Notes: a model not told the origin generated them from the letters alone. A stretch of DNA of 64,000 nt from Halobacteriovorax sp. HLS (GCF_004006665.1 NZ_QOCL01000004.1:1-64000), one strand, 5' to 3'; counted from the stretch's first letter, positions 1 through 64,000 are shown. Program-made: numbers and translations.

Positions 1-299
1 AGGGAAAAAATAGGGCCTCGAGAAGCCTTAGAAAACTCACTGATGTCTTAGCTGTCTCAAAGATTAAGGAGCTACAAAGCCTACGAAGAACGCTCATGAC
101 ATGGCGTGAGGAGATCTTGAATTATTTTGAGAATCGTATTACAAATGCGAGAACTGAAGGATATAACAATGTCTGTAAACAGCTCCAGAAGAGGGCTTAC
201 GGATATAGAAACTTTAATAACTATAGATTGAAAGTATTGAATGTCTGTTGTTAAGGGCTTGAGTGCAGAGCGTTCCACCATTAAGGGAGTAGAACCCTA
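1..299 (+). mobile_element. Right part of an ISL3-type insertion sequence
   Basis: The element holds the transposase tail. About 45 nt of non-coding sequence follow, ending near AGTAGAACCC (290-299), which I take as a possible right terminal repeat. The left end is not in the window, so neither the inverted repeat nor a target-site duplication can be confirmed. The right boundary is a guess. Confidence 0.35.
3..254 (+). CDS. ISL3-family transposase, C-terminal end (cut by window edge)
   Basis: The frame is open from the window edge to TAA at 252-254 and encodes about 83 residues. The end reads TWREEILNYF, then ENRITNARTEGYNN, then KRAYGYRNFNNYR. This is the recognisable C-terminus of ISL3-type (IS204/IS1001/IS1165) DDE transposases, where the last catalytic Glu lies in the ARTEG segment. 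The N-terminal DNA-binding part and the first two catalytic Asp residues lie outside the window, so whether the gene is intact cannot be judged. It lies about 100 nt before the tRNA-His terminator and is unrelated to the neighbouring genes. Confidence 0.85.
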   Translation, partial: GKNRASRSLRKLTDVLAVSKIKELQSLRRTLMTWREEILNYFENRITNARTEGYNNVCKQLQKRAYGYRNFNNYRLKVLNVCC

Positions 300-361
300 A
301 AAAGTTTTAATGAAAATGAGTAGGAGAGAAAGTTATTTAGAATTGGTCATGAGTTAGAAAC

Positions 362-394
362 AAAAAAGCCCGAAGTGGGTTAAACGACGGGCTC
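362..394 (-). terminator. Rho-independent terminator of tRNA-His
   Basis: Read leftward, an AGCCCG stem pairs with CGGGCT and is followed by a run of six or more T (the A run at 362-367 on the plus strand). It lies about 40 nt past the tRNA 3' end. Confidence 0.8.
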
Positions 395-430
395 TAATAT
401 AATTCACTCCGAAGAGATCGTTACTTTAAA

Positions 431-507
431 TGGGGTGGCCGAAGGGACTCGAACCCTCGACAACTAGAATCACAATCTAGCGCTCTACCAACTGAACTAC
501 GGCCACC
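431..507 (-). tRNA. tRNA-His (GTG)
   Basis: The reverse complement folds as a cloverleaf with acceptor stem GTGGCCG/CGGCCAC, anticodon stem CTAGA/TCTAG and anticodon loop TTGTGAT. The anticodon is therefore GTG (His). The extra 5' G at position -1, diagnostic of tRNA-His, is encoded (C at 507 on the plus strand). The discriminator C73 and a genome-encoded CCA end (431-433) are present. The gene is monocistronic, with its own promoter and terminator. Confidence 0.97.
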
Positions 508-526
508 ACAATGATTTTGAAACTCA

Positions 527-555
527 TTTATAGAGCTTTTCGACTAACGAGTCAA
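527..555 (-). promoter_or_regulatory. Sigma-70 promoter of tRNA-His
   Basis: On the minus strand, TTGACT (555-550) is separated by exactly 17 nt from TATAAA (532-527). The predicted start is about 12 nt ahead of the mature tRNA 5' end. Confidence 0.75.
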
Positions 556-595
556 TATCTGAGGTAAAAAATTACGCATTTGCCTTGCGTTAACT

Positions 596-625
596 TTGAC
601 TCGAGTAATATTATTAATATAGAAT
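596..625 (+). promoter_or_regulatory. Sigma-70 promoter of the 672-1286 gene
   Basis: TTGACT (596-601), an 18-nt spacer, then TAGAAT (620-625). The ATG at 624 lies inside the -10 box and so cannot be the translation start. This supports the start at 672. Confidence 0.7.
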
Positions 626-671
626 GTTACTTAGTAACCTTTTAAAATCATTATTCTCAAGGACGGAGTTT

Positions 672-1286
672 ATGAACAAAATAAAATTTATTACAACATT
701 AAGTACTCTTTTATTAACTTCGAATGCTTGGTCATTGGGGATGGGTGTTTCTTCGTACCCAATGCTATCTGGTAAGAAGCTAATTTCTTCTGAATTTACT
801 GGTATTACTTCTAGTGGTGGCGGAGTTGGTCTTCAGGCAAGATATACTCAAAAGCTTTCAAGCAAAGTAATCGCTGATGCAGGTATTGGTATTTCTGGTG
901 GAGAAAGAGCAAATAGATTCTTTACTGGTGTAGATTTTGAGCTTTACCCAGACTATTCGAAGCAACCAAAAATATCAGTAAGAGCTGACCTTGAACTTGC
1001 TAAGGAATTTGGAGTTGGTAGAACTAAGCTTGGCATGGCGCCAACAATCTCTAAAGGTTTCAACTTTTGGGGAAGAGAAGCTTTTCCTTACTTTTCAATG
1101 CCAGTAGGTATTTCTTTAGATGGTGATACAAGTACATATAAGTCTACAGTAAGTGCAAACTTAGGGATTAATGGAAACTTACCAATAGAGAGCTACAAAC
1201 ATTTACAAGCTAATGCTGAATTACAAGTAGATGTTAAAGATTCTTATACTTCAATCATTGTAGGGCTTTCTTACCCATTACAATAA
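672..1286 (+). CDS. Exported beta-rich protein of unknown function
   Basis: This is a 204-residue protein whose function I do not recognise. The start at 672 is chosen because ACGGAG lies just upstream and a promoter -10 box covers the earlier ATG at 624. The N-terminus (MNKIKFITTLSTLLLTSNAWS) is a typical Sec signal peptide, cleaved near residue 20. The rest alternates polar and hydrophobic residues with many Gly/Ser turns and ends in an aromatic-hydrophobic strand (IIVGLSYPLQ). That pattern suggests a small outer-membrane barrel or a periplasmic beta protein. The gene is monocistronic, with a strong promoter and a terminator. Confidence 0.75.
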   Translation: MNKIKFITTLSTLLLTSNAWSLGMGVSSYPMLSGKKLISSEFTGITSSGGGVGLQARYTQKLSSKVIADAGIGISGGERANRFFTGVDFELYPDYSKQPKISVRADLELAKEFGVGRTKLGMAPTISKGFNFWGREAFPYFSMPVGISLDGDTSTYKSTVSANLGINGNLPIESYKHLQANAELQVDVKDSYTSIIVGLSYPLQ

Positions 1287-1291
1287 TTCGC

Positions 1292-1317
1292 AAGGCCCAT
1301 TTAGTTGGGCCTTTTTT
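1292..1317 (+). terminator. Rho-independent terminator
   Basis: AAGGCCCA and TGGGCCTT form a perfect stem around a short loop, followed by six T. It ends the 672-1286 gene, and only 5 nt separate it from the next start codon. Confidence 0.85.
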
Positions 1318-1322
1318 AATTT

Positions 1323-2057
1323 ATGACTCCAAAAATAGTATTTTCAGATTTTGATGGAACTTTAACTAAGGGCACTGAGTTTACCGCTCAATTCTTTAGT
1401 ATCATCGAATTATTGGAGAGTAAGGGAATAGACCTAGTTATTGTGACTGGACGCTCTCTTTCTTGGGCCCACTTTCTTATAACTCATTTTACATATTTAA
1501 AATATGTTATTGCAGAAGGGGGAGGAGTTCTTGTCCGTAGAGATAAGCATGGAAACCCACTTGATATTCCATTAGTAGAAAAAGGAAATATAACTCATCT
1601 TCGAGGAGTAACTAAAAGTCTTCTAAAGAAGTTTTCTAAACTCAAACTAAGTGCTGATTCTTTTGGAAGACTTACAGATAGAGCGATAGAGTTGTCAGAT
1701 CTTCTGTCTGATGTTTCTATGCTTAAAGATGTTAAGACCTTTTTAGATAAAGAGAAAATTGAATTTAGTACTTCAAATGTTCATTTAAATTTTTGGAGTG
1801 GGGATATATCTAAATATAAAGCTGTAAAAGAATTTCTTGATAAGTATTTCCCAGAAATTTCAGTTGAAGAGTGTATCTATTTTGGAGATTCTTTAAATGA
1901 TCAATCTATGTTCAGATACTTTGAACACTCTGTAGGAGTTTCAAGTATTAACGAAATTCTCTCAAAATTAGAGTATAGACCTAAACTAATTTTAAATGGT
2001 GATGAAAATGATGGGCCTGATGGTGTATATAACCATCTTTGTACACTGTTAAAGTAG
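1323..2057 (+). CDS. HAD-superfamily phosphatase (Cof/IIB-like)
   Basis: This 244-residue cytosolic hydrolase belongs to the haloacid dehalogenase superfamily. Motif I is DFDGT (residues 9-13, nucleophile Asp9 and acid/base Asp11), motif II is VTGRS in the forties, and motif IV is GDSLND (188-193) for Mg binding. A cap insertion between motifs II and III fits type IIB enzymes such as Cof or sucrose/mannosyl-phosphoglycerate phosphatases. The substrate cannot be read from sequence. The start lies 5 nt after the upstream terminator and has no Shine-Dalgarno sequence, which is odd, but no better start exists. Confidence 0.85.
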   Translation: MTPKIVFSDFDGTLTKGTEFTAQFFSIIELLESKGIDLVIVTGRSLSWAHFLITHFTYLKYVIAEGGGVLVRRDKHGNPLDIPLVEKGNITHLRGVTKSLLKKFSKLKLSADSFGRLTDRAIELSDLLSDVSMLKDVKTFLDKEKIEFSTSNVHLNFWSGDISKYKAVKEFLDKYFPEISVEECIYFGDSLNDQSMFRYFEHSVGVSSINEILSKLEYRPKLILNGDENDGPDGVYNHLCTLLK

Positions 2058-2088
2058 AAGGCAAGTTTCCTTACCTTCCACTCTTATT

Positions 2089-4281
2089 TTAATATCTTTC
2101 TTTAATAATATACTTAAGAAGTGCTACTGCTCCATTTTCGGAGTATCCACAAACTGTTGTAAGATTAGTGATAATCTTTTTAATTTGATTTCTATTCTCT
2201 TCTGAAAGAGGTGTGCGAACTTCTTCATCTTCAGAGCGAGTAAGTTCCTTTTCAAAGAAAACAATGTGATTAGAAAGCTCTTTTATGACTCTCTTTTGCT
2301 CTTCTCTAAAAGATGCTTGCAGTCTCTCTACAACATCAGGGAACACTTCTTTATAGACAATTTTTGTTCCAGGGTTATCCAGATACCACGCACCAAGTTT
2401 TGATATTAAGTGAGATCTAAACGACTCAGCATTTTCTTTTAAGTTAATACTCGACTCGAATTCTTGAATGAAGTAATCATCTGATTCTTCATATTTTCCA
2501 GTGATTGAATTTTTCATTCTTTCACCTTTGATCTGAGAATTGATATTTTCAATATACTTTCTTAAGAAATCTTCATATGAACGATCATCTACTAGACCCA
2601 AGGCCCCTCGTAGCTCTCTATCAAAAAGATCTAAGCTTTCTTCTTTAATAAGAGATATGAAACGAGCAGGATGGTGAAAGTCTCCCTGCGGAGTCATGTT
2701 GAGAAAGTCGTAATTATTCTTTTTCTGAATAAGTTTATAGAGATAATCAATAATTTCTACAAAAGTAATTGTTTCGTGCTTGTTGGTGATTTTATAGAGA
2801 ATATTCTTGATATCTCTAGGGGAGATACCAAACTTACCTTCGTATAAGTTCTCAGACTCGAACTCGGCCCTAACATCATCTAGACCTTGAATAAGGAGTT
2901 GTTTTTCTTCAGAGTCTAGATTGTCCGGTAAAGTTCCATCTGTGTATAGTTTAATTTTCTCAAGTGGGTCAAGTGCTGTTACAATTTTAGCAAGTCTTGA
3001 GTCTTCGAAGTGTTTCGTTTGGCTAGCTCTTAGACGGGTCATTGTTGCAAAAAGACATAGGGCCTCAAGTGAATGAGGCTCGAAGACAGATTCAGTCTCT
3101 AGACCACTAATCTGTTCAAGGTAGATATTCATCTCGTCTCTAAAATTGAGTAAATAAGGAACTCTGATGAAGTTCATTCTACCTTTGAATGAGTTAAAAT
3201 CTGGATGTTGTTTAAATGCAGCTAGGTGAATTTCATTACTTGTACCTAAGAAGAAAATATCTAGCTCTGTTTGAATTCCTTGGAGATTAATACTTCCCGT
3301 CTCCATAGTCATTAAAAGGTACTTGTAGGTATCTAAAGGTCTTTTAAGTAAGTCTGAGTATTCAAGAATCCCTCTATTTGCAAGGACAACTTCGCCTTGT
3401 AGAGAAAAAAGATTTAAACTTTGAAGTGAGGGAGGCAGACTTGCTAGTCGCTTATCCATCGTTATCTGCTGCATCTTTGCGTCAACATGTAACTGAGGCT
3501 CAATTGTCACTGCTCCAGAAGAATATCTCTTGGATATAACAAATCTTTCAACTCTAATATGTTTTAAAACTTCTGTATGCTTACCTTTATAATTCTTAAG
3601 TAGAGCATCATAGATCATCCTATTTCTTTTAGAGAGATCACTTTTAAAAAGATATGATTTTTCTACTTTTTTAAGTTCTTCAGGTGAACCTGCTAGTTTC
3701 TCAGAAATAATTCTTTGACGATACTCTTTCGGTATAAGCAGTAGTGGGTGATCTTTTAACTCGCTGCCTAGTATTGCAGAGATATCTTTATCTTCAAGAT
3801 GGGCATAAGTATTTAAGTCTTTACTAGATTGAGTAGAGGCAAATCCTAGATTTCCTTTAATAAAGTTATCAATTGGAAAAATCCAACTAAATGAATAGAG
3901 AACACCTTCATCAGTTTTTGAATATGTTTCTGCACCTTTCATGAATTGTCTTACAAGACTTGATTTAGAAGATCCATTAGGTCCAACGAGAAGTATAAAT
4001 TTATTATTAAAACCTTCTTGCTCAAAATTTTCTAAGTTCTGGATAAGGGATTCTTGTGTTTTTTGTTGTCCATAGACTGGTGGAGAGTCAGGATACTTTC
4101 TTTTAAAAACTTCATAGCCACCATCATCTGACTTTCCATAATGATTAACCATATCCATGAGATATTTATAAGTAGGTCTTGTTTCACGAAGTGGATTTTT
4201 CTCGAAGACATCCATATAGTCTTTAAATGATAAGACTTCGCTATGTGAGTCTAAGTTATTTGCTTCTTCCAACCAATCCAT
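2089..4281 (-). CDS. prkA: PrkA family serine protein kinase (AAA+ type)
   Basis: At 730 residues this is somewhat longer than the usual roughly 640. The N-terminal AAA region has Walker A GPNGSSKSS (100-108). The middle carries the family segment NRGILEYSDLLKRPLDTYKY, followed by the ILGTSNE-like sensor stretch and the C-terminal PrkA kinase domain. PrkA proteins are stress- and starvation-linked ATPase/kinases. In Bacillus PrkA is sporulation-linked, and in enterobacteria it sits with DUF444 (YeaH) and SpoVR (YcgB) genes, neither of which is adjacent here. The start is supported by AGGGGGA 5-6 nt upstream. The gene is divergent from the SUMF1-like gene. Confidence 0.9.
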   Translation of the reverse strand: MDWLEEANNLDSHSEVLSFKDYMDVFEKNPLRETRPTYKYLMDMVNHYGKSDDGGYEVFKRKYPDSPPVYGQQKTQESLIQNLENFEQEGFNNKFILLVGPNGSSKSSLVRQFMKGAETYSKTDEGVLYSFSWIFPIDNFIKGNLGFASTQSSKDLNTYAHLEDKDISAILGSELKDHPLLLIPKEYRQRIISEKLAGSPEELKKVEKSYLFKSDLSKRNRMIYDALLKNYKGKHTEVLKHIRVERFVISKRYSSGAVTIEPQLHVDAKMQQITMDKRLASLPPSLQSLNLFSLQGEVVLANRGILEYSDLLKRPLDTYKYLLMTMETGSINLQGIQTELDIFFLGTSNEIHLAAFKQHPDFNSFKGRMNFIRVPYLLNFRDEMNIYLEQISGLETESVFEPHSLEALCLFATMTRLRASQTKHFEDSRLAKIVTALDPLEKIKLYTDGTLPDNLDSEEKQLLIQGLDDVRAEFESENLYEGKFGISPRDIKNILYKITNKHETITFVEIIDYLYKLIQKKNNYDFLNMTPQGDFHHPARFISLIKEESLDLFDRELRGALGLVDDRSYEDFLRKYIENINSQIKGERMKNSITGKYEESDDYFIQEFESSINLKENAESFRSHLISKLGAWYLDNPGTKIVYKEVFPDVVERLQASFREEQKRVIKELSNHIVFFEKELTRSEDEEVRTPLSEENRNQIKKIITNLTTVCGYSENGAVALLKYIIKERY

Positions 4282-4324
4282 TGATCCCCCTGAAACTTTA
4301 ATTGAACTAGATACTAAACTGACC

Positions 4325-4353
4325 TTTTGTTATGGTTCTGGCCCTTATATAAT
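4325..4353 (+). promoter_or_regulatory. Promoter of the 4374 gene, overlapping the divergent prkA control region
   Basis: TTTTGT, a 17-nt spacer, then a perfect TATAAT (4348-4353). The -10 box lies inside a GGCC...GGCC near-palindrome (4340-4361), and the minus strand also reads TATAAT there. One short region may therefore serve both divergent genes. Confidence 0.5.
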
Positions 4354-4373
4354 TATAGGCCTATGAGGGATTA

Positions 4374-5594
4374 ATGTCCTTAAAAAAAGGGTTTATGAAA
4401 AAAGTAAAGACCGTTCTATTTACTCTATTATTTGTTTTGGGCGTTTTTGGTGTCATCTTGGCCACAATGCGCTTTAAAAATCACGCTGAGTTGAAAAGTC
4501 TTAAAAATGAAGTCGGCTCGATTCGTAAACTTGAAAGAATCTCAAAGAAGTTACTCGCAAAATGGACTTTAGGTGCCAATGACGAAGAGTGGAAGATCGC
4601 ACAAAAATCCTGTCTAGATTTAAAAATTAAAGATGGAGTTGATTCAACTTATTCACGCTGTAATGCTCTATATTTTAATTGTTATTTAAAAGATCAAGAC
4701 TATGAGCTTAAAGAATATGAAAAAGGAAAATTTTATAAAATTATTTCTCGTCAAACATCTCTAGAGTCAAACATACCTCACTTTGCTGTTAGAGTTTCTT
4801 TAAAATTATCAAATAAGTACTATGATTTGGATTTTGAAGACTCTTGCCGTGATGTGTACCTTCCTCAGAAAAATTATGGATATAAAACGAAGAAAACAAC
4901 TCGAAATAAGTTCCTTTGGACTTGGGATAATATGAATAAGAATATTTTCTTAGATAAATTTCTGGTTTCTAATAGAGAAGTAAATGAATGGATTGAAACA
5001 ACAAAGCAAGATATAGAAAAAAAGTTTCCACTCGAAAGACCTGCAAGCTCTTTAACAAAGAAAGAAATGAAAAAATACTGTGAATTTAAAGGGAAAACTC
5101 TTGCAAGTGCTAAGGTTGTAGAAGCGGCGACTTTTTATCCAAGTGCTGGTTCAGATCTTCCTGGAGGTCTTCTTTTAAAATACGATTATCCATGGACACG
5201 TAGAAAAAAAGACTCATTTCTTTATCAGTTAAGTGAAGGCAAAGAGATTGAACTGACTAAGGATCATTGCGAAAGAACTTATGTTCGTGATTGCTTTGAA
5301 CTTACACCCTATGTGAATAATAAGACTTCAAGCTCTAGTTGGGCCGGTATTTTTCAAACATTAGGCGGAGTATTTGAAACCTATGACAATACGATAGAGT
5401 CTCAACGTAATATGAGGGCATCAAGCTTCTATTTTGATGCAAGAAATAAAGTTCACAGAGTAGGTGAAAAGATTTACTGGGATGGCCTGGCAAATTTGGA
5501 TAAGAATATAGAGTGGGGAGATCACAAACCAGATGGTGTTAGTGGACGCAGTCTAGAAATTGGTTTTAGGTGTATGAAATATGTTCAAAATTAA
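4374..5594 (+). CDS. Membrane-anchored SUMF1/FGE-like domain protein
   Basis: A 406-residue protein with an N-terminal hydrophobic anchor (about residues 12-31) and the rest probably periplasmic. The C-terminal half matches the formylglycine-generating-enzyme fold: FLVSNREVNEWI, a YCEFKGKTLASA segment, LGGVFE, and the closing IGFRCMKY. Bacterial proteins of this fold often bind ligands rather than oxidise sulfatase cysteines. No sulfatase is nearby, and the catalytic Cys pair is not evident. GAGGGA upstream supports the start at 4374. The gene overlaps the following lipoprotein gene by 14 nt, so the two are probably co-translated. Confidence 0.75.
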   Translation: MSLKKGFMKKVKTVLFTLLFVLGVFGVILATMRFKNHAELKSLKNEVGSIRKLERISKKLLAKWTLGANDEEWKIAQKSCLDLKIKDGVDSTYSRCNALYFNCYLKDQDYELKEYEKGKFYKIISRQTSLESNIPHFAVRVSLKLSNKYYDLDFEDSCRDVYLPQKNYGYKTKKTTRNKFLWTWDNMNKNIFLDKFLVSNREVNEWIETTKQDIEKKFPLERPASSLTKKEMKKYCEFKGKTLASAKVVEAATFYPSAGSDLPGGLLLKYDYPWTRRKKDSFLYQLSEGKEIELTKDHCERTYVRDCFELTPYVNNKTSSSSWAGIFQTLGGVFETYDNTIESQRNMRASSFYFDARNKVHRVGEKIYWDGLANLDKNIEWGDHKPDGVSGRSLEIGFRCMKYVQN

Positions 5595-6495
5595 ATTCTT
5601 ACTGATACTTATATTACTTACTTCTTGTCATTTTACTTATACTAAAAGTGAAAAAGAAGTTCTCTTTAGTTCTGAATTGATTAAGCAGTTCAGCTTCGAA
5701 CATATAATTGATATTAATAAGAATTATATAAATAAGAGTTCAATTAATAGGCCGGTTGGAACTTGGGTGAGATTAATCGAAACAGAAAATATATGCCTCG
5801 ACTATAGAATCGCCTCTTCAACAATCGATGGTGAGCTTCGCTTGTCTGAGAAAAATCAAAAATGCCAAGATCTGCCAGTCGGTGAGTATATTTCAGATTT
5901 AAGCTCTATTCGTAACTTAAAAATTGATTTTAAAACAGACACCGTCGAAGGTAAGAAGGTGCGCAATGCAAATTATGGTCTAACTTTCTCATACGACTAT
6001 ATAGGAGAGAAAAAAGTATATGCAATCCCAATGTTTAATCTAAAACGAAGTAAGTACTTCGATAAGGTCAAATATGAAAAGTATGACTCATATGCTACAC
6101 ATCGATGGCAAAAAGGACTTAGGATTAATCCTGAGGGAAGAGTAAAAATTAGAACGAGCTCTTGGATAGGGAGTTCAAAAAATGACTATATTCACAAGAA
6201 GATAAACTTTTGCCACAGAGTAGATAGTAGTTGTAATGAGGTTATTGAGAATACTTGTGACGAATGTCTAAATAATTGGATTGAAGTTGTTGATTATAAT
6301 TGTCCTACGGGGAGCTCGAAAATTTGTGCACCTTTAAGTTGTGGACAAAGAGGAATGCCAGCTTGCCCTCGCGGAACTTTTTGGAAAGGCATAACGACGA
6401 TGGTTGATCTTTGTTTTACTGATAGTCCAGCTGGTTATTGTGATGAGGGTTTAAGTACGATTTGCGATGAGAATAAAATCTTAACGTGTATTTAG
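5581..6495 (+). CDS. Cys-rich lipoprotein of unknown function
   Basis: A 304-residue protein that I do not recognise. The signal sequence ends in lipobox LTSC with lipidated Cys16. The last third holds a dense set of cysteines (CHRVDSSCNEV, TCDECLNNW, CPTGSSKICAPLSC, CDENKILTC), implying a disulfide-bonded extracytoplasmic module. It is translated from inside the end of the SUMF1-like gene, so the two proteins probably act together at the envelope. Its 3' end overlaps the convergent gene by 4 nt. Confidence 0.75.
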   Translation: MFKIKFLLILILLTSCHFTYTKSEKEVLFSSELIKQFSFEHIIDINKNYINKSSINRPVGTWVRLIETENICLDYRIASSTIDGELRLSEKNQKCQDLPVGEYISDLSSIRNLKIDFKTDTVEGKKVRNANYGLTFSYDYIGEKKVYAIPMFNLKRSKYFDKVKYEKYDSYATHRWQKGLRINPEGRVKIRTSSWIGSSKNDYIHKKINFCHRVDSSCNEVIENTCDECLNNWIEVVDYNCPTGSSKICAPLSCGQRGMPACPRGTFWKGITTMVDLCFTDSPAGYCDEGLSTICDENKILTCI

Positions 6496-7571
6496 ATTTC
6501 TTTTCCTAGGAAGCGAGCTGGGATTTTCTCGAAATCACTACTTTTAATAAGCTCCATTTTCTCCAAAGCATATTGATCTTTATTTATATGGCAATCCATA
6601 GTGGCCATAAAGAATCGACTACATAATTTTGTAGGCGAGTGGATAATTGTCTTATCTGAAATTATCTTCTTTTGAGACTTACTATAGAAAAGTTCTAGGC
6701 GGCTTAGATATTTACCCTTACCTTCATTCTGAATTACTGGAATGCCGTGAATTTTTCTTGAAATCATCTCTGCTGATGAGCCAATTATTGCATCAATTGA
6801 ATTAGGAGGAAGTCTCTTTATCATGGACTCGATAATGTCACTGGCAGAAGAGCACATATCTTTTATACAATTACTTTGAGTGTGAACGAGAAGAATGTAA
6901 GCGTTAATCTTCTTTCTTCTTAACTGCCTTTTCGCTTTAAGAATACTTAGAACAGGGTCCTCAAAGTAGAGGCCATTAAGTCGCTTTTCTTTGATAGCGT
7001 CCGTATTCTTATAAGTAGATATGGCCAAGATCGCGACTCTTACACCATTAATATTTTTAATAATATACGGTGATATATGTTTAGAAGAGTAGGGACCTTG
7101 TTTTTTTAGGTTGATAATATTGGTATTTACAAAGTTAACTTTGGAGTCATCTATGAATTTATCATCAATTTCTAAATACTCTTGCTCTGAAAATTGAATG
7201 GCATCGTAGCCAACTCTCTTATAATGAGCTAAAACATCTTTGGTAAAATTTTGAGATGAGTTAGGTTCGTTAATTTCGCCCGAATCAACTAAGAGAACTT
7301 GATCAACATATCTATCTTTTAAAATATTAATATATTTCTCAATTGTTTCACTTCCACCCACGCTCATTACTCCGGCCTGGTTAAAGTTCTCGGTCTGAGG
7401 GCTTATTGCTCCAGAGAAGAAGTTAGTAGAAGTTACAACAACTCTCTTAATATCACTGTCTGAGTCTATATTTGACCATTCGGGCTCGCTAAGTACTTTA
7501 GTAGGTACTTCAATAGTTGCACAGGCAACTGCTAATATAGCTAGAGATGAATATAGATATTTTTTTATCAT
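6492..7571 (-). CDS. 5'-nucleotidase-like lipoprotein with lost metal ligands
   Basis: A 359-residue lipoprotein with lipobox LAVAC. The order of segments follows the metallophosphoesterase domain of UshA/CpdB 5'-nucleotidases: TSTNFFSGAISP (family TND-H-G), VLLVDSGE (family LLDAGD), YDAIQFSEQEY (family YDA--GNHEFD), PYIIKNINGVRVAILAIST, HTQSN, IDAIIGSSAEM (family IGGHSH), and VIQNEGKGKYLSRLEL. The fold looks kept, but the His/Asp/Asn ligands of the family motifs are replaced in nearly every motif. It is therefore probably non-catalytic. Its ATG directly follows the cysteine desulfurase stop codon (TAAATG), so the two genes are coupled. Confidence 0.7.
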   Translation of the reverse strand: MIKKYLYSSLAILAVACATIEVPTKVLSEPEWSNIDSDSDIKRVVVTSTNFFSGAISPQTENFNQAGVMSVGGSETIEKYINILKDRYVDQVLLVDSGEINEPNSSQNFTKDVLAHYKRVGYDAIQFSEQEYLEIDDKFIDDSKVNFVNTNIINLKKQGPYSSKHISPYIIKNINGVRVAILAISTYKNTDAIKEKRLNGLYFEDPVLSILKAKRQLRRKKINAYILLVHTQSNCIKDMCSSASDIIESMIKRLPPNSIDAIIGSSAEMISRKIHGIPVIQNEGKGKYLSRLELFYSKSQKKIISDKTIIHSPTKLCSRFFMATMDCHINKDQYALEKMELIKSSDFEKIPARFLGKEI

Positions 7572-8729
7572 TTAATAGCTTTTAATTTTTCCAAGTTTTT
7601 CATAGGCCTTAGTTAAAGCTTCGAGTATTTCGTCATAACTTTCAAGTGGGCTACAATGTCCTAAACTAATTCTAACTACTCCACGACCGACTTCATCAGT
7701 TACTCCCATCGCTTTCAGAACTTTCGAAGTGACGGGCTCGTTGTCAGAGCAGGCCGATGAAGTTGTCACAAAAATATCCGAGGATTCAAGTTCAATTTGA
7801 ACAGCTTGTCCGTGAATTCCAGGAAATGCTATATAGGTTGTACTTGGAACACGATGAGATTCTTCACCAAGAATAACTACTTGAGGGAATCTCTCTTTAA
7901 TTTTTGATTCGAACTCAAGTTTCTTAGCTTTGAGGTCCTTATACTTATGAGAGTTTTTTTGAAAAGAATTCAAGGCAACTGCTAGTGTTTCATATCCAAG
8001 ATAATTTTGAGTTCCACCACGAATTCCCTTTTCTTGCCCACCGCCTATTACAAGAGCGCTTAGCTTTGCTGGATGTTTAGCAATAAGAATACCTGTTCCT
8101 GTTAGTGCACCAAATTTATGCCCACTCGTAACAGCGTAGTCTATATTGGAGTCTTTAAAATTGAACTCTTCTTTACCGATTAATTGTGTCGTGTCACAAA
8201 GATAGGGAATAGCAGATTCATGACAAAGATTTGCAATCTCTTTATATGGTTGAACTACACCTGTTTCATTATTTGCGGCCATCACTGAGATAAGCGCGAT
8301 TCTTCCTCTAAATTCCGAAGTCCAATCAATAAGAGTTTTAATATCTACAACACCATTTGAAAGGGTCGGTAGAACTTTATATGTATAACCCTTATTTTCG
8401 TAATATCTAGAGCAATTGATAATTGCAGAATGCTCTATGCCCGAAGTAATAATGATATTCTTTCCATCATCTAGTGCAGACTCAAGCACACTATGAAAGA
8501 CTTGTGTGATTCCTTCCGAGGCACCTGAATTGAATATAACTTGAGTATACTTTGCTCCAAGAACCTTAGCACACATTGCCCTAGAATTTTCCATTGCCGT
8601 TAAGACTTTAGTTCCTAGTCTGTGAATTGCATTAGGGTTGGCAAAAGGTCCTTCTTGTAATCTATTGATGAAGTATTCTTTTACATCTTCACAAATAGGA
8701 GCACTTCCGTTGTAGTCAGCGTAGATCAT
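7572..8729 (-). CDS. Cysteine desulfurase (NifS/IscS-type)
   Basis: A 385-residue PLP enzyme that removes sulfur from cysteine for Fe-S cluster assembly. His100 (GIEHSA) stacks on PLP, Lys205 in TSGHKFGA is the Schiff-base residue, and Cys327 in SSACSDNEP carries the persulfide. Length is normal. It lies directly downstream of nadA, whose product needs a 4Fe-4S cluster. The same association is known in Bacillus, where a nifS-like gene adjoins nad genes. I infer that it serves NadA. GAAGGGAT supports the start. Confidence 0.9.
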   Translation of the reverse strand: MIYADYNGSAPICEDVKEYFINRLQEGPFANPNAIHRLGTKVLTAMENSRAMCAKVLGAKYTQVIFNSGASEGITQVFHSVLESALDDGKNIIITSGIEHSAIINCSRYYENKGYTYKVLPTLSNGVVDIKTLIDWTSEFRGRIALISVMAANNETGVVQPYKEIANLCHESAIPYLCDTTQLIGKEEFNFKDSNIDYAVTSGHKFGALTGTGILIAKHPAKLSALVIGGGQEKGIRGGTQNYLGYETLAVALNSFQKNSHKYKDLKAKKLEFESKIKERFPQVVILGEESHRVPSTTYIAFPGIHGQAVQIELESSDIFVTTSSACSDNEPVTSKVLKAMGVTDEVGRGVVRISLGHCSPLESYDEILEALTKAYEKLGKIKSY

Positions 8730-8764
8730 ATCCCTTCCTTAGAGTCGTTGTGTGTGTTTGTTCT

Positions 8765-9871
8765 CTAGCTTAATTCAAGCATTTTATTCAAGGCCTTCAG
8801 AGAAAGTTCCGTTGTCTCTTTGTCGACTTGAATAATATTGATAGGCTTATCTTCCTTTATCGCTCTAAAACTGGCAAGTAACCAACGAGGTCTAACGCGA
8901 TACATTGTCGTACAGAGACATTGGTAGGGTGAAAGTGAGATAATTTCTTTGTCAGGAAAGTTCTGAGCTAGTCTATTAACAAGATTTATTTCAGTTCCCA
9001 CTGCAAAGCTAGATCCTGCAGGAGCTTCTTTTATTTTATTTATAATATATGCTGTTGAACCATTGTCATGAGATGCTTTAACAACATCATGAGAACATTC
9101 TGGATGAACAATAACAGTTGTTTCTGGTTTTTCTTTCTTTATTTTTTCAACTTGATTGGCAGTAAAGCCCTGATGAACAGAACAGTAGCCATACCAAAGA
9201 ATAACTTTTGCCTTAGCAATTTGATCGGCGCTAAGTCCGCCATTTAGCATATTTGGATTATAGACCACCATATCTTCTAGTGCTATTCCCATTTGTGCAC
9301 AAGTATTTCTACCTAGATGTTGATCTGGAAAGAATAATAATTTCTCACCTTCTTTAAATGCCCATTCTATAATTGATCTTGCATTAGAAGAAGTGCAAAT
9401 GCTGCCACCTTTTTCGCCGACAAAGGCCTTTAAAGTTGCTGCACAATTAATGTATGTAATAGGGACTATTTTTTCATTTGTAGAAGAACTAATGAATTCC
9501 CAAGCTTTATCTATTTGCTCTCTATTTGCCATATCTGCCATTGAGCAGCCAGCGCGTAGATCTGGAAGAATAACTTTTTGGTGATCGGCCACTAGCATGT
9601 CAGTTGTTTCTGCCATGAAGTGAACCCCACAAAAGATAATATAGTCCTTATCCAGGCCAGCAGCATCTTGAGCAAGTTTGAGTGAATCACCAGTAACATC
9701 AGCAAATTGAAAAACATCATCTTGTTGATAATGGTGACCCAAAACGACAACTCTATCTTTAAGTTCTTCTTTTATTTTTTTCAGCTCAACGATAACTTGT
9801 TCATCTGAGAGCTCTTTTTCAGAAATTAAAGGTAGGTGGTCATTACTCTTTTCTTCAAATAGATTTAGCAT
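8765..9871 (-). CDS. nadA: Quinolinate synthase A
   Basis: A 368-residue cytosolic enzyme that condenses iminoaspartate with dihydroxyacetone phosphate to give quinolinate for NAD synthesis. The family segments VLGHHYQ, FADVTGDSL, FCGVHFMAET and GCSMADM are present. Cluster ligands are Cys109 (GCSMAD), Cys230 (YGYCSVHQG) and Cys318 or Cys320 (YQCLCTTMYR). No nadB or nadC is in the window. The gene follows the rhodanese gene by 11 nt and precedes the cysteine desulfurase by 35 nt on the same strand. Confidence 0.95.
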   Translation of the reverse strand: MLNLFEEKSNDHLPLISEKELSDEQVIVELKKIKEELKDRVVVLGHHYQQDDVFQFADVTGDSLKLAQDAAGLDKDYIIFCGVHFMAETTDMLVADHQKVILPDLRAGCSMADMANREQIDKAWEFISSSTNEKIVPITYINCAATLKAFVGEKGGSICTSSNARSIIEWAFKEGEKLLFFPDQHLGRNTCAQMGIALEDMVVYNPNMLNGGLSADQIAKAKVILWYGYCSVHQGFTANQVEKIKKEKPETTVIVHPECSHDVVKASHDNGSTAYIINKIKEAPAGSSFAVGTEINLVNRLAQNFPDKEIISLSPYQCLCTTMYRVRPRWLLASFRAIKEDKPINIIQVDKETTELSLKALNKMLELS

Positions 9872-9882
9872 TGCTTATCCAA

Positions 9883-10203
9883 TTATTCGACAGTTTCAAA
9901 GCCGTTATTTACCCAGCCCATGATTCCATCTTCAAGGTTTGTTAAGTTCTCATAGTCTTCACCAAGTAAAAACTGACAAGCATTTAAAGATCTTTTTCCT
10001 GATCTACATTGCATAACGATTTGGGCTTCCTTATTAGGTAGAGCGTCTCCATGTAATTGTTCAAACTTACTAAGTGGAACAAACTTAGCCTGTGCGATAT
10101 GACCTGCATCCCATTCATCTTGTTCTCTGCAGTCAATAAGTATTAAGTCTTCGTTGGCGTCCAGCTTTGCTTTAAGTTCTTTAGAATTAATAGATTTGAT
10201 CAT
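9883..10203 (-). CDS. Single-domain rhodanese (sulfurtransferase)
   Basis: A 106-residue single rhodanese domain with the active loop CRSGKRS (Cys66) and the family segments LIDCREQDEWDAGHI and LEDGIMGW. The loop resembles GlpE/PspE-type thiosulfate sulfurtransferases. It is the first gene of the operon that continues with nadA and a cysteine desulfurase, so it may relay persulfide sulfur. That link is inferred from context only. AGGGGAAA precedes the ATG. Confidence 0.9.
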   Translation of the reverse strand: MIKSINSKELKAKLDANEDLILIDCREQDEWDAGHIAQAKFVPLSKFEQLHGDALPNKEAQIVMQCRSGKRSLNACQFLLGEDYENLTNLEDGIMGWVNNGFETVE

Positions 10204-10306
10204 GGTTTCCCCTTATTTTGAATTGCCCAAATATTGTTCATTTTAGCCTAATTGTCTAGACGCACATTGATACGCGTCAAACTTTGAAAAAAAATGTCTA
10301 AGAACT

Positions 10307-10335
10307 TTGACGAACCGTGACTCATTTCTTACTAT
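10307..10335 (+). promoter_or_regulatory. Sigma-70 promoter of parA
   Basis: TTGACG (10307-10312), exactly 17 nt, TACTAT (10330-10335). The transcript would start near 10342 and carry a leader of about 65 nt with two stem-loops. Confidence 0.75.
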
Positions 10336-10347
10336 TTTAATATGTTA

Positions 10348-10391
10348 GATCTTTTGAAAGATCGTTACACACTGGAATTGGACTCCAGTGT
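10348..10391 (+). promoter_or_regulatory. Two inverted repeats in the parA leader
   Basis: GATCTTTTGAAAGATC (10348-10363) is a 16-bp near-perfect palindrome. ACACTGGA, a 7-nt loop, then TCCAGTGT (10369-10391) is a perfect 8-bp hairpin. Both lie between the predicted transcription start and the AAGGAG ribosome-binding site. They could be operators for ParA/ParB, a centromere-like site, or RNA hairpins controlling translation. Confidence 0.5.
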
Positions 10392-10407
10392 ATTTAAGGA
10401 GTGATTC

Positions 10408-11181
10408 ATGGAAGTTATCACAGTGGCCAACAACAAGGGCGGTGTTGGTAAAACGATGCAGTGTTATCAGCTTATTTGCCATCTAGCGAATAAAGGGCAC
10501 AGAGTTCTTGTTATCGATTTAGATTCTCAGGCAAATTTGAGTTCAACTCTAGGTGTTCAAATTCAAAGAACATTAATTCCAGAATGGTTAATCGGTGATG
10601 TACCAGCTGAGGATGTAGTTGTGCAAGCAGAGGGAGATGCTGAGTTCTATCAAAATATAACTCTAATTCCTTCAAGTAGACACTTGGCGAATCTATCAAA
10701 ACTTTTAATCCTTTCTGAAAGTGAAATTAGAAGAGATGCTGGAAGAAAAGAGAGACTACTAAGACTAAGGCTGCAAGAAATAGCTGATAGCTATGACTAT
10801 GTGGTAATTGATACTCCACCAATGCTTGGTGATGAGTTGATTATGTCACTAGTTGCTTCAAATAGAATCTTGATTCCAACTCAGGCACAAGATTACTCTA
10901 TTGATGGTCTTGAAGAATTAATGGATACATTTGAAATTATCAAGGAAACTGAAAATCCAACTTTGGATTTTTCAATTATTCCTTCAATGGTTGATACGAG
11001 AAGAAAAATTGAGCAGCAAAGGATTGTTGAACTTTCTCAGTCTTTCAGTATCACACCTCCAATTAGAAACTTGGTACAAATGCAAGAGTCGATCTCTACG
11101 CGTAAGCCAGTATTTATGATGGGGAAGAACAGTAGAGGAAAAGAAGATTACCAAAAGCTTTGGGATACTTTAAATCTATAG
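10408..11181 (+). CDS. parA: ParA/Soj-type partition ATPase
   Basis: A 257-residue deviant Walker ATPase with KGGVGKT (residues 10-16), Walker A' VIDLDSQANLS and Walker B YVVIDTPPML. ParA proteins form ATP-dependent gradients on DNA to position chromosomes, plasmids or protein clusters. No replication genes (dnaA, gidA, repA) are near, so this pair cannot be assigned as the chromosomal oriC system. It may be an accessory or cluster-positioning set. It has its own promoter and an AAGGAG site, and is followed at 36 nt by parB. Confidence 0.9.
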   Translation: MEVITVANNKGGVGKTMQCYQLICHLANKGHRVLVIDLDSQANLSSTLGVQIQRTLIPEWLIGDVPAEDVVVQAEGDAEFYQNITLIPSSRHLANLSKLLILSESEIRRDAGRKERLLRLRLQEIADSYDYVVIDTPPMLGDELIMSLVASNRILIPTQAQDYSIDGLEELMDTFEIIKETENPTLDFSIIPSMVDTRRKIEQQRIVELSQSFSITPPIRNLVQMQESISTRKPVFMMGKNSRGKEDYQKLWDTLNL

Positions 11182-11217
11182 TTTTATTTTTTAACACAAG
11201 GATGTGGGGATTATTTT

Positions 11218-12117
11218 ATGGCAAAGTCATTTGCTCCAAGAGTAGCTAAAAAACAAAGAAAAACGATTGATCTCTCTGAGAATCTCACTCGTGATTTAAT
11301 TAAACTTGCTGACGATAGGCTTTTAAAAGGCGCTAAGTTAGATGAAATTCTAATTAAAGATATTATCGTTAAAGAGCAGGTTAGAACTAAGTTTAATGAT
11401 TCTTCGTTAAAAGAGCTTTCTGCAAATATCAAAGTAAATGGATTGATTCAGCCGTTAGTGCTTCATAAGTCTAAAAAAGGCTACACGTTAATTTGTGGTG
11501 AAAGACGTTATAGAGCGATGAGCTTGATCAATATGAAGAAGTGTCCATGCTTCGTTCTAGATAATAAGACCGAAGAAGAGTTGATGGCAATTCAGTTTTC
11601 TGAAAACTCTTCAAGAGAAGCACTTCATTATATTGATAAGGCCGATGGTATTTTAAATTATCAAATAGCGACTAAAGCAAGTGAGAGAAAGATTTGTTCT
11701 GCCTTAGGTATCTCTAAGTCGGAGGTTCATAGATCTCTTCTAATCGCTAGAATGCCTAAGAAGTTAAGAGAGGCGGCTAAAGTACATAATATCGAAAAAT
11801 ATGTATTACTTGAGCTAGATGCTCTAGAAAAGTCTCCACTTAAAACTAAGCTGATGAAGTCAGTGCTTGGCGGAGATATTATTAAGAGATCTCAGCTTAA
11901 AAAGGCCATATCTTCAGGAACTATTAATGCTGGTAAGAAGAAGGCCACTGGAGCTAAGAAAAAAGTAACCAAAAAGCCGGCCCTTCCTAAAGGATTAACG
12001 GCAAGTGCGTTTTTAAAGGCCATGAATATGAAGTCTAAGGACTTGAAATTAGATAAGAAAACTAAGGAAATTCTTAAAACCTTGGTTGAAGAGACCAAAG
12101 ATATGGTCGATCAGTAA
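11218..12117 (+). CDS. parB: ParB/Spo0J-family DNA-binding partner of ParA
   Basis: A 299-residue protein. The N-terminal CTPase/ParB box includes GERRYRA (94-100), followed by QFSENSSREALHYID. A helix-turn-helix region lies at about 155-180 (ASERKICSALGISKSEVHRSL). The tail (about 238-258) is a Lys/Ala-rich linker, then a short predicted helical end. The internal motifs match ParB, but no canonical parS (TGTTTCACGTGAAACA) was found near the pair. It shares the parA transcript, which ends at the terminator after it. Confidence 0.88.
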   Translation: MAKSFAPRVAKKQRKTIDLSENLTRDLIKLADDRLLKGAKLDEILIKDIIVKEQVRTKFNDSSLKELSANIKVNGLIQPLVLHKSKKGYTLICGERRYRAMSLINMKKCPCFVLDNKTEEELMAIQFSENSSREALHYIDKADGILNYQIATKASERKICSALGISKSEVHRSLLIARMPKKLREAAKVHNIEKYVLLELDALEKSPLKTKLMKSVLGGDIIKRSQLKKAISSGTINAGKKKATGAKKKVTKKPALPKGLTASAFLKAMNMKSKDLKLDKKTKEILKTLVEETKDMVDQ

Positions 12118-12133
12118 GAAATCAATAATTTTT

Positions 12134-12162
12134 AGGGGTCTTTTTGGACCCCTTTTTTTTTC
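12134..12162 (+). terminator. Rho-independent terminator of parAB
   Basis: AGGGGTC and GACCCCT pair around a T-rich loop and are followed by nine T. Confidence 0.9.
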
Positions 12163-12216
12163 CTTTTTAGATTATGGTAGAATTTTAGGGTAGATACAGC
12201 CTTCAGGGAGGAAGTC

Positions 12217-12276
12217 GTGTCGCTTAGAGCTAATATTGGTACAGTGCTTGCACTATTAATTGTAGATAATAATTAA
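12217..12276 (+). CDS. Possible 19-residue leader peptide (GTG start)
   Basis: A GTG with an excellent ribosome-binding site (AGGGAGGA, 4 nt spacing) opens a frame of 19 codons (MSLRANIGTVLALLIVDNN) ending 22 nt before the next gene. That gene itself has only a weak site. The peptide is hydrophobic in its middle. It could be a coupling leader or a small membrane peptide. It is not in frame with the downstream gene. Confidence 0.35.
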   Translation: MSLRANIGTVLALLIVDNN

Positions 12277-12298
12277 ACTACGAGAAATAGGACAAAGT

Positions 12299-13138
12299 AT
12301 GAAGCAATCACTATCAATAGTTTTTACAGGCCGTCTAAAAGTTAGTCAGTTCATTTTGGCGCTAGCTTTAATGTGCTCAGCTAATGCTCAAGGACCTTTA
12401 TCTAAAGAAGATAATGTAAAGCTTCTTACTTCTCTTAATCCATATGTAAAATCAAATTCTAGAGGACCTAATAACTTTGTTCCAGACGAAGAGGCTAGAG
12501 ACCTTCCGACAAATATTGTTCTTTGGTACGAAAATATCTTAGTAGAAGATACTGCCGGAGTTATGAGATCAATGAAGGATACTTATGATCAATGGGAAAA
12601 AACCAGAGAGTATGCTGAGAATTGGAATATGGAGTCAACAGGGCTCTACGACATAAAAGGACAAGAAGATAGAGTTGCTCACTTTAATCGTCATATTCTT
12701 AAATATCTAGATAAGAGATTATCAGGTGAAATTAAACAAGCGGAAGAAGGTTCGGCGCTAGCTAGGGTTGGAACTGTACAAAAAGCTCTTAAACCACAAA
12801 CAAATGTTGATATATCACCTAATGTAAAATTAAAGTTTAAGGCAAGAGTTCTTCAGGCCCAGGCGCTTATGTATGTTGATAATCCATGGGTTAATAACTC
12901 AACAACTATTAAAGCAGATGGAAGAATTAATATTAATGTAAATAAAAATATTGGTCTTCTTGGTCTTAATGCAAATTTAGATTATTCAGTTAATGAAGGT
13001 CAGTATGTAGCAAGCCTTAATAAGACTTTAACTAAAGAAATTACGGCCCGTGTCACATCTTCACAAACTGATAAAGAAGTTGCTTTTACTGACTTTGATC
13101 AGCAAACATTTGAAGTATTGTATAATCTAGCGTTCTAA
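12299..13138 (+). CDS. Exported protein of unknown function
   Basis: A 279-residue protein that I do not recognise. The N-terminus is a signal peptide (VSQFILALALMCSANA, cleaved near residue 30). The middle (about 70-160) is charged and helical. The C-terminal third alternates in beta-strand fashion (ININVNKNIGLLGLNANLDYSV) and ends FEVLYNLAF, with a terminal Phe as in outer-membrane barrels. A small barrel with a helical periplasmic domain is plausible. It lies between the parAB terminator and gdhA and has no clear partner. Confidence 0.7.
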   Translation: MKQSLSIVFTGRLKVSQFILALALMCSANAQGPLSKEDNVKLLTSLNPYVKSNSRGPNNFVPDEEARDLPTNIVLWYENILVEDTAGVMRSMKDTYDQWEKTREYAENWNMESTGLYDIKGQEDRVAHFNRHILKYLDKRLSGEIKQAEEGSALARVGTVQKALKPQTNVDISPNVKLKFKARVLQAQALMYVDNPWVNNSTTIKADGRININVNKNIGLLGLNANLDYSVNEGQYVASLNKTLTKEITARVTSSQTDKEVAFTDFDQQTFEVLYNLAF

Positions 13139-13157
13139 GCACTCTCTCTTTCTTAGA

Positions 13158-13175
13158 TTGCTCAAGGATGAGCAA
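13158..13175 (+). other. Perfect 7-bp hairpin
   Basis: TTGCTCA, AGGA, TGAGCAA lies 20 nt after the stop of the exported protein. No T tract follows, so it is a weak terminator candidate at best. Confidence 0.4.
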
Positions 13176-13271
13176 GAAATTACTCAAAAAAAATATCTGT
13201 TAAAGCTTCCTTAGTAGTAGTAAATTTAGTAAATATATCATGCTAAAAAATGAAAACTATAAGGAGCTAAA

Positions 13272-14531
13272 ATGAGCTTATTTGATGCCCCGCTTTTTAA
13301 AGATGCATATGAGCAACTTGAGGATGCGGCAGATGTTATGGGTCTAGATAGAAATATTCTAGAAAGACTTAAGTATCCTAAACGTGCACTTCAAGTTGCC
13401 GTACCTATTAGACTAGATGATGGTTCAGTGAGAACTTTTCAAGGTTATAGAGTTCAACACAATATGACTCTTGGTCCTGGTAAAGGTGGAATTCGTTTTC
13501 ATCCAGGTGTAGATCTTTCTGAAACAGCTGCACTTGCAATGCTTATGACTTTTAAGTGTGCGCTAGTTGGTCTTCCTCTAGGTGGAGCAAAAGGTGGGAT
13601 TGAAGTTGATCCTACAACTCTCTCTAGACAAGAGCTTCAGTCTTTAACGAGAAGATACTGTACAGAGATCAGTATGATTATTGGTCCAAACACAGATATT
13701 CCTGCGCCAGATATTGGTACTGATGGGCAGACGATGGCCTGGTTTATGGATACATATTCTCAGCTCAAAGGTTACACAATTCCTGGTGTTGTTACTGGGA
13801 AGCCAATCGCAATTGGTGGGTCTCTTGGTAGAGCGGAATCAACTGGTAAAGGTGTTGCATTCTGTGTGAACTTTGCATATCAAAAATTAGATAAAGTTAT
13901 TGATAAGAATACAACTGTTGCTATTCACGGTTTTGGTAAAGTAGGTGTTCCGGCCGCAGAAGATCTTGCTGCTCAGGGTGCAAGAATTGTCGCTATCTCT
14001 GATGTGTCAGGAGCCGTTTATAATGAAAATGGTTTAGATATTGAAAAGTGCTCGCAATGGACTCAATCAGGAAAACTATTAAAAGATCTTGATGGCGTGA
14101 AGTTAATCTCTAATGAAGAACTTCTAGAGCTTGATGTTGATGTTCTAATTCCTGCTGCAATTGATGGAGTTGTAACTAAGGAAAATGCTCCAAGGATTAA
14201 GGCCAAAATTATTGCTGAAGGTGCAAACGGTCCTTTGACTAAAGAAGCTATTCAAATAATTTCTGCGCGTGGTGGATTTATCATTCCAGATATTCTTTGT
14301 AATGCTGGTGGTGTTATCGTTTCATACTTTGAGTGGGTTCAGGGATTACAGAATTTTTTCTGGGATCTTGATCAAATTAATTCAAAATTACACGATATTT
14401 TAAAAGATTCTTTTGATAACGTTTTTGAAACAGCGACTAAGTATAATACTGATATGAAGAAAGCTGCATTCATTGTTGCTCTTGCTAGAATTGAAAGAGC
14501 GATGAGATTAAGAGGATTATTCCCTGCTTAA
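13272..14531 (+). CDS. gdhA: Glutamate dehydrogenase
   Basis: A 419-residue hexameric-type enzyme that interconverts glutamate and 2-oxoglutarate plus ammonia. The glutamate site includes KGGIRFHP (Lys71), TFKCAL (Lys95) and the catalytic Lys107 in GLPLGGAKGGI. The PAPDIGT segment and Rossmann motif GFGKVG follow. Length and motifs fit the NAD-preferring RocG/GudB group rather than the longer NADP enzymes. In an organism living on amino acids it would feed the TCA cycle; that role is inferred. AAGGAG lies 7 nt before the ATG. Confidence 0.95.
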   Translation: MSLFDAPLFKDAYEQLEDAADVMGLDRNILERLKYPKRALQVAVPIRLDDGSVRTFQGYRVQHNMTLGPGKGGIRFHPGVDLSETAALAMLMTFKCALVGLPLGGAKGGIEVDPTTLSRQELQSLTRRYCTEISMIIGPNTDIPAPDIGTDGQTMAWFMDTYSQLKGYTIPGVVTGKPIAIGGSLGRAESTGKGVAFCVNFAYQKLDKVIDKNTTVAIHGFGKVGVPAAEDLAAQGARIVAISDVSGAVYNENGLDIEKCSQWTQSGKLLKDLDGVKLISNEELLELDVDVLIPAAIDGVVTKENAPRIKAKIIAEGANGPLTKEAIQIISARGGFIIPDILCNAGGVIVSYFEWVQGLQNFFWDLDQINSKLHDILKDSFDNVFETATKYNTDMKKAAFIVALARIERAMRLRGLFPA

Positions 14532-14558
14532 TAAATTCGTATTTATTTTTCTTATTAT

Positions 14559-14603
14559 CCAATGGCCTTGTTTTTCTAAAGTAATTGAAAATAAGGCCAT
14601 TGG
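14559..14603 (+). promoter_or_regulatory. Long stem-loop between gdhA and the 14611 gene
   Basis: CCAATGGCCTT (14559-14569) pairs perfectly with AAGGCCATTGG (14593-14603). The stem extends through a G-U pair into TTTTC/GAAAA, giving about 17 bp. It is followed by TCTTTCT and then the ATG at 14611. It may be the gdhA terminator, a translation block on the next gene, or both. Confidence 0.6.
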
Positions 14604-14610
14604 TCTTTCT

Positions 14611-14997
14611 ATGAAAACCTATACATTTAGAGAAGTTTGTAAATCAATGGGGATAGAGAATAATCTTCTTGAGTCGGCCGTAGGTATGACAGAAGTAGAT
14701 TGTACTTCAAGAAAAGTTTCGATCCTAGATTTTTGTAAAAAAAGAAAGTCTTCTCAAAAGCCTCTTATAAGAGGGAGAGTTGATAGTCTTGATCGAACTA
14801 AAGCATTGTGCGAATTTGCCGAGTCTGTTGTTTTAAGAATAAGTTGCGATGATAAAAGCGTAGACTGTAAAAATAAAAAGCAAAGCTGTTTGAATCTAAG
14901 AGCTGTTTTTGCTTATGGCCTAGATTTCCATTACTCAAAGATAGACAAGAGTATTCTAAGTTGTTTTTATACCGCTTCAAAAGATTTAGGGCTTTAA
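14611..14997 (+). CDS. Small cytosolic protein of unknown function
   Basis: A 128-residue protein that I do not recognise. It has no signal peptide or membrane segment. It is rich in Cys (nine residues, several in the stretch CDDKSVDCKNKKQSC) and Lys. No Shine-Dalgarno sequence precedes the ATG; instead a 45-nt stem-loop ends 7 nt upstream, so expression is probably low or controlled. The last 12 nt overlap the convergent protease gene. Internal starts (for example codon 13) have no better ribosome site. Confidence 0.5.
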   Translation: MKTYTFREVCKSMGIENNLLESAVGMTEVDCTSRKVSILDFCKKRKSSQKPLIRGRVDSLDRTKALCEFAESVVLRISCDDKSVDCKNKKQSCLNLRAVFAYGLDFHYSKIDKSILSCFYTASKDLGL

Positions 14998-15825
14998 CAG
15001 TTCTATAAGATTACCCTCTCCGCTATAATCACCCTTAGAAATCTCTCCTCCCCAAACATTACAGTTACGATCAGGGTCTCTTTCCATATTTTGACCAATT
15101 CCTCTTACTAAGATTCCAACAATTTCATTCGTATCAGCACTGAATATAGCTGAGCCAGAGTTAACTGAAAAAACATCTAAGTCATGACTAAAGCTGGAGT
15201 CAAATATTCTTGTGACTGAACCATTGTCTTGATATTTCATTGCAAGTCCAAAAGGAAATCCTAGAATAAAAACTTCTTCACCAATTTCGACTCTATCCTT
15301 TGATAAGGTTAATGGAGTTCTATTTTCTACAACTCTATCAAGTTCAATAACTGCAACGTCTTTGTCCTTAGGAAAGTTAAATATATATTGAGTGGTATCT
15401 TTTAGTTCAAATATTTGCTCTTTTGAAATGATAAAGTCTTCTTGATTGTGGGAAGTTACTTTATAGTCAAATATAGCGTAGTAACCACTGATATCAACTT
15501 TACCGTTATGCTCTATACAATGACCGGCAGTACCAATCTTATTTGGACCAACAAGAAAGGCCGAACAGTTAGCAACTATAGTTTGAGTTTCAACAAATCG
15601 AGCATCACCACAGAAATTTAGAGACTCTACATAGCTTTGACCCAAAAGCTTAAAGCTTCCATCGTCTTGTGGGATAACATTTTCCTTTCTAACAAGTGCT
15701 GCAATAGAATTTGATAGTTTTTGGATGGCAACAGGTGCGTCAATAATTTCGTGCCTATCATCATCTCCTGAGATGGCAGCGAGAGCACTATTAAGTAAAA
15801 GAAAGGCAATTAAAAATTTTATCAT
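14986..15825 (-). CDS. Secreted trypsin-like (S1/V8-type) serine protease
   Basis: A 279-residue exported protease. The start is the ATG at 15825, which gives a clean signal peptide (MIKFLIAFLLLNSALA). The TTG 9 nt earlier is less likely. The triad is visible: His102 in TAGHC, Asp156 in DVAVIEL, Ser223 in VNSGSAI. The Ser motif resembles the NSGS of V8/glutamyl endopeptidases rather than GDSGG of trypsins. Cys90-region and Cys103 could pair. A secreted protease suits a predator that digests prey protein, but that use is inferred. Confidence 0.85.
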   Translation of the reverse strand: MIKFLIAFLLLNSALAAISGDDDRHEIIDAPVAIQKLSNSIAALVRKENVIPQDDGSFKLLGQSYVESLNFCGDARFVETQTIVANCSAFLVGPNKIGTAGHCIEHNGKVDISGYYAIFDYKVTSHNQEDFIISKEQIFELKDTTQYIFNFPKDKDVAVIELDRVVENRTPLTLSKDRVEIGEEVFILGFPFGLAMKYQDNGSVTRIFDSSFSHDLDVFSVNSGSAIFSADTNEIVGILVRGIGQNMERDPDRNCNVWGGEISKGDYSGEGNLIELLKP

Positions 15826-15963
15826 GAGACACAATCTATCAAAAAAAGTAGGGCAGATGTGAAAGCTAGTAAAAATTATCTATTCTCTTCAATGAAAAAT
15901 TAATACCTTATAAAGTATTTTACTTATCTTCTTTGCATTAATGGACCAGTTAAGGAGAAGTTT

Positions 15964-16494
15964 ATGGAAATGATGATTAAAGGACTTGTTAGAAATAAAA
16001 ATCTATATAGAACCCTCAATATCTTCTCGTACTCAACAAATGGGTTGCCGGGGCTAGAGATTCGAGTTGGAACAAAAAGTTCGAGAATCTTGAAAGAGAA
16101 GATTATCTATTTGAGTCGAAAGCTTGATGTGAAGATACCCATAAAGAGATATGTCATTTGCGTAGAAGAGGGGGAAAATTTCTTACATTCTAGCGAGCTT
16201 AATCACTTAGAGCTTCCAATTCTAATCCTGTATTGGTGTTTAGCGTCTCAGATTTCAATCTCAAAACTTGATGATTGCATATGTGGGGGAACAGTATCTC
16301 TAGAGGGAATTATTAGACCACTAAATATTGAAGGAGAATATCTAAGGTTTTTTGAAAATAGAGAAGGTGTGAAAGTGTGGAAAGTTATTGCGGGACCAGC
16401 TCAAATAGAGTGTCGTAATTTACTTAGACTACCAATAGAAGATTTAATTAATCTTCCACTGGTAGGTGATAAGCTTAAATCGATAACGTCTTAA
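15964..16494 (+). CDS. Stand-alone ComM/YifB-type ChlI (Lon-like) domain
   Basis: A 176-residue cytosolic protein. It follows the N-terminal domain of ComM/YifB Mg-chelatase-like AAA+ proteins: NGLPGLEIRVG (family GLP-FTIVGL), a SRILKEKI stretch, IPIKRYVICVEEGE (family P-RRITVNLAPAD), LELPILILYWCLA (family FDLPIALGILAA) and GGTVSLEGIIRPLN (family GELSLDG-LRPV). The AAA+ module (about 330 residues) that normally follows is absent. There is no frameshift remnant, because the gene ends and pfkA begins in the opposite direction. TTAAGGAGAAG gives strong translation. Its 3' end overlaps pfkA by 20 nt. Confidence 0.65.
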   Translation: MEMMIKGLVRNKNLYRTLNIFSYSTNGLPGLEIRVGTKSSRILKEKIIYLSRKLDVKIPIKRYVICVEEGENFLHSSELNHLELPILILYWCLASQISISKLDDCICGGTVSLEGIIRPLNIEGEYLRFFENREGVKVWKVIAGPAQIECRNLLRLPIEDLINLPLVGDKLKSITS

Positions 16495-17452
16495 CGAGAT
16501 TTATATATTGCGGAAGGTACTCTGTTTTCTTTTCTAAACACTCTGTAAAGGGTACTGCAACAACATTTCCATTTCGATAAGCAGTAACAAAAGAGTTTTC
16601 TCCTTTCATTAGATTCTTTATTGCTAAATAGCCCATTCCTGAAGCGATAAAGCGGTCAACTCCAGATGGATTACCACCTCTTTGAATATGACCAAGAATA
16701 CAAACATGAGAATCAATTGAGTAATTACTTTTAAGATTTTCTCGGATCTCATGGCTGAGACCTTCTTTTTCCCCTTCAGCAACGATAATTATTGAAGAGT
16801 TCTTACCTCTTTTAACACCACGTTGAACGTCAGCAGCTATCTCGTCTATATTTACTTTTTCACTAGGGAGTACAACATTTTCTGCTCCTGTACAGACTCC
16901 TACGTGCAAGGCTATCGCAGGAGACTTTCTTCCCATAACCTCTACGATAAATGTTCTTTCATGAGAAGATGCTGTATCTCTAATCTTATCAACCGCATCT
17001 ATTGCTGTTTGAACAGCAGTATCAAACCCTATTGAATAGTCTGTTCCAGAGATATCATTATCAATAGTTCCCGGAATACCTGCAACAGGAATTCCATGTT
17101 CAGAGTGAAGCTTGTAGGCTCCATTAAATGAACCATCTCCACCAATAACAACAAGAGCATCAATTTTTTTTCGTTTTAAAATATGGGCAGCTTCTTTTCT
17201 AATTTCTGCTTCTTTGAATTCTGGACATCTCGATGTCTGCAAGATCGTTCCACCATGTTGAATAATATTTCCAACACTCGATACATCTAACTTTTTAATA
17301 TTACCCTCTAAAAGTCCTGCATATCCTCTTTGGATTCCATAAACTTCTAGTCCTTCGTTGATGGCAGTTCTAACGACGGCCCTAATTGCACAGTTCATAC
17401 CTGGGCTATCTCCACCGCTACAAAGTAGGCCAATTGATTTAATTTCGCTCAT
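16475..17452 (-). CDS. pfkA: 6-phosphofructokinase
   Basis: A 325-residue ATP-dependent enzyme that phosphorylates fructose 6-phosphate in glycolysis. ATP site: GGDSPG (13-18) and GGDGS (104-108). Catalytic segment PGTIDND with Asp131. Substrate motif EVMGRKSP; effector/substrate loop HIQRGG. Length is typical of the bacterial tetrameric enzyme. It starts 8 nt after the gpmI stop with AGGAAAG, so the two glycolytic genes form an operon. Confidence 0.95.
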   Translation of the reverse strand: MSEIKSIGLLCSGGDSPGMNCAIRAVVRTAINEGLEVYGIQRGYAGLLEGNIKKLDVSSVGNIIQHGGTILQTSRCPEFKEAEIRKEAAHILKRKKIDALVVIGGDGSFNGAYKLHSEHGIPVAGIPGTIDNDISGTDYSIGFDTAVQTAIDAVDKIRDTASSHERTFIVEVMGRKSPAIALHVGVCTGAENVVLPSEKVNIDEIAADVQRGVKRGKNSSIIIVAEGEKEGLSHEIRENLKSNYSIDSHVCILGHIQRGGNPSGVDRFIASGMGYLAIKNLMKGENSFVTAYRNGNVVAVPFTECLEKKTEYLPQYINLVKTLSI

Positions 17453-17460
17453 AATCTTTC

Positions 17461-18996
17461 CTATGCAAAAATATTTTTACCACTAAAGTAAGAAGGAATT
17501 TCTTTTCCCATTACATATAATATTGTTGGAGAAACATCCATAAGTGCATGTTCACCAGGGTTAATTTTGTAATCACATTCTTTTAGACTTGGATGGAAAA
17601 CACAAAAAGGCACTAAAGAATTAGTGTGAGAAGTGTGAGGAGAACCATCTTCGTAGGCCATTTGATCACTATTTCCATGATCGGCGGTTAAAAGTAGAGT
17701 TACATTTTCTTTTTCACACTTTTCTAATAATTTTTCTACACACTTGTCTAATGTTTCTACTGCTTTTACAGCAGCTTCAAAGTTTCCAGTATGTCCAACC
17801 ATATCCGAATTTGCAAAATTAACTAGATAGAACTTAATTGACTCATCTTCTAGTTTCTCCAGTAGCTTATCTGTTACCTTGTATGCACTCATCTGAGGCA
17901 TTTGGTCATAAGTACTTACTTCTTTTGGAGATGGGATTAAAAAGTGTTCCTCATTTGGAAATGTCTCTTTCTTACCTCCATTGAAGAAGAATGTTACGTG
18001 AGCGTATTTTTCAGTTTCTGCGATCTTAAATTGTTTCAGACCCAGTGATGAGACGTATTCCGACATAACTCCTGATAGCTTCTCTTTATCAAAGAGAATA
18101 GGAAGCTGGACTTCATCAGGAATGTATGGAGTCATACATAAGAAGTAATGTGGAATAAAGGTTCTTTCAAACTCTTTAAATTTAGGATCATTAAAACATA
18201 GAGATAGTTGAATAGCTCTGTCAGGTCTAAAGTTTATGAAGAAGATTGAATCCCCATCTTTCATGGCGCCACTTTTATCTAGTAGCGCAGGTGTTATGAA
18301 TTCATCAAAGCGACCTTCTTGATATTCATTTTCTAGGTATTCAATAGGTGAGAGCTCGGAGATTTTTGCATTTGCTGTAAATGTATCATAGCAAAGTTTT
18401 ATCTTTTCCCATCTTCTATCTCTATCCATTCCTACTGAGCGTCCTTGAATCGAAGCAAACGTAAAATTAGGAATTGTTAATAAGTCTTGAATATATTTTG
18501 CTCCAACATCTCTAGCTGTGTCTCTTCCATCCATGAAAGCATGAAAGAAAACTTCTAAATCACCCTCACTATTTAAGGCCTCAATTGTATGCTTAATATG
18601 ATTGATATGTGAGTGAACTCCACCATCTGAGAGAAGACCCATTATATGGATACGTTTATTTGATTTTCTCGCGGCCTGCTTTAATTCTTTTATTTTTTCA
18701 AGTTCATGAAACTTTCCAGCTTCAATTGATTCATTGATTCTCACAAGGTCTTGTCTAACAGGTCTTCCGGCCCCTAGGTTCATATGGCCAACTTCAGAGT
18801 TGCCAATGACTCCTTTAGGTAATCCAACTTTTACGCCGCCAGCTTCAATCTTAGTAAAAGGATATTGCTTAAAGAGCTTGTCTAGATTTGGTGTATCTGC
18901 GGCCTTTATAGCATTCTTGTAATCACTATCATTAATGCCGTATCCGTCTAAGATAACCAGTAAGGCCCTATCACTAAGGTTTTTTATAGATTTCAA
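17461..18996 (-). CDS. gpmI: 2,3-bisphosphoglycerate-independent phosphoglycerate mutase
   Basis: A 511-residue Mn-dependent alkaline-phosphatase-fold enzyme that interconverts 3- and 2-phosphoglycerate. The metal site begins LDGYG (17-20); the phospho-acceptor is Ser67 in GNSEVGHMNLG. The transferase insert follows (GLLSDGGVHSH, HAFMDGRDT), and the C-terminal metal motif is TADHGNSDQM plus HTSHTN. Length is normal. It heads a two-gene unit with pfkA and starts 36 nt after the stop of the TPR-barrel gene on the same strand. Confidence 0.95.
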   Translation of the reverse strand: MKSIKNLSDRALLVILDGYGINDSDYKNAIKAADTPNLDKLFKQYPFTKIEAGGVKVGLPKGVIGNSEVGHMNLGAGRPVRQDLVRINESIEAGKFHELEKIKELKQAARKSNKRIHIMGLLSDGGVHSHINHIKHTIEALNSEGDLEVFFHAFMDGRDTARDVGAKYIQDLLTIPNFTFASIQGRSVGMDRDRRWEKIKLCYDTFTANAKISELSPIEYLENEYQEGRFDEFITPALLDKSGAMKDGDSIFFINFRPDRAIQLSLCFNDPKFKEFERTFIPHYFLCMTPYIPDEVQLPILFDKEKLSGVMSEYVSSLGLKQFKIAETEKYAHVTFFFNGGKKETFPNEEHFLIPSPKEVSTYDQMPQMSAYKVTDKLLEKLEDESIKFYLVNFANSDMVGHTGNFEAAVKAVETLDKCVEKLLEKCEKENVTLLLTADHGNSDQMAYEDGSPHTSHTNSLVPFCVFHPSLKECDYKINPGEHALMDVSPTILYVMGKEIPSYFSGKNIFA

Positions 18997-19032
18997 AAAG
19001 TTCTCCTGTAGTTTTAAACAGATTCTACAATA

Positions 19033-20664
19033 TTAATATGTATAGGTAAGGCCAAAAGAAGTGTCAAAAACATTCGTCTTAGCTGAAGATTTCCATGACT
19101 TAATGCTTTGTGTAGCGTCGAAGTCTATAGATAGACCTTTAATATATTGAAATCGGTAGCTTAAGTAAGCGCTTAGTAAGAACTCAGAGTAACTAAGATC
19201 AGCATTAGCATTCGTGTTCATAATGAAGGAGCTATACGCAAATAGGGTAAATCTTCTATTAAACGTAGTATAGTTACTTGCTGTAAGGGAGTATGCCATA
19301 GAGTTACTTGAGTAAAATTCCCCTTCTTCAATTTGAGAAACCTTTGCTGAGTAAGATGGAGAAAAATAGATAGTATTCCAAAAAGGTGTGTAGGAGATGA
19401 TCAGAGACTTTGTAATCCTTGCTGTTTGCTCAAATTCATATTGAAGTACTTCAATAGGAATTTGATAACTTAATGTTCCAGATTTTAAATTATAAATATA
19501 TTCAGCACTAAGTTCCGTAAAAGTATTATTCTTTTTGTGTCCACTCATTTGATCAATGGGAGTATATGTCTGTCTATAGTCAAGGCCAAATCTTAATAGA
19601 GATTTCTCAAAATTATCATATCTCAAAGAAAATGCACCTCCCATAACTCTTTCATCAAGAGCAATTAAGAGAGGATCATTATATGTTAAATCACTAAAAC
19701 GAAAGCTGCTCACAAAAGAGAAGTTTCCATAATGTTTACTTGAAAAGAGGACATCAAGATTTGCCTTGTTAAAGTTTGCAGATTTTTTTCCATACACTGA
19801 AGGGTCTAGAGTCTCGAGCTGAATATCTGTTAGGGAATTAACATTAGAGTTATATCCATAATCGTAGCCAAATTTAAATGTAAAGTATGGAATGGTAATA
19901 CCTCTAATATATAAATTAGCAAATTGCTTTAAAGAGGTTTCCGCACTCGGATCAAGAGAAATTGACTTTAAGAAAATCATTCCAGCTTCAGTATGACCAT
20001 CACGAATTAAACTATCAGCGAGTAGGTAGTTAATATTTTGAAGATCTGCCCCAGGATTACCTTTTGTAAATTCTTCTTTGGCCGCGTTGAAGTTTTGAAT
20101 CGCCTCTTGATAGTTATCGAGCTTTGAACTTGTAAGACCTAGAAAGTACTTACTAGAAGCTAAGTCATAGCGAAAGCGCTCACAAACTCTAAAAAACTTA
20201 TATGCGTGCATGTATAATTGCTTTTGAAAGTCTTTGTTATTCTCAAAGCTCTCAGCAATTGCGAGATAGGTCTTTCCTATTTCCATATAGACTTCAAGGG
20301 CCTGAGTTGACGGTACAGAGATAGACTTTAAAAGTTTATTAAGTGAATCAATATTCTTTTGTAAAATAATTTTCTTACCGTCTATAGGGTGAACTTTCTT
20401 AATTATATAATAGTAGACTCGCATCGCTTTGGAGTTATTGCCCTTTTCTAAATGTAGCTTTGCTAGAAAGTAGTAAGTCGGAATATGAAAGTTGTCTTTA
20501 TCCATATTCATCTTTATAAGTTCAAAGGCCTTATCAAAGTCTTTATCTGTAATTGCTAGCTCAATCTTAGCTAGCCGAACTTCTTGGATTTCTTGAATAG
20601 GAGTAAGAGCAAATACTTGATTCGTTAGAAAGAGTAAAATTGCTAGTTTTAGAAAAAAAGCCAT
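19033..20664 (-). CDS. TPR plus outer-membrane beta-barrel protein (SLAM/DUF560-like layout)
   Basis: A 543-residue protein with a signal peptide (residues 1-19). Residues about 28-245 form TPR-like helical repeats (AFELIKMNM..., YYFLAKLHLEKGNNSKAM, KYFLGLTSSKLDNYQEAI, YLLADSLIRDGH). From about 258 to the end it alternates like a transmembrane barrel, opening FGYDYGYNSNVN and ending in Tyr (SFGLTYTY). A periplasmic TPR followed by a barrel whose first strand carries a D/NSNVN motif is the layout of DUF560/SLAM proteins, which help export surface lipoproteins. The substrate here is unknown. It is divergent from a FecR-domain gene, and a lipoprotein gene follows. Confidence 0.65.
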   Translation of the reverse strand: MAFFLKLAILLFLTNQVFALTPIQEIQEVRLAKIELAITDKDFDKAFELIKMNMDKDNFHIPTYYFLAKLHLEKGNNSKAMRVYYYIIKKVHPIDGKKIILQKNIDSLNKLLKSISVPSTQALEVYMEIGKTYLAIAESFENNKDFQKQLYMHAYKFFRVCERFRYDLASSKYFLGLTSSKLDNYQEAIQNFNAAKEEFTKGNPGADLQNINYLLADSLIRDGHTEAGMIFLKSISLDPSAETSLKQFANLYIRGITIPYFTFKFGYDYGYNSNVNSLTDIQLETLDPSVYGKKSANFNKANLDVLFSSKHYGNFSFVSSFRFSDLTYNDPLLIALDERVMGGAFSLRYDNFEKSLLRFGLDYRQTYTPIDQMSGHKKNNTFTELSAEYIYNLKSGTLSYQIPIEVLQYEFEQTARITKSLIISYTPFWNTIYFSPSYSAKVSQIEEGEFYSSNSMAYSLTASNYTTFNRRFTLFAYSSFIMNTNANADLSYSEFLLSAYLSYRFQYIKGLSIDFDATQSIKSWKSSAKTNVFDTSFGLTYTY

Positions 20665-20727
20665 AAAGAGTCATTATTAAAGTAATTCTAATAAAAATAA
20701 TAACTTAGTATCAATTTTATATGTACT

Positions 20728-20777
20728 GGGAATCAATTCCCTTATTTTATTTATAACAAGTAGTATCAGGTACTTGT
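20728..20777. promoter_or_regulatory. Two inverted repeats between the TPR-barrel and FecR genes
   Basis: GGGAATCAATTCCC (20728-20741), and ACAAGTA...TACTTGT with an 8-nt gap (20756-20777), lie in the 242-nt divergent region. They could bind a regulator of both genes. Confidence 0.4.
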
Positions 20778-20811
20778 GAGTTAGGTGACCCAAAAAGATG
20801 GAGGTTTTTTC

Positions 20812-20838
20812 TCAAGTATTTCGTTAAGTTTCCGATAA
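20812..20838 (+). promoter_or_regulatory. Possible sigma-28-like promoter of the FecR-domain gene
   Basis: TCAA, 15 nt, TCCGATAA resembles the flagellar consensus TAAA-N15-GCCGATAA with one mismatch in each half. It is about 70 nt ahead of the start codon. Weak evidence on its own. Confidence 0.25.
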
Positions 20839-20906
20839 TATGTTGTGATCCCTAATCACGGTAGAATCAACTAGAAGACATATCTTTAAACCTCAAGGAG
20901 AGGAAG

Positions 20907-21977
20907 ATGAAGACCTTTATACTTACACTCTTTTTATTTGCATTAAGTTTGAGCTCTCTTTCTCTTGAATCAATTGGTCGCGTTGTAAAAATTCACGGAG
21001 ACGTCCTAAACCATTATGAAGGTGCAGAGCTTTCGCTAAAAAAGGGTGATCATCTCTATGTTGGAGCGAAGCTTGTTAGTGGAAAGAGAAGTTTTATCAA
21101 AATTATGATGAAGGATGACACAATCTTTCAACTTGGACCTAATTCTGAGTTCTCATTAGAGAAGTTTGAATTCAAATCTAAGTCTGAAAGAGAGGCCGTA
21201 TATAATTTGGCGAAAGGGAAACTAAGAAGCCTTTTCACTGTAAAAGCACCAACAAGGAGTCTTAAGATAAAGACTCCTACAGCTTCAATGGGAGTTAGAG
21301 GAACAGAAATTCTCTCTGATGTTTATAAGTTAGAAGGAAAGATCACAACAGATATCGCTCTTCTTTCTGGCTCTCTTGAAGTCCAGGCCAAAGGTGTAAC
21401 TAAGAAGATCATGATGCAGCCAGGATTTGTATATAAATCTTCTCTTGGTAACTCCATTGATAAAATTGCTGTTAGAGGTGAAATGAGAAGAATGGACCGA
21501 AGAGTATTTGCAAGGGCCAAGAGCTCAAAAGATATTAAGAACGTTTTTCTAAGTGATGTAAGATCAAGTGTTGATGCTAAATTAACAAAGGGAATTAAGT
21601 TCGAAACGACTCCTGAAAAAACAAAAGAAGAGCAAATCAGAGTACCTGCAACTAACGATCTAAAGCCGCAGATGAATAAAGAAGAGTCGAGCAGGCCTAG
21701 TAATAAAATGAATCAACATATAAAACCACAAACAATGGATATCAAAACTCGGCCAGCAATTGATGAAGGTTCATCTATTAAATTCATGGATAAGAACAAA
21801 TTGAAGTCAAAGTTGATTAGAGAAAATACTCTTATTAGGAAGACTCAATTTGATTCAACTAATTTTAAGATTGATCAAAGAAGTCTGCCTGCACCAAAGC
21901 CTATAGCCCCGACTGACACTAAGCCTGATGCAGGAACTATTACTGATCCTGTTAGCGGACAAACTAGCACCCCATAA
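20907..21977 (+). CDS. Exported FecR-domain protein
   Basis: A 356-residue periplasmic or surface protein with a signal peptide (residues 1-19). Residues about 22-190 form a FecR domain: IGRVVKIHGDV, LSLKKGDHLYVGAKLVSG, MMKDDTIFQLGPNSEF, VRGTEILSD and a final FVYKS segment. Unlike classical FecR it has no inner-membrane anchor or sigma-factor partner. The remaining 160 residues are Lys/Pro/Thr-rich low complexity. Such free FecR domains often occur beside TPR-barrel proteins, as here. AAGGAGAGG supports the start. Confidence 0.8.
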   Translation: MKTFILTLFLFALSLSSLSLESIGRVVKIHGDVLNHYEGAELSLKKGDHLYVGAKLVSGKRSFIKIMMKDDTIFQLGPNSEFSLEKFEFKSKSEREAVYNLAKGKLRSLFTVKAPTRSLKIKTPTASMGVRGTEILSDVYKLEGKITTDIALLSGSLEVQAKGVTKKIMMQPGFVYKSSLGNSIDKIAVRGEMRRMDRRVFARAKSSKDIKNVFLSDVRSSVDAKLTKGIKFETTPEKTKEEQIRVPATNDLKPQMNKEESSRPSNKMNQHIKPQTMDIKTRPAIDEGSSIKFMDKNKLKSKLIRENTLIRKTQFDSTNFKIDQRSLPAPKPIAPTDTKPDAGTITDPVSGQTSTP

Positions 21978-21983
21978 GTACAT

Positions 21984-22005
21984 AGGCCTTCAAATGAAGG
22001 CCTTT
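21984..22005 (+). terminator. Terminator-like hairpin after the FecR-domain gene
   Basis: AGGCCTTC, AAAT, GAAGGCCT followed by a short T-rich stretch (TTCGTCT). Confidence 0.6.
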
Positions 22006-22114
22006 CGTCTCATCTTTGATAGCGACTAAATTCTTCACACTAATAAATAAATATAATGATAAATTGTCTAAACTTTAGTCACCGTACAGTTTTCTATACT
22101 CTAGTCACCTCATA

Positions 22115-22139
22115 AGTACTTAATTCTTAGTACTTAATT
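22115..22139 (+). repeat. Direct repeat upstream of the sigma-54 promoter
   Basis: AGTACTTAATT occurs at 22115-22125 and 22129-22139. A second pair, TAGTCACC, is at 22076-22083 and 22102-22109. Paired sites 2-65 nt above a -24 box are where an enhancer-binding activator or co-regulator could sit. Confidence 0.45.
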
Positions 22140-22140
22140 T

Positions 22141-22156
22141 TGGCACTCATATTGCT
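22141..22156 (+). promoter_or_regulatory. Sigma-54 (-24/-12) promoter
   Basis: TGGCACTCATATTGCT matches the consensus TGGCAC-R-N4-TTGCW at all but the R position, with exact GG-N10-GC spacing. Transcription would start near 22168, about 37 nt ahead of the lipoprotein start codon. Confidence 0.7.
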
Positions 22157-22204
22157 CTATTAATAAGTGAACAAAACTTATTCGTTAATACGGAGGATAG
22201 AGAT

Positions 22205-22909
22205 ATGAAACTTAAAACGGCTTTGCATTTTTTGGTGGCTGCCTTAATTGCTTTTGGAGTTACTTCTTGTGGAAGTGATAAAAATAAAACTGATTCTGGT
22301 GCGATAGTTAATACGACCCCAATTACTGGAACTATTAATGCTAATCCAGGTCAGGGAGCACTAACGAGAGATGAATTTTATAATGAAGTTGCTAATAATC
22401 GCTTTGATGAAGGAAGTGAGCCAGGATTATATTCATTTCCAAAAAACTCAACTTCAGGTTCTAACTTTAACTTCGATTTTTGTTGGGGTTATCAAGACTG
22501 TATGCAGCAGCAATTAGAAAAGTCTCAAGCTCAGGTAAATTATGCTTATTGGAGATTTTTAGAAAGCGACAGCGAAACAATTTATAGAAACTTTACGGCC
22601 AATGGTCTTACTTATACTGCACCGGCAAGTGATGATATGTTTGGTAATACTATGTCTAGTCTTAGATCAGGACTACTGACAATTATCAGTAACGCATCAA
22701 GTGTAGAGAAGTATGATTCATACTATGGAGGATTTACTAGAGTGACTTCAACAACTAGTAATGGGACAGTTGATATTTCTCCTTACTTTGGAGGAAATAA
22801 CTCAAGCTATCAGCAGCGCTCAAAGGTCTTCAGATTTAGATTTAATAATAAGTACTATATTATTGATCTAACAAAATCATTAATTAAAAACCCGACTGCG
22901 GTTTACTAA
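22205..22909 (+). CDS. Lipoprotein under a sigma-54 promoter
   Basis: A 234-residue protein with lipobox VTSC (Cys22), followed by GSDKNK and a Ser/Thr/Gly/Asn-rich linker, so it is probably anchored in the outer membrane. No known domain is recognised. A single CWGYQDC pair may form a disulfide. The C-terminus is beta-rich (VFRFRFNNKYYIIDL). ACGGAGGA supports the start. It is monocistronic, with a dedicated promoter and a strong terminator. It follows the FecR/TPR-barrel pair and could be a client of the barrel; that is inference. Confidence 0.75.
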   Translation: MKLKTALHFLVAALIAFGVTSCGSDKNKTDSGAIVNTTPITGTINANPGQGALTRDEFYNEVANNRFDEGSEPGLYSFPKNSTSGSNFNFDFCWGYQDCMQQQLEKSQAQVNYAYWRFLESDSETIYRNFTANGLTYTAPASDDMFGNTMSSLRSGLLTIISNASSVEKYDSYYGGFTRVTSTTSNGTVDISPYFGGNNSSYQQRSKVFRFRFNNKYYIIDLTKSLIKNPTAVY

Positions 22910-22910
22910 T

Positions 22911-22942
22911 AAAAAGGAGAGCAATAAGCTCTCCTTTTTTTT
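22911..22942 (+). terminator. Strong rho-independent terminator
   Basis: AAAAAGGAGAGC, loop AATAA, GCTCTCCTTTTT, with eight T in total. Confidence 0.9.
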
Positions 22943-23018
22943 GTCTACTTTTTCCACTGCCTAGAATTTCCAAAATGACATATAATAAATTGGTATTAAT
23001 TTTAAAAGGATTTAGAAT

Positions 23019-24734
23019 ATGGCCCAATTTAAAACAGATCTTCAAGATATCTATTTTAACTTATTTAACGTAAATAAAGTTCAAGATCATTCAACTGATC
23101 TAGGAATAGATGACCTAAAGGATATTATCTCTCAATTTAATAAGTTCACTGAAAATGAAATCTATCCAACGAGAATGAAAGGGGATGAAGAAGGCGTTAA
23201 GATTGTTGATGGAAAGGTTATTGTTCCTGAGTGCTTTCACAGTCCTAATAAGCAATTTTATGAAAATGGTTGGTATGCTCTAGGTTACCCTGAAGATATC
23301 GGAGGAATGCCTGCACCACATGCTGTTTCTATTACTTGCAACTCAATTGCGATTGGAGCGAATGTAGCTTTCTCAATGTATTACGGACTTACTAGAGGGG
23401 CCATGAATGTGATTCATCAAGTTGGTACACAGGCGCAAAAAGACTTATACGTTCCAAAGATGATGTCTGGTGAATGGGGTGGGACAATGTGTCTTACTGA
23501 AGCCGGAGCAGGGTCTGATGTTGGAGCTGCACAAAGTACTGCGACTCCGATTGAAGGTGGAAAGTATTCAATAAAGGGTGTAAAAATATTTATTTCTTCT
23601 GGAGAGAGTGATCTCTATGAAAATAATATTCACCTCGTTCTAGCTAAAACGCCGAATGCGCCAAAAGGATCGAAAGGCCTTTCACTATTTATTGTTCCAA
23701 GATTTAATATTGAAAATGGTAGTAGCAATAATGTTACATGTACCAAGATAGAAGAAAAGATGGGGATTCATGCTTCGGCAACTTGTGAATTAACATTTGG
23801 TCAAGATGGGGAATGTGTAGGAGAGCTCATTGGAGAAGAGTTTGCTGGTATGGCAAATATGTTCATTATGATGAATGAAGCGAGACTTCTTTGTGGATTA
23901 CAAGGAGAGTCTCAGGCCAATTTGGCATATATGCTAACTGAACAATATGCCAGAGAAAGAGTTCAGTTTGGAACTGAAATCTGTAATCTTCCAGATGTCA
24001 GAAGACTACTTTTAAAAATGAGAGCGCTATCTAGAGGAATGAGGGCCCTAACTCTATACACGGGTAATCTCTTTGATTTAGAACATACTGATGAAATAGC
24101 GGCCAAAGAGATTGCTCTACTAACTCCAATTTGTAAGGCCTATTGTTCGGATGAAGGTTTCAATGTTGCAGTTGATGCAGTTCAGGTTCACGGTGGCTAT
24201 GGTTTTTGTACAGAGTATGGAGTAGAGCAATTTATCAGAGACACGAAGATTGCAAGTATTTATGAAGGTACTAATGGAATTCAAGCAATCGATTTTGTAA
24301 CGAGAAAAATTTTAAAAGATAAGGCGCAGACTTTCTTTGCTGTTGGTAAGAAGATTCAAGCTGTTATGGAAACTCCTGAAGCAAAAGAGTTTACTCATGA
24401 AACTTCGATGATTGGAAAGTCGATGGAAATGTCTGAGGAGATATTGAAAAGATTTTCTAAAATGGTTGCAGAGAAAAAGGAGTTAGATATACTTTCTCAC
24501 TCTACTGACTTTCTCAATTACTGTGGAAATCTAGTTGTTGCTTGGATGCTTCTAGAGCACGCCGTTCTAGCAAAAAAAGAGATGGCCACGGAATGTAGTG
24601 AAGAAGAGAAGAAATATTACCAGTCTAAAATAGTCGACTTTAAGATCTTTTGTCAGTACCAGCTTGTCAAAAATATTGGTATAGGCAATAGCATATTAAA
24701 TTTTGAAAATAACTTAATGAAACTAGAGCTTTAG
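23019..24734 (+). CDS. Acyl-CoA dehydrogenase, large form
   Basis: A 571-residue FAD enzyme for the first step of acyl-CoA beta-oxidation. FAD/substrate motifs CLTEAGAGSDVG and ISSGE are visible. The IYEGTNGIQ segment carries the region of the catalytic Glu in this branch. The extra C-terminal helical domain (about residues 450-571) places it with the roughly 590-residue dehydrogenases such as DmdC and FadE5-like enzymes. Chain length and substrate are not readable. It starts about 75 nt after the lipoprotein terminator. Confidence 0.88.
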   Translation: MAQFKTDLQDIYFNLFNVNKVQDHSTDLGIDDLKDIISQFNKFTENEIYPTRMKGDEEGVKIVDGKVIVPECFHSPNKQFYENGWYALGYPEDIGGMPAPHAVSITCNSIAIGANVAFSMYYGLTRGAMNVIHQVGTQAQKDLYVPKMMSGEWGGTMCLTEAGAGSDVGAAQSTATPIEGGKYSIKGVKIFISSGESDLYENNIHLVLAKTPNAPKGSKGLSLFIVPRFNIENGSSNNVTCTKIEEKMGIHASATCELTFGQDGECVGELIGEEFAGMANMFIMMNEARLLCGLQGESQANLAYMLTEQYARERVQFGTEICNLPDVRRLLLKMRALSRGMRALTLYTGNLFDLEHTDEIAAKEIALLTPICKAYCSDEGFNVAVDAVQVHGGYGFCTEYGVEQFIRDTKIASIYEGTNGIQAIDFVTRKILKDKAQTFFAVGKKIQAVMETPEAKEFTHETSMIGKSMEMSEEILKRFSKMVAEKKELDILSHSTDFLNYCGNLVVAWMLLEHAVLAKKEMATECSEEEKKYYQSKIVDFKIFCQYQLVKNIGIGNSILNFENNLMKLEL

Positions 24735-24782
24735 GGCAATTAGTGTTAAGATGTGTTTTGTATTATTTTGAACTAGGGAAAT

Positions 24783-25613
24783 ATGGATTCATCAGAATTT
24801 GATACATTTATCGAGCAGTTTAATGAGTCAACTCATGGAAGCTCCGACTATGATAAAGATGAGTTCTTTGTTCGTATTGGTAATACTGGAATCTATGCTC
24901 CTTTGAAGTTTTTACAAAAGAAAATCAAAGGAATAGAGTCAACTTCTCTCATTTTAAAAAAAGGTTTTGTTTGTGACTCTCTAGAGTTATTTGAATTAGA
25001 AGCTTTTAGTAAATGGTTTGAGAAACAATTTTCAAGAAAATTAAAGCGTGCCCAGGCCAAGAAAATTTCTATTCTGGGTATGCCTGATAATAAATCAATT
25101 CTAGATGCTGTTGAAACAGTGAATAAATGTTACCAAATTCTTAGAAGCCAGCAGATTTTAGTGAATGGAAAGAAGCTGCCTGTGCAACTTGGAGAATGGT
25201 ACGCAAAATGTATCTTTGGATTACATCAAAAAAAATCAACTTCTCAAAGAGGATTTGATTTTTACTTTGATGGAACAAAGAGGGTTGAAGTCATTGTTCA
25301 CTGGGGGGATCATTCTTCTCCTAAGGGCGTTAAGATCAGAAAGAGTCTCGTTGAATTAAGTGAGTACTGCATTATTGTTTATGTGGCAAAGAACTTTATG
25401 ATTAGAGAAATTTGTTTTCTAGATTGTGAATTTATAACTAGAAAGTTTTCCGGAAAAGGTCATACACTCTTTCTCAAAGATAGTGATATAGGACCTTACT
25501 TCTTTTCTAGATCAGATAAGCATACAGATAAGGTTATGAGTTCAAATACTTTATTGAAGTACTCTACGCCTAATATGGCGATGAAGCTTGTTGATAGATT
25601 TAGTACTGAGTAA
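24783..25613 (+). CDS. Unknown protein, possible degenerate PD-(D/E)XK nuclease fold
   Basis: A 276-residue cytosolic protein that I do not recognise with certainty. Residues about 135-190 read LGEWYAKCIFGL, RGFDFYFDG, RVEVIVHW. That resembles the E...GxD...(D/E)xK core of restriction-endonuclease-like domains, but the final Lys is Ile here. Activity is therefore doubtful. The N-terminal half is charged and helical. It follows the acyl-CoA dehydrogenase by 48 nt and ends 4 nt from the convergent methyltransferase gene. No methylase partner for a restriction system is present. Confidence 0.6.
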   Translation: MDSSEFDTFIEQFNESTHGSSDYDKDEFFVRIGNTGIYAPLKFLQKKIKGIESTSLILKKGFVCDSLELFELEAFSKWFEKQFSRKLKRAQAKKISILGMPDNKSILDAVETVNKCYQILRSQQILVNGKKLPVQLGEWYAKCIFGLHQKKSTSQRGFDFYFDGTKRVEVIVHWGDHSSPKGVKIRKSLVELSEYCIIVYVAKNFMIREICFLDCEFITRKFSGKGHTLFLKDSDIGPYFFSRSDKHTDKVMSSNTLLKYSTPNMAMKLVDRFSTE

Positions 25614-25617
25614 AGCT

Positions 25618-26913
25618 TTATCTAATCTCGTATTTTAGCATCCTACATTCAATTCCACCGTTAAAGAAAACTTTTCTCATCGATGTTTGAAGAGAAATCG
25701 CCTTTCTTAGTTCAGGTTCACTAGTTAGAAGATAGCATCTATAACCTTTATAATTGGCCTTAAAGTTTTCACCGAGGTCATGGTAAAGGGCGACAAGGTC
25801 AGTTTCTTGGCCAATTCTTTCTCCGTAAGGAGGATTGGTCATAACAATTCCTGGAGCTTCTTCAAATGGCATTAACTTAGTGGCATCTCCTTGTGTCAGT
25901 TCAACTAAGTCATCAGGAAACAGAGCGTATCTCAGTGAGCTTCTAGCAATATTGAGAGATTTGTCTGATAGGTCATTTCCAAAGAATTGACCCGCTGGTA
26001 ATTCGTCAACACGTGCTTGCCCTTCTTTGAGTAAGAAATTTGCATAATCTATTAACTTTTGATCAAGGTTTTCTTTTCTAAACCATAGGTGATTTTGAAA
26101 ATCATAAACGGTACTTCCCGAAGATAGAGCATTTAGCTTTAACCAACTTCCAGGAAGTTTTGCAGCTTGATATAGAGCTTCAATTAATAGAGTCCCTGAT
26201 CCACACATTGGATCAATGAATATATCTTCTTGGCTATTCCAGTCTGAGCTTTGAATCATTGCTGCTGCAAGATTCTCTCTTAATGGAGCTTCATGTCCTC
26301 TTGGTCTATAACCTCTATTACTTAGAGGGTTGCCACATAAATCAAGGTAAATTCTATTGTACCAACCCTTTTGACCTTCTATGCCTTCAATTCTTTGAAG
26401 AATGGAAATATCTGGCGAGTCTTTTGATATATTAGGTCTTGCCCCAACATTTTCTCTGAAGCTATCAACGATAGCATCTTTTAATCTTAAAGATTGAACC
26501 ATAGAGTTTTTGAAAAACTTTGAAGCATCTTTATCAAATAAAGTTGAAATTTTAAATGTTTGATTTAGTTCAAATATATGATGCCACCACTTATCTTTTG
26601 CCATTGAGAAGTGGTCTTCGTCGTTGAAAAATTTATACTGATGTATTTCTTGGAAAACTCTACTTGCAAGTCTTGTATTTAAAATGAACTCGACAAGATT
26701 CCAACTCTTTGCTTGGAAACGAATTCCTCCCGTGAACTCTTGAAATCCAGATGCACCATATTCTTTAAGCTCTTCTTGAATAAGTTCTTCCATTCCTGTT
26801 GGGCAAGAAGCAAAGTACCATTTCTGATCTTTCTTAGATTGATATGGAGCGACCTTTTTAGATGCTTTCTTTTTTTCTTTAAAAGGTTTTTTAAATTTTT
26901 TCTGATCGTTCAT
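25618..26913 (-). CDS. THUMP-domain class I RNA methyltransferase (RlmL-N/YpsC-type)
   Basis: A 431-residue protein. The start is the ATG at 26913 with AGGAA upstream; an in-frame TTG at 26934 is less likely. A Lys-rich leader is followed by a THUMP RNA-binding domain (about 35-150: CPTGMEELIQEELKEYGA...). The UPF0020 methyltransferase core has DPMCGSGTLLIEA (SAM site) and TNPPYGERIG (catalytic NPPY). Relatives methylate N2 of 23S rRNA guanosine (G2445 for RlmL). It starts 2 nt after the stop of the upstream kinase gene. Confidence 0.88.
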   Translation of the reverse strand: MNDQKKFKKPFKEKKKASKKVAPYQSKKDQKWYFASCPTGMEELIQEELKEYGASGFQEFTGGIRFQAKSWNLVEFILNTRLASRVFQEIHQYKFFNDEDHFSMAKDKWWHHIFELNQTFKISTLFDKDASKFFKNSMVQSLRLKDAIVDSFRENVGARPNISKDSPDISILQRIEGIEGQKGWYNRIYLDLCGNPLSNRGYRPRGHEAPLRENLAAAMIQSSDWNSQEDIFIDPMCGSGTLLIEALYQAAKLPGSWLKLNALSSGSTVYDFQNHLWFRKENLDQKLIDYANFLLKEGQARVDELPAGQFFGNDLSDKSLNIARSSLRYALFPDDLVELTQGDATKLMPFEEAPGIVMTNPPYGERIGQETDLVALYHDLGENFKANYKGYRCYLLTSEPELRKAISLQTSMRKVFFNGGIECRMLKYEIR

Positions 26914-26915
26914 TG

Positions 26916-27845
26916 TTAATTCCTGTCGTCCCAAAATAGTTTGGCCTTATTTAGAAGTTCTTTATAGCTGTCACTCATGAGAGGATTGAGCTTTCCTTCT
27001 TTGAATCTCTTTATTCTCCAGCGAGAAATGGATAAGAGCCCAAGTACTATGGCCGAATTTAAGTTCTCTTTTTCTATTGAACAAAGAGGTCTTATTTCTT
27101 CATAACCCTTTAAGTAAGAGTTAATTAAGTTCTTATTAATTCTATCCTTTTCAAGACAGGTTCCAGAAATAGAGATACCTAGGTCAAATAAGTATTCTCC
27201 ATAGCCAGCCTGTTCAAAGTCCAAAATTACTGCAAGATGATTCGCATCAAATAAAGTATTATCGTAATAGAGATCACCGTGGATAATACCTTTTTCTAAT
27301 GTTAGAGCATTAAAGGCATCTAGAGACTCTGGAAAGAAGTATTCAACAATTTCTTTAAAGTCTTCTGGACACCTATCAGTTTTAATATACTCAGCTATCT
27401 CAACACCACCGAAACCAACTTCGTTGTGAGCTCTCACTTTTGTTTCATCTACTTTTACTTTGTGTAGCCGAGCAAGTCCTCTTCCAATTTCAAAACAAGT
27501 TTGATCACATGGTCCTGGAGCAATTCCTTCAACAAATGGATAAAGCACTCCAAAGAAGTCTTTCCATGTGTAGACAGTTTTATTCTCTATCGTTGTAAAG
27601 GGAGTGAGGGATAATTCAAAATTTTCATTATGCAGTAGCATGAGGATATCTTGCTCTTTTTCAAGATCCCCTTGACCTTTGTCATTTGAAACTTTCAGTA
27701 GGTACTTACTGTCGTTTGAGACAACTAAGTAGTTCGAATTAGAGATTCCAAGTGATAAAGATTTAAGCTCAGATGCAGGACCAAGAGCATAGATCTCAAG
27801 TATTTCACTTGCGTCATTTATGCTTAATTTAGTGTAGTCTCCCAC
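26916..27845 (-). CDS. APH/homoserine-kinase-II-like phosphotransferase
   Basis: A 309-residue protein-kinase-like phosphotransferase. ATP-binding segment ISNSNYLV...YLLKVSN, catalytic loop HGDLYYDN (brenner motif with Asp) and metal motif LDFEQAG are all intact. The overall pattern is closest to ThrB2 homoserine kinases, but other small-molecule kinases share this fold, so the substrate is uncertain. The start is GTG at 27845 with AAGGA upstream. It is tightly linked to the downstream methyltransferase. Confidence 0.8.
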   Translation of the reverse strand: MGDYTKLSINDASEILEIYALGPASELKSLSLGISNSNYLVVSNDSKYLLKVSNDKGQGDLEKEQDILMLLHNENFELSLTPFTTIENKTVYTWKDFFGVLYPFVEGIAPGPCDQTCFEIGRGLARLHKVKVDETKVRAHNEVGFGGVEIAEYIKTDRCPEDFKEIVEYFFPESLDAFNALTLEKGIIHGDLYYDNTLFDANHLAVILDFEQAGYGEYLFDLGISISGTCLEKDRINKNLINSYLKGYEEIRPLCSIEKENLNSAIVLGLLSISRWRIKRFKEGKLNPLMSDSYKELLNKAKLFWDDRN

Positions 27846-28002
27846 AGTGTGTCCTTTTTGCGTTGTGTCCTAATGTCGAATAGGCCACTTTTTATCTTTT
27901 TTCAAGTGTTTGGTCAATCTAATGGGTAAAGGTTTCTTGCTCCAACGGTCTCCTAAGTGTTATATTATTCGAGATTTTTACATAAATATTCTGGAGGATT
28001 AA

Positions 28003-29298
28003 ATGGAATTTACTGACTACAAAGTAAAAGATATCTCTCTTGCCGATTGGGGAAGAAAGGAAATACAAATCGCTGAATCTGAAATGCCAGGTTTAATGTC
28101 TTTAAGAGCTGAGTTTGGAGCTTCTAAACCACTTAAGGGTGCGAAAATCGCTGGTTGTCTTCACATGACTATTCAGACAGCAGTACTTATTGAGACTCTA
28201 GTTGAACTAGGTGCAGAAGTAAGATGGTCTTCTTGTAATATCTTCTCTACTCAGGATCACGCTGCTGCTGCAATCGCTGCTGCAGGAATTCCTGTTTTTG
28301 CTTGGAAAGGTCTAAGCGACGAAGAATTTGATTGGTGTATTGAAAAAACACTTAAATGGGCAGACGGTACTTCTTTAAATATGATTCTTGACGATGGTGG
28401 TGATCTTACAAATATGGTTCACGACAAGTTCCCGGAAATGATTGAAGCAATCAAAGGTCTTTCTGAAGAAACAACTACTGGTGTTCATAGACTTTATGAA
28501 AGAGTTGAAAAAGGTACTTTAAAAATGCCTGCTATCAATATCAATGATTCTGTAACTAAGTCTAAGTTTGATAACCTTTACGGTTGTAGAGAGTCACTAG
28601 TTGACGGTATCAAAAGAGCAACTGATGTTATGATTGCTGGTAAGGTTTGTGTCGTTGCTGGTTACGGTGATGTTGGGAAAGGTTCAGCTCAGTCACTTAA
28701 AGGACTTGGTGGTCGTGTAATCGTAACTGAAATTGATCCAATCTGTGCTCTTCAAGCTTCTATGGAAGGTTTTGAAGTAATGCCAATGAATGATGCTGCT
28801 AAAATTGGTGATATCTTTGTAACAACTACAGGTTGTTATGATGTTCTTAATGCAAATCATATTGATATGATGAAAGACAATGCAATTATTTCAAATATCG
28901 GTCACTTTGATAATGAAATTGACGTAGCTCACTTAAATAAAAACTATGACAAAGTAAATATCAAGCCTCAGGTTGATCAGTATATTGCAAAAGATGGAAG
29001 AAGACTTATTCTTCTTGCTGAAGGCCGTCTAGTTAACCTAGGTTGTGCAACAGGACACCCTTCATTTGTTATGTCTAACTCATTTACTAACCAAGTAATG
29101 GCGCAAATGGAGCTTTGGGATAACTCTGATAAGTACGAAAATAAAGTTTATATGCTTCCTAAGCATTTAGATGAAAAGGTAGCAAGACTTCACCTTGAAA
29201 GAGTTGGTGTAAGACTTGATACTCTTTCTCAATCTCAGGCGGATTACTTAAGTGTTCCTGTAGAAGGACCTTATAAGCCAAATCACTACAGATACTAA
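28003..29298 (+). CDS. ahcY: Adenosylhomocysteinase
   Basis: A 431-residue NAD-dependent enzyme that hydrolyses S-adenosylhomocysteine to adenosine and homocysteine in the methyl cycle. Visible are [30 protein letters not shown], the catalytic [13 protein letters not shown] segment, the Rossmann motif [10 protein letters not shown] and the family ending KPNHYRY. GGAGG lies ahead of the ATG. No SAH riboswitch was recognised in the 157 nt upstream. Confidence 0.97.
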
Positions 29299-29309
29299 AC
29301 GCGTGCGGC

Positions 29310-29332
29310 ATGACCTGCTTTTAGCAGGTCAT
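29310..29332 (+). other. Strong hairpin between ahcY and rpiB
   Basis: ATGACCTGC, TTTTA, GCAGGTCAT form a perfect 9-bp stem 12 nt after the ahcY stop, without a T tract. Further GC blocks follow (TAGCCCC near 29345 against AGGGGC near 29385, then CACCCTG). The 114-nt gap could therefore fold extensively. Confidence 0.5.
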
Positions 29333-29412
29333 CTGACGCTCCGTTAGCCCCTCGTATTTAAAGCAAGTTTTGTGAATAGGCTACAGGGGCAAATCACCCT
29401 GATTGGAAAATT

Positions 29413-29853
29413 ATGAAACTATTTATTGGCTGCGATCACGCTGCATTCGAAGAAAAAGAAGAGCTTAAAAACTACCTTGTTGAGAAAGGTTATGAGATTG
29501 GTGATGTCGGTACTCATGAAAATGAAAGATGTGACTATCCAGACTTTGCTAGTGCCCTTGCTATAGGTGTTGCTCACGAAAATGTTAAAGGAATCCTCCT
29601 ATGCGGATCTGGTATAGGTGTTTCAATGGTCGCTAATAAGTATAAGGGGATTAGGGCCGCTTTATGTAGAAGTACAACGGATGCTAGACTTTCAGTTGAG
29701 CACAATAACTCCAATGTTCTTTGTGTTGGAGCGAGAATCAATACAATGGAAGAAATCAAAGAGATTACGCAGGCATGGTTAAGTGCTGAATTTCAAAATG
29801 GACGACATGCTCATAGAGTAGAGATGTTCAATTCTATTGGTGAGGATATTTAA
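29413..29853 (+). CDS. rpiB: Ribose-5-phosphate isomerase B
   Basis: A 146-residue enzyme that interconverts ribose 5-phosphate and ribulose 5-phosphate. Motifs GCDHAAFE, DYPDFA, the catalytic Cys64 in LLCGSGIG and NVLCVGAR are present. Length is typical. It has no obvious Shine-Dalgarno sequence and sits behind a structured 114-nt gap. Its stop codon overlaps the start of the next gene by one base (TAATG). Confidence 0.95.
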   Translation: MKLFIGCDHAAFEEKEELKNYLVEKGYEIGDVGTHENERCDYPDFASALAIGVAHENVKGILLCGSGIGVSMVANKYKGIRAALCRSTTDARLSVEHNNSNVLCVGARINTMEEIKEITQAWLSAEFQNGRHAHRVEMFNSIGEDI

Positions 29854-30524
29854 TGATTACTTTAGAAAGAGTGATGTACGTATTCGTCTTTATTGTTGCT
29901 GTAATTGGTGTGGTTTCTTCTAATACAAACTTAACTTGGTATGAAGGCTTTTATGTAAAAGAAGATGGTATCGTTGAGTGGTTAACAGTTATTGGTCTTC
30001 TAGTTGGAGCTATTGCTTGCTTCTATAGAGCTAAAATCTTAAAACCTTTTCGAGCACCATTATTTATAGTTTGTACTATTTTCTTAGGTTTGATTTTTCT
30101 TTTTGGAGTGGGTGAAGAGATTTCATGGGGGCAGAGAATATTCAATATTCAATCTTCAGAATTTTTCTTAAAAAATAACTCCCAAGGAGAGACGAATCTT
30201 CACAATCTTGTAATAGGTGAGACCAGAATTAATAAGTTGGTCTTTGGTACGATTTTGGGGATTTTAGTTGGAACATATTTTTTAATTCTTCCTGTTTTGT
30301 ATAGAAAGGTCTCAAAAATAAAAAATCTAATTGATAAGATGGCCATTCCTCTTCCAAAGAATTTTCATATTGTAGCCTATCTCATTCTAGTGGGGCTTAC
30401 TGAATTGATTGCAGGTGGCAAAAAGGGAGAGATCCTAGAATTTGGTGGAGTTTGGATTTTTGTTCTAATGCTTTTTTCACCTCTAAATCGAGCTATCTTT
30501 TCTAGAAAATCTTTTGAAAGGTAA
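29853..30524 (+). CDS. Conserved multi-pass membrane protein
   Basis: A 223-residue inner-membrane protein with five or six predicted helices (about 7-23, 40-58, 68-86, 128-148, 172-188, 196-210). Between helices 3 and 4 is a polar signature, GEEISWGQRIF followed by NSQGETNLHNL. I recognise it as recurring in uncharacterised membrane proteins, but I know no function for them. Its Glu, His and Asn residues could form a site facing one side of the membrane. It is translationally coupled to rpiB. Confidence 0.75.
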   Translation: MITLERVMYVFVFIVAVIGVVSSNTNLTWYEGFYVKEDGIVEWLTVIGLLVGAIACFYRAKILKPFRAPLFIVCTIFLGLIFLFGVGEEISWGQRIFNIQSSEFFLKNNSQGETNLHNLVIGETRINKLVFGTILGILVGTYFLILPVLYRKVSKIKNLIDKMAIPLPKNFHIVAYLILVGLTELIAGGKKGEILEFGGVWIFVLMLFSPLNRAIFSRKSFER

Positions 30525-30615
30525 TACCTGATAGAAATACTGCTGATTTGAAGAGTCATGACGAACTTATGTTTAAGAAGATAGAATTCTTAAATAGATA
30601 AAACAAGGACGTCTT

Positions 30616-31677
30616 ATGAAAACAATCTTCTCAGTAGTATTGTTACTACTTTCTGTCTCTACGCTTGCAAGTATAAATGATTCAGATTTATCTCCTGGCC
30701 TAATAAATAAGAACTTAAAATCTCAGGACTATTTTAGAGCAGACTCTGTAGAAAGAGCTATTCTTAGACGTAACACTATTTCAGTAAGAGCTGTTTTAGT
30801 TAAAAATGGTAAAGAGCAGCTTATAGAAGGAGTTAAGTTTGATTTAACTATGGGCTCTAGGCAGAGAATTAGCTCTACACTTAATGAAGAGTTTATTTGG
30901 GAAGCTTGTGAGGCACAGAGCTCTTTTCAAGGAAGAGCAAAACTATCTCTTGAAAAGTTTCGTATTCAAAATAGAAAAGGTCGAGAGTACGAATTACTCT
31001 TTGATGGAACTTGTGGTGAGAGCTTAACTCTGAAGTTTAATTTTGACTCTCTTGGGGGAGAGTTCTTTGGAATATGGAATATCTCTAATAAAATAACTAA
31101 GAAGTTTAATGAAGAAGGTCTAGGTGATTTTCTAACGAGTAAAGTAAGAATTAGCTTCCCTGCTAATGGAGATTACTATAACGGAGTTGTAAATGTAACA
31201 AAGGGTTATCAATGGGATGTTGTAGGGCACGAAATTGGGCATGCGATTTATTCTAGAGCACGAATAGGTCGTAGTGCTGGCGGAAGCCATAGAATTGATG
31301 AGTGTTATTCCTCAGCTCTTGCTCTAAGTGAAGGCTGGGCAAGCTTTTTCTCTGCATGGGTTAGTGTTGATCTAGATGATGAAGATGCTAAATTTGAGTA
31401 TATGGTACCTAGAAGGGCCCCTTTAGAAATAGAGCATGTTCCGGCCGATGTTTGTATCGGTCCAAAGAATGAGTGGAGAGTGTATTCATTCTTATGGGAT
31501 CTGGTTGATTTAAATAATGATAATGAAAATATTAATATCGGATTTAGAGAGCTATGGGATATTTCGGCAGGAGTAATGCATAGAGATATTAATTCATTTA
31601 AGGATGCTCTGCTTAACAAAGGTCTAGACCCAGTTATTGTTAATATAGTTTGGGATCAAAATATATTAAATAGGTAA
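30616..31677 (+). CDS. Secreted HExxH zinc metalloprotease
   Basis: A 353-residue exported protein with signal peptide MKTIFSVVLLLLSVSTLA. The zinc motif HEIGH (205-209) is followed about 30 residues later by SEGWASFFS (Glu239), a plausible third ligand, so it is gluzincin-like. Residues 20-180 look like an N-terminal beta-rich prodomain with Cys98 and Cys133. The specific peptidase family is not clear. AAGGACG lies ahead of the ATG. It is a candidate digestive enzyme, by inference only. Confidence 0.8.
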   Translation: MKTIFSVVLLLLSVSTLASINDSDLSPGLINKNLKSQDYFRADSVERAILRRNTISVRAVLVKNGKEQLIEGVKFDLTMGSRQRISSTLNEEFIWEACEAQSSFQGRAKLSLEKFRIQNRKGREYELLFDGTCGESLTLKFNFDSLGGEFFGIWNISNKITKKFNEEGLGDFLTSKVRISFPANGDYYNGVVNVTKGYQWDVVGHEIGHAIYSRARIGRSAGGSHRIDECYSSALALSEGWASFFSAWVSVDLDDEDAKFEYMVPRRAPLEIEHVPADVCIGPKNEWRVYSFLWDLVDLNNDNENINIGFRELWDISAGVMHRDINSFKDALLNKGLDPVIVNIVWDQNILNR

Positions 31678-31707
31678 AAAAAAGCCGCTGTTAAAGCGGC
31701 TTTTTTA
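31676..31707. terminator. Bidirectional rho-independent terminator
   Basis: AAAAAAGCCGCT, GTTAA, AGCGGCTTTTTT, with A and T runs on both sides, between convergent genes. Confidence 0.92.
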
Positions 31708-32442
31708 TTATGAATTAAGTTTTCCAATCATCTTATAAAATCTAAGTTGTAAGACTGAAAAAAGAGCTTCGAAGATGATACCTCCGGCCATCTTAGATTC
31801 ACCGTCTCTTCTTTCATAGAATATAATAGGAACTTCTTTAACACTAAGTCCTTGGCTCCAAACTTTATAATTAAGTTCAAGTTGAAAGATATAACCTTTA
31901 GAAATTATATTATCCAAGTTTAAAGACTGAAGAGCTTTTCTTGTGAAGCACTTGAATCCACCAGTTGTGTCATTAACAGGTATTCCTGTAACAAATCTTG
32001 TGTAAATAGATGCTAAGTAAGAAAGAAGTAATCTTCTAAACGGCCAATTAATAATTCTAATACCATCAATATATCTAGAACCAATAACGAGGTCATTTGT
32101 TTGAGCAGCTTCAAGTAGGTCTGGAACTTGCTTCGGATCATGTGAAAAGTCACAGTCCATTTCAAAGACAAATTCATAGTCTCTTTCTAAGGCCCATTTA
32201 AAGCCAGTTACATATGCTGTTCCTAGACCTAGTTTTCCAGTTCTTTGAATCATATGTAAATTTTCAGGAAACTTTTCTTGATATTTTTTAACCACATCGG
32301 CCGTCCCATCAGGAGAGCCATCTTCAATAATTAAAAGAGATACGCCTTTATGCATATCAAATAGTGTTGTGATCATTCTTTCAATATTGTCGATTTCATT
32401 GAAAGTAGGAATAATTATAAGTGTCTTATTAAAAGGTAACAA
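31708..32442 (-). CDS. Polyprenol-phosphate mannosyl/glucosyltransferase (GT2)
   Basis: A 244-residue family 2 glycosyltransferase. Nucleotide-sugar motif IIPTFNE, DGSPDGT, metal motif EMDCDFSHDP, then GSRYIDG and the TTGGFKCF segment that marks dolichol/polyprenol-phosphate mannosyltransferases (DPM1-like). It would transfer a hexose from a nucleotide sugar to a lipid carrier on the cytoplasmic membrane face. The start is a TTG with GGAG 7 nt upstream. A DCC-family gene precedes it on the same strand by 26 nt. Confidence 0.88.
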   Translation of the reverse strand: MLPFNKTLIIIPTFNEIDNIERMITTLFDMHKGVSLLIIEDGSPDGTADVVKKYQEKFPENLHMIQRTGKLGLGTAYVTGFKWALERDYEFVFEMDCDFSHDPKQVPDLLEAAQTNDLVIGSRYIDGIRIINWPFRRLLLSYLASIYTRFVTGIPVNDTTGGFKCFTRKALQSLNLDNIISKGYIFQLELNYKVWSQGLSVKEVPIIFYERRDGESKMAGGIIFEALFSVLQLRFYKMIGKLNS

Positions 32443-32468
32443 AGCGTTGCTCCAAAATTTAGAATTAG

Positions 32469-32858
32469 TTATTTATTCTTACATTTTGGGCATCTATTTA
32501 GCAATGATTCACGGTAAACATTTGCGGATTTATAGAATAGATTCATCGCTTTTTGGCCTGCGTCACTCTCAATGAGCCAAGAGATTTTCTTGATGGCTGG
32601 GTTTAGTTTTATTAAGTGCTCAACTGCAGCCGCTCCTTCTAAGATGGTGTCTCTATCAATGACTAGGTGAAGCTTTTTTTCACACTCTTCCTTACTTAGG
32701 TAGGGATGATCTATATAAATTGCATCGTTATGAAGCGACTCTATTTCTATATGTGAAGTGGATTCAAACTTTTTAATTGAATGTGCGAATCGATTGCATA
32801 GTGAGCATTCTCCATCAAATATAAGAAGTGGAGGGGGGGATTCTATAGCTTGTTGCAT
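32469..32858 (-). CDS. DCC-family (DUF393) thiol-disulfide oxidoreductase-like protein
   Basis: A 129-residue protein with the family opening FDGECSLCNRF (Cys18 and Cys21, the DxxCxxC motif) and SWLIES, as in DUF393. These proteins resemble thioredoxin-fold oxidoreductases, but their function is poorly known. A C-terminal CPKCKNK adds a second CxxC. AAGGAA lies directly ahead of the ATG. Confidence 0.85.
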   Translation of the reverse strand: MQQAIESPPPLLIFDGECSLCNRFAHSIKKFESTSHIEIESLHNDAIYIDHPYLSKEECEKKLHLVIDRDTILEGAAAVEHLIKLNPAIKKISWLIESDAGQKAMNLFYKSANVYRESLLNRCPKCKNK

Positions 32859-32880
32859 TTCCTTATGCCTTTGTTAAATA

Positions 32881-34551
32881 TTAATCCTTAATATATTCCA
32901 GTCTTCTCCATCCAGAGACCTGGTATCTTCTTGAGATAATATCAAAAATAATTCTATTCTTATTATTAGAAATTTGGGCCTGATTTAATGCCTTGTCGGA
33001 ACCTTCTGGAAAGTTTAGAACTGCTGTTTTTGAGTTCTTTCTCTTTTTCTTCTTATTCAGTCCAAGTCTTCGAAGTAAGTCTGATGAGCTAGATTTCTTT
33101 GAAGGTTTTTCTGAGTTTATTCCATCACCACCTGAGAAAGTTAGTACACTTGAGTTTTGTTTTCTAGAGTTAGAATTAGAGTACCTTCTTATTCCACTTG
33201 ATGATCCTGTGGCCGAATTGAAGTTTGCCATATTCTTCTTCATTTCAGGAGTCATTGGAGTCGTCGCAAATTTCTTTGCAATATTTGGAGGAAGACCCAT
33301 CTTCGTAAGTAAGTTGAACTCTTCTTTTTGTCTCTTATTTAAATTGGAGTTATTCTTTGGAACCTTACTATCATATTCTCTAAGTTTCGCTATAGCATTA
33401 TTCAAAGTATTATTTGAGTTGTTTAAACTCTTAGCTGTTAGCTCACCTCTGGAGAGTTGTGAAAAATCTCCTAGAAGAGGAGAGTTCGCAAAAGATGTTC
33501 CACCAAACCCTTTAATTGTAGTCATAACTTTCTTATCGACACATGTATCCCTTTGAGCACAAGCACAAGCAGGGTCTTCTTTCATATTCTCATCAATACA
33601 AGTAACTCTTTCAGAAGTGACAAGAATATTTCTATTGTGGAGATCTGGCCTACAGTATTTAACATAGTCTGGCCTTTGCTTGGATGTCTCTTCTGTACAA
33701 AAACAAGTCTTATCTGTAATTGGGTTACAGTCTCCTTTTCCAGGAAGCTTATTGGCAACATCTCTTGTTTTTTGTGCATAGTCTTTGTGAGCACCTACTT
33801 GATTAGCGTAGAAGCCTGTAAGAAGAACAGAGGCAGAAAGTTTTAAAACATTGCTCCAACTTCCCCAAGCAGCTCCTCCGAAAGTCATCATGCTTACATA
33901 ACAAGCAGTACCAACACCCCATCCTGCAGTTTGAATTTGAGCTGTCTTAGCACGGCTATCATGATTTTCTGCGGCCTTCAGTAGTGAGTCTTTTTGAGCA
34001 GTCTCAACACTTTGAGGTAGCATACCAATTGATTTTTGATCTGATGTAGTATTGAACATAGCGATTGCTTCAGTAGCAACAGGTATATATTTACAATAAT
34101 CTTTCTGTGTTTTTTCTTTGGCTCCGTCTTCTGCTGTCTCTTTTGCAGCTTCTTCAGTTCCTTTCTTTGCAGCTTCTTCAGTTCCTTTCTTTGTAGCTTC
34201 TTCCGCACCTTCTTCTACAGCTGAGTCGAGTTCTCCGCCAACACCTCCCATACCAATAATCATAGTATAGGCCTTCGCTAGCATTCCAATCATGGAGCTT
34301 TTCATTCCGAGAACTTTTGGATCAGCTTTTTCCCCTAGACAGGCCTCTTCCGTCTCACCATCTTTAGTACATTCTTCTTCATAAATTCTTTGAACTCTTC
34401 CATCATGTATAAAGTTCTCTGAAAGATCTTTATCTTGATCTGTTAGATTAGTCGGATCATTGTCTCCGTACTTAGTATTTGTGATTGCCTGCGAGTAGAT
34501 ATTAGTACTCAGTAATAAGCTCAGGCAGATGATTAGCGATTTAAGTTTCAT
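32881..34551 (-). CDS. Large exported protein with KGTEEAAK repeats
   Basis: A 556-residue protein that I do not recognise. It has a signal peptide (residues 1-20), an acidic region, then Glu/Ala/Lys repeats (KKGTEEAAK twice plus variants, about residues 115-140). One or two hydrophobic helices follow (about 208-245: GWGVGTACYVSMMTFGGAAW, then LKLSASVLLTGFYA), then a Cys-rich stretch (CNPITDKTCFC, CACAQRDTC). The tail is Ser/Asn/Lys-rich. An envelope protein with a long flexible end is likely. It follows the 34552-34746 divergent region, opposite the DtxR-type regulator. Confidence 0.65.
   Translation of the reverse strand: MKLKSLIICLSLLLSTNIYSQAITNTKYGDNDPTNLTDQDKDLSENFIHDGRVQRIYEEECTKDGETEEACLGEKADPKVLGMKSSMIGMLAKAYTMIIGMGGVGGELDSAVEEGAEEATKKGTEEAAKKGTEEAAKETAEDGAKEKTQKDYCKYIPVATEAIAMFNTTSDQKSIGMLPQSVETAQKDSLLKAAENHDSRAKTAQIQTAGWGVGTACYVSMMTFGGAAWGSWSNVLKLSASVLLTGFYANQVGAHKDYAQKTRDVANKLPGKGDCNPITDKTCFCTEETSKQRPDYVKYCRPDLHNRNILVTSERVTCIDENMKEDPACACAQRDTCVDKKVMTTIKGFGGTSFANSPLLGDFSQLSRGELTAKSLNNSNNTLNNAIAKLREYDSKVPKNNSNLNKRQKEEFNLLTKMGLPPNIAKKFATTPMTPEMKKNMANFNSATGSSSGIRRYSNSNSRKQNSSVLTFSGGDGINSEKPSKKSSSSDLLRRLGLNKKKKRKNSKTAVLNFPEGSDKALNQAQISNNKNRIIFDIISRRYQVSGWRRLEYIKD
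34145..34203 (-). repeat. 24-nt tandem repeat in coding sequence
   Basis: Two identical 24-nt units (34145-34168 and 34169-34192) and a diverged partial third encode the KKGTEEAA octapeptide. In-frame copy-number change by slippage is possible. Confidence 0.8.
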
Positions 34552-34711
34552 GGAGAAATTCCTTATTTCAATACTTTATAATTTTATCATGGGACTGTTT
34601 TATTACTGCATGGGAAAATGTAACCACTTAGAGGAATACTGTGATTACAGCTATTTACCATGAGTTTTGAGTGTGATAGTCTTTTGTTTAACTGCAAATA
34701 ATTATTGACGT

Positions 34712-34740
34712 TTGACGCGCATTTTATTGATTGGTAGAAC
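34712..34740 (+). promoter_or_regulatory. Sigma-70 promoter implying a leaderless transcript
   Basis: TTGACG (34712-34717), 17 nt, TAGAAC (34735-34740). The predicted start falls at or within 2 nt of the ATG at 34747, which has no ribosome-binding site. A second TTGACG lies 7 nt further upstream. Confidence 0.5.
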
Positions 34741-34746
34741 TATCTT

Positions 34747-35286
34747 ATGACTAACAAAACACACGAAATTGAATTATCCCACTCTATGGCCCACTACTTA
34801 TTAACGATACATAAGTTAAAAGAAGGTAGGGGGTTTGCGAGAGTTACTGATATTGCTAAAGATCTTAAGTTAACAAAGGGAAGCGTTTCTACCGCTTTAA
34901 ATAACTTAAAGAAAAAAGGCTTTGTTACTGAAGAAGAGGATTGTAAATTCTTACTTCTGACAGATAAGGGACACGATGAGGTTCATAGAATTCTTTCTTC
35001 AAGAACTCTACTCTTTTACTTTTTAAAAGACTTTGTAGGGGTTTCTGAGGAGACGGCAGAAAGAGATTCATGTTTAATGGAGCATTTAATGAGCTCAGAA
35101 ACTAGTACTAAATTCTTTGATTTTATGAAGAACTTAGCATGTACTTGCGAGCGAATATCTAAAGAGGGTGGAGAGCTTCCTAAAGGTTTTAACTTTAAAA
35201 CTTCTCTGGACTTCTGTGAATTTGATTCTGCTGAGAACTTTTTCGAAAGCCAAACAGGTGATTCTCACCTTGATGAAAACTCTTAA
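34747..35286 (+). CDS. DtxR/MntR-family metal-dependent repressor
   Basis: A 179-residue regulator. The N-terminal winged helix (about 10-75) reads HYLLTIHKL...TDIAKDLKLTKGSVSTALNNLKKKGFV. The dimerisation domain has Cys109, Glu112 and His113 (CLMEH), matching Cys102/Glu105/His106 of DtxR. His16 occupies the place of DtxR Met10 or MntR Asp8. The ancillary-site His of DtxR (His79) appears replaced by Thr87. It would bind Fe or Mn and repress uptake or oxidative genes; targets are unknown. A further CTC and late Cys occur in the C-terminal extension. It overlaps the following gene by 14 nt. Confidence 0.8.
   Translation: MTNKTHEIELSHSMAHYLLTIHKLKEGRGFARVTDIAKDLKLTKGSVSTALNNLKKKGFVTEEEDCKFLLLTDKGHDEVHRILSSRTLLFYFLKDFVGVSEETAERDSCLMEHLMSSETSTKFFDFMKNLACTCERISKEGGELPKGFNFKTSLDFCEFDSAENFFESQTGDSHLDENS
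35256..35270 (+). promoter_or_regulatory. Hairpin that hides a ribosome-binding site
   Basis: AGGTGA, TTC, TCACCT is a perfect 6-bp stem whose left arm is the only Shine-Dalgarno-like sequence for the gene starting at 35273. It lies inside the end of the regulator gene, so ribosomes finishing that gene would open it. Confidence 0.5.
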
Positions 35287-35974
35287 TATTATTTTTCTAT
35301 TTTTCCTAACCTCTCAAGCTTTTAGTAATGACTTGAGAGGAATCTGCTTTGATCGCTCAGTATCTTTAGAGAGCGTTGTTTCGTATAGCTCTCAAATAAC
35401 GGCTCCGGGAGATCGTTTTTTAAAAAACTCATCTAAGCATTGTATTGAAATTGTGGCAGATGAAAAAAGAATGGATTTATATGACAAATTCATTGGAATG
35501 AATTTTAAAATCATTAGAAGATATGGAAATACTCTTGAGTCACAAAAGAGAGAATGTCTCTTTGAGATCGAAAATATAAAAGCTCGCAATCAAAAGAAAA
35601 TATCTTACGAGCTCAGTAAGAAGCCATTTGCAAACGAAGAAGTAGATTCCTCTACTAGAAAAACCACAACTGCTCTTAGAATGATGGAGTCTAAAACAGC
35701 TCAATTCCTAGTAAATGGTAATATTGTCACAATTACTTGTAGATTGAAGGCAAAGTTTGCTGAAGTCGATATTTCATTAGGATCGAAAAATACAAATGTT
35801 CTTACAACGTTGCAAATGAGTAAGAATCAAAGAGTTGATTTGGCCCAAGTTGTTGAAGACCTATCGAAGAAGAGTAGTGGTAACGAAATTTCAACTGGCA
35901 ATGATCGCTATTCTGTAACTAATAAAAAAACTGTCGGAACTTTTAAAGAGCAGTTCTTTATTACTTTGAAGTAA
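35273..35974 (+). CDS. Exported protein of unknown function, coupled to the DtxR-type gene
   Basis: A 233-residue protein. The start at 35273 is chosen because it gives a clean signal peptide (MKTLNIIFLFFLTSQAFS); longer frames run through the upstream gene. No domain is recognised. Cys residues at the N-terminus (GICFD, HCIEI) and in the middle may pair. The 14-nt overlap and the hidden ribosome site suggest it is made only when the repressor is translated. Its 3' end overlaps the convergent glycosyltransferase by 14 nt. Confidence 0.65.
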   Translation: MKTLNIIFLFFLTSQAFSNDLRGICFDRSVSLESVVSYSSQITAPGDRFLKNSSKHCIEIVADEKRMDLYDKFIGMNFKIIRRYGNTLESQKRECLFEIENIKARNQKKISYELSKKPFANEEVDSSTRKTTTALRMMESKTAQFLVNGNIVTITCRLKAKFAEVDISLGSKNTNVLTTLQMSKNQRVDLAQVVEDLSKKSSGNEISTGNDRYSVTNKKTVGTFKEQFFITLK

Positions 35975-36761
35975 CTTTTAGGGGCGCTTCTTTTTGCGAT
36001 AACTTTCTTACTTCCTTCACTTTGAAATTATAAATAGATCTAAATGCACAAAGTTCAAAGAAAAGTTGAATTTGCATAGCGATGAAACTGAATAGCGAAG
36101 TTGAGCTAGCGCCAAAAATACGTCTGCGATGAACGACTGGAATTTGTCTCATTCCTTTAGATGTCCTAGCTGCGAGAAGGCTTAAAAATACATTAGGTGA
36201 ACATGTTACTGAAGGTATTTCATGAAGCATATTCTTTAGATGAGTAGATTCATATAATCTATAGGATATATCTATATCCTTCAGTGAAGTCTGATACAGA
36301 AGAGATGCGAATTTAGAAATCAAATTTGAGCAAATATCTTTTATACGAAGGCCTGAAAAATTAGCTCTGTATCCTATTTGAGTATGAAAACTATTTCTTT
36401 CTTTCCATAGTTTTAAAAAATCTAATGCTCTTAGCTCACCATTACTATCAGTATGAAATATCCATCGTGAATTAGTATTTGTAGCTTCTAATAGTCCACG
36501 CTTTAAACATTGACCGTAACCTTCATTTTGAATATCCGTTAAGACAATTGCACTATTGTCTGATGCCAGTGATCTTAAGACTCCACGAGTGTCATCTGTT
36601 GAACCACAGTTTATTGCCAAAATTTGATATTTTATCTTGTGAAAGGTTAGGACTGAGACCCACTCTTCTATAAAAGGAGCAACATTTTGTTGCTCGTTAT
36701 AAAATGGAACAACTAAGCAAACTTTATCTTCTAAAATGTTATGTTTCATACTCTTCATCAT
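35961..36761 (-). CDS. Family 2 glycosyltransferase
   Basis: A 266-residue GT-A enzyme with VVPFYNEQQNV, INCGSTDDT and HTDSNGEL (the DxN/DxD metal site) motifs as in DPM1- and GtrB-like transferases. It lacks the C-terminal double membrane helix of GtrB, although the end (FSFIAMQIQLFFELCAF) is hydrophobic and may associate with the membrane. The substrate is unknown. TATAAT lies about 10 nt ahead of the ATG, and the ribosome site is weak, so the true start may be Met5. Confidence 0.8.
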   Translation of the reverse strand: MMKSMKHNILEDKVCLVVPFYNEQQNVAPFIEEWVSVLTFHKIKYQILAINCGSTDDTRGVLRSLASDNSAIVLTDIQNEGYGQCLKRGLLEATNTNSRWIFHTDSNGELRALDFLKLWKERNSFHTQIGYRANFSGLRIKDICSNLISKFASLLYQTSLKDIDISYRLYESTHLKNMLHEIPSVTCSPNVFLSLLAARTSKGMRQIPVVHRRRIFGASSTSLFSFIAMQIQLFFELCAFRSIYNFKVKEVRKLSQKEAPLKVTSK

Positions 36762-36811
36762 TCAAGTACTATTATAATAACTTTTTAAAAATTTGATAGG
36801 ATGATGCAACA

Positions 36812-38077
36812 ATGGCAACTTCTGATTATTTCTCCGACCTAAAAGATCAGCTACTTTCCTTGGGAAAGGATAAAAAGAAGGCCTTAATATTGGCCAGCCT
36901 AAGCCTTTTCTTTCTACTCTTTTCTTATCCTATGATCAGAAGTGCCGCTGAGGCAATATTCTTAGAAAGCTATGGTGCAAAGAGCTCACCCCTTGCATGG
37001 CTATACTCTATTGTCGCTCTAAGTATTTCTATTTCGATATTTAATAAATTACAGGTTAGTAAAAGTGTTCAAACCATCTTTTGGCTAATTGGGCTTAGTA
37101 CATTTGCTATATTATCAATTGCAGTATTCTTTATTAATAAGGACGTAAAACTACTCTCATATGTTTTGATTATATGGAAAGAAGTTTACATTGTTCTGAT
37201 GGTTCATCTTGTCTTAGGTTATGTGAATTCTATTTTAAGCTATAAACTGGCAAAGACTATTTATGGCCCAATGGGAGCACTTGGATCAATTGGTGGAATT
37301 ATAGGCGGACAGGTTACATCAAAGTATGTTGGTGCTTTGGGTGGTGCTGAAGGTGTGGCCATATTTGGTTCTGTTTTTATTGTCGTTTCATGTATCTGTT
37401 TTCAGTTAACGGGACCTAAATTCAGTAGGCTTGATGATACGAATGATAGAAAGAATGAATCACCATTACATAGTATTTTAGATGTAAAAAAGTATGTATT
37501 TTTAATCGCTCTAATTATTCTTCTTTCACAGTTTTGTATTAATCTAGCTAACTTTAAATTTAATATTATGCTTGAGAGGTTTGTTCAAACAAAAGCAGAG
37601 AAAGTTAGCTATCTGGGGAATCTCTATTCCTCCATAAATGGTGTATCACTATTTATGCAAGTCCTAGTTATTCCAGTGTTGTTTAATCTGGTAAAAAATC
37701 GCTCTATTCACTTCTTTATCCCTGTTTTCTTCTTTCTTATCTCTGGACTTGGGGTTTCTTTGGGAAGTGCGTCACTTTTTCCCGTTGCTTTGACATTCGT
37801 TATGTTTAAGGGAACTGATTATTCTCTATTTAGTGCTGCAAAGGAAATGCTTTATTTTCCATTGGTTACAAGGCAAAAATATGGCGCAAAATATGTTGTT
37901 GATATGGTAGTGTATCGTTTTGCGAAAGGGCTTATTTCCTTTTTGCTAATATTTTATCAAAGTGAAACTTTTGTTGATATATGCCTTTCAATTTGTCTAA
38001 TTGTTTGGATTTTTATATTAATTCCACTGTTCATAGAACAGAAGAAAGTTTTGAAGGTTAATAAGGAGTATTTATGA
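36812..38077 (+). CDS. Nucleotide translocase (NTT/Tlc)-like or MFS-like transporter
   Basis: A 421-residue integral membrane protein with about 11-12 helices. The first helix region, SYPMIRSAAEAIFLESYGAKSSPLAWLYS, resembles the opening of ATP/ADP translocases (S/N-Y-x-x-R-x-x-x-D-x-L/I-F). Those proteins lack a strict MFS signature and are used by intracellular bacteria to import host nucleotides. If correct, it would suit a predator growing inside prey, but a generic MFS carrier is not excluded. It overlaps the next gene by four bases (ATGA). Confidence 0.6.
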   Translation: MATSDYFSDLKDQLLSLGKDKKKALILASLSLFFLLFSYPMIRSAAEAIFLESYGAKSSPLAWLYSIVALSISISIFNKLQVSKSVQTIFWLIGLSTFAILSIAVFFINKDVKLLSYVLIIWKEVYIVLMVHLVLGYVNSILSYKLAKTIYGPMGALGSIGGIIGGQVTSKYVGALGGAEGVAIFGSVFIVVSCICFQLTGPKFSRLDDTNDRKNESPLHSILDVKKYVFLIALIILLSQFCINLANFKFNIMLERFVQTKAEKVSYLGNLYSSINGVSLFMQVLVIPVLFNLVKNRSIHFFIPVFFFLISGLGVSLGSASLFPVALTFVMFKGTDYSLFSAAKEMLYFPLVTRQKYGAKYVVDMVVYRFAKGLISFLLIFYQSETFVDICLSICLIVWIFILIPLFIEQKKVLKVNKEYL

Positions 38078-40104
38078 ACCCAATATCTAACGAGTATAAA
38101 ACGGTATTTTCAACAGTACCTTTTGAAGAAATTAAAAATGAACACTATCTTCCCGCACTTGAGGAAGGAATTAAAATAGCAAAAGACAATCTTGCAAAAA
38201 TTAAAGCAAACCCAGAACCGGCTACTTTTGAAAATACAATTGTTGCTTTAGAAAGGTCTGGAGATGCTGTAGATAAGGTAGCTGAAATATTTTTTAATCT
38301 CTTGTCTGCTGAAACAAATGATGAAATGCAAGAAATTGCAAAAGAGTTCTCTCCTAAGATAACTGCGTATGGGAATGACATTCTTCTAGATGCTGAACTT
38401 TTTTCTAAGGTCAAAGAGGTTTGGGAAAATAAAGATTCTTTTTCATTAGATGCGGAAGATTTAAAACTACTAGAAAAGAATTATAAATCATTTGTTAGAA
38501 ATGGAGCTCTTCTTAATGAAACTCAAAAAAGTGAACTACGTAGTATCGATGAGGAGCTATCAACTCTTTCTTTAAATTTTGGTAATAATAACCTTAAAGA
38601 AACTAATAAATACGAAATGGTTCTTGAGAATGAGTCGGACCTTGCTGGTCTTCCTGATGGAGCTAAGGAAGCTGCCGCAATGATTGCTAAGGAAAAAGGA
38701 TATGAAGGTAAGTGGGTAATAACTTTAGATTATCCAAGTTTGATTCCTTTTATGACTTATGCAGAAAATAGAGATTTAAGAGAAAAGTTATACCGTGCAA
38801 ATACGACGAAGTCTTGCAAAGGTGATGAGCTTGATAATAAAGAAAATGTGAAGAGGTTCTCTGTACTTAGGCATAAGAGGGCAAACCTTTTAGGTTATGC
38901 TAGTCATGCTGATTTCACTTTAGAAGAAAGAATGGCCTCGACTCCTGGAAATGTTGGAGAGTTTTTGGAAAATCTACTTTCTAAATCTAAACCACATGCT
39001 CAAAATGAAATCGAAGAGTTAAAAAAGTATGTAATTGCTAATGGTGGGCCGGAAGATCTACAGAACTGGGATACTGCATTTTGGTCTGAGAAGCTTAAGA
39101 AGGAAAAGTTTAGTGTTGATGACGAAATGTTAAAACCGTACTTTAAATTAGAAAATGTTATTGATGGTGTTTTTCAAGTTGCTTCAAAGCTGTATGGCCT
39201 AAATTTTAATGAAAGATCAGATATTCAAAAGTATCACAAAGATGTGATGACTTATGAAGTTACAGACGAGTCAGGAAAGCATATTGCTGCTTTTTATGCG
39301 GATTTCTTCCCAAGAGCAACTAAAAGAAATGGTGCTTGGATGACGGCCTATAGAGGTCAGTCTAATTTTGCGGGAGAAGAAAAAAGGCCGCATATTTCTA
39401 TTGTGTGTAACTTTACTAAACCTACTGAAACAAAGCCTTCTCTTTTAACATTCAATGAAGTTACAACCTTGTTTCACGAGTTTGGTCACGCCCTTCATGG
39501 TATGCTTGCTGATACAAAGTATCCAAGTCTTTCTGGAACTAGTGTATTTTGGGATTTCGTTGAGCTTCCATCCCAAATCCTGGAGAACTGGGCGTACGAA
39601 CAAGAATGTCTCGCTCTATTTGCAAAGCACTATGAAACTGGGGAAGTTATTCCATCTGAGTTAGTTCAAAAAATTAAAGATTCTGCTAGCTTCCACGCTG
39701 GAATGGGAACTATGAGACAGTTAAGTTTCGCACTTTTAGATATGGCATGGCACTCTGGAGATAATTCGTCTGTTGATGATGCAGAAGCATTTGAGAAAAA
39801 AGCGATGGAATCCACAACTCTCTTGCCTAAAGTAGATGGATCTATGATGTCTACTTCATTTGGTCATATTTTTGCGGGAGGATATTCGTCAGGATATTAT
39901 TCATATAAGTGGGCGGAAGTTTTAGATGCAGATGCATTTGAGCACTTTAAAGAAAATGGAATCTTTAACAGAGAGATTGCTAAAAAGTTTAAGGACAATA
40001 TCCTTTCTAAAGGTGGAACAGAACATCCAATGGAACTTTATAAAAAGTTTAGAGGAGCAGAACCTACTCCGGATGCACTACTTAGAAGAAGTGGATTAAT
40101 TTAA
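38074..40104 (+). CDS. M3 family oligopeptidase (PrlC/Dcp-type)
   Basis: A 676-residue zinc metallopeptidase. Zinc motif HEFGH (468-472) with Glu497 as third ligand 25 residues on. Flanking family segments are TLFHEFGHALHGML, GTSVFWDFVELPSQ and the C-terminal GGYSSGYYSYKWAEVLDADAF. Length matches oligopeptidase A/dipeptidyl carboxypeptidase. With no signal peptide it is cytosolic and would degrade short peptides. It is coupled to the transporter upstream, so import and use of prey-derived nutrients is an attractive but unproven link. Confidence 0.93.
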   Translation: MNPISNEYKTVFSTVPFEEIKNEHYLPALEEGIKIAKDNLAKIKANPEPATFENTIVALERSGDAVDKVAEIFFNLLSAETNDEMQEIAKEFSPKITAYGNDILLDAELFSKVKEVWENKDSFSLDAEDLKLLEKNYKSFVRNGALLNETQKSELRSIDEELSTLSLNFGNNNLKETNKYEMVLENESDLAGLPDGAKEAAAMIAKEKGYEGKWVITLDYPSLIPFMTYAENRDLREKLYRANTTKSCKGDELDNKENVKRFSVLRHKRANLLGYASHADFTLEERMASTPGNVGEFLENLLSKSKPHAQNEIEELKKYVIANGGPEDLQNWDTAFWSEKLKKEKFSVDDEMLKPYFKLENVIDGVFQVASKLYGLNFNERSDIQKYHKDVMTYEVTDESGKHIAAFYADFFPRATKRNGAWMTAYRGQSNFAGEEKRPHISIVCNFTKPTETKPSLLTFNEVTTLFHEFGHALHGMLADTKYPSLSGTSVFWDFVELPSQILENWAYEQECLALFAKHYETGEVIPSELVQKIKDSASFHAGMGTMRQLSFALLDMAWHSGDNSSVDDAEAFEKKAMESTTLLPKVDGSMMSTSFGHIFAGGYSSGYYSYKWAEVLDADAFEHFKENGIFNREIAKKFKDNILSKGGTEHPMELYKKFRGAEPTPDALLRRSGLI

Positions 40105-40108
40105 AAGT

Positions 40109-40137
40109 AAAAAGGAGCTTGATAGCTCCTTTTTTTT
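40109..40137. terminator. Rho-independent terminator
   Basis: AAAAAGGAGCT, TGAT, AGCTCCTTTTTTTT. It lies between convergent genes and overlaps the stop region of the leftward one. Confidence 0.9.
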
Positions 40138-41185
40138 AAGATTTAGAAAATTTATTAAAGGTATCTAAAGCAGCTTTCCATACAGGGTCTTCGATACCTT
40201 TAGTTGCAAGATTAAGCAGGTGAGGAGTAAGCTGATCTGAAAAATCGACAGAGCTCTCTCTTGGTAATAGGCTTGGAAGGTTATCTACGGCAAGCAGTTC
40301 TAGTCCACAAGTCTCAACGAATGGTTTCTCCCACGAAGTAATATCATCATAAATAGGAATTGGATTAAGATTACTTGTTGGATCACAGCTAACATCACCA
40401 ATAATTGATAGGTTTTTATTTCCTGCGAGGATATCTTTAGTGATAAATGGAGGTACTTTCGTTGTCATTAAAACGCAGTTAACGAAAATATCGTGCTCAG
40501 CGATTTCTTTGAAGGGGCCGCCGGCCTTAGTTTCTTCATAGTCCCATAAAGTAGTTTCTACACCAAAGTGATCGAAAACTTCTTTTGCTCCACTTCCGCA
40601 TCGTCCCTTTGCTCCAATAATTATTGCTCTAGGATTGCGAGTTGACTCTTCTTTGTGTGATGAAATTTGGGAATAAAGACCATTAATATCTTCAAATGAT
40701 TTCATTGCTGGGTAAGGAGTATTCAATTGTTTTTGATAGAATCGATCTAGAGAAATTGCTGCTCCTACAAAGCCTGCCCACTTTCCAAATGCGGCTACAC
40801 GCCTTGAGTTTTCATCGACTAAGTATTCTAGATCAAAGTGTTGTCCGTTGCCTTGAATATATCTATTTAGTACTTCTTTATGACCATCTTGGCCCTTAAA
40901 AATATGTGCGAAGTAGATATGTCTATGTTTTAGAGGGAAGCTATCAAGTGGAAGCTCTTTAAGGCCTAGAATAAAAGATCTCTCATCTTCCTGCTTCCAA
41001 GATTCAATTGGAGTAATTTCACATCCCACTTCTTGATATTCACTATCCTTAAAAATTCGATCAGGACAAGTTTCAACTTTTACACTATGACCTGCTTCGA
41101 TTATTTTCTTGGCATTGGCCGGTGTTAGAGGAGTTCTTCTTTCAAAGGCCTTAAATTCTTTTCTTAGTATAAAAGTAGCTTTCAT
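40136..41185 (-). CDS. Saccharopine dehydrogenase, lysine-forming type (Lys1-like)
   Basis: A 349-residue NAD-dependent enzyme of the alanine-dehydrogenase fold. It has ERRTPLTPANAKKI at the N-terminus, AFGKWAGFVGAA, and the Rossmann-type GAKGRCGSGA, all as in yeast-type LYS1. That enzyme splits saccharopine into lysine and 2-oxoglutarate. In bacteria it could serve lysine breakdown or an alternative lysine route. It starts 2 nt after the stop of the nitronate monooxygenase gene. Confidence 0.85.
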   Translation of the reverse strand: MKATFILRKEFKAFERRTPLTPANAKKIIEAGHSVKVETCPDRIFKDSEYQEVGCEITPIESWKQEDERSFILGLKELPLDSFPLKHRHIYFAHIFKGQDGHKEVLNRYIQGNGQHFDLEYLVDENSRRVAAFGKWAGFVGAAISLDRFYQKQLNTPYPAMKSFEDINGLYSQISSHKEESTRNPRAIIIGAKGRCGSGAKEVFDHFGVETTLWDYEETKAGGPFKEIAEHDIFVNCVLMTTKVPPFITKDILAGNKNLSIIGDVSCDPTSNLNPIPIYDDITSWEKPFVETCGLELLAVDNLPSLLPRESSVDFSDQLTPHLLNLATKGIEDPVWKAALDTFNKFSKS

Positions 41186-41187
41186 TC

Positions 41188-42174
41188 TTAAACCATTTTC
41201 TCTTGAAACTCTTTAACGGAGATTTCATATTCTGAAATTAATCTATCTATAATATCTTTAGTCGTTTCTATTTTATCTGTAAACTCAATAGATGGACCAG
41301 CACACCATACACTCTTATAAGTTGCAGAAAAGGCAGCTTTTTCAACGAGCTTCATACCCTTGTAATACGTCAGCATTTTTGCATACTTCTTTAATTTCTT
41401 ATTTTTATTTAAGTACGACTCTAGAAAGTTTTGTTCTGTACCAATCTTTTTAACAAAAGGAGTATTAATGACAGTACAAGGGGAGCCAGATACTTTAGTA
41501 GTCATCACAATATCCTTTGCTCCGTAGTCAACAACTGCTTGCTTATAGCCTTCAGAAACATCACTTTCAACTGTTGCAATGAATGGAGAACCAATTGAGA
41601 CGCCTTCTGAGCCAAGAGCAAGGACAGAAAAAAGAGCTGATCCTGTTCCTACACCTCCAGCACTAATAACCGGTAGAGAACAGTTTTCTTTTAGTAGAGG
41701 AACAAGAATTGAAGCAGGAGTAGGGCCGGCATGTCCTCCAGCTCCAGAATTCACTGCAATTAAAGCATCGGCGCCAAGTTCTTCGCATTTCTTAGCATAA
41801 GTAACATCAACGACATCGCAGATGACTTTTGTTCCCTTAGACCCACATCTTTTAATTATTTCTTCAGGACTCCCAAGGGAGGTAATAATAAAGTCTGGAA
41901 TATACTTCTCACAAATTTCAATTTGCTTTTTTAGATGAATATTTGACTTGTTTGCTATGAGATTGATGCCAAATGGACCTTCACACTTTTCTTTGAGTTC
42001 TTTAATTCCCTTTTCAAATTCTTCAGGAGTTCTCCAGTTAAGTGCAGGTATACAGCCCATAAAACCGGCCTTAGACGCTTCAATTAGCATCTTATTATTT
42101 GATACTAGGAACATTGGAGCTAAAATTATTGGATATTTAATCTTAAATGTCTCAGTAAGCCATGTTTTTATCAT
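41188..42174 (-). CDS. Nitronate monooxygenase (2-nitropropane dioxygenase family)
   Basis: A 328-residue FMN enzyme of TIM-barrel fold. Visible are YPIILAPMF (FMN/substrate), the catalytic His148 in GAGGHAGPT, the phosphate loop ISAGGVGTG and GSEGVSIGSPFIA. The family oxidises nitronates or acts in related flavin reactions (FabK-type enoyl reductases are close relatives). GGAGTAATATA supports the start. It is the first gene of a two-gene unit with the saccharopine dehydrogenase. Confidence 0.85.
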   Translation of the reverse strand: MIKTWLTETFKIKYPIILAPMFLVSNNKMLIEASKAGFMGCIPALNWRTPEEFEKGIKELKEKCEGPFGINLIANKSNIHLKKQIEICEKYIPDFIITSLGSPEEIIKRCGSKGTKVICDVVDVTYAKKCEELGADALIAVNSGAGGHAGPTPASILVPLLKENCSLPVISAGGVGTGSALFSVLALGSEGVSIGSPFIATVESDVSEGYKQAVVDYGAKDIVMTTKVSGSPCTVINTPFVKKIGTEQNFLESYLNKNKKLKKYAKMLTYYKGMKLVEKAAFSATYKSVWCAGPSIEFTDKIETTKDIIDRLISEYEISVKEFQEKMV

Positions 42175-42340
42175 TATATTACTCCATATTTCTTTCTATA
42201 ACTTGTTGGATTTATTCTTACATAGATAGCTTTTGGCTTAAAGTTTTATTTTGTAAGAACTTATTTGCAGTAAAAAAAGAAGCATTGGCCTAGAATAGTT
42301 AAAAAGAATCAGGAAGATTTTATTTATTAGGAGTATTTAA

Positions 42341-43528
42341 ATGAAAAACTCATTGAAATGGATTTCGCTCTCATTGCTATTAAGTGCGAATGTTTATGCT
42401 GCACCGGCCAAGAAATTTATTACTATCGATAACGATGCTGTTCACTTTTCTAAGTCAAAATTCAAATCATCAGTCTCTGCACTTAAGTCAGTAGAAGGTA
42501 TTTCAGTTCTTGAAATTGATGAAAACTCTCTATTAGAGCTAAGTCATGAAATGCATGAGAACTTTCACCGTTGCGGTGGGTTTATGCTTCATGACTCTTT
42601 AGAAGATGCAATGGAGGCGGTTAACTCAATTGAGACTCGTAACTTTGCTAAGTCTGCTCCGTTTGCAGATTATAACATTACAGCAGAGGATGAGGTGACA
42701 CCTCTTATTCCTCAAGTTAGTGAAAAAGAAATAACTAGTACTATTAAAAAATTATCAAGTTTTAAAAATAGATATTATCAATCAGAAACTGGTGTTCAGG
42801 CCGTGAAGTGGATTCACGATAAGTGGGCCGCTCTTACTGCTCATAGAAGTGACGTAACTGTTGAGCTATATAATCATTCTAGCTGGAAGCAGCCATCTGT
42901 TATTTTAACTATTAAGGGTGAGTCTGATGAAACAATTGTAGTTGGTGGTCACGCTGACTCTATTGCCGGTTATTGGGGAAGAGAAAGAGCGACGGCACCT
43001 GGTGCGGATGATAATGCATCAGGAATTGCGACTGTAACTGAAATTATTCGAGTTCTTGCAACGTCGAACTTCAAGCCTACTAAAACAATTAAGTTTATGG
43101 GCTATGCCGCTGAAGAGGTTGGTCTTAGAGGATCAAAAGAAATTGCGAAAAGAATGAAAAATGATGGAGCGAATATAATTGGAGTTCTTCAATTAGATAT
43201 GACGAATTATAAAGGTTCTGATCTTGATATCGTTATGATGACTGACTTCACTAATCAGCAACAAAATGCTTTCATAGGAAATCTATTAGACAAGTATTTA
43301 CCAGAAATAAGCTGGGGATATGACAAATGTGGTTACGGTTGTTCTGATCATGCATCATGGCATGGTGAAGGATATCCAGCGTCAATGCCATTTGAGTCTA
43401 AAAAGAGAGATATGAATAACAATATTCATACTGCTCGTGATACAATTGAACAATCAAGAGGTGGTTCTAACCACGCTGTAAAATTTGCTAAGCTTGGTCT
43501 ATCGTTCGTTGTTGAATTAGACAGGTAG
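42341..43528 (+). CDS. Secreted M28 leucyl aminopeptidase
   Basis: A 395-residue exported zinc aminopeptidase resembling the Vibrio enzyme. Signal peptide MKNSLKWISLSLLLSANVYA, a propeptide to about residue 130, then the catalytic domain. Ligands: His204 in GGHADS, Asp223 in GADDNASG, the Glu pair in AAEEVGLRGS, Asp in QLDMTNY and His in NNNIHTARDT; a CGYGCSDHASW disulfide loop is also kept. AGGAGTA lies ahead of the ATG. It would digest peptides outside the inner membrane. Confidence 0.93.
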   Translation: MKNSLKWISLSLLLSANVYAAPAKKFITIDNDAVHFSKSKFKSSVSALKSVEGISVLEIDENSLLELSHEMHENFHRCGGFMLHDSLEDAMEAVNSIETRNFAKSAPFADYNITAEDEVTPLIPQVSEKEITSTIKKLSSFKNRYYQSETGVQAVKWIHDKWAALTAHRSDVTVELYNHSSWKQPSVILTIKGESDETIVVGGHADSIAGYWGRERATAPGADDNASGIATVTEIIRVLATSNFKPTKTIKFMGYAAEEVGLRGSKEIAKRMKNDGANIIGVLQLDMTNYKGSDLDIVMMTDFTNQQQNAFIGNLLDKYLPEISWGYDKCGYGCSDHASWHGEGYPASMPFESKKRDMNNNIHTARDTIEQSRGGSNHAVKFAKLGLSFVVELDR

Positions 43529-43576
43529 TAAATCTCACACTGGAACGGGCCGCTTTAACTTTATAATGGAGTAAAC

Positions 43577-46237
43577 GTGGCCCTATCTGAGGTTCCTTCG
43601 CTTGTTGACTTTGAAGAAGTCAAAAATCAATTAGAAACAGAAAGAAAAACCCTAGTTAAAATTAATAGTTTTAGTGATGATGAAGAGTATATTCGCTCTG
43701 TCGATGATGCTGCAATTATCTTGGACGTTATTAAAGGAATTCAACAATCCCTTTATACTTTCTTTTTAGAGTATCCTAGTCTTTTACCAATGTTCAGTAA
43801 GGATTACATTCCTTTTTACGACTTTGTTCAAAGAGCAAATATATTAGATCTTATCTTTTTAGATGACTGTTTATTTCCTGAACTAGAAAGATACTACTTT
43901 GGACAAGATGGTGGTTTGAGTCTAAATATTATGTCTCTACATCACAAGGCAATTTTAGAATGGATTGATAAAAAGAAATTGGCCCATGAAAAAGCTCAGA
44001 AGACTATTGAATTAGAGTTTGATTTAAATTTAAAGATGGCAGATTTATCATGTCAGTGTATGGACTGTGTGGCAACATTTAGAGCTCGCATGAGAGACTT
44101 CGTATTTAACAAGTGCACTGCAGATATTGATGAAGCCAAAGAGCAGATTGAAGAGAAACTAAACGGAACTATAGATCAAGTTAGTGATGTCTATAATACA
44201 CTTCAAAAAACTCTAGATAAGACGCTATATAAAGTTAGAACTAAATTAAAGAGATCATCGTTAAATAGATTAGAGTCACAAATAAAAAATAAGCTTCATG
44301 AAAAATATAATTATCCAAGTGATATAGCAAAAGATCATGCAAGAAATATAATTCCGATGTTAAGAAATTGGCTTTCAGATAATGAGTTCTCTGAAGACCT
44401 ACTTACGGAAAATGAGTATCATAAATTCTTCTCTCAACTTTCTTCGGATTTTTGGAAAGGGACAAAGAGTTTACAAAGAGATTTTAGAAAATTTGTTAGA
44501 GCAATTGTTGTCTTAAAGAAGAAGGATGTTTCCTCAAAAATCTTAAATGATTATTTAGGAGAGTTCTGGGTTCACTCAAGTTCCCGAGAGATAAAAAGAA
44601 AAATTATATATCATATGGGGCCGACTAACTCTGGTAAGACTTATCATGCAATAGAGGCCTTAAGTAAGGCAAAAACTGGTTGTTACCTTGCACCTCTAAG
44701 GTTATTAGCGGGAGAACTTTACGATACTTTAAACTCAAAAGGAGTAACTACAACATTACTCACAGGTGAAGAAGTAATAGAAAAGGAAGGATCTACACAT
44801 TTTTCATCAACGATTGAAATGGCAAGGTTTCAGCAAGTATTTGATTGCTGTGTTATTGATGAAATTCAAATGATTACAGATAAACAAAGAGGCTGGGCTT
44901 GGACTAGAGCACTTGTAAATATGTATTCTCCTGAAATCCATGTTTGTGGTGACGCCTCAGCTTATGAATTAGTTAAGAATGTTGCAGACCTTTGTGGTGA
45001 TGAGCTAATAGTTAAGAATTATGAAAGGATGACAACATTAAATGTTGAAAAAAGACCAATCGTTGTTGGTCAACTTGAAAAGAACGATGCTCTAATTGTT
45101 TTTTCAAGAAGAAATGCTCTTCGCTATAAGAGAGATCTTGAAAAAGTTGGATTTAAGGTTTCAATTGTTTATGGTCGTTTAAGTCCTGAGGTTAGAAGAG
45201 AACAGGCCCGAAAATTTGATGAGGGTGAAACAGATATTATCGTAAGTACAGATGCTATCTCTATGGGAATGAACTTACCCGTTAGAAGGATTGTATTTTC
45301 TACTTTATCTAAATATATTGATGGTCATGAGTTTATAATTTCTCACTCTGAAATTAAGCAAATTGCAGGTCGTGCAGGAAGATTTAAAAGATTTCCTACA
45401 GGCTTTGTTACTACTTTATCTAAAGTAGAAGGAGGGCTTCAAGAGATTACTGAAGCTCTAAATGCAACTTTAGATCAATCTACGAAATGTATGGTTGGTC
45501 CTGATTTGGATATATACAATCAAGTAAATGATGCTTTAACAAAGAATAATCTTCCTGGTCTAAAGTTATCAGAGTTTTTAAGACTCTTTCATACGATGGA
45601 TTTTAAGGCACCATTTTTCTGTGTTGAATTAAAAGAGATGATTGAACTTGCTGAAATGGTGGAAGACACTGACTCGGAAAACATCTTAACTACTTCAGAG
45701 ATTTTTGGTTTTGCTTGTGCTCCTGTTAATCAAGGACTTCAAGAACATGTTCAATATTATATGTGGATATTATCTCACTACGTGAAATCTCAACCAATTA
45801 TTAATGAGCCAATTGATCCTAAATCAGCCGATATAGACTATCTTGAGACTTCAATTAAGTGTGTCGAGCTCTATCAGTGGCTAGCACGCCACTTTGATAA
45901 TAAGAACTTTTCATTTAATGAAAATGATCTTCTAGAGAATAAATCTCTTGCTGTTGACCAGCTTAACGATCTCTTGTCTGCGAAAATTGTTCCGACTTGT
46001 TCTAGTTGCGGGTGCAAATTACCAGAAAAACATAAGTTTGCAATTTGTGAAGACTGCTTTCATCAAAGACGCTTTTCGAATCGAGGAGGGGGGCGCAGAG
46101 GTCCAAAGAGAGGGACTAGTCCAGCCGAAGCATTTAAAAAAGGGCTGTCTAAAAAAGCTGGAAAAAAGAGTACTTCAGCTAGAGAGGCCTTTAGTAAGAA
46201 AAGGACTAAGAAGAGGAAATTTACTGGTAAGAAATAA
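43577..46237 (+). CDS. SUV3-type DExH RNA helicase
   Basis: An 886-residue helicase. The motor (about 340-640) has Walker A GPTNSGKT (348-355), YLAPLRLLAGELYD, DEIQ box (428-431), SRRNA, ISMGMNL and the final QIAGRAGRF, all typical of mitochondrial and alphaproteobacterial SUV3. The 340-residue N-terminal region is not family-typical and contains CQCMDC. The C-terminus has a CSSCGC...CEDC zinc ribbon (808-825) and a Lys/Arg-rich tail for nucleic acid. The start is GTG after GGAGT. It is 2 nt from the DUF455 gene, hence the same operon. Confidence 0.88.
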   Translation: MALSEVPSLVDFEEVKNQLETERKTLVKINSFSDDEEYIRSVDDAAIILDVIKGIQQSLYTFFLEYPSLLPMFSKDYIPFYDFVQRANILDLIFLDDCLFPELERYYFGQDGGLSLNIMSLHHKAILEWIDKKKLAHEKAQKTIELEFDLNLKMADLSCQCMDCVATFRARMRDFVFNKCTADIDEAKEQIEEKLNGTIDQVSDVYNTLQKTLDKTLYKVRTKLKRSSLNRLESQIKNKLHEKYNYPSDIAKDHARNIIPMLRNWLSDNEFSEDLLTENEYHKFFSQLSSDFWKGTKSLQRDFRKFVRAIVVLKKKDVSSKILNDYLGEFWVHSSSREIKRKIIYHMGPTNSGKTYHAIEALSKAKTGCYLAPLRLLAGELYDTLNSKGVTTTLLTGEEVIEKEGSTHFSSTIEMARFQQVFDCCVIDEIQMITDKQRGWAWTRALVNMYSPEIHVCGDASAYELVKNVADLCGDELIVKNYERMTTLNVEKRPIVVGQLEKNDALIVFSRRNALRYKRDLEKVGFKVSIVYGRLSPEVRREQARKFDEGETDIIVSTDAISMGMNLPVRRIVFSTLSKYIDGHEFIISHSEIKQIAGRAGRFKRFPTGFVTTLSKVEGGLQEITEALNATLDQSTKCMVGPDLDIYNQVNDALTKNNLPGLKLSEFLRLFHTMDFKAPFFCVELKEMIELAEMVEDTDSENILTTSEIFGFACAPVNQGLQEHVQYYMWILSHYVKSQPIINEPIDPKSADIDYLETSIKCVELYQWLARHFDNKNFSFNENDLLENKSLAVDQLNDLLSAKIVPTCSSCGCKLPEKHKFAICEDCFHQRRFSNRGGGRRGPKRGTSPAEAFKKGLSKKAGKKSTSAREAFSKKRTKKRKFTGKK

Positions 46238-46239
46238 GT

Positions 46240-47061
46240 ATGAATATTGATGAATATGCCAAAAATATACTCTTTTCAAAAGACTTGGATGATAAATTAC
46301 AATCGCCAAGTATCGTGACTAGTTGTGATGATTTTGAAGTTCGTGAAAGACCAAGTTTTCCTGCTCGAGCAGATAATATGAAATTTCGAAAAGAACAAAC
46401 AAAGTTTCCTAAGGCAGGTTCTCTTCATATTCCAGAAAAACGAGCAATCACTTTGCACTTCTTCGCTAATCATGAGTTGTTGGCCATTGAAATGATGGCA
46501 GCTGCTATTCTTTGTTTACCAAATCGAAATGAAGAAGATTTAAAAGCTAAGAAGGGGCTGCTTGCTACGATTGCAGATGAGCAAAAACACTTCTTACTTT
46601 ATAAGAAAAGGATGGAGTCATTAGGCCTGGGCTTTGGAGAGGTCTCTTTAAATAGTTTCTTTTGGAACCAATATACGAAAGCGCAGACTTTAGACGATTT
46701 CTTTTCAATTGTTTCTTTAACCTTTGAAGGGGCAAACCTGGATTTTGCGAATTTCTATTCAGGAGTATTTGAAGATATCGAAGACTTCGAAACAAAGAAA
46801 ATTGTAGATATAGTCTATGAGGATGAAATTTCTCATGTTGCTTATGGAAGAAACTGGTTAAACAAATGGAAAGGAGATAAAAGTCTCTGGGAGTACTATT
46901 TATTACATTTGCCTGAAAACCTATCTCCAGCAAGAGCAAAGGGGATGCAGTTCGATCACTCTTCTAGAATTAGGGCCGGCCTTGATAATGACTTTATCTC
47001 AAATGTTGAAGCCTATAGAGATGACTTTTCGATAACTGACAGGAAACAATGGAAGAGCTGA
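46240..47061 (+). CDS. DUF455 ferritin-like diiron protein
   Basis: A 273-residue helical protein. The ferritin-like di-metal pattern is complete: ANHELLAIE, ADEQKHF (ExxH), TFEGANLDFANFY and YEDEISHVAYG (ExxH). This is the DUF455 family, related in fold to the tRNA hydroxylase MiaE but of unknown substrate. An iron-dependent oxygenase or oxidase reaction is likely. It follows the helicase by 2 nt and overlaps the ATP-grasp gene by 13 nt, so the three products are made together. Confidence 0.82.
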   Translation: MNIDEYAKNILFSKDLDDKLQSPSIVTSCDDFEVRERPSFPARADNMKFRKEQTKFPKAGSLHIPEKRAITLHFFANHELLAIEMMAAAILCLPNRNEEDLKAKKGLLATIADEQKHFLLYKKRMESLGLGFGEVSLNSFFWNQYTKAQTLDDFFSIVSLTFEGANLDFANFYSGVFEDIEDFETKKIVDIVYEDEISHVAYGRNWLNKWKGDKSLWEYYLLHLPENLSPARAKGMQFDHSSRIRAGLDNDFISNVEAYRDDFSITDRKQWKS

Positions 47062-48032
47062 TCTACGAAGTAGATTTTAACTTTGAAAGTAAGCTTGCAC
47101 AGAGAACTCAAAATAATAGTGCAATGTCTTGGTTTGATCATGTATTTTTCTTTATCAATGAAGAAGATAATTGCCAACTTTCAACAAAGTATAATTTTTC
47201 TAAACAATATCTCGAATATTTACGTGATATAGGTATCAAAAATACTAAAGTGACTTCTGCTCGTCCTACTAAACTTTGGTGGTCGAATGATGATAATTTA
47301 GAATTAAATAAAAAACTAAATTCAAAAATAAAAATGAGTCAATTAGGAATTGATCAGGGCTGGATTCCAATAAGAACATCAATTGGTCTTGAAACAGCTC
47401 ATATGTACGATGGAAGAATTGTTGCACGTGAAGAGTGGGGTTTTTCTGGTAGAGGGACATATTTTATTAATAAACATGAGAAGATTTCTCAAAAAGGAGA
47501 ATTTGTTCTTAGTGAATATGTCAGAAAAATAAAAGACTATGGAGTTACGTATTTCGCGAATAGTACTGAGTACTTTATTGTTGAGAATTTTATTGATACT
47601 AGAGGACAGTTCTGTGGAGGACAAGTCATTAGTACTAAAGATTTTGTAGATGAAGTCGGTGAAGACTCGATAGAGAAGATGAGTCAAATAAGAGACTTCT
47701 TATTTAAACTTGATTTAAAAAAGTCTATTCAGATTGATTGTTTCTTATATGAGAATGGATTTCATCCCTTTGTAGAAGTAAATTATAGAAAAACTATGGG
47801 AATGATGATCTATGCCCTTAGAAAATATATTGAAAAAGAGTTTTATTTCTGGAGAATATATAAACCAAAAAAAGAGTTAAGTTTCGATATAATAAATGAG
47901 GCCCTAACACAGAAGGGCATACACTTTATAATTACATCACCTGTAGACAAATTTGTTTCAATTTGTTGCGGAAGTGATTCTGTTAAACAACTTGAATTAG
48001 ATAGGGCATGGTTAGAGAAATTTTTTAGCTAA
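47049..48032 (+). CDS. ATP-grasp-like ligase of unknown substrate
   Basis: A 327-residue protein. Residues about 115-260 follow the ATP-grasp fold: GRIVAREEWGFSGRGTYFI (ATP-binding Lys/Gly-rich loop), FVLSEYVRKI, YFIVENFID, QIDCFLYENGFHPFVEVNYR (Mg-binding Glu and Asn). Such enzymes join a carboxylate to an amine or thiol using ATP. The N-terminal 110 residues are not recognised. AGGAAA precedes the ATG. Paired with a diiron protein, it may build or modify a peptide or small molecule. Overlaps the convergent aldolase by 21 nt. Confidence 0.65.
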   Translation: MEELIYEVDFNFESKLAQRTQNNSAMSWFDHVFFFINEEDNCQLSTKYNFSKQYLEYLRDIGIKNTKVTSARPTKLWWSNDDNLELNKKLNSKIKMSQLGIDQGWIPIRTSIGLETAHMYDGRIVAREEWGFSGRGTYFINKHEKISQKGEFVLSEYVRKIKDYGVTYFANSTEYFIVENFIDTRGQFCGGQVISTKDFVDEVGEDSIEKMSQIRDFLFKLDLKKSIQIDCFLYENGFHPFVEVNYRKTMGMMIYALRKYIEKEFYFWRIYKPKKELSFDIINEALTQKGIHFIITSPVDKFVSICCGSDSVKQLELDRAWLEKFFS

Positions 48033-48623
48033 CTGTAGAATCAAGTCTCCACAACTATCAAGATTTGTCGCATAAGCAATTACACCATCTTGATGGCCTT
48101 TCATTACAATAGTGCCATGAGTTGAGTCACCAATTATTCGTTGTACATTTGTAGCCATCTCTAAAGTACCGTATGGAATATCTTCATGAGTTGCTGGGTA
48201 ATCATTATCAATCATACCTTTCCAGATCCTCGTATTATGTATATGAAATACTGCCTTGATTGAATCATTTGCTTCATAAATAGATGCATGAGTTAAGGCT
48301 TCACTTGAAGGTTCAACACTACCTCTAGAGAAGAGTTTCATATTTTTTAAATCATAACCTTCTATTATTGTATAAAGTGAGCCATCTAGTTGAGCATACT
48401 TACCTGTTTGAGTTCCTGTGATGACAAATGAGACTTGCTCTTGCTTTGCAATAAATTGAGAGACATTTCCAAAACCAACTTTTTCAGTAGGGTACTCACC
48501 AATTAAATTGAGCGAGTATAATTTTGCTCGCCATAGCTCTAAATCTTTCCATAAGGATTCATCTAATGGGCCAGAGTAGGTAAAGTTTGACCTGTCATAT
48601 TTAATTACACCATCATCAATCAC
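48012..48623 (-). CDS. Class II aldolase/adducin-family protein
   Basis: A 203-residue zinc enzyme of the fuculose-/ribulose-phosphate aldolase fold. Zinc ligands HIHN and a later His in MKGHQDG are present, and the SSEALTH segment holds the catalytic Glu. GNVS near residue 53 fits the phosphate-binding N-terminus. Relatives include AraD, FucA and MtnB; the substrate is not clear. The start is GTG, as no ATG fits. Monocistronic as far as can be seen. Confidence 0.82.
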   Translation of the reverse strand: MIDDGVIKYDRSNFTYSGPLDESLWKDLELWRAKLYSLNLIGEYPTEKVGFGNVSQFIAKQEQVSFVITGTQTGKYAQLDGSLYTIIEGYDLKNMKLFSRGSVEPSSEALTHASIYEANDSIKAVFHIHNTRIWKGMIDNDYPATHEDIPYGTLEMATNVQRIIGDSTHGTIVMKGHQDGVIAYATNLDSCGDLILQLAKKFL

Positions 48624-48706
48624 TTTTTCTCAACCTTTTTGATTAAATTTCGATAAGTTATAAAACAAACATAATATAAGTTATTGAATCCTGCAAAGGA
48701 ATTGAA

Positions 48707-49795
48707 ATGTCGAATGGTTTAAAAGATAAGATTGAAAGTTTTATTCATGGAATAAAGTCGAAATTACGTAAAAAAGGTGATGACGATGATGAGGATTATG
48801 AATATGAGGACGAAGATGAGTCTGAAGAGTCAGATGAATTCGCTGAAAAAACTGAAGAGATAGATGGTTCGGCCATAATTAGTTCGGAAGAGGATGAAGA
48901 CTCTGACGATGAAGATTACGATGATGAAGACGAAGAAGATGATGAAAAAAAAGCTGCAAAGAAAAAACAGCTGCTTATCCGAGGATTTATTGTCTTAATT
49001 ATAGCCTTTCTTGCTTATGACACCTTATTGGCTCCAAAGGAAGAGGAAATTGTGCAAGTACCTGAGGTTAAAAGACCAAAGAGAAAAAGAGCGAGAGTAA
49101 ATAGAAAGAAAACTCCTGTTGTAAAAGAGAAAGTTGATAAAGCTGCTGAATCAAAATCGAATACAGCTCCAACTGTTGAAAAATCTCCTGTAGCGCAAGA
49201 TCCTCCTGTTGTTAAAGAAGAACAAGTTCCGGCTCCTTCTGGTGAGGAGAAAGCTCCTGTTGTAGCAAATGAGGAAAGTACTTCAGCTAACGAACAACCA
49301 GAAGTTGTTGCGCCTGATGATACTAATAATCAGATGAATGAAAACAATCAAGAAGATCAAACTGAGTCGAAAGAAACTATTGTTGAAAATTCACTGCAAT
49401 TAAATAACTCTACTGAAGAGTCGGCAGAAGTTTCCCTTGGCGAAAATAATTCGGCAGCTGAAAAAAGTGAAAGTTCTCTAGATAAAACCTTAGATAACTT
49501 GTCAGAGAATGCGCCAAAAATGATAGAGAAAGTTCCTGAAAAAGAAATAGAATATCAAGAACCTCCTAGTTATCAAAATACAGGACGAGGGTTAGTTTAC
49601 AATTGTTTGGGAAAACATTGGGCATGTGTGGACCAGACAAGTTATCTAAATTGTAAGAAAAATTCTGATTGGAGTCTTGCCAACGATAAATCACCTGAAT
49701 GTTTTCCAAGTGATATTTATCAGAATTTTAAAGACTGTAGAACAATACAAATTGATCGGATAAATACCTTATCAGATACGTCTTTTTGTAAGTAA
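48707..49795 (+). CDS. Acidic single-pass membrane protein with extracytoplasmic Cys-rich domain
   Basis: A 362-residue protein with unusual layout. Residues about 24-82 are almost all Asp/Glu/Ser, a Lys cluster follows, then one membrane helix (about 89-108, LLIRGFIVLIIAFLAYDTLLA). A basic RPKRKRARVNRKK stretch and about 150 residues of Pro/Glu/Ser/Asn linker come next. The final 65 residues hold six or more Cys (YNCLGKHWACVDQ...YLNCKK...ECF...DCR...FCK). The topology resembles TonB-like spanning proteins, with the Cys-rich head reaching the outer periplasm. It precedes the chemosensory genes by about 100 nt. Function unknown. Confidence 0.7.
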   Translation: MSNGLKDKIESFIHGIKSKLRKKGDDDDEDYEYEDEDESEESDEFAEKTEEIDGSAIISSEEDEDSDDEDYDDEDEEDDEKKAAKKKQLLIRGFIVLIIAFLAYDTLLAPKEEEIVQVPEVKRPKRKRARVNRKKTPVVKEKVDKAAESKSNTAPTVEKSPVAQDPPVVKEEQVPAPSGEEKAPVVANEESTSANEQPEVVAPDDTNNQMNENNQEDQTESKETIVENSLQLNNSTEESAEVSLGENNSAAEKSESSLDKTLDNLSENAPKMIEKVPEKEIEYQEPPSYQNTGRGLVYNCLGKHWACVDQTSYLNCKKNSDWSLANDKSPECFPSDIYQNFKDCRTIQIDRINTLSDTSFCK

Positions 49796-49847
49796 AATAT
49801 TTAAGAATTCTTCATCTTTATCTTAATGTAAATTTGAAGTGTGAAAA

Positions 49848-49903
49848 ATATGGATCAAAATTAAAATATTTTTAGTTAAGAAATATTTAATTGAGATCCA
49901 TAT
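49848..49903 (+). promoter_or_regulatory. Long stem-loop covering the start codon of the first cheA
   Basis: ATATGGATC (49848-49856) pairs with GATCCATAT (49895-49903), which includes the first two bases of the ATG at 49902. Inside, AATTAAAATATTT (49859-49871) pairs with AAATATTTAATT (49881-49892) with one bulged A and a 2x2 AA/GA internal loop. The apical loop is 9 nt. The total is about 21 bp over 56 nt. No good Shine-Dalgarno sequence lies outside it. Confidence 0.7.
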
Positions 49904-52631
49904 GACAGAACAAAATGCAGCTATAATTCACGAGTTTTTAATAGAGTCTTTTGAGAACCTCTCTGGCATTAGCGAAGAGATTACACAATATGAAAAAGAT
50001 CATAGCAATAGTGAATTATTAAATTCAATATATAGAAAAGTACATACCCTAAAAGGGTCCTCCAGTTTTCTCTCATTTAAAATTCTAGAAAGTGTTACTC
50101 ACCATGCTGAAAATATCTTAGATATGATTCGTGAAGGTGAGATGGAAATGGATTCTGACATTATTGATATATTGCTTGAAACATTTGATGCTTGTCTTGA
50201 AATGTTAAAAAATATTGAAGCAAATGGGACAGAAGGTGAGAATAAATATTCTGATTTAAATGCAAGGCTCTTAAAAGTAGAGTCAAATGAGTCCATCGAT
50301 GATGGACTTCGAAAAAAGTTTGAAGAGCAGAAAATTTCAGAAACCTCTGATCTTCCTGCCTTGAATATTAAACTAGAAGTAATGAACGAAACAAAACTTC
50401 AGAATAAATCTTCAAGTGAAGAACTTGCATTAGTAACACAAAATCAAAATGCTTCAGAGTCTGTAAAAACTGAAGTAGTAAAGCTGGCCACTGAAGACGT
50501 GCTAGAAAAGAAACCGGAAGTAAAGAAAGCAGAGACTAAAAAAGTAGACCTAAAGACTGAGGAGCCAAAGAAGGTGATTAGTCTTACGGATAGTGTCGTA
50601 AGAGTTAATGTTCAATTACTTGATAAAATTATGAATGTTGTAGGAGAACTTGTCCTTAATAGAAATCAAATATTGCAGTATGCGAATATTTCAGACTCAC
50701 CTGATTTAACAAGATTAGCGCAACAACTCAATGTCATAACAACCGATTTACAAACTGATATTATGACAACAAGAATGCAGCCTGTTGGAACTGTTTTAAC
50801 AAAATTTGAAAGAATTGTTAGAGATTTAAGTCGAGAACAAGGTAAATCCATTAAGCTAACAATTAGTGGAAAAGAAACAGAGCTTGATAAAACTCTCTTG
50901 GAGGCCATACGTGATCCAATGACTCACCTTGTGAGAAATTCTGTTGATCATGGTATTGAAGACTCAAGCAGAAGACTCGAGAATGGAAAGAGTGAAGATG
51001 GACATATACATATCAAGTCTTATCACGAGGGTGGGCAAGTTACTATAGAGATCTCTGATGATGGTAATGGAATTAACCCAGAAGTTATTCTCGCTAAGGC
51101 AATTAGTAAGAACCTTGTTAGTAAAGAGAAGGGCGCGACTTTGTCTGAGAGACAGATTCTTAACTTAATTTTTACACCAGGCTTCTCAACAGCTGAGCAA
51201 GTGACAAATATTTCAGGACGTGGCGTTGGAATGGATGTCGTTAAGAGTAATATTGAAAAGATCGGAGGCTCAGTAGACGTTCACTCCGTTGTTGGAAATG
51301 GAACAACATTTAAGTTGAAGATCCCGTTAACTTTAGCAATTGTTCCAGCTCTCGTTGTACGCTCAAGCGGAGAAACTTTTGCAATACCTCAGATAAATCT
51401 AGTCGAGCTGGTTCGAATTGAGAACGAAGGAAATGAGAATCATATTGAAAAGTTACTTGAGTCTGAATTTTTCAGATTAAGGGGAGAACTAATACCTGTT
51501 TTTAGACTTGGGGAAAGTTTAAAGCTCTTGGATAAAGATGAAGTTGTTGAAGACATTAATGAAGACTGTGTAAATATAGTAATCTTAAATGCTGAAGGAC
51601 AATTTTATGGGTTAATTGTAGATCATGTTTTAGATACGGAAGAAATTGTTGTTAAGCCACTTTCGAGAAAGTTAAAGGATTTAAACTTATTTGGAGGGGC
51701 AACTATTATGGGTGATGGGAGTGTTGCGCTCATTGTTGATGCCCTGGGATTCTTTAATTCTGTCGACAGTGGAGCCTCTGCCAGAACAGACGAGCACGAC
51801 TTCCTAGAAGAAAAAGAACAGATTAAGAATGGAGAAACGCAAGAGATACTCTTGACTCAACTTGGAGATTCTCGCGACTATGGAATACCTCTATGTCTTG
51901 TGAATAGATTGGAAGAATTTCCGTTAAAGGATATTGAATGGACTGGTGATCAACCCTTAGTTCGGTATGGGAATCAGCCAATGTTGCTAATTAACCTAGA
52001 GGAGTGTTTAGAGCTTGAAGGGACTTCAAGTTTACTCAGTGAAGAAAAGGATATTACTGTCGCATGTATAGTGACTAAGGTTCGTGGAAGTTACTTTGGT
52101 TTAGTTGTTAAAGAAATAAAAGATATTGCTTTTAGTGAAAGTGACGTCAATGAAGAGATGAGCGATAGAGATGGAATAATGGGAACAATCTTCATTAATG
52201 GTAAGACTGTATCACTACTTGATGTTCACAAAGTTATTGATAGTAAGAAGAGATCAAAAAATATTGCATCTAATAATTTAAGTGTTCTACTCGTTGATGA
52301 TTCGCCTTTACATCAAAGAGTTCAAAAAGAAATTATTACTGAACTTGGCTATTGTGTAACAACTGCATGTGATGGTGTTGATGGAATGCAGAAATTTAGT
52401 GAAATGCCAGATCTAAAGCTAATAGTGACAGATATTGAAATGCCTAATTTAAATGGTTGGGAATTTATTAAAAAAGTTCGAGAAACAAATCCAAATATCC
52501 CTGTTATCGGAATTTCTAGTCGCATCACTTCTAAAGATGAAGAACGTGGAGAGAGAAATGGATTTAATTGTTTTATAGATAAAAGCAACCAAGAGAAAAT
52601 GACAGAAGCAATCCTGAATTGTGTCGGATAA
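49902..52631 (+). CDS. cheA: CheA-type hybrid histidine kinase (Hpt-kinase-CheW-CheW-REC)
   Basis: A 909-residue cytosolic kinase. Hpt with phospho-His48 (VHTLKGSSSF), Ala/Lys/Glu linker (150-225) without a clear P2 domain, dimerisation region (about 228-295), HATPase with RNSVDHGIE (N box), ISDDGNGINP (G1) and GRGVGMDVVKSNI (G2). A CheW domain (about 480-620), a second CheW-like module (about 640-785) and a receiver (about 795-909) with Asp844 in VTDIEMPN follow. It has a long start-codon hairpin upstream. It is the first gene of cheA-cheW-mcp-cheB. Confidence 0.93.
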   Translation: MTEQNAAIIHEFLIESFENLSGISEEITQYEKDHSNSELLNSIYRKVHTLKGSSSFLSFKILESVTHHAENILDMIREGEMEMDSDIIDILLETFDACLEMLKNIEANGTEGENKYSDLNARLLKVESNESIDDGLRKKFEEQKISETSDLPALNIKLEVMNETKLQNKSSSEELALVTQNQNASESVKTEVVKLATEDVLEKKPEVKKAETKKVDLKTEEPKKVISLTDSVVRVNVQLLDKIMNVVGELVLNRNQILQYANISDSPDLTRLAQQLNVITTDLQTDIMTTRMQPVGTVLTKFERIVRDLSREQGKSIKLTISGKETELDKTLLEAIRDPMTHLVRNSVDHGIEDSSRRLENGKSEDGHIHIKSYHEGGQVTIEISDDGNGINPEVILAKAISKNLVSKEKGATLSERQILNLIFTPGFSTAEQVTNISGRGVGMDVVKSNIEKIGGSVDVHSVVGNGTTFKLKIPLTLAIVPALVVRSSGETFAIPQINLVELVRIENEGNENHIEKLLESEFFRLRGELIPVFRLGESLKLLDKDEVVEDINEDCVNIVILNAEGQFYGLIVDHVLDTEEIVVKPLSRKLKDLNLFGGATIMGDGSVALIVDALGFFNSVDSGASARTDEHDFLEEKEQIKNGETQEILLTQLGDSRDYGIPLCLVNRLEEFPLKDIEWTGDQPLVRYGNQPMLLINLEECLELEGTSSLLSEEKDITVACIVTKVRGSYFGLVVKEIKDIAFSESDVNEEMSDRDGIMGTIFINGKTVSLLDVHKVIDSKKRSKNIASNNLSVLLVDDSPLHQRVQKEIITELGYCVTTACDGVDGMQKFSEMPDLKLIVTDIEMPNLNGWEFIKKVRETNPNIPVIGISSRITSKDEERGERNGFNCFIDKSNQEKMTEAILNCVG

Positions 52632-52640
52632 GGAGAAGTT

Positions 52641-53117
52641 GTGGAATTAAATATAGATCAATCAATGTATACAAGCTCTGACTTAAATCAGTTATGTGGC
52701 TTCAAGATTGGAAGTGGACACTATGCTGTGTCTGTTCTGGAGGTTCAAGAGGTTATAAAGCCGCAGCTTTTAACTCCGGTACCTCTAGCGCCAAAGTATA
52801 TTAAAGGTTTAATTAACTTAAGAGGACAGATCGTAACAGCGATAAGTTTAAGGACGTTGTTTGGATTAGATGAAATAGATCGAGAAGATTATATGAATAT
52901 CATTGTTCGCTCTGGAGATTCATTATACTCCCTCGTTGTTGATGAAATTCTAGATGTAATAGATGTTGAAAAAGAGACTTATGAAACGACCCCTGAAACT
53001 CTAGATGAAAAAATTAAAAAATTTATTAGTGGTGTTTATAAATTAGAAAAGAAATTATTAATCTTATTAGACTTGGAAAAAGTTTTAAATATTGAACGAA
53101 GTGAGGACTTAAAATGA
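52641..53117 (+). CDS. cheW: CheW adaptor
   Basis: A 158-residue coupling protein linking receptor and kinase. Family segments [41 protein letters not shown] and [14 protein letters not shown] are intact. The start is GTG at 52641 with AAGGAGAAG ahead. The last bases overlap the receptor gene (ATGA), so the two are co-translated. Confidence 0.95.
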
Positions 53118-54679
53118 GAGCACAAAGTGTAGAAATGGTTAGAGAAGATAATGATCAAGAAAAAGGGACTGGGCAAAACTACGAGCAGATGCTTGAGCTA
53201 TCCCCAATTAATACTCTTATGGCAACACCAGACGGTGTTCTGACTTACATGAATTCTAATTCAATTAAGACTCTAAGAACTCTAGAGCAGTATCTTCCTG
53301 ATAGAGTAGATAATCTTGTTGGCAAGAAGATTGACTGGTTTCACAAAGTTCCAGACCATCAATTAGGTATCATCAGAAACCCCGCAAACTTACCACATAG
53401 GGCGACTATTAACGTAGGACCAGAAAAATTAGATCTTCTAGTATCTGCGATAATGTCTGAATCAGGTGACTATTTAGGACCAATGGTAACATGGGAAGTT
53501 GTTACAGATAAATTAAAGCTAGAGGCCGAAATGGCAAGAGCAAGTCAAATGGTTGATAAGTCTCCAATAAATACGATGATGGCGACACCTGATGGAAAAA
53601 TGGTCTACATGAATGAGGCTGCAGCTAAGACGCTTAGAACTCTTGAGGATAGACTACCAGCAAAAGTAGATAATTTAGTTGGAAACAGTATCGATTGGTT
53701 TCATAAAAACCCTGCTGGACCTAAGAATATTATATCTGATCCAGCGAATTTACCACATAAAGCAATTATCAGTGTTGGAGAAGATAAGTTAGATCTTTTG
53801 ATCTCAGGAATTTCCGCCAATGATGGATCTTATCTTGGAGCAATGGTTACATGGGATGTTGTTACAGATAAGGTTAATCTCGTTAAAGAACTCACTAAGA
53901 GTGCATCCGAGCTTAATGATTCAGCTCAAAATTTACAAACTGTTTCGAGTTCACTTTCAGCAGGAGCTGAAGAAACTTCGGCGCAAGCTAATACTGCTAG
54001 TGTTGCATCTGAAGAAGTTAATGCCGGTGTTCAAACTGTTGCTTCAAATATGGAAGAGATGGTTGCAGCGATTAAGGAAATTACAAAAACTACCAACGAA
54101 GCTTCTTCAATGACTAATGATGCAATGAAGATGGCGAAGAATACTAACGAAATAATTTCGCAGCTTGGTGAAAGTAGTATGGATATTGGTAATGTAATAA
54201 AAGTTATTTCTTCAATTGCTCAGCAAACCAACCTTCTTGCTCTTAATGCAACTATTGAAGCAGCTAGAGCAGGTGAAGCTGGAAAAGGGTTCGCTGTTGT
54301 TGCAAATGAAGTTAAAGAGCTTGCGAAGCAAACTGCCAAAGCAACATCAGATATTACTAAGAAGATTGAAAATATTCAAAGTGATTCAAAAGGTGCCGTT
54401 AATGCCATCAAAGAGATTAGCGAGGCCATTGAGAAAGTAAATGGTTATGCAGGTAATATTGCTGCGTCTGTTGAAGAACAAGCTGCAACGACTAATGAAG
54501 TAACAAGAATTGTTACAGAATCAGCTGAAGGGGTTAAACAAATTAATGAGAATATTTCTCAGGTTTCTCAAGCAGCAGCAACAACAGGTAAAGATGCTCA
54601 GAGTGCTCAAGAAGCGAGCAGAATCTTAACTGAAATTTCAAACAATCTTCAAATACATGTAGAGAAGATAAAAGTGTAG
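53114..54679 (+). CDS. Soluble methyl-accepting chemotaxis protein with two tandem PAS domains
   Basis: A 521-residue receptor without membrane helices, hence cytosolic. Residues 31-130 and 151-250 are two PAS-like domains with an exact 120-residue period and no gaps (about 64 of 100 positions identical by eye). A linker with HAMP-like Ser/Ala helices follows, then the signalling hairpin: [35 protein letters not shown], split at its tip as usual. No C-terminal CheR/CheB tether pentapeptide is present. It sits between cheW and cheB in the same operon and would sense an internal ligand, redox state or heme. Confidence 0.93.
53204..53863 (+). repeat. Tandem duplication of the PAS-coding segment (360-nt period)
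   Basis: Codons 31-130 and 151-250 of the receptor encode aligned domains with identical blocks such as KTLRTLE, VDNLVG, IDWFHK, ANLPH and KLDLL. The DNA has diverged enough that this is an old duplication. Confidence 0.85.
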
Positions 54680-54684
54680 TATTG

Positions 54685-55743
54685 ATGAAAGTTTTAATAG
54701 TTGACGATAGTATTGTTTATAGATCTGCAATATCCCAGGCACTCGAAACGGTGCCTGGAATAATTATAGCGAAATCTGTTTCTAACGGAGAGCTTGCAGT
54801 AAAGTATCTTCAAGATAATGCTGACATAGACTTAATAACTTTAGATATGGAGATGCCTGTTTTAGATGGAATGGAAACCATAAGGCAAGTCCGAAAGTTC
54901 AATAGACACGTAACAATCATAGTGTTCTCTTCTTTTACAAAGAAGGGAGCTGAAAGAACGATAAAAGCTCTTAGTATCGGAGCTGATGATTTTGTTGAAA
55001 AAGTTGAGGGGACTGGGAGTATTGAGGGATCAATCTCCATGATTCGTAAAGAGTTAGTTCCTCGAATTGAAGCCTTGCAAAAGCGCTCTTTCTCGAGAGA
55101 GCAAATTGAAAATACGATTAAAGATAATATTAGTGGTGGTGTTGAAATAGAGAATATTGTCATGAACATGAGTTTAAAACCGAAACTCATATGTTTAGGA
55201 TGTTCTACTGGGGGGCCAGAGGCATTAACCTCGATATTTAAAACTATTACTGAAAACTTAACTATTCCAATGGTTATTGTTCAGCATATGCCTCCGATGT
55301 TTACACAGAAATTAGCTGAAATGTTAGATAAGCTATCACCTATTGAAGTTAGAGAAGCACAACACGGTGATACAATTCGAGCTGGTCTATGCTTAATTGC
55401 ACCAGGTGACTACCATATGGAAATAACACCAGAATTGAAAGTTAAGCTTAATCAGGACGAAAAGGTTTGTTTTGTGCGACCGGCAGTGGATGTTCTTTTT
55501 AAATCAATTTCAAGAAACTTCACAGGACAAGTTCTGTCTATCATTTTGACAGGCATGGGTGATGATGGAGCAAATGGTTGTATCGAATTGAAAAAGAGAG
55601 GAGCTTATCAATTTATTCAAGATGAGAGCTCTTGTATTGTCTGGGGTATGCCCGGTGCTGTTTCACGTACAGGAATTAATCCTACGACATTAAAGTTAGA
55701 TCAATTCGGAAAATTACTAAACCTAGTATCAAAGAGAGTGTAA
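54685..55743 (+). CDS. cheB: CheB receptor methylesterase/response regulator
   Basis: A 352-residue protein. Receiver (1-120) with phospho-Asp54 in TLDMEMPVLDG; esterase domain (about 165-350) with the triad Ser174 (CSTGGPE), His201 (VQHMPP) and Asp294 (GMGDDGANG). It removes methyl groups from the receptor, and the partner methyltransferase CheR is not in the window. The ATG at 54685 is preferred over the TTG before it. It starts 5 nt after the receptor stop and abuts the next gene (TAAATG). Confidence 0.95.
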   Translation: MKVLIVDDSIVYRSAISQALETVPGIIIAKSVSNGELAVKYLQDNADIDLITLDMEMPVLDGMETIRQVRKFNRHVTIIVFSSFTKKGAERTIKALSIGADDFVEKVEGTGSIEGSISMIRKELVPRIEALQKRSFSREQIENTIKDNISGGVEIENIVMNMSLKPKLICLGCSTGGPEALTSIFKTITENLTIPMVIVQHMPPMFTQKLAEMLDKLSPIEVREAQHGDTIRAGLCLIAPGDYHMEITPELKVKLNQDEKVCFVRPAVDVLFKSISRNFTGQVLSIILTGMGDDGANGCIELKKRGAYQFIQDESSCIVWGMPGAVSRTGINPTTLKLDQFGKLLNLVSKRV

Positions 55744-56787
55744 ATGTATTTTGGATCGTATTTATTTAAAAATAAGCATCTAAGTTTTAAAGATTATATT
55801 TCTTGCTTAAGTGCTCAGATAAAATCAACTCCAAGCCTTTTAGAATGTTTGGTCAGTGAGGATCTATTACCTGAAGAGAAAATTGTAGATCTTGTAAATA
55901 TTCAGTTTAATACGAAAAGGAGTCTTAGAGATCTATTGATAAATGAGAATTTTATTACTCAAGATCAACTTTCATCATTAATGAATAAACTTACCCAATC
56001 ACAAAAGAGCTTTTCAGAGCTTTTAATCGAAAATGGTTTACTTAAGAAAGAAGAAATAGAAACCCTTTTAAAAGAATATGAAAAGACTGCAGTAAACGAT
56101 GAATATTCAGCTCAAGCAGGGACTAAGAGTGAAGCGTCGACTGAGGAAGTAGAGATAAACTCAGCAGCGCTAGAGTCTTTAAAAGAGTTAGAGGGCGTTG
56201 ACCTAAGCGACTTTAATATTGTACCTAAAGAAAAAGTCTCTGATGAAAGTAGCTGTAATGATGAAGGTCTTTCTCTTGCAGCACTAGAATCATTGAGAGA
56301 GTTAGATCCAGAAGCAGCAGGAAAACTTGAAATTAAATATGATGAAAAAGAAAAGGTCGCCCAAAGTCCTAATGATACATTTGTAAATGAATTTGCAGAG
56401 ACATTTAATGAAAAAATGTTCAGGAAGATGAAGAAAATCGTTGTTGTGATTTTTAAAACAGCAAAAGAAGATGGAGATTTTTCTAATTTCTTCAATTCGC
56501 TCTTTCGTGAATTTCACCTTGTAAAGGGAGCCGCACGATTAGCTGGTTTTAAGCTTGTTGAAGATGTCTTAGACCAATGGGAAGACTGTCTTGATAGCTT
56601 TTTTAAGTTAAGTGATCAAGATCAAAAGAATTGGTTAAATGCATATGGAGAAAAAATTAACGATCTTATAGATGCATCATGGTCAATTAGAGAGTCTCTC
56701 GTAAGTGGAGAAAATGAATCTGAGATAGACCTTTCCAAAATAAGAGGGCTAGTTGATTTATTTTCAGGGGAGAGGCTCGCTAGTTAA
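55744..56787 (+). CDS. Hpt-domain protein with MshEN-like N-terminal repeats
   Basis: A 347-residue protein. Residues about 1-115 contain repeated helical pairs (LLECLVSEDLLPEEKIVDLV, LRDLLINENFITQDQLSSLM, FSELLIENGLLKKEEIETLL) like the GspE/MshE N-terminal modules, some of which bind c-di-GMP. A linker holds two ALESL(K/R)EL segments. The C-terminal four-helix bundle has FHLVKGAARLAGF with His258 as the likely phospho-site. It may link phosphorelay to second-messenger or secretion-type control. Its ATG follows the cheB stop directly; its end overlaps the convergent gene by 8 nt. Confidence 0.7.
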   Translation: MYFGSYLFKNKHLSFKDYISCLSAQIKSTPSLLECLVSEDLLPEEKIVDLVNIQFNTKRSLRDLLINENFITQDQLSSLMNKLTQSQKSFSELLIENGLLKKEEIETLLKEYEKTAVNDEYSAQAGTKSEASTEEVEINSAALESLKELEGVDLSDFNIVPKEKVSDESSCNDEGLSLAALESLRELDPEAAGKLEIKYDEKEKVAQSPNDTFVNEFAETFNEKMFRKMKKIVVVIFKTAKEDGDFSNFFNSLFREFHLVKGAARLAGFKLVEDVLDQWEDCLDSFFKLSDQDQKNWLNAYGEKINDLIDASWSIRESLVSGENESEIDLSKIRGLVDLFSGERLAS

Positions 56788-58267
56788 GTTTTATCAATAT
56801 TTCTTGATTAGAACTTTCTATATGTATAAGTGTTTGTGGTCGTAGTTTATTTTTGTATCCTGTCGCTATAACTTCTTTTAGATCCACTCCAGCTTGTTCT
56901 AGCTTTTCTAATGTGCTTACTTGCATATAATCTCCAATATTTTTTAAAACTTGTGAAGGAAAGGTTAGGTTAACTTTCTCAATACAGTTTTCAGAGACAA
57001 TAATATTTAAATGGTGTGACATTTCTTTAAAGAAATCTTCTGCATGATCTAGTGGAACTGATATAGAGCTAGTCTCTTCAAATGTTGCTACAGATACTAC
57101 TTCTTTTAGTATTTTAGAAAAAAAGATTGGAGTGTTGAAGCGAGTTAGAGTTTTAAGCAATAAAGAGTAAGATCTCATAAGAGAGAATACCTCATTATTT
57201 CCTGCCATCCTAAACCACCACTTGTCTTCACCTAGAATATTGTCAACGATCTTCTTTATATCATAGTTGTTTAGATCAAACTTTAAAGGGCTTGTGAAAG
57301 GTGAGAAAATTGCTGAAAGAAGAGGGACTATTCTATTGGAGATGTGAGAAAGTTTATCTTTATCAAACCCTATATTGCCCAATAGGTCCAGGTAATTTAT
57401 GTCTTCTTTATTTTGGAGACCAGTGATTATTCTTAAAAGAGAGTGGACCTTATTTTTATCAATTTTCTGACAATTTCCTAAATCTAGGAGGTATATAATA
57501 TTATTATCAGTATTGAAAAGAAAGTTGTCCTCCTGATTATCAATTTGAATGAATTTTGACTCAAATAGAGTATAAAGGTAATTCTTTAATAATTCTTTTG
57601 CAAAGAATTCTCTCGTCGACTGAATACTGTTTGATAATTCTTTTGCACTTAGACCATCGGCCCAGTTTAGAAGCAAGGTATCCTTTGTTAGGCAGGTTGC
57701 ATCTAGGGTTCGGACAGATCCTGAGATTGAGCTACTCATTTGTTTCGTATTTCTTTGTTCTTTAGAATAATCTAACTCTTCAGTTATACTTAGTTTTAGC
57801 TCTTCTACAAAGTTCGAGGATAGATGTTGACTTATTTTCTTTGGTGCAAATTTAAGAGCATTGTTTAATGCAGAAAATTGTTTTTGTAAGTTCTTCTCTA
57901 TTTCAGGGTATTGTATTTTTAAGGCGTAGACGTTCCCAGATTCATTTTTAACCTTTATGACACAGCCAATTGATCCAAGTTCAACATGAGACGAAGCGAT
58001 AGACAAGTTATTTGCATTGCAGACTTCATTTATTCTCTCTCTTAAATTTCTCTCAAGTGAGAGAAAAGGTAGTTGTGTTCTTGTTTTGTAATTAGCTTCA
58101 TCCTTGTGTTGATTTAGAAACTGTCCAAGCTTTAGGTATAGTCCTTTTTCTCTTGTGAAAATTTCATATAATGAATTTAAAACTTTGTTTCTCTCGAGTG
58201 TATCATTTTGATCACTTATGTTGTTGATTTTTGATACACACTTGTAGAGATTAACGTAATTCTTCAT
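56780..58267 (-). CDS. ABC1/UbiB/COQ8-type atypical kinase
   Basis: A 495-residue protein. The signature KxGQ motif is KLGQ (46-49); the ATP site shows GSIGCVIKV with Lys117 in YALKIQYP. ITEELDYSKEQRN matches the conserved ExD region. The catalytic loop QIDNQEDNF keeps Asp and Asn in the COQ8A-like pattern (QTDPNWSNF) rather than bacterial HADPHPGN, and LLDLGN stands for DFG. Residues 330-495 are unassigned. The family supports quinone synthesis, but here it lies inside a chemosensory locus with a wHTH partner, so a different role is possible. Confidence 0.8.
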   Translation of the reverse strand: MKNYVNLYKCVSKINNISDQNDTLERNKVLNSLYEIFTREKGLYLKLGQFLNQHKDEANYKTRTQLPFLSLERNLRERINEVCNANNLSIASSHVELGSIGCVIKVKNESGNVYALKIQYPEIEKNLQKQFSALNNALKFAPKKISQHLSSNFVEELKLSITEELDYSKEQRNTKQMSSSISGSVRTLDATCLTKDTLLLNWADGLSAKELSNSIQSTREFFAKELLKNYLYTLFESKFIQIDNQEDNFLFNTDNNIIYLLDLGNCQKIDKNKVHSLLRIITGLQNKEDINYLDLLGNIGFDKDKLSHISNRIVPLLSAIFSPFTSPLKFDLNNYDIKKIVDNILGEDKWWFRMAGNNEVFSLMRSYSLLLKTLTRFNTPIFFSKILKEVVSVATFEETSSISVPLDHAEDFFKEMSHHLNIIVSENCIEKVNLTFPSQVLKNIGDYMQVSTLEKLEQAGVDLKEVIATGYKNKLRPQTLIHIESSNQEILIKLN

Positions 58268-58646
58268 GAAGATATCTTATCTCAATTATTGCTGTGTTTG
58301 ACATTGAGATAATCTTAATTTCTTCTAGTAGTATTAGTATGTACTCAACTATTTTTGGAGACACTTTCGAAAGAGAGGAGAGCTCGGCTACTGTTGTTCT
58401 AAAAATACGACCTCTTCTTCTTTTCAGTTCATACAGTGTGTATAAGGCACTTACTTGCTCAGCATTATCTAATAGCCTAACAAAAGATATAAGCTCATTG
58501 TTTTTAAGTTCAAAAATTATTGAAAATAGCTTTATATCTTCAAGAAGTTTAAATGCCTTGATACAGGCGCTAACTTGAATGAAATTATCAGTTTGATTAG
58601 ATAAGTGTTTTTGTAAGGCAATATCTTTTTTATGAAAAGTAAGCAT
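58251..58646 (-). CDS. Small winged-helix-like protein upstream of the ABC1 kinase
   Basis: A 131-residue protein that I cannot place in a family. The C-terminal half (about 85-125) has a wHTH pattern: TTVAELSSLSKVSPKIVEYILILLEEIKII then a beta wing. The N-terminal half is helical. It overlaps the kinase gene by 17 nt and is divergent from the Hpt-REC gene. It could regulate either side or be a protein-interaction module. Confidence 0.55.
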   Translation of the reverse strand: MLTFHKKDIALQKHLSNQTDNFIQVSACIKAFKLLEDIKLFSIIFELKNNELISFVRLLDNAEQVSALYTLYELKRRRGRIFRTTVAELSSLSKVSPKIVEYILILLEEIKIISMSNTAIIEIRYLHEELR

Positions 58647-58754
58647 ACTCTTACTTCGGTTTTAATTTTTTTCACTCAACCTATTTCACATCTTTAGAAT
58701 AAATTTAGAATAGATAGGTACTTATTTCTCCGATAGGAAGGCATTGGAGATTAA

Positions 58755-59702
58755 ATGGAAGATGCAATGATAGATGAGTTTTTAATTGAAGCTGATGAGA
58801 TGTTTGAACTCGCTGAGGTTGGACTTTTAAATATTGATAAAGGTGAGAGCTTTGATGTTAATTTTAATCAAATTTTTCGATCGTTTCATAACCTTAAAGG
58901 TGCTGCTGGAATGTTTGGTCTAGAGCTTTTGCAGGAACATATGCATAAGGTAGAAACTTTGTTTGAAAGTACACGCGATATAGGAAAGATTTCAAAAAAA
59001 GAAATTGATTTCTTTTTAGATGCTGTTGATGTTGCAAGAGATATTCTTAAGGGTGAAGATGTTGACTTTGTTGTAGTAGATAAATTATCAGATTTAGATC
59101 AAGAAGTTACTCTCTCAGTTCATGTGGATAAAATAAAAAAGGTTAAGGAAGCTGTTGAGCATTCTGTAATAAATAAGAATACACCTCTTGTTTTTATAGT
59201 TGATGATGAAGAAGAGATTGTTGAAATTCTCAGTTTCGCTCTAGAGAGTGAAGGTTACCGTGTCAAGGGATATACAAATGGTCACGATTTAGTTGAAGAT
59301 TTAGAGGAAGATCCAGATCTTATTTTAAGTGATATTAAAATGCCTGAAATAGATGGGTTAAAGTTACTCAAAGAAGTTCATGCCGTCCACCCTGAGATAC
59401 CTTTCATTTTCTTTAGTGGCTTTATTACTAAAGAAGTGATGATGGAGTCTCTTTCATATGGAGCCCAAGGGTTTTTAGAAAAGCCCATCGACCTTGAGTA
59501 TGTAAAAAAAATGGCTCGCCTTGCAATTAATCGTTACCGTTCAAAAAAACTATTAGAAAAGAGCATAGACTATATTATGTATCAATTTTCAGACTTAGAT
59601 AAATACCTTGAGGAGTCTGGCAAAGAAAATGTACGTAGAACACTTAAAACAGAATTGGAAATAATTCTAGAACAAAGAAAAAATCTTAAGAATGCAGCGT
59701 AA
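58755..59702 (+). CDS. Hpt-REC phosphorelay protein
   Basis: A 315-residue cytosolic protein. Hpt domain (about 1-110) with His45 in FHNLKGAAGMFG. Receiver (about 140-260) with VDDEEEIVEI, phospho-Asp193 in LSDIKMPE and FLEKPIDLEY. A helical tail ends KNAA. It could pass phosphate between the two CheA kinases. GGAGATTA supports the start. The gene following starts 8 nt later. Confidence 0.9.
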   Translation: MEDAMIDEFLIEADEMFELAEVGLLNIDKGESFDVNFNQIFRSFHNLKGAAGMFGLELLQEHMHKVETLFESTRDIGKISKKEIDFFLDAVDVARDILKGEDVDFVVVDKLSDLDQEVTLSVHVDKIKKVKEAVEHSVINKNTPLVFIVDDEEEIVEILSFALESEGYRVKGYTNGHDLVEDLEEDPDLILSDIKMPEIDGLKLLKEVHAVHPEIPFIFFSGFITKEVMMESLSYGAQGFLEKPIDLEYVKKMARLAINRYRSKKLLEKSIDYIMYQFSDLDKYLEESGKENVRRTLKTELEIILEQRKNLKNAA

Positions 59703-59710
59703 AGGAAGTT

Positions 59711-62245
59711 ATGAAATATAAAATTGTTTGTGTAGATGATGAACTTGAAATTTTAGATATTTATTCGACTTGTTTAGATTCTAGTGAATTTGAAGTTGTT
59801 ACTTTTTCTGAAGTGGATGAAGCTAAGGAATATGTAAAACTAAATGCTAATTCTATCATTTTTATTTTTTCAGACTTTAGAATGCCCGATCATGATGGTT
59901 TCTCTTTTCGTAGAGATATTCTCTCTTATGCAAGTGAAATACCCTTTGCTTTAATTACAGGTTTCTATGATAAAGAGATGGCAATGGAGGGGATGAACTT
60001 AAATATATGCACCTTCTTAAAAAAACCAATCGATTTTGATGAGATACATAAACTTATCTCAACTCTAGGGCAAAAGAGACTTTCAGTTTTAAATGAAGAT
60101 TACGAAATGGTTACTTCATTTATTGAAGAATCGTATCCGATGTTAGATGAAATTGAGAATCTAATATTAAACCTTGAAAGTGACCCACATGATATCAATT
60201 CCCTTAATACGTATTTTAGATTGCTTCATACTATTAAAGGGACCTCTTCTTGCGTAGGCCTTCAATCAATCCCTGCATATACTCATCGATATGAGGATCT
60301 AGTCACGGCCTTAAAGAATGGCAATATTAAAGTATCTCAAAAAGTCATTAATACACTTCTTGTTGGTCTTGATGAACTTAAGTATATGTTTAACAGTATA
60401 AAATCCGGAGGGGAATTTGAGTTTGATGTCTCAGAGAAGCTCAAGGTTTTTGATGAGGATTTCTCGTCTGAAGAGACTATACTCGTCTCTAAAGATGATT
60501 CTTCTTCTTCTTCTTCTTCAAGTGCAGGGACCAAGGAGATAAGCAAGACAGAAGAAGAAAAAATTAATGTAAGTGTAGGAGTGTTAGATGAATTTATGGA
60601 GTTCAGTGGTGAATTAACTGTACTACGAAGTTCAGTACTTAAGAGTGCAATGAAGCTTGAAGCAAAGTATACGGGAGACCGTGATATAGAGGTTCTATCC
60701 GAAACTCTTGATGAAATGCATAAGGTTAGTTCTTTATTACAATTTCAAATCACAGAGCTACGTAAGGTGGATATGGAGTCCATCTATAAACCTTTAAAGC
60801 GTGTTATTCGTGATGCTTGTAAATCTTTAAATAAGGATATTGAACTCGTAACAGAAGGTGGTGCTCTTCGGATTGATACAAGTCTTTCTAAGGTTCTCAA
60901 TGGTGCATTAATCCATTTGATTAGAAACGGTGTTGATCATGGTATTGAGATACCGGAAGTCCGAGTCAAGGCAGGTAAGGAGGCCCAGGGACTTATAACT
61001 ATTAAGTCCTTTGAAGAAGGAGAGAATGTCATTGTTGAAATTGAAGATAATGGAAATGGGATGGATGTTTCTAGAATCAAGGCCAAGGCATTAGAGAATA
61101 ATTTATTTACTCAGCAACAGCTAGATCGTATGAGTGATCAAAGAATCTTTTCGTTAATTTTTGAAAGTGGATTTAGTACTGCCGCAGAAGTAACTGACAT
61201 AAGTGGAAGAGGTGTCGGTATGGATATGGTCAAAAGTTCTGTGACTAATGTTGGAGGAAAGATACATATAAACTCAAAACTAGGTGAAGGCTCTAAGTTT
61301 ACTTTAGTTCTGCCAATCCCAAGAAGTGTTTTAATTATAAAATCTTTAATGGTCTCAGTTGGCGATCATAATTTTTGCCTAGCTTTAGAAGACGTCGATG
61401 AAGTTGTTAATTACTGTGGTGAAAAGGATGGAGAGATCATTCACAAGGTTGAGGGAGGCTCTATTTTACGACACCATGGAGAATTAATCCCTTTAGTTGG
61501 TGTAGATAAAATTTTAAATATTGAATCTAATGCGCAAACAAGTGAGATGAATATTGTTATCGTCAAAGGAGAGGGTTTTAAGTATGCAATAATCGTCGAT
61601 GAAATCCATGATATAGAAGAAGTTGTTTGTAAGAAACTATCTAAGCATCTAAAAGGAATATCTTGCTTTCAAGGTGCTACTTTCGTTGGTGATGGAGAAA
61701 TGGCGATGGTCTTAGACCTGTGCGGTTTTGCGGAGTATGCAAATATTAAATTGGATGTTGAAGAAGAATTTGAAGAAGAGTTCGTGAACTTTTCAACTGA
61801 GCAGGAGTTTATGCAATTTAACTTCAGTGAGAAGTCTAACTATGCAATTCCACTTGAAAAAGTCGTCCGCTTAGAGGAGTTCAAAGTAAGCAAGCTCGAA
61901 TACACTGGTAAACTTGCGCTAATTAGATATCGTGATAACGTTTTACCAATTATTGATGTTGAAAAAAGATTAGGTTTTTGCCATTCACAAGATAATTTTA
62001 GAAATAATGAAGTTCTAAAAGTAATCGTTGTTTCTAAGGGAAGTTCTCAGTATGGATTCGTCGTAGACGATATTAAAGATATTGGAGTAACGGAAGAGGA
62101 AATTAACTTCTCTACTTCGGACAGAGACGGAATTAAAGGGACTGTCTATATTAATAATGTGACTGTAAATGTTCTAGATGTTGATCATATTATTGAGAAC
62201 TATAAGAAGCCTGTTCTAAATGAAATTCTTAAGGATGCTGCTTAA
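59711..62245 (+). CDS. Second CheA-type hybrid kinase (REC-Hpt-kinase-CheW-CheW)
   Basis: An 844-residue kinase with the receiver first. REC (1-125) has Asp55 in FSDFRMPD; Hpt (about 135-235) has His173 in LHTIKGTSS. A Ser-rich linker (near residue 264) precedes the dimerisation region (about 280-350). HATPase has LIRNGVDHGIE, IEDNGNGMD and GRGVGMDMVKSSV; then come CheW (about 540-660) and a second CheW-like module (about 690-835). The last module shares RDGI-GT--IN--TV--LDV with the first CheA, so the two kinases are paralogues with REC moved to the other end. The C-terminus is KDAA. Confidence 0.92.
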   Translation: MKYKIVCVDDELEILDIYSTCLDSSEFEVVTFSEVDEAKEYVKLNANSIIFIFSDFRMPDHDGFSFRRDILSYASEIPFALITGFYDKEMAMEGMNLNICTFLKKPIDFDEIHKLISTLGQKRLSVLNEDYEMVTSFIEESYPMLDEIENLILNLESDPHDINSLNTYFRLLHTIKGTSSCVGLQSIPAYTHRYEDLVTALKNGNIKVSQKVINTLLVGLDELKYMFNSIKSGGEFEFDVSEKLKVFDEDFSSEETILVSKDDSSSSSSSSAGTKEISKTEEEKINVSVGVLDEFMEFSGELTVLRSSVLKSAMKLEAKYTGDRDIEVLSETLDEMHKVSSLLQFQITELRKVDMESIYKPLKRVIRDACKSLNKDIELVTEGGALRIDTSLSKVLNGALIHLIRNGVDHGIEIPEVRVKAGKEAQGLITIKSFEEGENVIVEIEDNGNGMDVSRIKAKALENNLFTQQQLDRMSDQRIFSLIFESGFSTAAEVTDISGRGVGMDMVKSSVTNVGGKIHINSKLGEGSKFTLVLPIPRSVLIIKSLMVSVGDHNFCLALEDVDEVVNYCGEKDGEIIHKVEGGSILRHHGELIPLVGVDKILNIESNAQTSEMNIVIVKGEGFKYAIIVDEIHDIEEVVCKKLSKHLKGISCFQGATFVGDGEMAMVLDLCGFAEYANIKLDVEEEFEEEFVNFSTEQEFMQFNFSEKSNYAIPLEKVVRLEEFKVSKLEYTGKLALIRYRDNVLPIIDVEKRLGFCHSQDNFRNNEVLKVIVVSKGSSQYGFVVDDIKDIGVTEEEINFSTSDRDGIKGTVYINNVTVNVLDVDHIIENYKKPVLNEILKDAA
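60499..60519 (+). repeat. TTC trinucleotide repeat (seven units)
   Basis: It encodes a poly-Ser linker between Hpt and kinase regions of the second CheA. Slippage would change the linker length in frame. Confidence 0.8.
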
Positions 62246-62262
62246 TCTTAAGCAGCATCCTT
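62231..62262. terminator. Perfect 15-bp inverted repeat formed by two convergent gene ends
   Basis: AAGGATGCTGCTTAA, TC, TTAAGCAGCATCCTT. The left arm is the last five codons, including stop, of the second cheA; the right arm is the same five codons of the HD-GYP gene on the other strand. It can act as a terminator hairpin in both directions, although flanking T runs are short. Confidence 0.65.
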
Positions 62263-62997
62263 TGCGAAAACACCTTCTACAATTTTTAATTCAAAAGTCT
62301 CAACTCCTTTAGAGTCTTCTTTTGTCATTGCCTTTATAAAGTGTTTAACAAGTTCTGGGTCAAATTGTGAACCTGAAAATTCTTCTAGTTCACTAAATGC
62401 GACTTCGTATGGAAGGCCTTTTCTGTATGGTCTTGTTGAAGTCATAGCATCAAAGGTATCAGCGATTAATATTATTCGTGAAAAAAGGGGAATATTTTCT
62501 CCGGCAAGCCCATCAGGGTAACCTCTTCCATCATATCTTTCATGGTGGTGTTTGGCATATGTTGCTATATCTTGAAAATATTTAAAGTCTGTTAGAATTT
62601 CAGCAGTCATACTCGGGTGAGCTTTCATTTTAAGAAACTCTTCTTCTGTAAGTCTTGCGGGCTTCATTAGAACTGCATCAGGAACACCAATTTTTCCAAT
62701 ATCATGAAATAAAGCTGACATTTCTAACTCATACATCTCTTCAGGATTTAACCCTAGTTCCTGGCCAAGAGTTACACTATAGAATGCTACCCTCATACTA
62801 TGACCGTAAGTATAATTATCCTTCGCATCTAGAGCACGCAGCATAGTTTTAACGGCCATCTCGCACATTTCTCTTTGTTGATCTCGCAACTCTCTAACTT
62901 GTTTAACAAGATCAAGCATCGCTACATTAGCGATTACATTTTGTAATGAAATGACGTTATCTTTCTTTTTTTCCATAATATAGCTCTTTGCTCGCAT
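62248..62997 (-). CDS. HD-GYP domain phosphodiesterase
   Basis: A 249-residue cytosolic protein. The HD-GYP domain (about 45-230) has His66, the HDIGKIG motif (98-104), His127 in KAHP, HHHERYDGRGYPDG (150-163) with the GYP triplet, and DTFDAMTSTRPYR. These enzymes usually hydrolyse c-di-GMP. It has no receiver domain of its own. An alternative start at Met8 (62976) is plausible, because a TATAAA box lies 12 nt ahead of the first ATG. The C-terminus is AKDAA, and the gene faces the second cheA tail to tail. Confidence 0.92.
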   Translation of the reverse strand: MRAKSYIMEKKKDNVISLQNVIANVAMLDLVKQVRELRDQQREMCEMAVKTMLRALDAKDNYTYGHSMRVAFYSVTLGQELGLNPEEMYELEMSALFHDIGKIGVPDAVLMKPARLTEEEFLKMKAHPSMTAEILTDFKYFQDIATYAKHHHERYDGRGYPDGLAGENIPLFSRIILIADTFDAMTSTRPYRKGLPYEVAFSELEEFSGSQFDPELVKHFIKAMTKEDSKGVETFELKIVEGVFAKDAA

Positions 62998-63044
62998 TGA
63001 GTTTATTTTATAGCGTGCTTATGAATTATCGTAATATTGAGTAA

Positions 63045-63079
63045 AAACCTTTAGATTTATCGGTGAGCTTCAAAGGTTT
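63045..63079. other. Inverted repeat in the 62998-63228 intergenic region
   Basis: AAACCTTT and AAAGGTTT are separated by 19 nt. A second small hairpin, TCTACT-TCTGAG-AGTAGA, lies at 63129-63146. The 231-nt region should hold the promoters of the HD-GYP and SpoIIE-like genes. No convincing -35/-10 pair for the rightward gene was found. Confidence 0.4.
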
Positions 63080-63228
63080 CAGTAGGTTAGGGTGGTCTTG
63101 TTATTTTATTTAGTGCCAAAGATTTGGGTCTACTTCTGAGAGTAGAATTTTACCTAACTATTCAAAATTAATGAAGCTTGTTAGACTTAAAGTATCGGAA
63201 TTAGGTATTAAATTAGAAATAGGAAAAT

Positions 63229-64000
63229 ATGAAAAAAATCGTAGTCGTCTCATGTGAAGATGAAATCAAAAAGTACTTTTCAAGTCTCGAAAATAATTAC
63301 ATTTGTGAAGTTATTCCTTTTAACTATGAGCAAAGTCATGTTTTTGAAAACCTATTAAGTGACGATGAGGCGCTGATTATTCTTTCTATTCGTAAGTGGG
63401 AAGTTTTCAAAAGTTTTTTAGATAATAATCGAATGAGGATAAACGGTACAATTGTAATCGCTGGTGTAAGTACTGAGTTAGATCAAAAAGTTGTTAAAGA
63501 CCTTTGCAAGGTTGATCGCTTTATAAAAGGAGTTATTAACACTGATCTCGATATAGAACTCAATTATCCATGGTTCAATCTACTTGTTAACCCTACATTT
63601 TCTGGAATAGACCAAGACGAATTAGAAGTCGTTGGTGCCAATATTGATACAATTGTCTCGAGCGCAATTGTTGAACTGGAAAGGCTTAAGACAATTCATG
63701 AAAAACTCGTACCTATTAGAGAAGAAAAATTTAAGGGCCTAAGTGCTATAAGTAAGTTTGGAGCTGGTGAAAGTGCTGGAGGGGAATTCTTTGATGTTCT
63801 TTCCAATGATAAGGAAGTACTTATGCTTGTTGCTCGTTCGCGGTCTTATCTTGTCTCTAGTATGATAATGGGACAATTTGACGAGCTTAGAAGTGTTCAA
63901 AATTTTAATAATGATAAAATTACTGAGTATATTGAAAACGTTCAAAATGAAATTGCACAGGCCAAGCTAAAAGAAGAGAAGAGAAAGTTAGACTTACTCT
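63229..64000 (+). CDS. SpoIIE/RsbU-like phosphatase with receiver-like N-terminus (cut by window edge)
   Basis: The frame is open from ATG 63229 (AGGAAA upstream) to the window end, at least 257 residues. Residues 1-125 look like a receiver fold (KKIVVVSCEDEIKKYF...) but lack a clear acidic pocket. After a helical linker, KFKGLSAISKFGAGESAGGEFFDVL resembles the opening of PP2C-type SpoIIE domains (family GGDFYD). VLMLVARSRSYLVSSMIMGQFDELR then follows, where the metal-binding Asp would be expected. The phosphatase domain would continue beyond the window. It is next to the HD-GYP gene, transcribed divergently. Confidence 0.7.
   Translation, partial: MKKIVVVSCEDEIKKYFSSLENNYICEVIPFNYEQSHVFENLLSDDEALIILSIRKWEVFKSFLDNNRMRINGTIVIAGVSTELDQKVVKDLCKVDRFIKGVINTDLDIELNYPWFNLLVNPTFSGIDQDELEVVGANIDTIVSSAIVELERLKTIHEKLVPIREEKFKGLSAISKFGAGESAGGEFFDVLSNDKEVLMLVARSRSYLVSSMIMGQFDELRSVQNFNNDKITEYIENVQNEIAQAKLKEEKRKLDLL

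Follow-up and report, generated by a model that had tools for sequence, protein, structure and literature searches.

Introduction

The beta-ethynylserine pathway pairs the oxidase BesC with the ATP-grasp ligase BesA. In the mangotoxin pathway (mboABCDEF), a helical diiron oxidase (HDO) and an ATP-grasp amino-acid ligase likewise act together (PMC13185094, a survey of HDOs), and operons combining diiron oxygenases with ATP-grasp enzymes have been predicted (PMC2922099). ATP-grasp enzymes also include protein ligases, and an R2K/CDC123 clade with two conserved lysines in its RAGNYA domain (PMC4431377).

Neither the HDO/ATP-grasp clusters of the former survey nor the operons of PMC2922099 use DUF455. 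The open-access papers searched for DUF455/COG2833 assign no function to this family and give no substrate, product or activity for any member, and we found none in the open-access literature that describes DUF455 together with an ATP-grasp enzyme. Here we analyse a 64,000-nucleotide stretch of DNA from Halobacteriovorax sp. HLS (the window) in which a DUF455 gene is tied to a ligase partner. As in mangotoxin and BesC/BesA biosynthesis, the proposal is a diiron oxidase working with an ATP-grasp ligase, and our ligase matches BesA, among others, in structure. Unlike the HDO clusters, in which a heme-oxygenase-like HDO operates within a secondary-metabolite cluster, the module in the window consists of a ferritin-like DUF455 protein and a ligase, only two genes, and is kept across one bacterial family and fused in others. 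A diiron oxidase with an ATP-grasp ligase is known as a kind; the family, the fusion and the core-genome retention are new.

Results

The locus comprises three genes on the same strand (Table 1). The helicase and DUF455 ORFs are separated by 2 nt, and the DUF455 and ATP-grasp ORFs overlap by 13 nt, exactly the layout given in an earlier note on this DNA, which proposed that all three belong to one pathway. The ATP-grasp gene has its own AGGA-type ribosome site within the 3' end of DUF455, and the next gene downstream overlaps the ligase by 21 nt. Further downstream, at 49902-54679, lie genes that read as CheA-like, CheW-like and methyl-accepting-type chemotaxis genes.

Table 1. Positions of the genes and conserved motifs in the window.
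Feature	Position	Strand	Remarks
Suv3-type RNA helicase	43577..46237	+	886 aa, GTG start; conserved syntenic neighbour, judged outside the functional unit
DUF455 (PF04305) ferritin-like protein	46240..47061	+	273 aa
E84 codon, first di-metal ligand (helix 1)	46489..46491	+	invariant in alignment
E114xxH117 di-metal motif	46579..46590	+	invariant in alignment
E163 codon, di-metal ligand (helix 3)	46726..46728	+	invariant in alignment
E196xxH199 di-metal motif	46825..46836	+	invariant in alignment
ATP-grasp ligase, unnamed family	47049..48032	+	327 aa
D230 to G251, ATP-grasp metal/phosphate motif region, ends VEVNYRKTMG	47736..47801	+	invariant residues, 50 sequences

The product of the second gene matches PF04305 with an E-value of 3e-47 (161.8 bits against a curated Pfam cut-off of 34.3). 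Its complete di-metal set, E84, E114xxH117, E163 and E196xxH199, is invariant in an alignment of 25 homologues that includes two solo DUF455 members, in agreement with the earlier description of a ferritin-like protein with intact ExxH motifs. Each of four long helices (residues 65-92, 98-127, 151-179 and 183-210) bears its ligands, giving the four-helix bundle with E, ExxH, E and ExxH that characterizes ferritin-like di-metal carboxylate proteins. The nearest solved fold is that of aldehyde-deformylating oxygenase (ADO), a weak match (E 0.016, TM 0.42) with which similarly weak sequence-level matches agree. ADO ligands follow the order E, ExxH, E, ExxH, and this order and the helical core are common to DUF455, ADO and other ferritin-like di-iron oxidases; unlike ADO, DUF455 has extra N- and C-terminal parts and no lipid partner enzyme nearby. 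The ADO fold match, the MoxR/VWA neighbours of some fusions and the co-distribution with a COX1-type oxidase (see below) point indirectly to O2-dependent turnover at a putative di-iron site, and a di-iron oxidase that depends on O2 is the likeliest reading of DUF455.

No Pfam or NCBIfam model recognizes the product of the third gene, in contrast to the named ATP-grasp peptide ligases. Its assignment as an ATP-grasp enzyme in the earlier note is correct on three counts. Residues D230, E243, N245, R247 and G251 are invariant in family alignments of 24 and then 50 sequences, as are T249 and M250 in the larger one; a PDB search with the family profile retrieves PurK (3orq) with an E-value of 4e-4; and the AlphaFold (AF2) model (pLDDT 94.6) matches solved ATP-grasp structures with E-values down to 8e-13, placing the protein within this fold. 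K93 is present, as is the ExN motif formed by E243 and N245. The B-domain ATP-binding lysine position is occupied by Arg127 in the window (47427-47429) and its nearest relatives (5 of the 50 homologues), the other 45 having Lys; the rest of the motif is intact. The protein evolves fast, with mostly 19-29% identity beyond the genus.

The best structural matches of the ligase are the Streptomyces ATP-grasp peptide ligase 8ynd, 3wvq/3wvr, 7r8q (SAOUHSC_02373), BesA (8yi6), PylC and PurK, so that the predicted structure is closest to peptide and amino-acid ligases. The whole-fold matches to the peptide ligases 8ynd, 3wvq/3wvr and the LdmS-like 7r8q have E-values from 8e-13 to 4e-11, and the ExN metal motif is common to them; at 327 residues, however, the window ligase is shorter than 8ynd and 3wvq (about 410-430), with 11-15% identity. 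A relative from the Chlamydiota matches the NCBIfam model of the Asp-Met dipeptide ligase LdmS at 1.5e-5, with 24 bits against a cut-off of 475, and no cut-off of LdmS or another named peptide ligase was reached in NCBIfam or Pfam. Open-access papers on LdmS yielded nothing functional.

When the ATP-grasp protein was used as a query, matches were found in 24 of 59 relatives, all within the window's own family (f1). The ligase gene adjoins DUF455 in 22 of these, and in one (G033) the locus is broken by contig ends. The remaining genome (G002) keeps both genes with DUF455 at another place, the ligase still following the helicase. There DUF455 (L062:5048-5866) is outside the operon and comes about 170 nt after a gene for a pyridine-nucleotide disulfide oxidoreductase. 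Of 43 loci in the named genome collection, 41 have DUF455 and ligase spaced by -47 to +26 nt, and the other two have a gap of about 435 nt. The earlier note had held that the neighbourhood would be due to chance if the two were unlinked nearly everywhere; for the ATP-grasp gene the opposite is seen, the linkage extending to fusions in seven other families.

A tally drawn from 340 genomes of the phylum gave 94 sampled f1 genomes with both DUF455 and the ligase and at least 20 with neither. The departures are as follows: a DUF455 match that runs into a contig end, with no ligase (G011); weak DUF455 matches only, again with no ligase (G203, G295 and G310); a ligase with a trace DUF455 match only (G268); and the two genes about 1.3 kb apart (G006). 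In examples that lack the pair (L081, L082, L083 and L084), the helicase abuts a gene that normally comes after the ligase. A COX1-type oxidase is present in every f1 relative that has the pair. Among eight without it, three have no such oxidase and one has nothing beyond a form of NOR-like size. This distribution (p about 0.001 in a naive Fisher test, uncorrected for kinship and confounded by kinship and assembly gaps) fits O2 use.

Outside f1, most ATP-grasp matches in the phylum sample share an open frame with DUF455. The two are joined in a single ORF, DUF455 first, in 16 genomes that were read directly (L077, L180, L181, L182, L183, L184, L185, L187, L188, L190, L191, L211, L212, L213, L214 and L216) and, from tables, in G212. 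These proteins of about 590-800 residues, such as that of 594 in L187 and that of 654 in L077, come from seven families (f3, f8, f12, f14, f20, f22 and f23). In a tree, ligase-partnered DUF455 proteins, both split and fused, are set apart from solo DUF455 by a branch with 100/99 support, although long branches limit the detail. The solo proteins, of Bdellovibrio type and from other families, belong to the same Pfam family and have the same metal residues, but have no ATP-grasp partner. DUF455 and this ATP-grasp family are thus a real functional pair. Because they are kept, lost or even fused as one unit, the two probably make or modify one amino-acid-like product together.

The surroundings of the fusions differ between families. 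In f12, six of the eight fusion loci carry upstream genes for a MoxR-type AAA protein and a VWA_CoxE protein. The spacing is 1 to 9 nt in four of the six, one of which has an intervening gene for a DCC-type thiol-disulfide oxidoreductase, and about 560 nt and 820 nt in the remaining ones; an amino-acid permease gene stands ahead of the MoxR/VWA genes in five of the six. Insertion of non-heme iron requires NorQ/NorD, which are proteins of the MoxR/VWA kind (PMC9976466), and by analogy it is plausible that the f12 proteins load metal into the fusion. In both f23 loci the fusion and a glutathione synthetase gene are divergently oriented, and in one f22 locus an MpaA-like (murein-peptide-amidase-like) peptidase gene overlaps the fusion. 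Across families the pair is accompanied by no transporter of its own, no precursor peptide and no additional tailoring gene. The earlier note suggested looking for a short substrate gene near the pair; none was found beside it, nor was a graspetide/RiPP precursor gene at the positions adjoining the ligase, where tightly packed genes upstream and an overlapping gene downstream leave no space for one.

The helicase has a different history. It matches the Pfam models DEXQc_Suv3 (E 2e-61, 206 bits against a cut-off of 27) and Helicase_C (E 8e-15), and SUV3_C reaches 12.5 bits against a cut-off of 27. Its description as a SUV3 helicase is therefore sound, but the zinc ribbon also attributed to it is visible only as a C-terminal CxxC..CxxC for which no Pfam zinc-ribbon model scored above cut-off. 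True Suv3 is present in every sampled f1 genome, pair or no pair; outside f1 it occurs only in G043, the other matches in the phylum being weak (E about 1e-8 to 1e-10), and the fusion genomes mostly lack it. In the named genome collection, helicase and DUF455 are less than 30 nt apart or apparently overlap in 38 of 42 loci and are 1.6 kb apart in four, and other genes separate the two in 4 of the 42. An antisense gene of about 510 residues without a Pfam match lies between them in L208 (5290-6825), L074 (6868-8376), L069 and L090. The wider region is syntenic in f1, with genes for a peptidase, an NMO-like enzyme, an aldolase-type protein and an HD-domain protein. Since Suv3 is present without the pair and the region is syntenic across the family, we judge the helicase to be a neighbour, co-transcribed at most and outside the chemistry. 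On account of its distribution and synteny, the trio as one pathway was rejected; of that proposal the DUF455/ATP-grasp pair stands.

DUF455 also occurs alone. Many f6 (Bdellovibrio-type) genomes have it, and every f6 genome with DUF455 is without a ligase match. Around the solo genes in f6 and related families (L076, L194, L196, L197 and L198) we observed YebC, RsuA-like pseudouridine synthase, PTPS/QueD-looking and SDR-looking genes, the PTPS and SDR labels being given by sequence reading. Plasmid DUF455 genes (Sinorhizobium, Thioclava and Geobacillus) have varied contexts and no ligase nearby.

Discussion

An oxygenase and a ligase acting on a small molecule or peptide, as first proposed for this locus, remains the best reading. 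On balance we lean towards a single two-enzyme module in which a di-iron oxidase and a peptide-type ligase serve one amino-acid-derived substrate. The observations behind it are the gene pairing, the joint loss, the natural fusion, the intact metal and ATP-grasp motifs and the folds; from them we infer redox activity for DUF455, a common substrate, an amide-type bond and the order of the steps. DUF455, a ferritin-like oxidase or oxygenase with a di-iron (or Fe/Mn) site, would alter an amino-acid-derived or peptide substrate using O2, and the ATP-grasp enzyme would activate a carboxylate as an acyl phosphate and join it to an amine. Ligation could come before or after oxidation, and the product would be a peptide-like small molecule. 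Speaking against this reading are the weak fold match to ADO, the occurrence of each partner without the other elsewhere, the fast divergence of the ligase and its Arg127 in the window's lineage. By its fusion to a peptide-type ligase, DUF455 gains a defined partner in function and a class of reaction that can be tested. Across a whole family whose members are mostly predators, the two genes are retained together and lack the usual accompaniments of a secondary-metabolite cluster, so that what they make may be a cofactor of general use or a constituent of the cell and not an antibiotic. A more ambitious proposal, which we advance tentatively, is that this phylum of predators (with the named relatives Bdellovibrionota, Bacteriovoracaceae and Halobacteriovorax) has an undescribed core-genome pathway to a new amino-acid-derived cofactor or metabolite. 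DUF455 would be a new type of ferritin-like oxidase in it, loaded by MoxR/VWA chaperones in certain lineages and in many cases joined to the ligase in one protein.

Alternatively, the pair might modify a protein, DUF455 hydroxylating or oxidizing a side chain and the ATP-grasp enzyme attaching an amino acid or a peptide as a tag, in the manner of RimK on ribosomal protein S6. The want of dedicated transporter, precursor and tailoring genes would suit such a housekeeping modification, and protein ligases exist among the ATP-grasps (PMC4431377). However, the structures that the ligase matches best are those of small-peptide ligases and PurK rather than RimK, and in some families the genes found by the fusion (amino-acid permease, glutathione synthetase and murein-peptide-amidase-like) suggest small substrates, which makes this alternative unlikely.

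We consider it improbable that the pair acts on RNA, with the helicase presenting the RNA, DUF455 resembling the ferritin-like tRNA hydroxylase MiaE and the ATP-grasp enzyme adding a group to the base. The Suv3 neighbour at the window locus is what suggests it, together with the YebC and RsuA-type genes beside solo DUF455 and the presence of MiaE among the weak fold matches (rank 39, E 2.4). Yet Suv3 is missing from most fusion genomes and present where the pair is missing, the YebC and RsuA genes are on the strand opposite to solo DUF455 in the loci read, and Pfam and NCBIfam found no RNA-binding domain in DUF455 or the ligase. The chances are similarly slim for a role in stress defence, in which DUF455 would be a protective metal-binding or peroxide-consuming protein and the ligase would make a supporting thiol or chelating peptide. 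Its ferritin-like fold would allow this, as would the glutathione synthetase genes of f23, the DCC-type gene in one f12 operon and the peroxiredoxin gene that precedes solo DUF455 in Sinorhizobium. But a storage protein would gain no obvious benefit from fusion to a ligase, MoxR/VWA chaperones would better fit a catalytic iron site, and the thiol genes are not conserved across families. Finally, that all three genes are mere neighbours in a slowly rearranging region, the explanation we adopt for the helicase in view of the f1 synteny, is very improbable for the pair, as joint absence, tight overlap and above all fusion in seven other families are not expected from synteny and refute it.

Relatives of the ligase are also found apart from DUF455, which suggests that the fold is a general tool that has been paired with DUF455 in this phylum. 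In Prevotella a related ATP-grasp is kept with DUF455 in none of 10 genomes, and in one Chlamydiota genome both are present, at separate places. Given the Prevotella ligase and the widespread solo DUF455, neither reaction is strictly dependent on the other. In 13 of 30 loci, mostly from Prevotella (L129, L131, L134, L140 and others), the related ATP-grasp gene is followed, with an overlap of a few nt or a short gap, by what looks like a GH43-type glycosidase gene; these neighbourhoods were uninformative. A distant relative on a Streptomyces plasmid (L200:9977-11173) lies with radical SAM, ACP, Gfo/Idh/MocA, phosphotransferase and condensation-domain genes, and was set aside, since its similarity of only 22% is at the general ATP-grasp level. 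In two f1 genomes (L192:5335-7974 and L207:4631-7278) a copy of the ligase with no adjoining DUF455 is fused to or beside a carbamoyltransferase, with a glycosyltransferase gene, possibly a surface-glycan or metabolite cluster.
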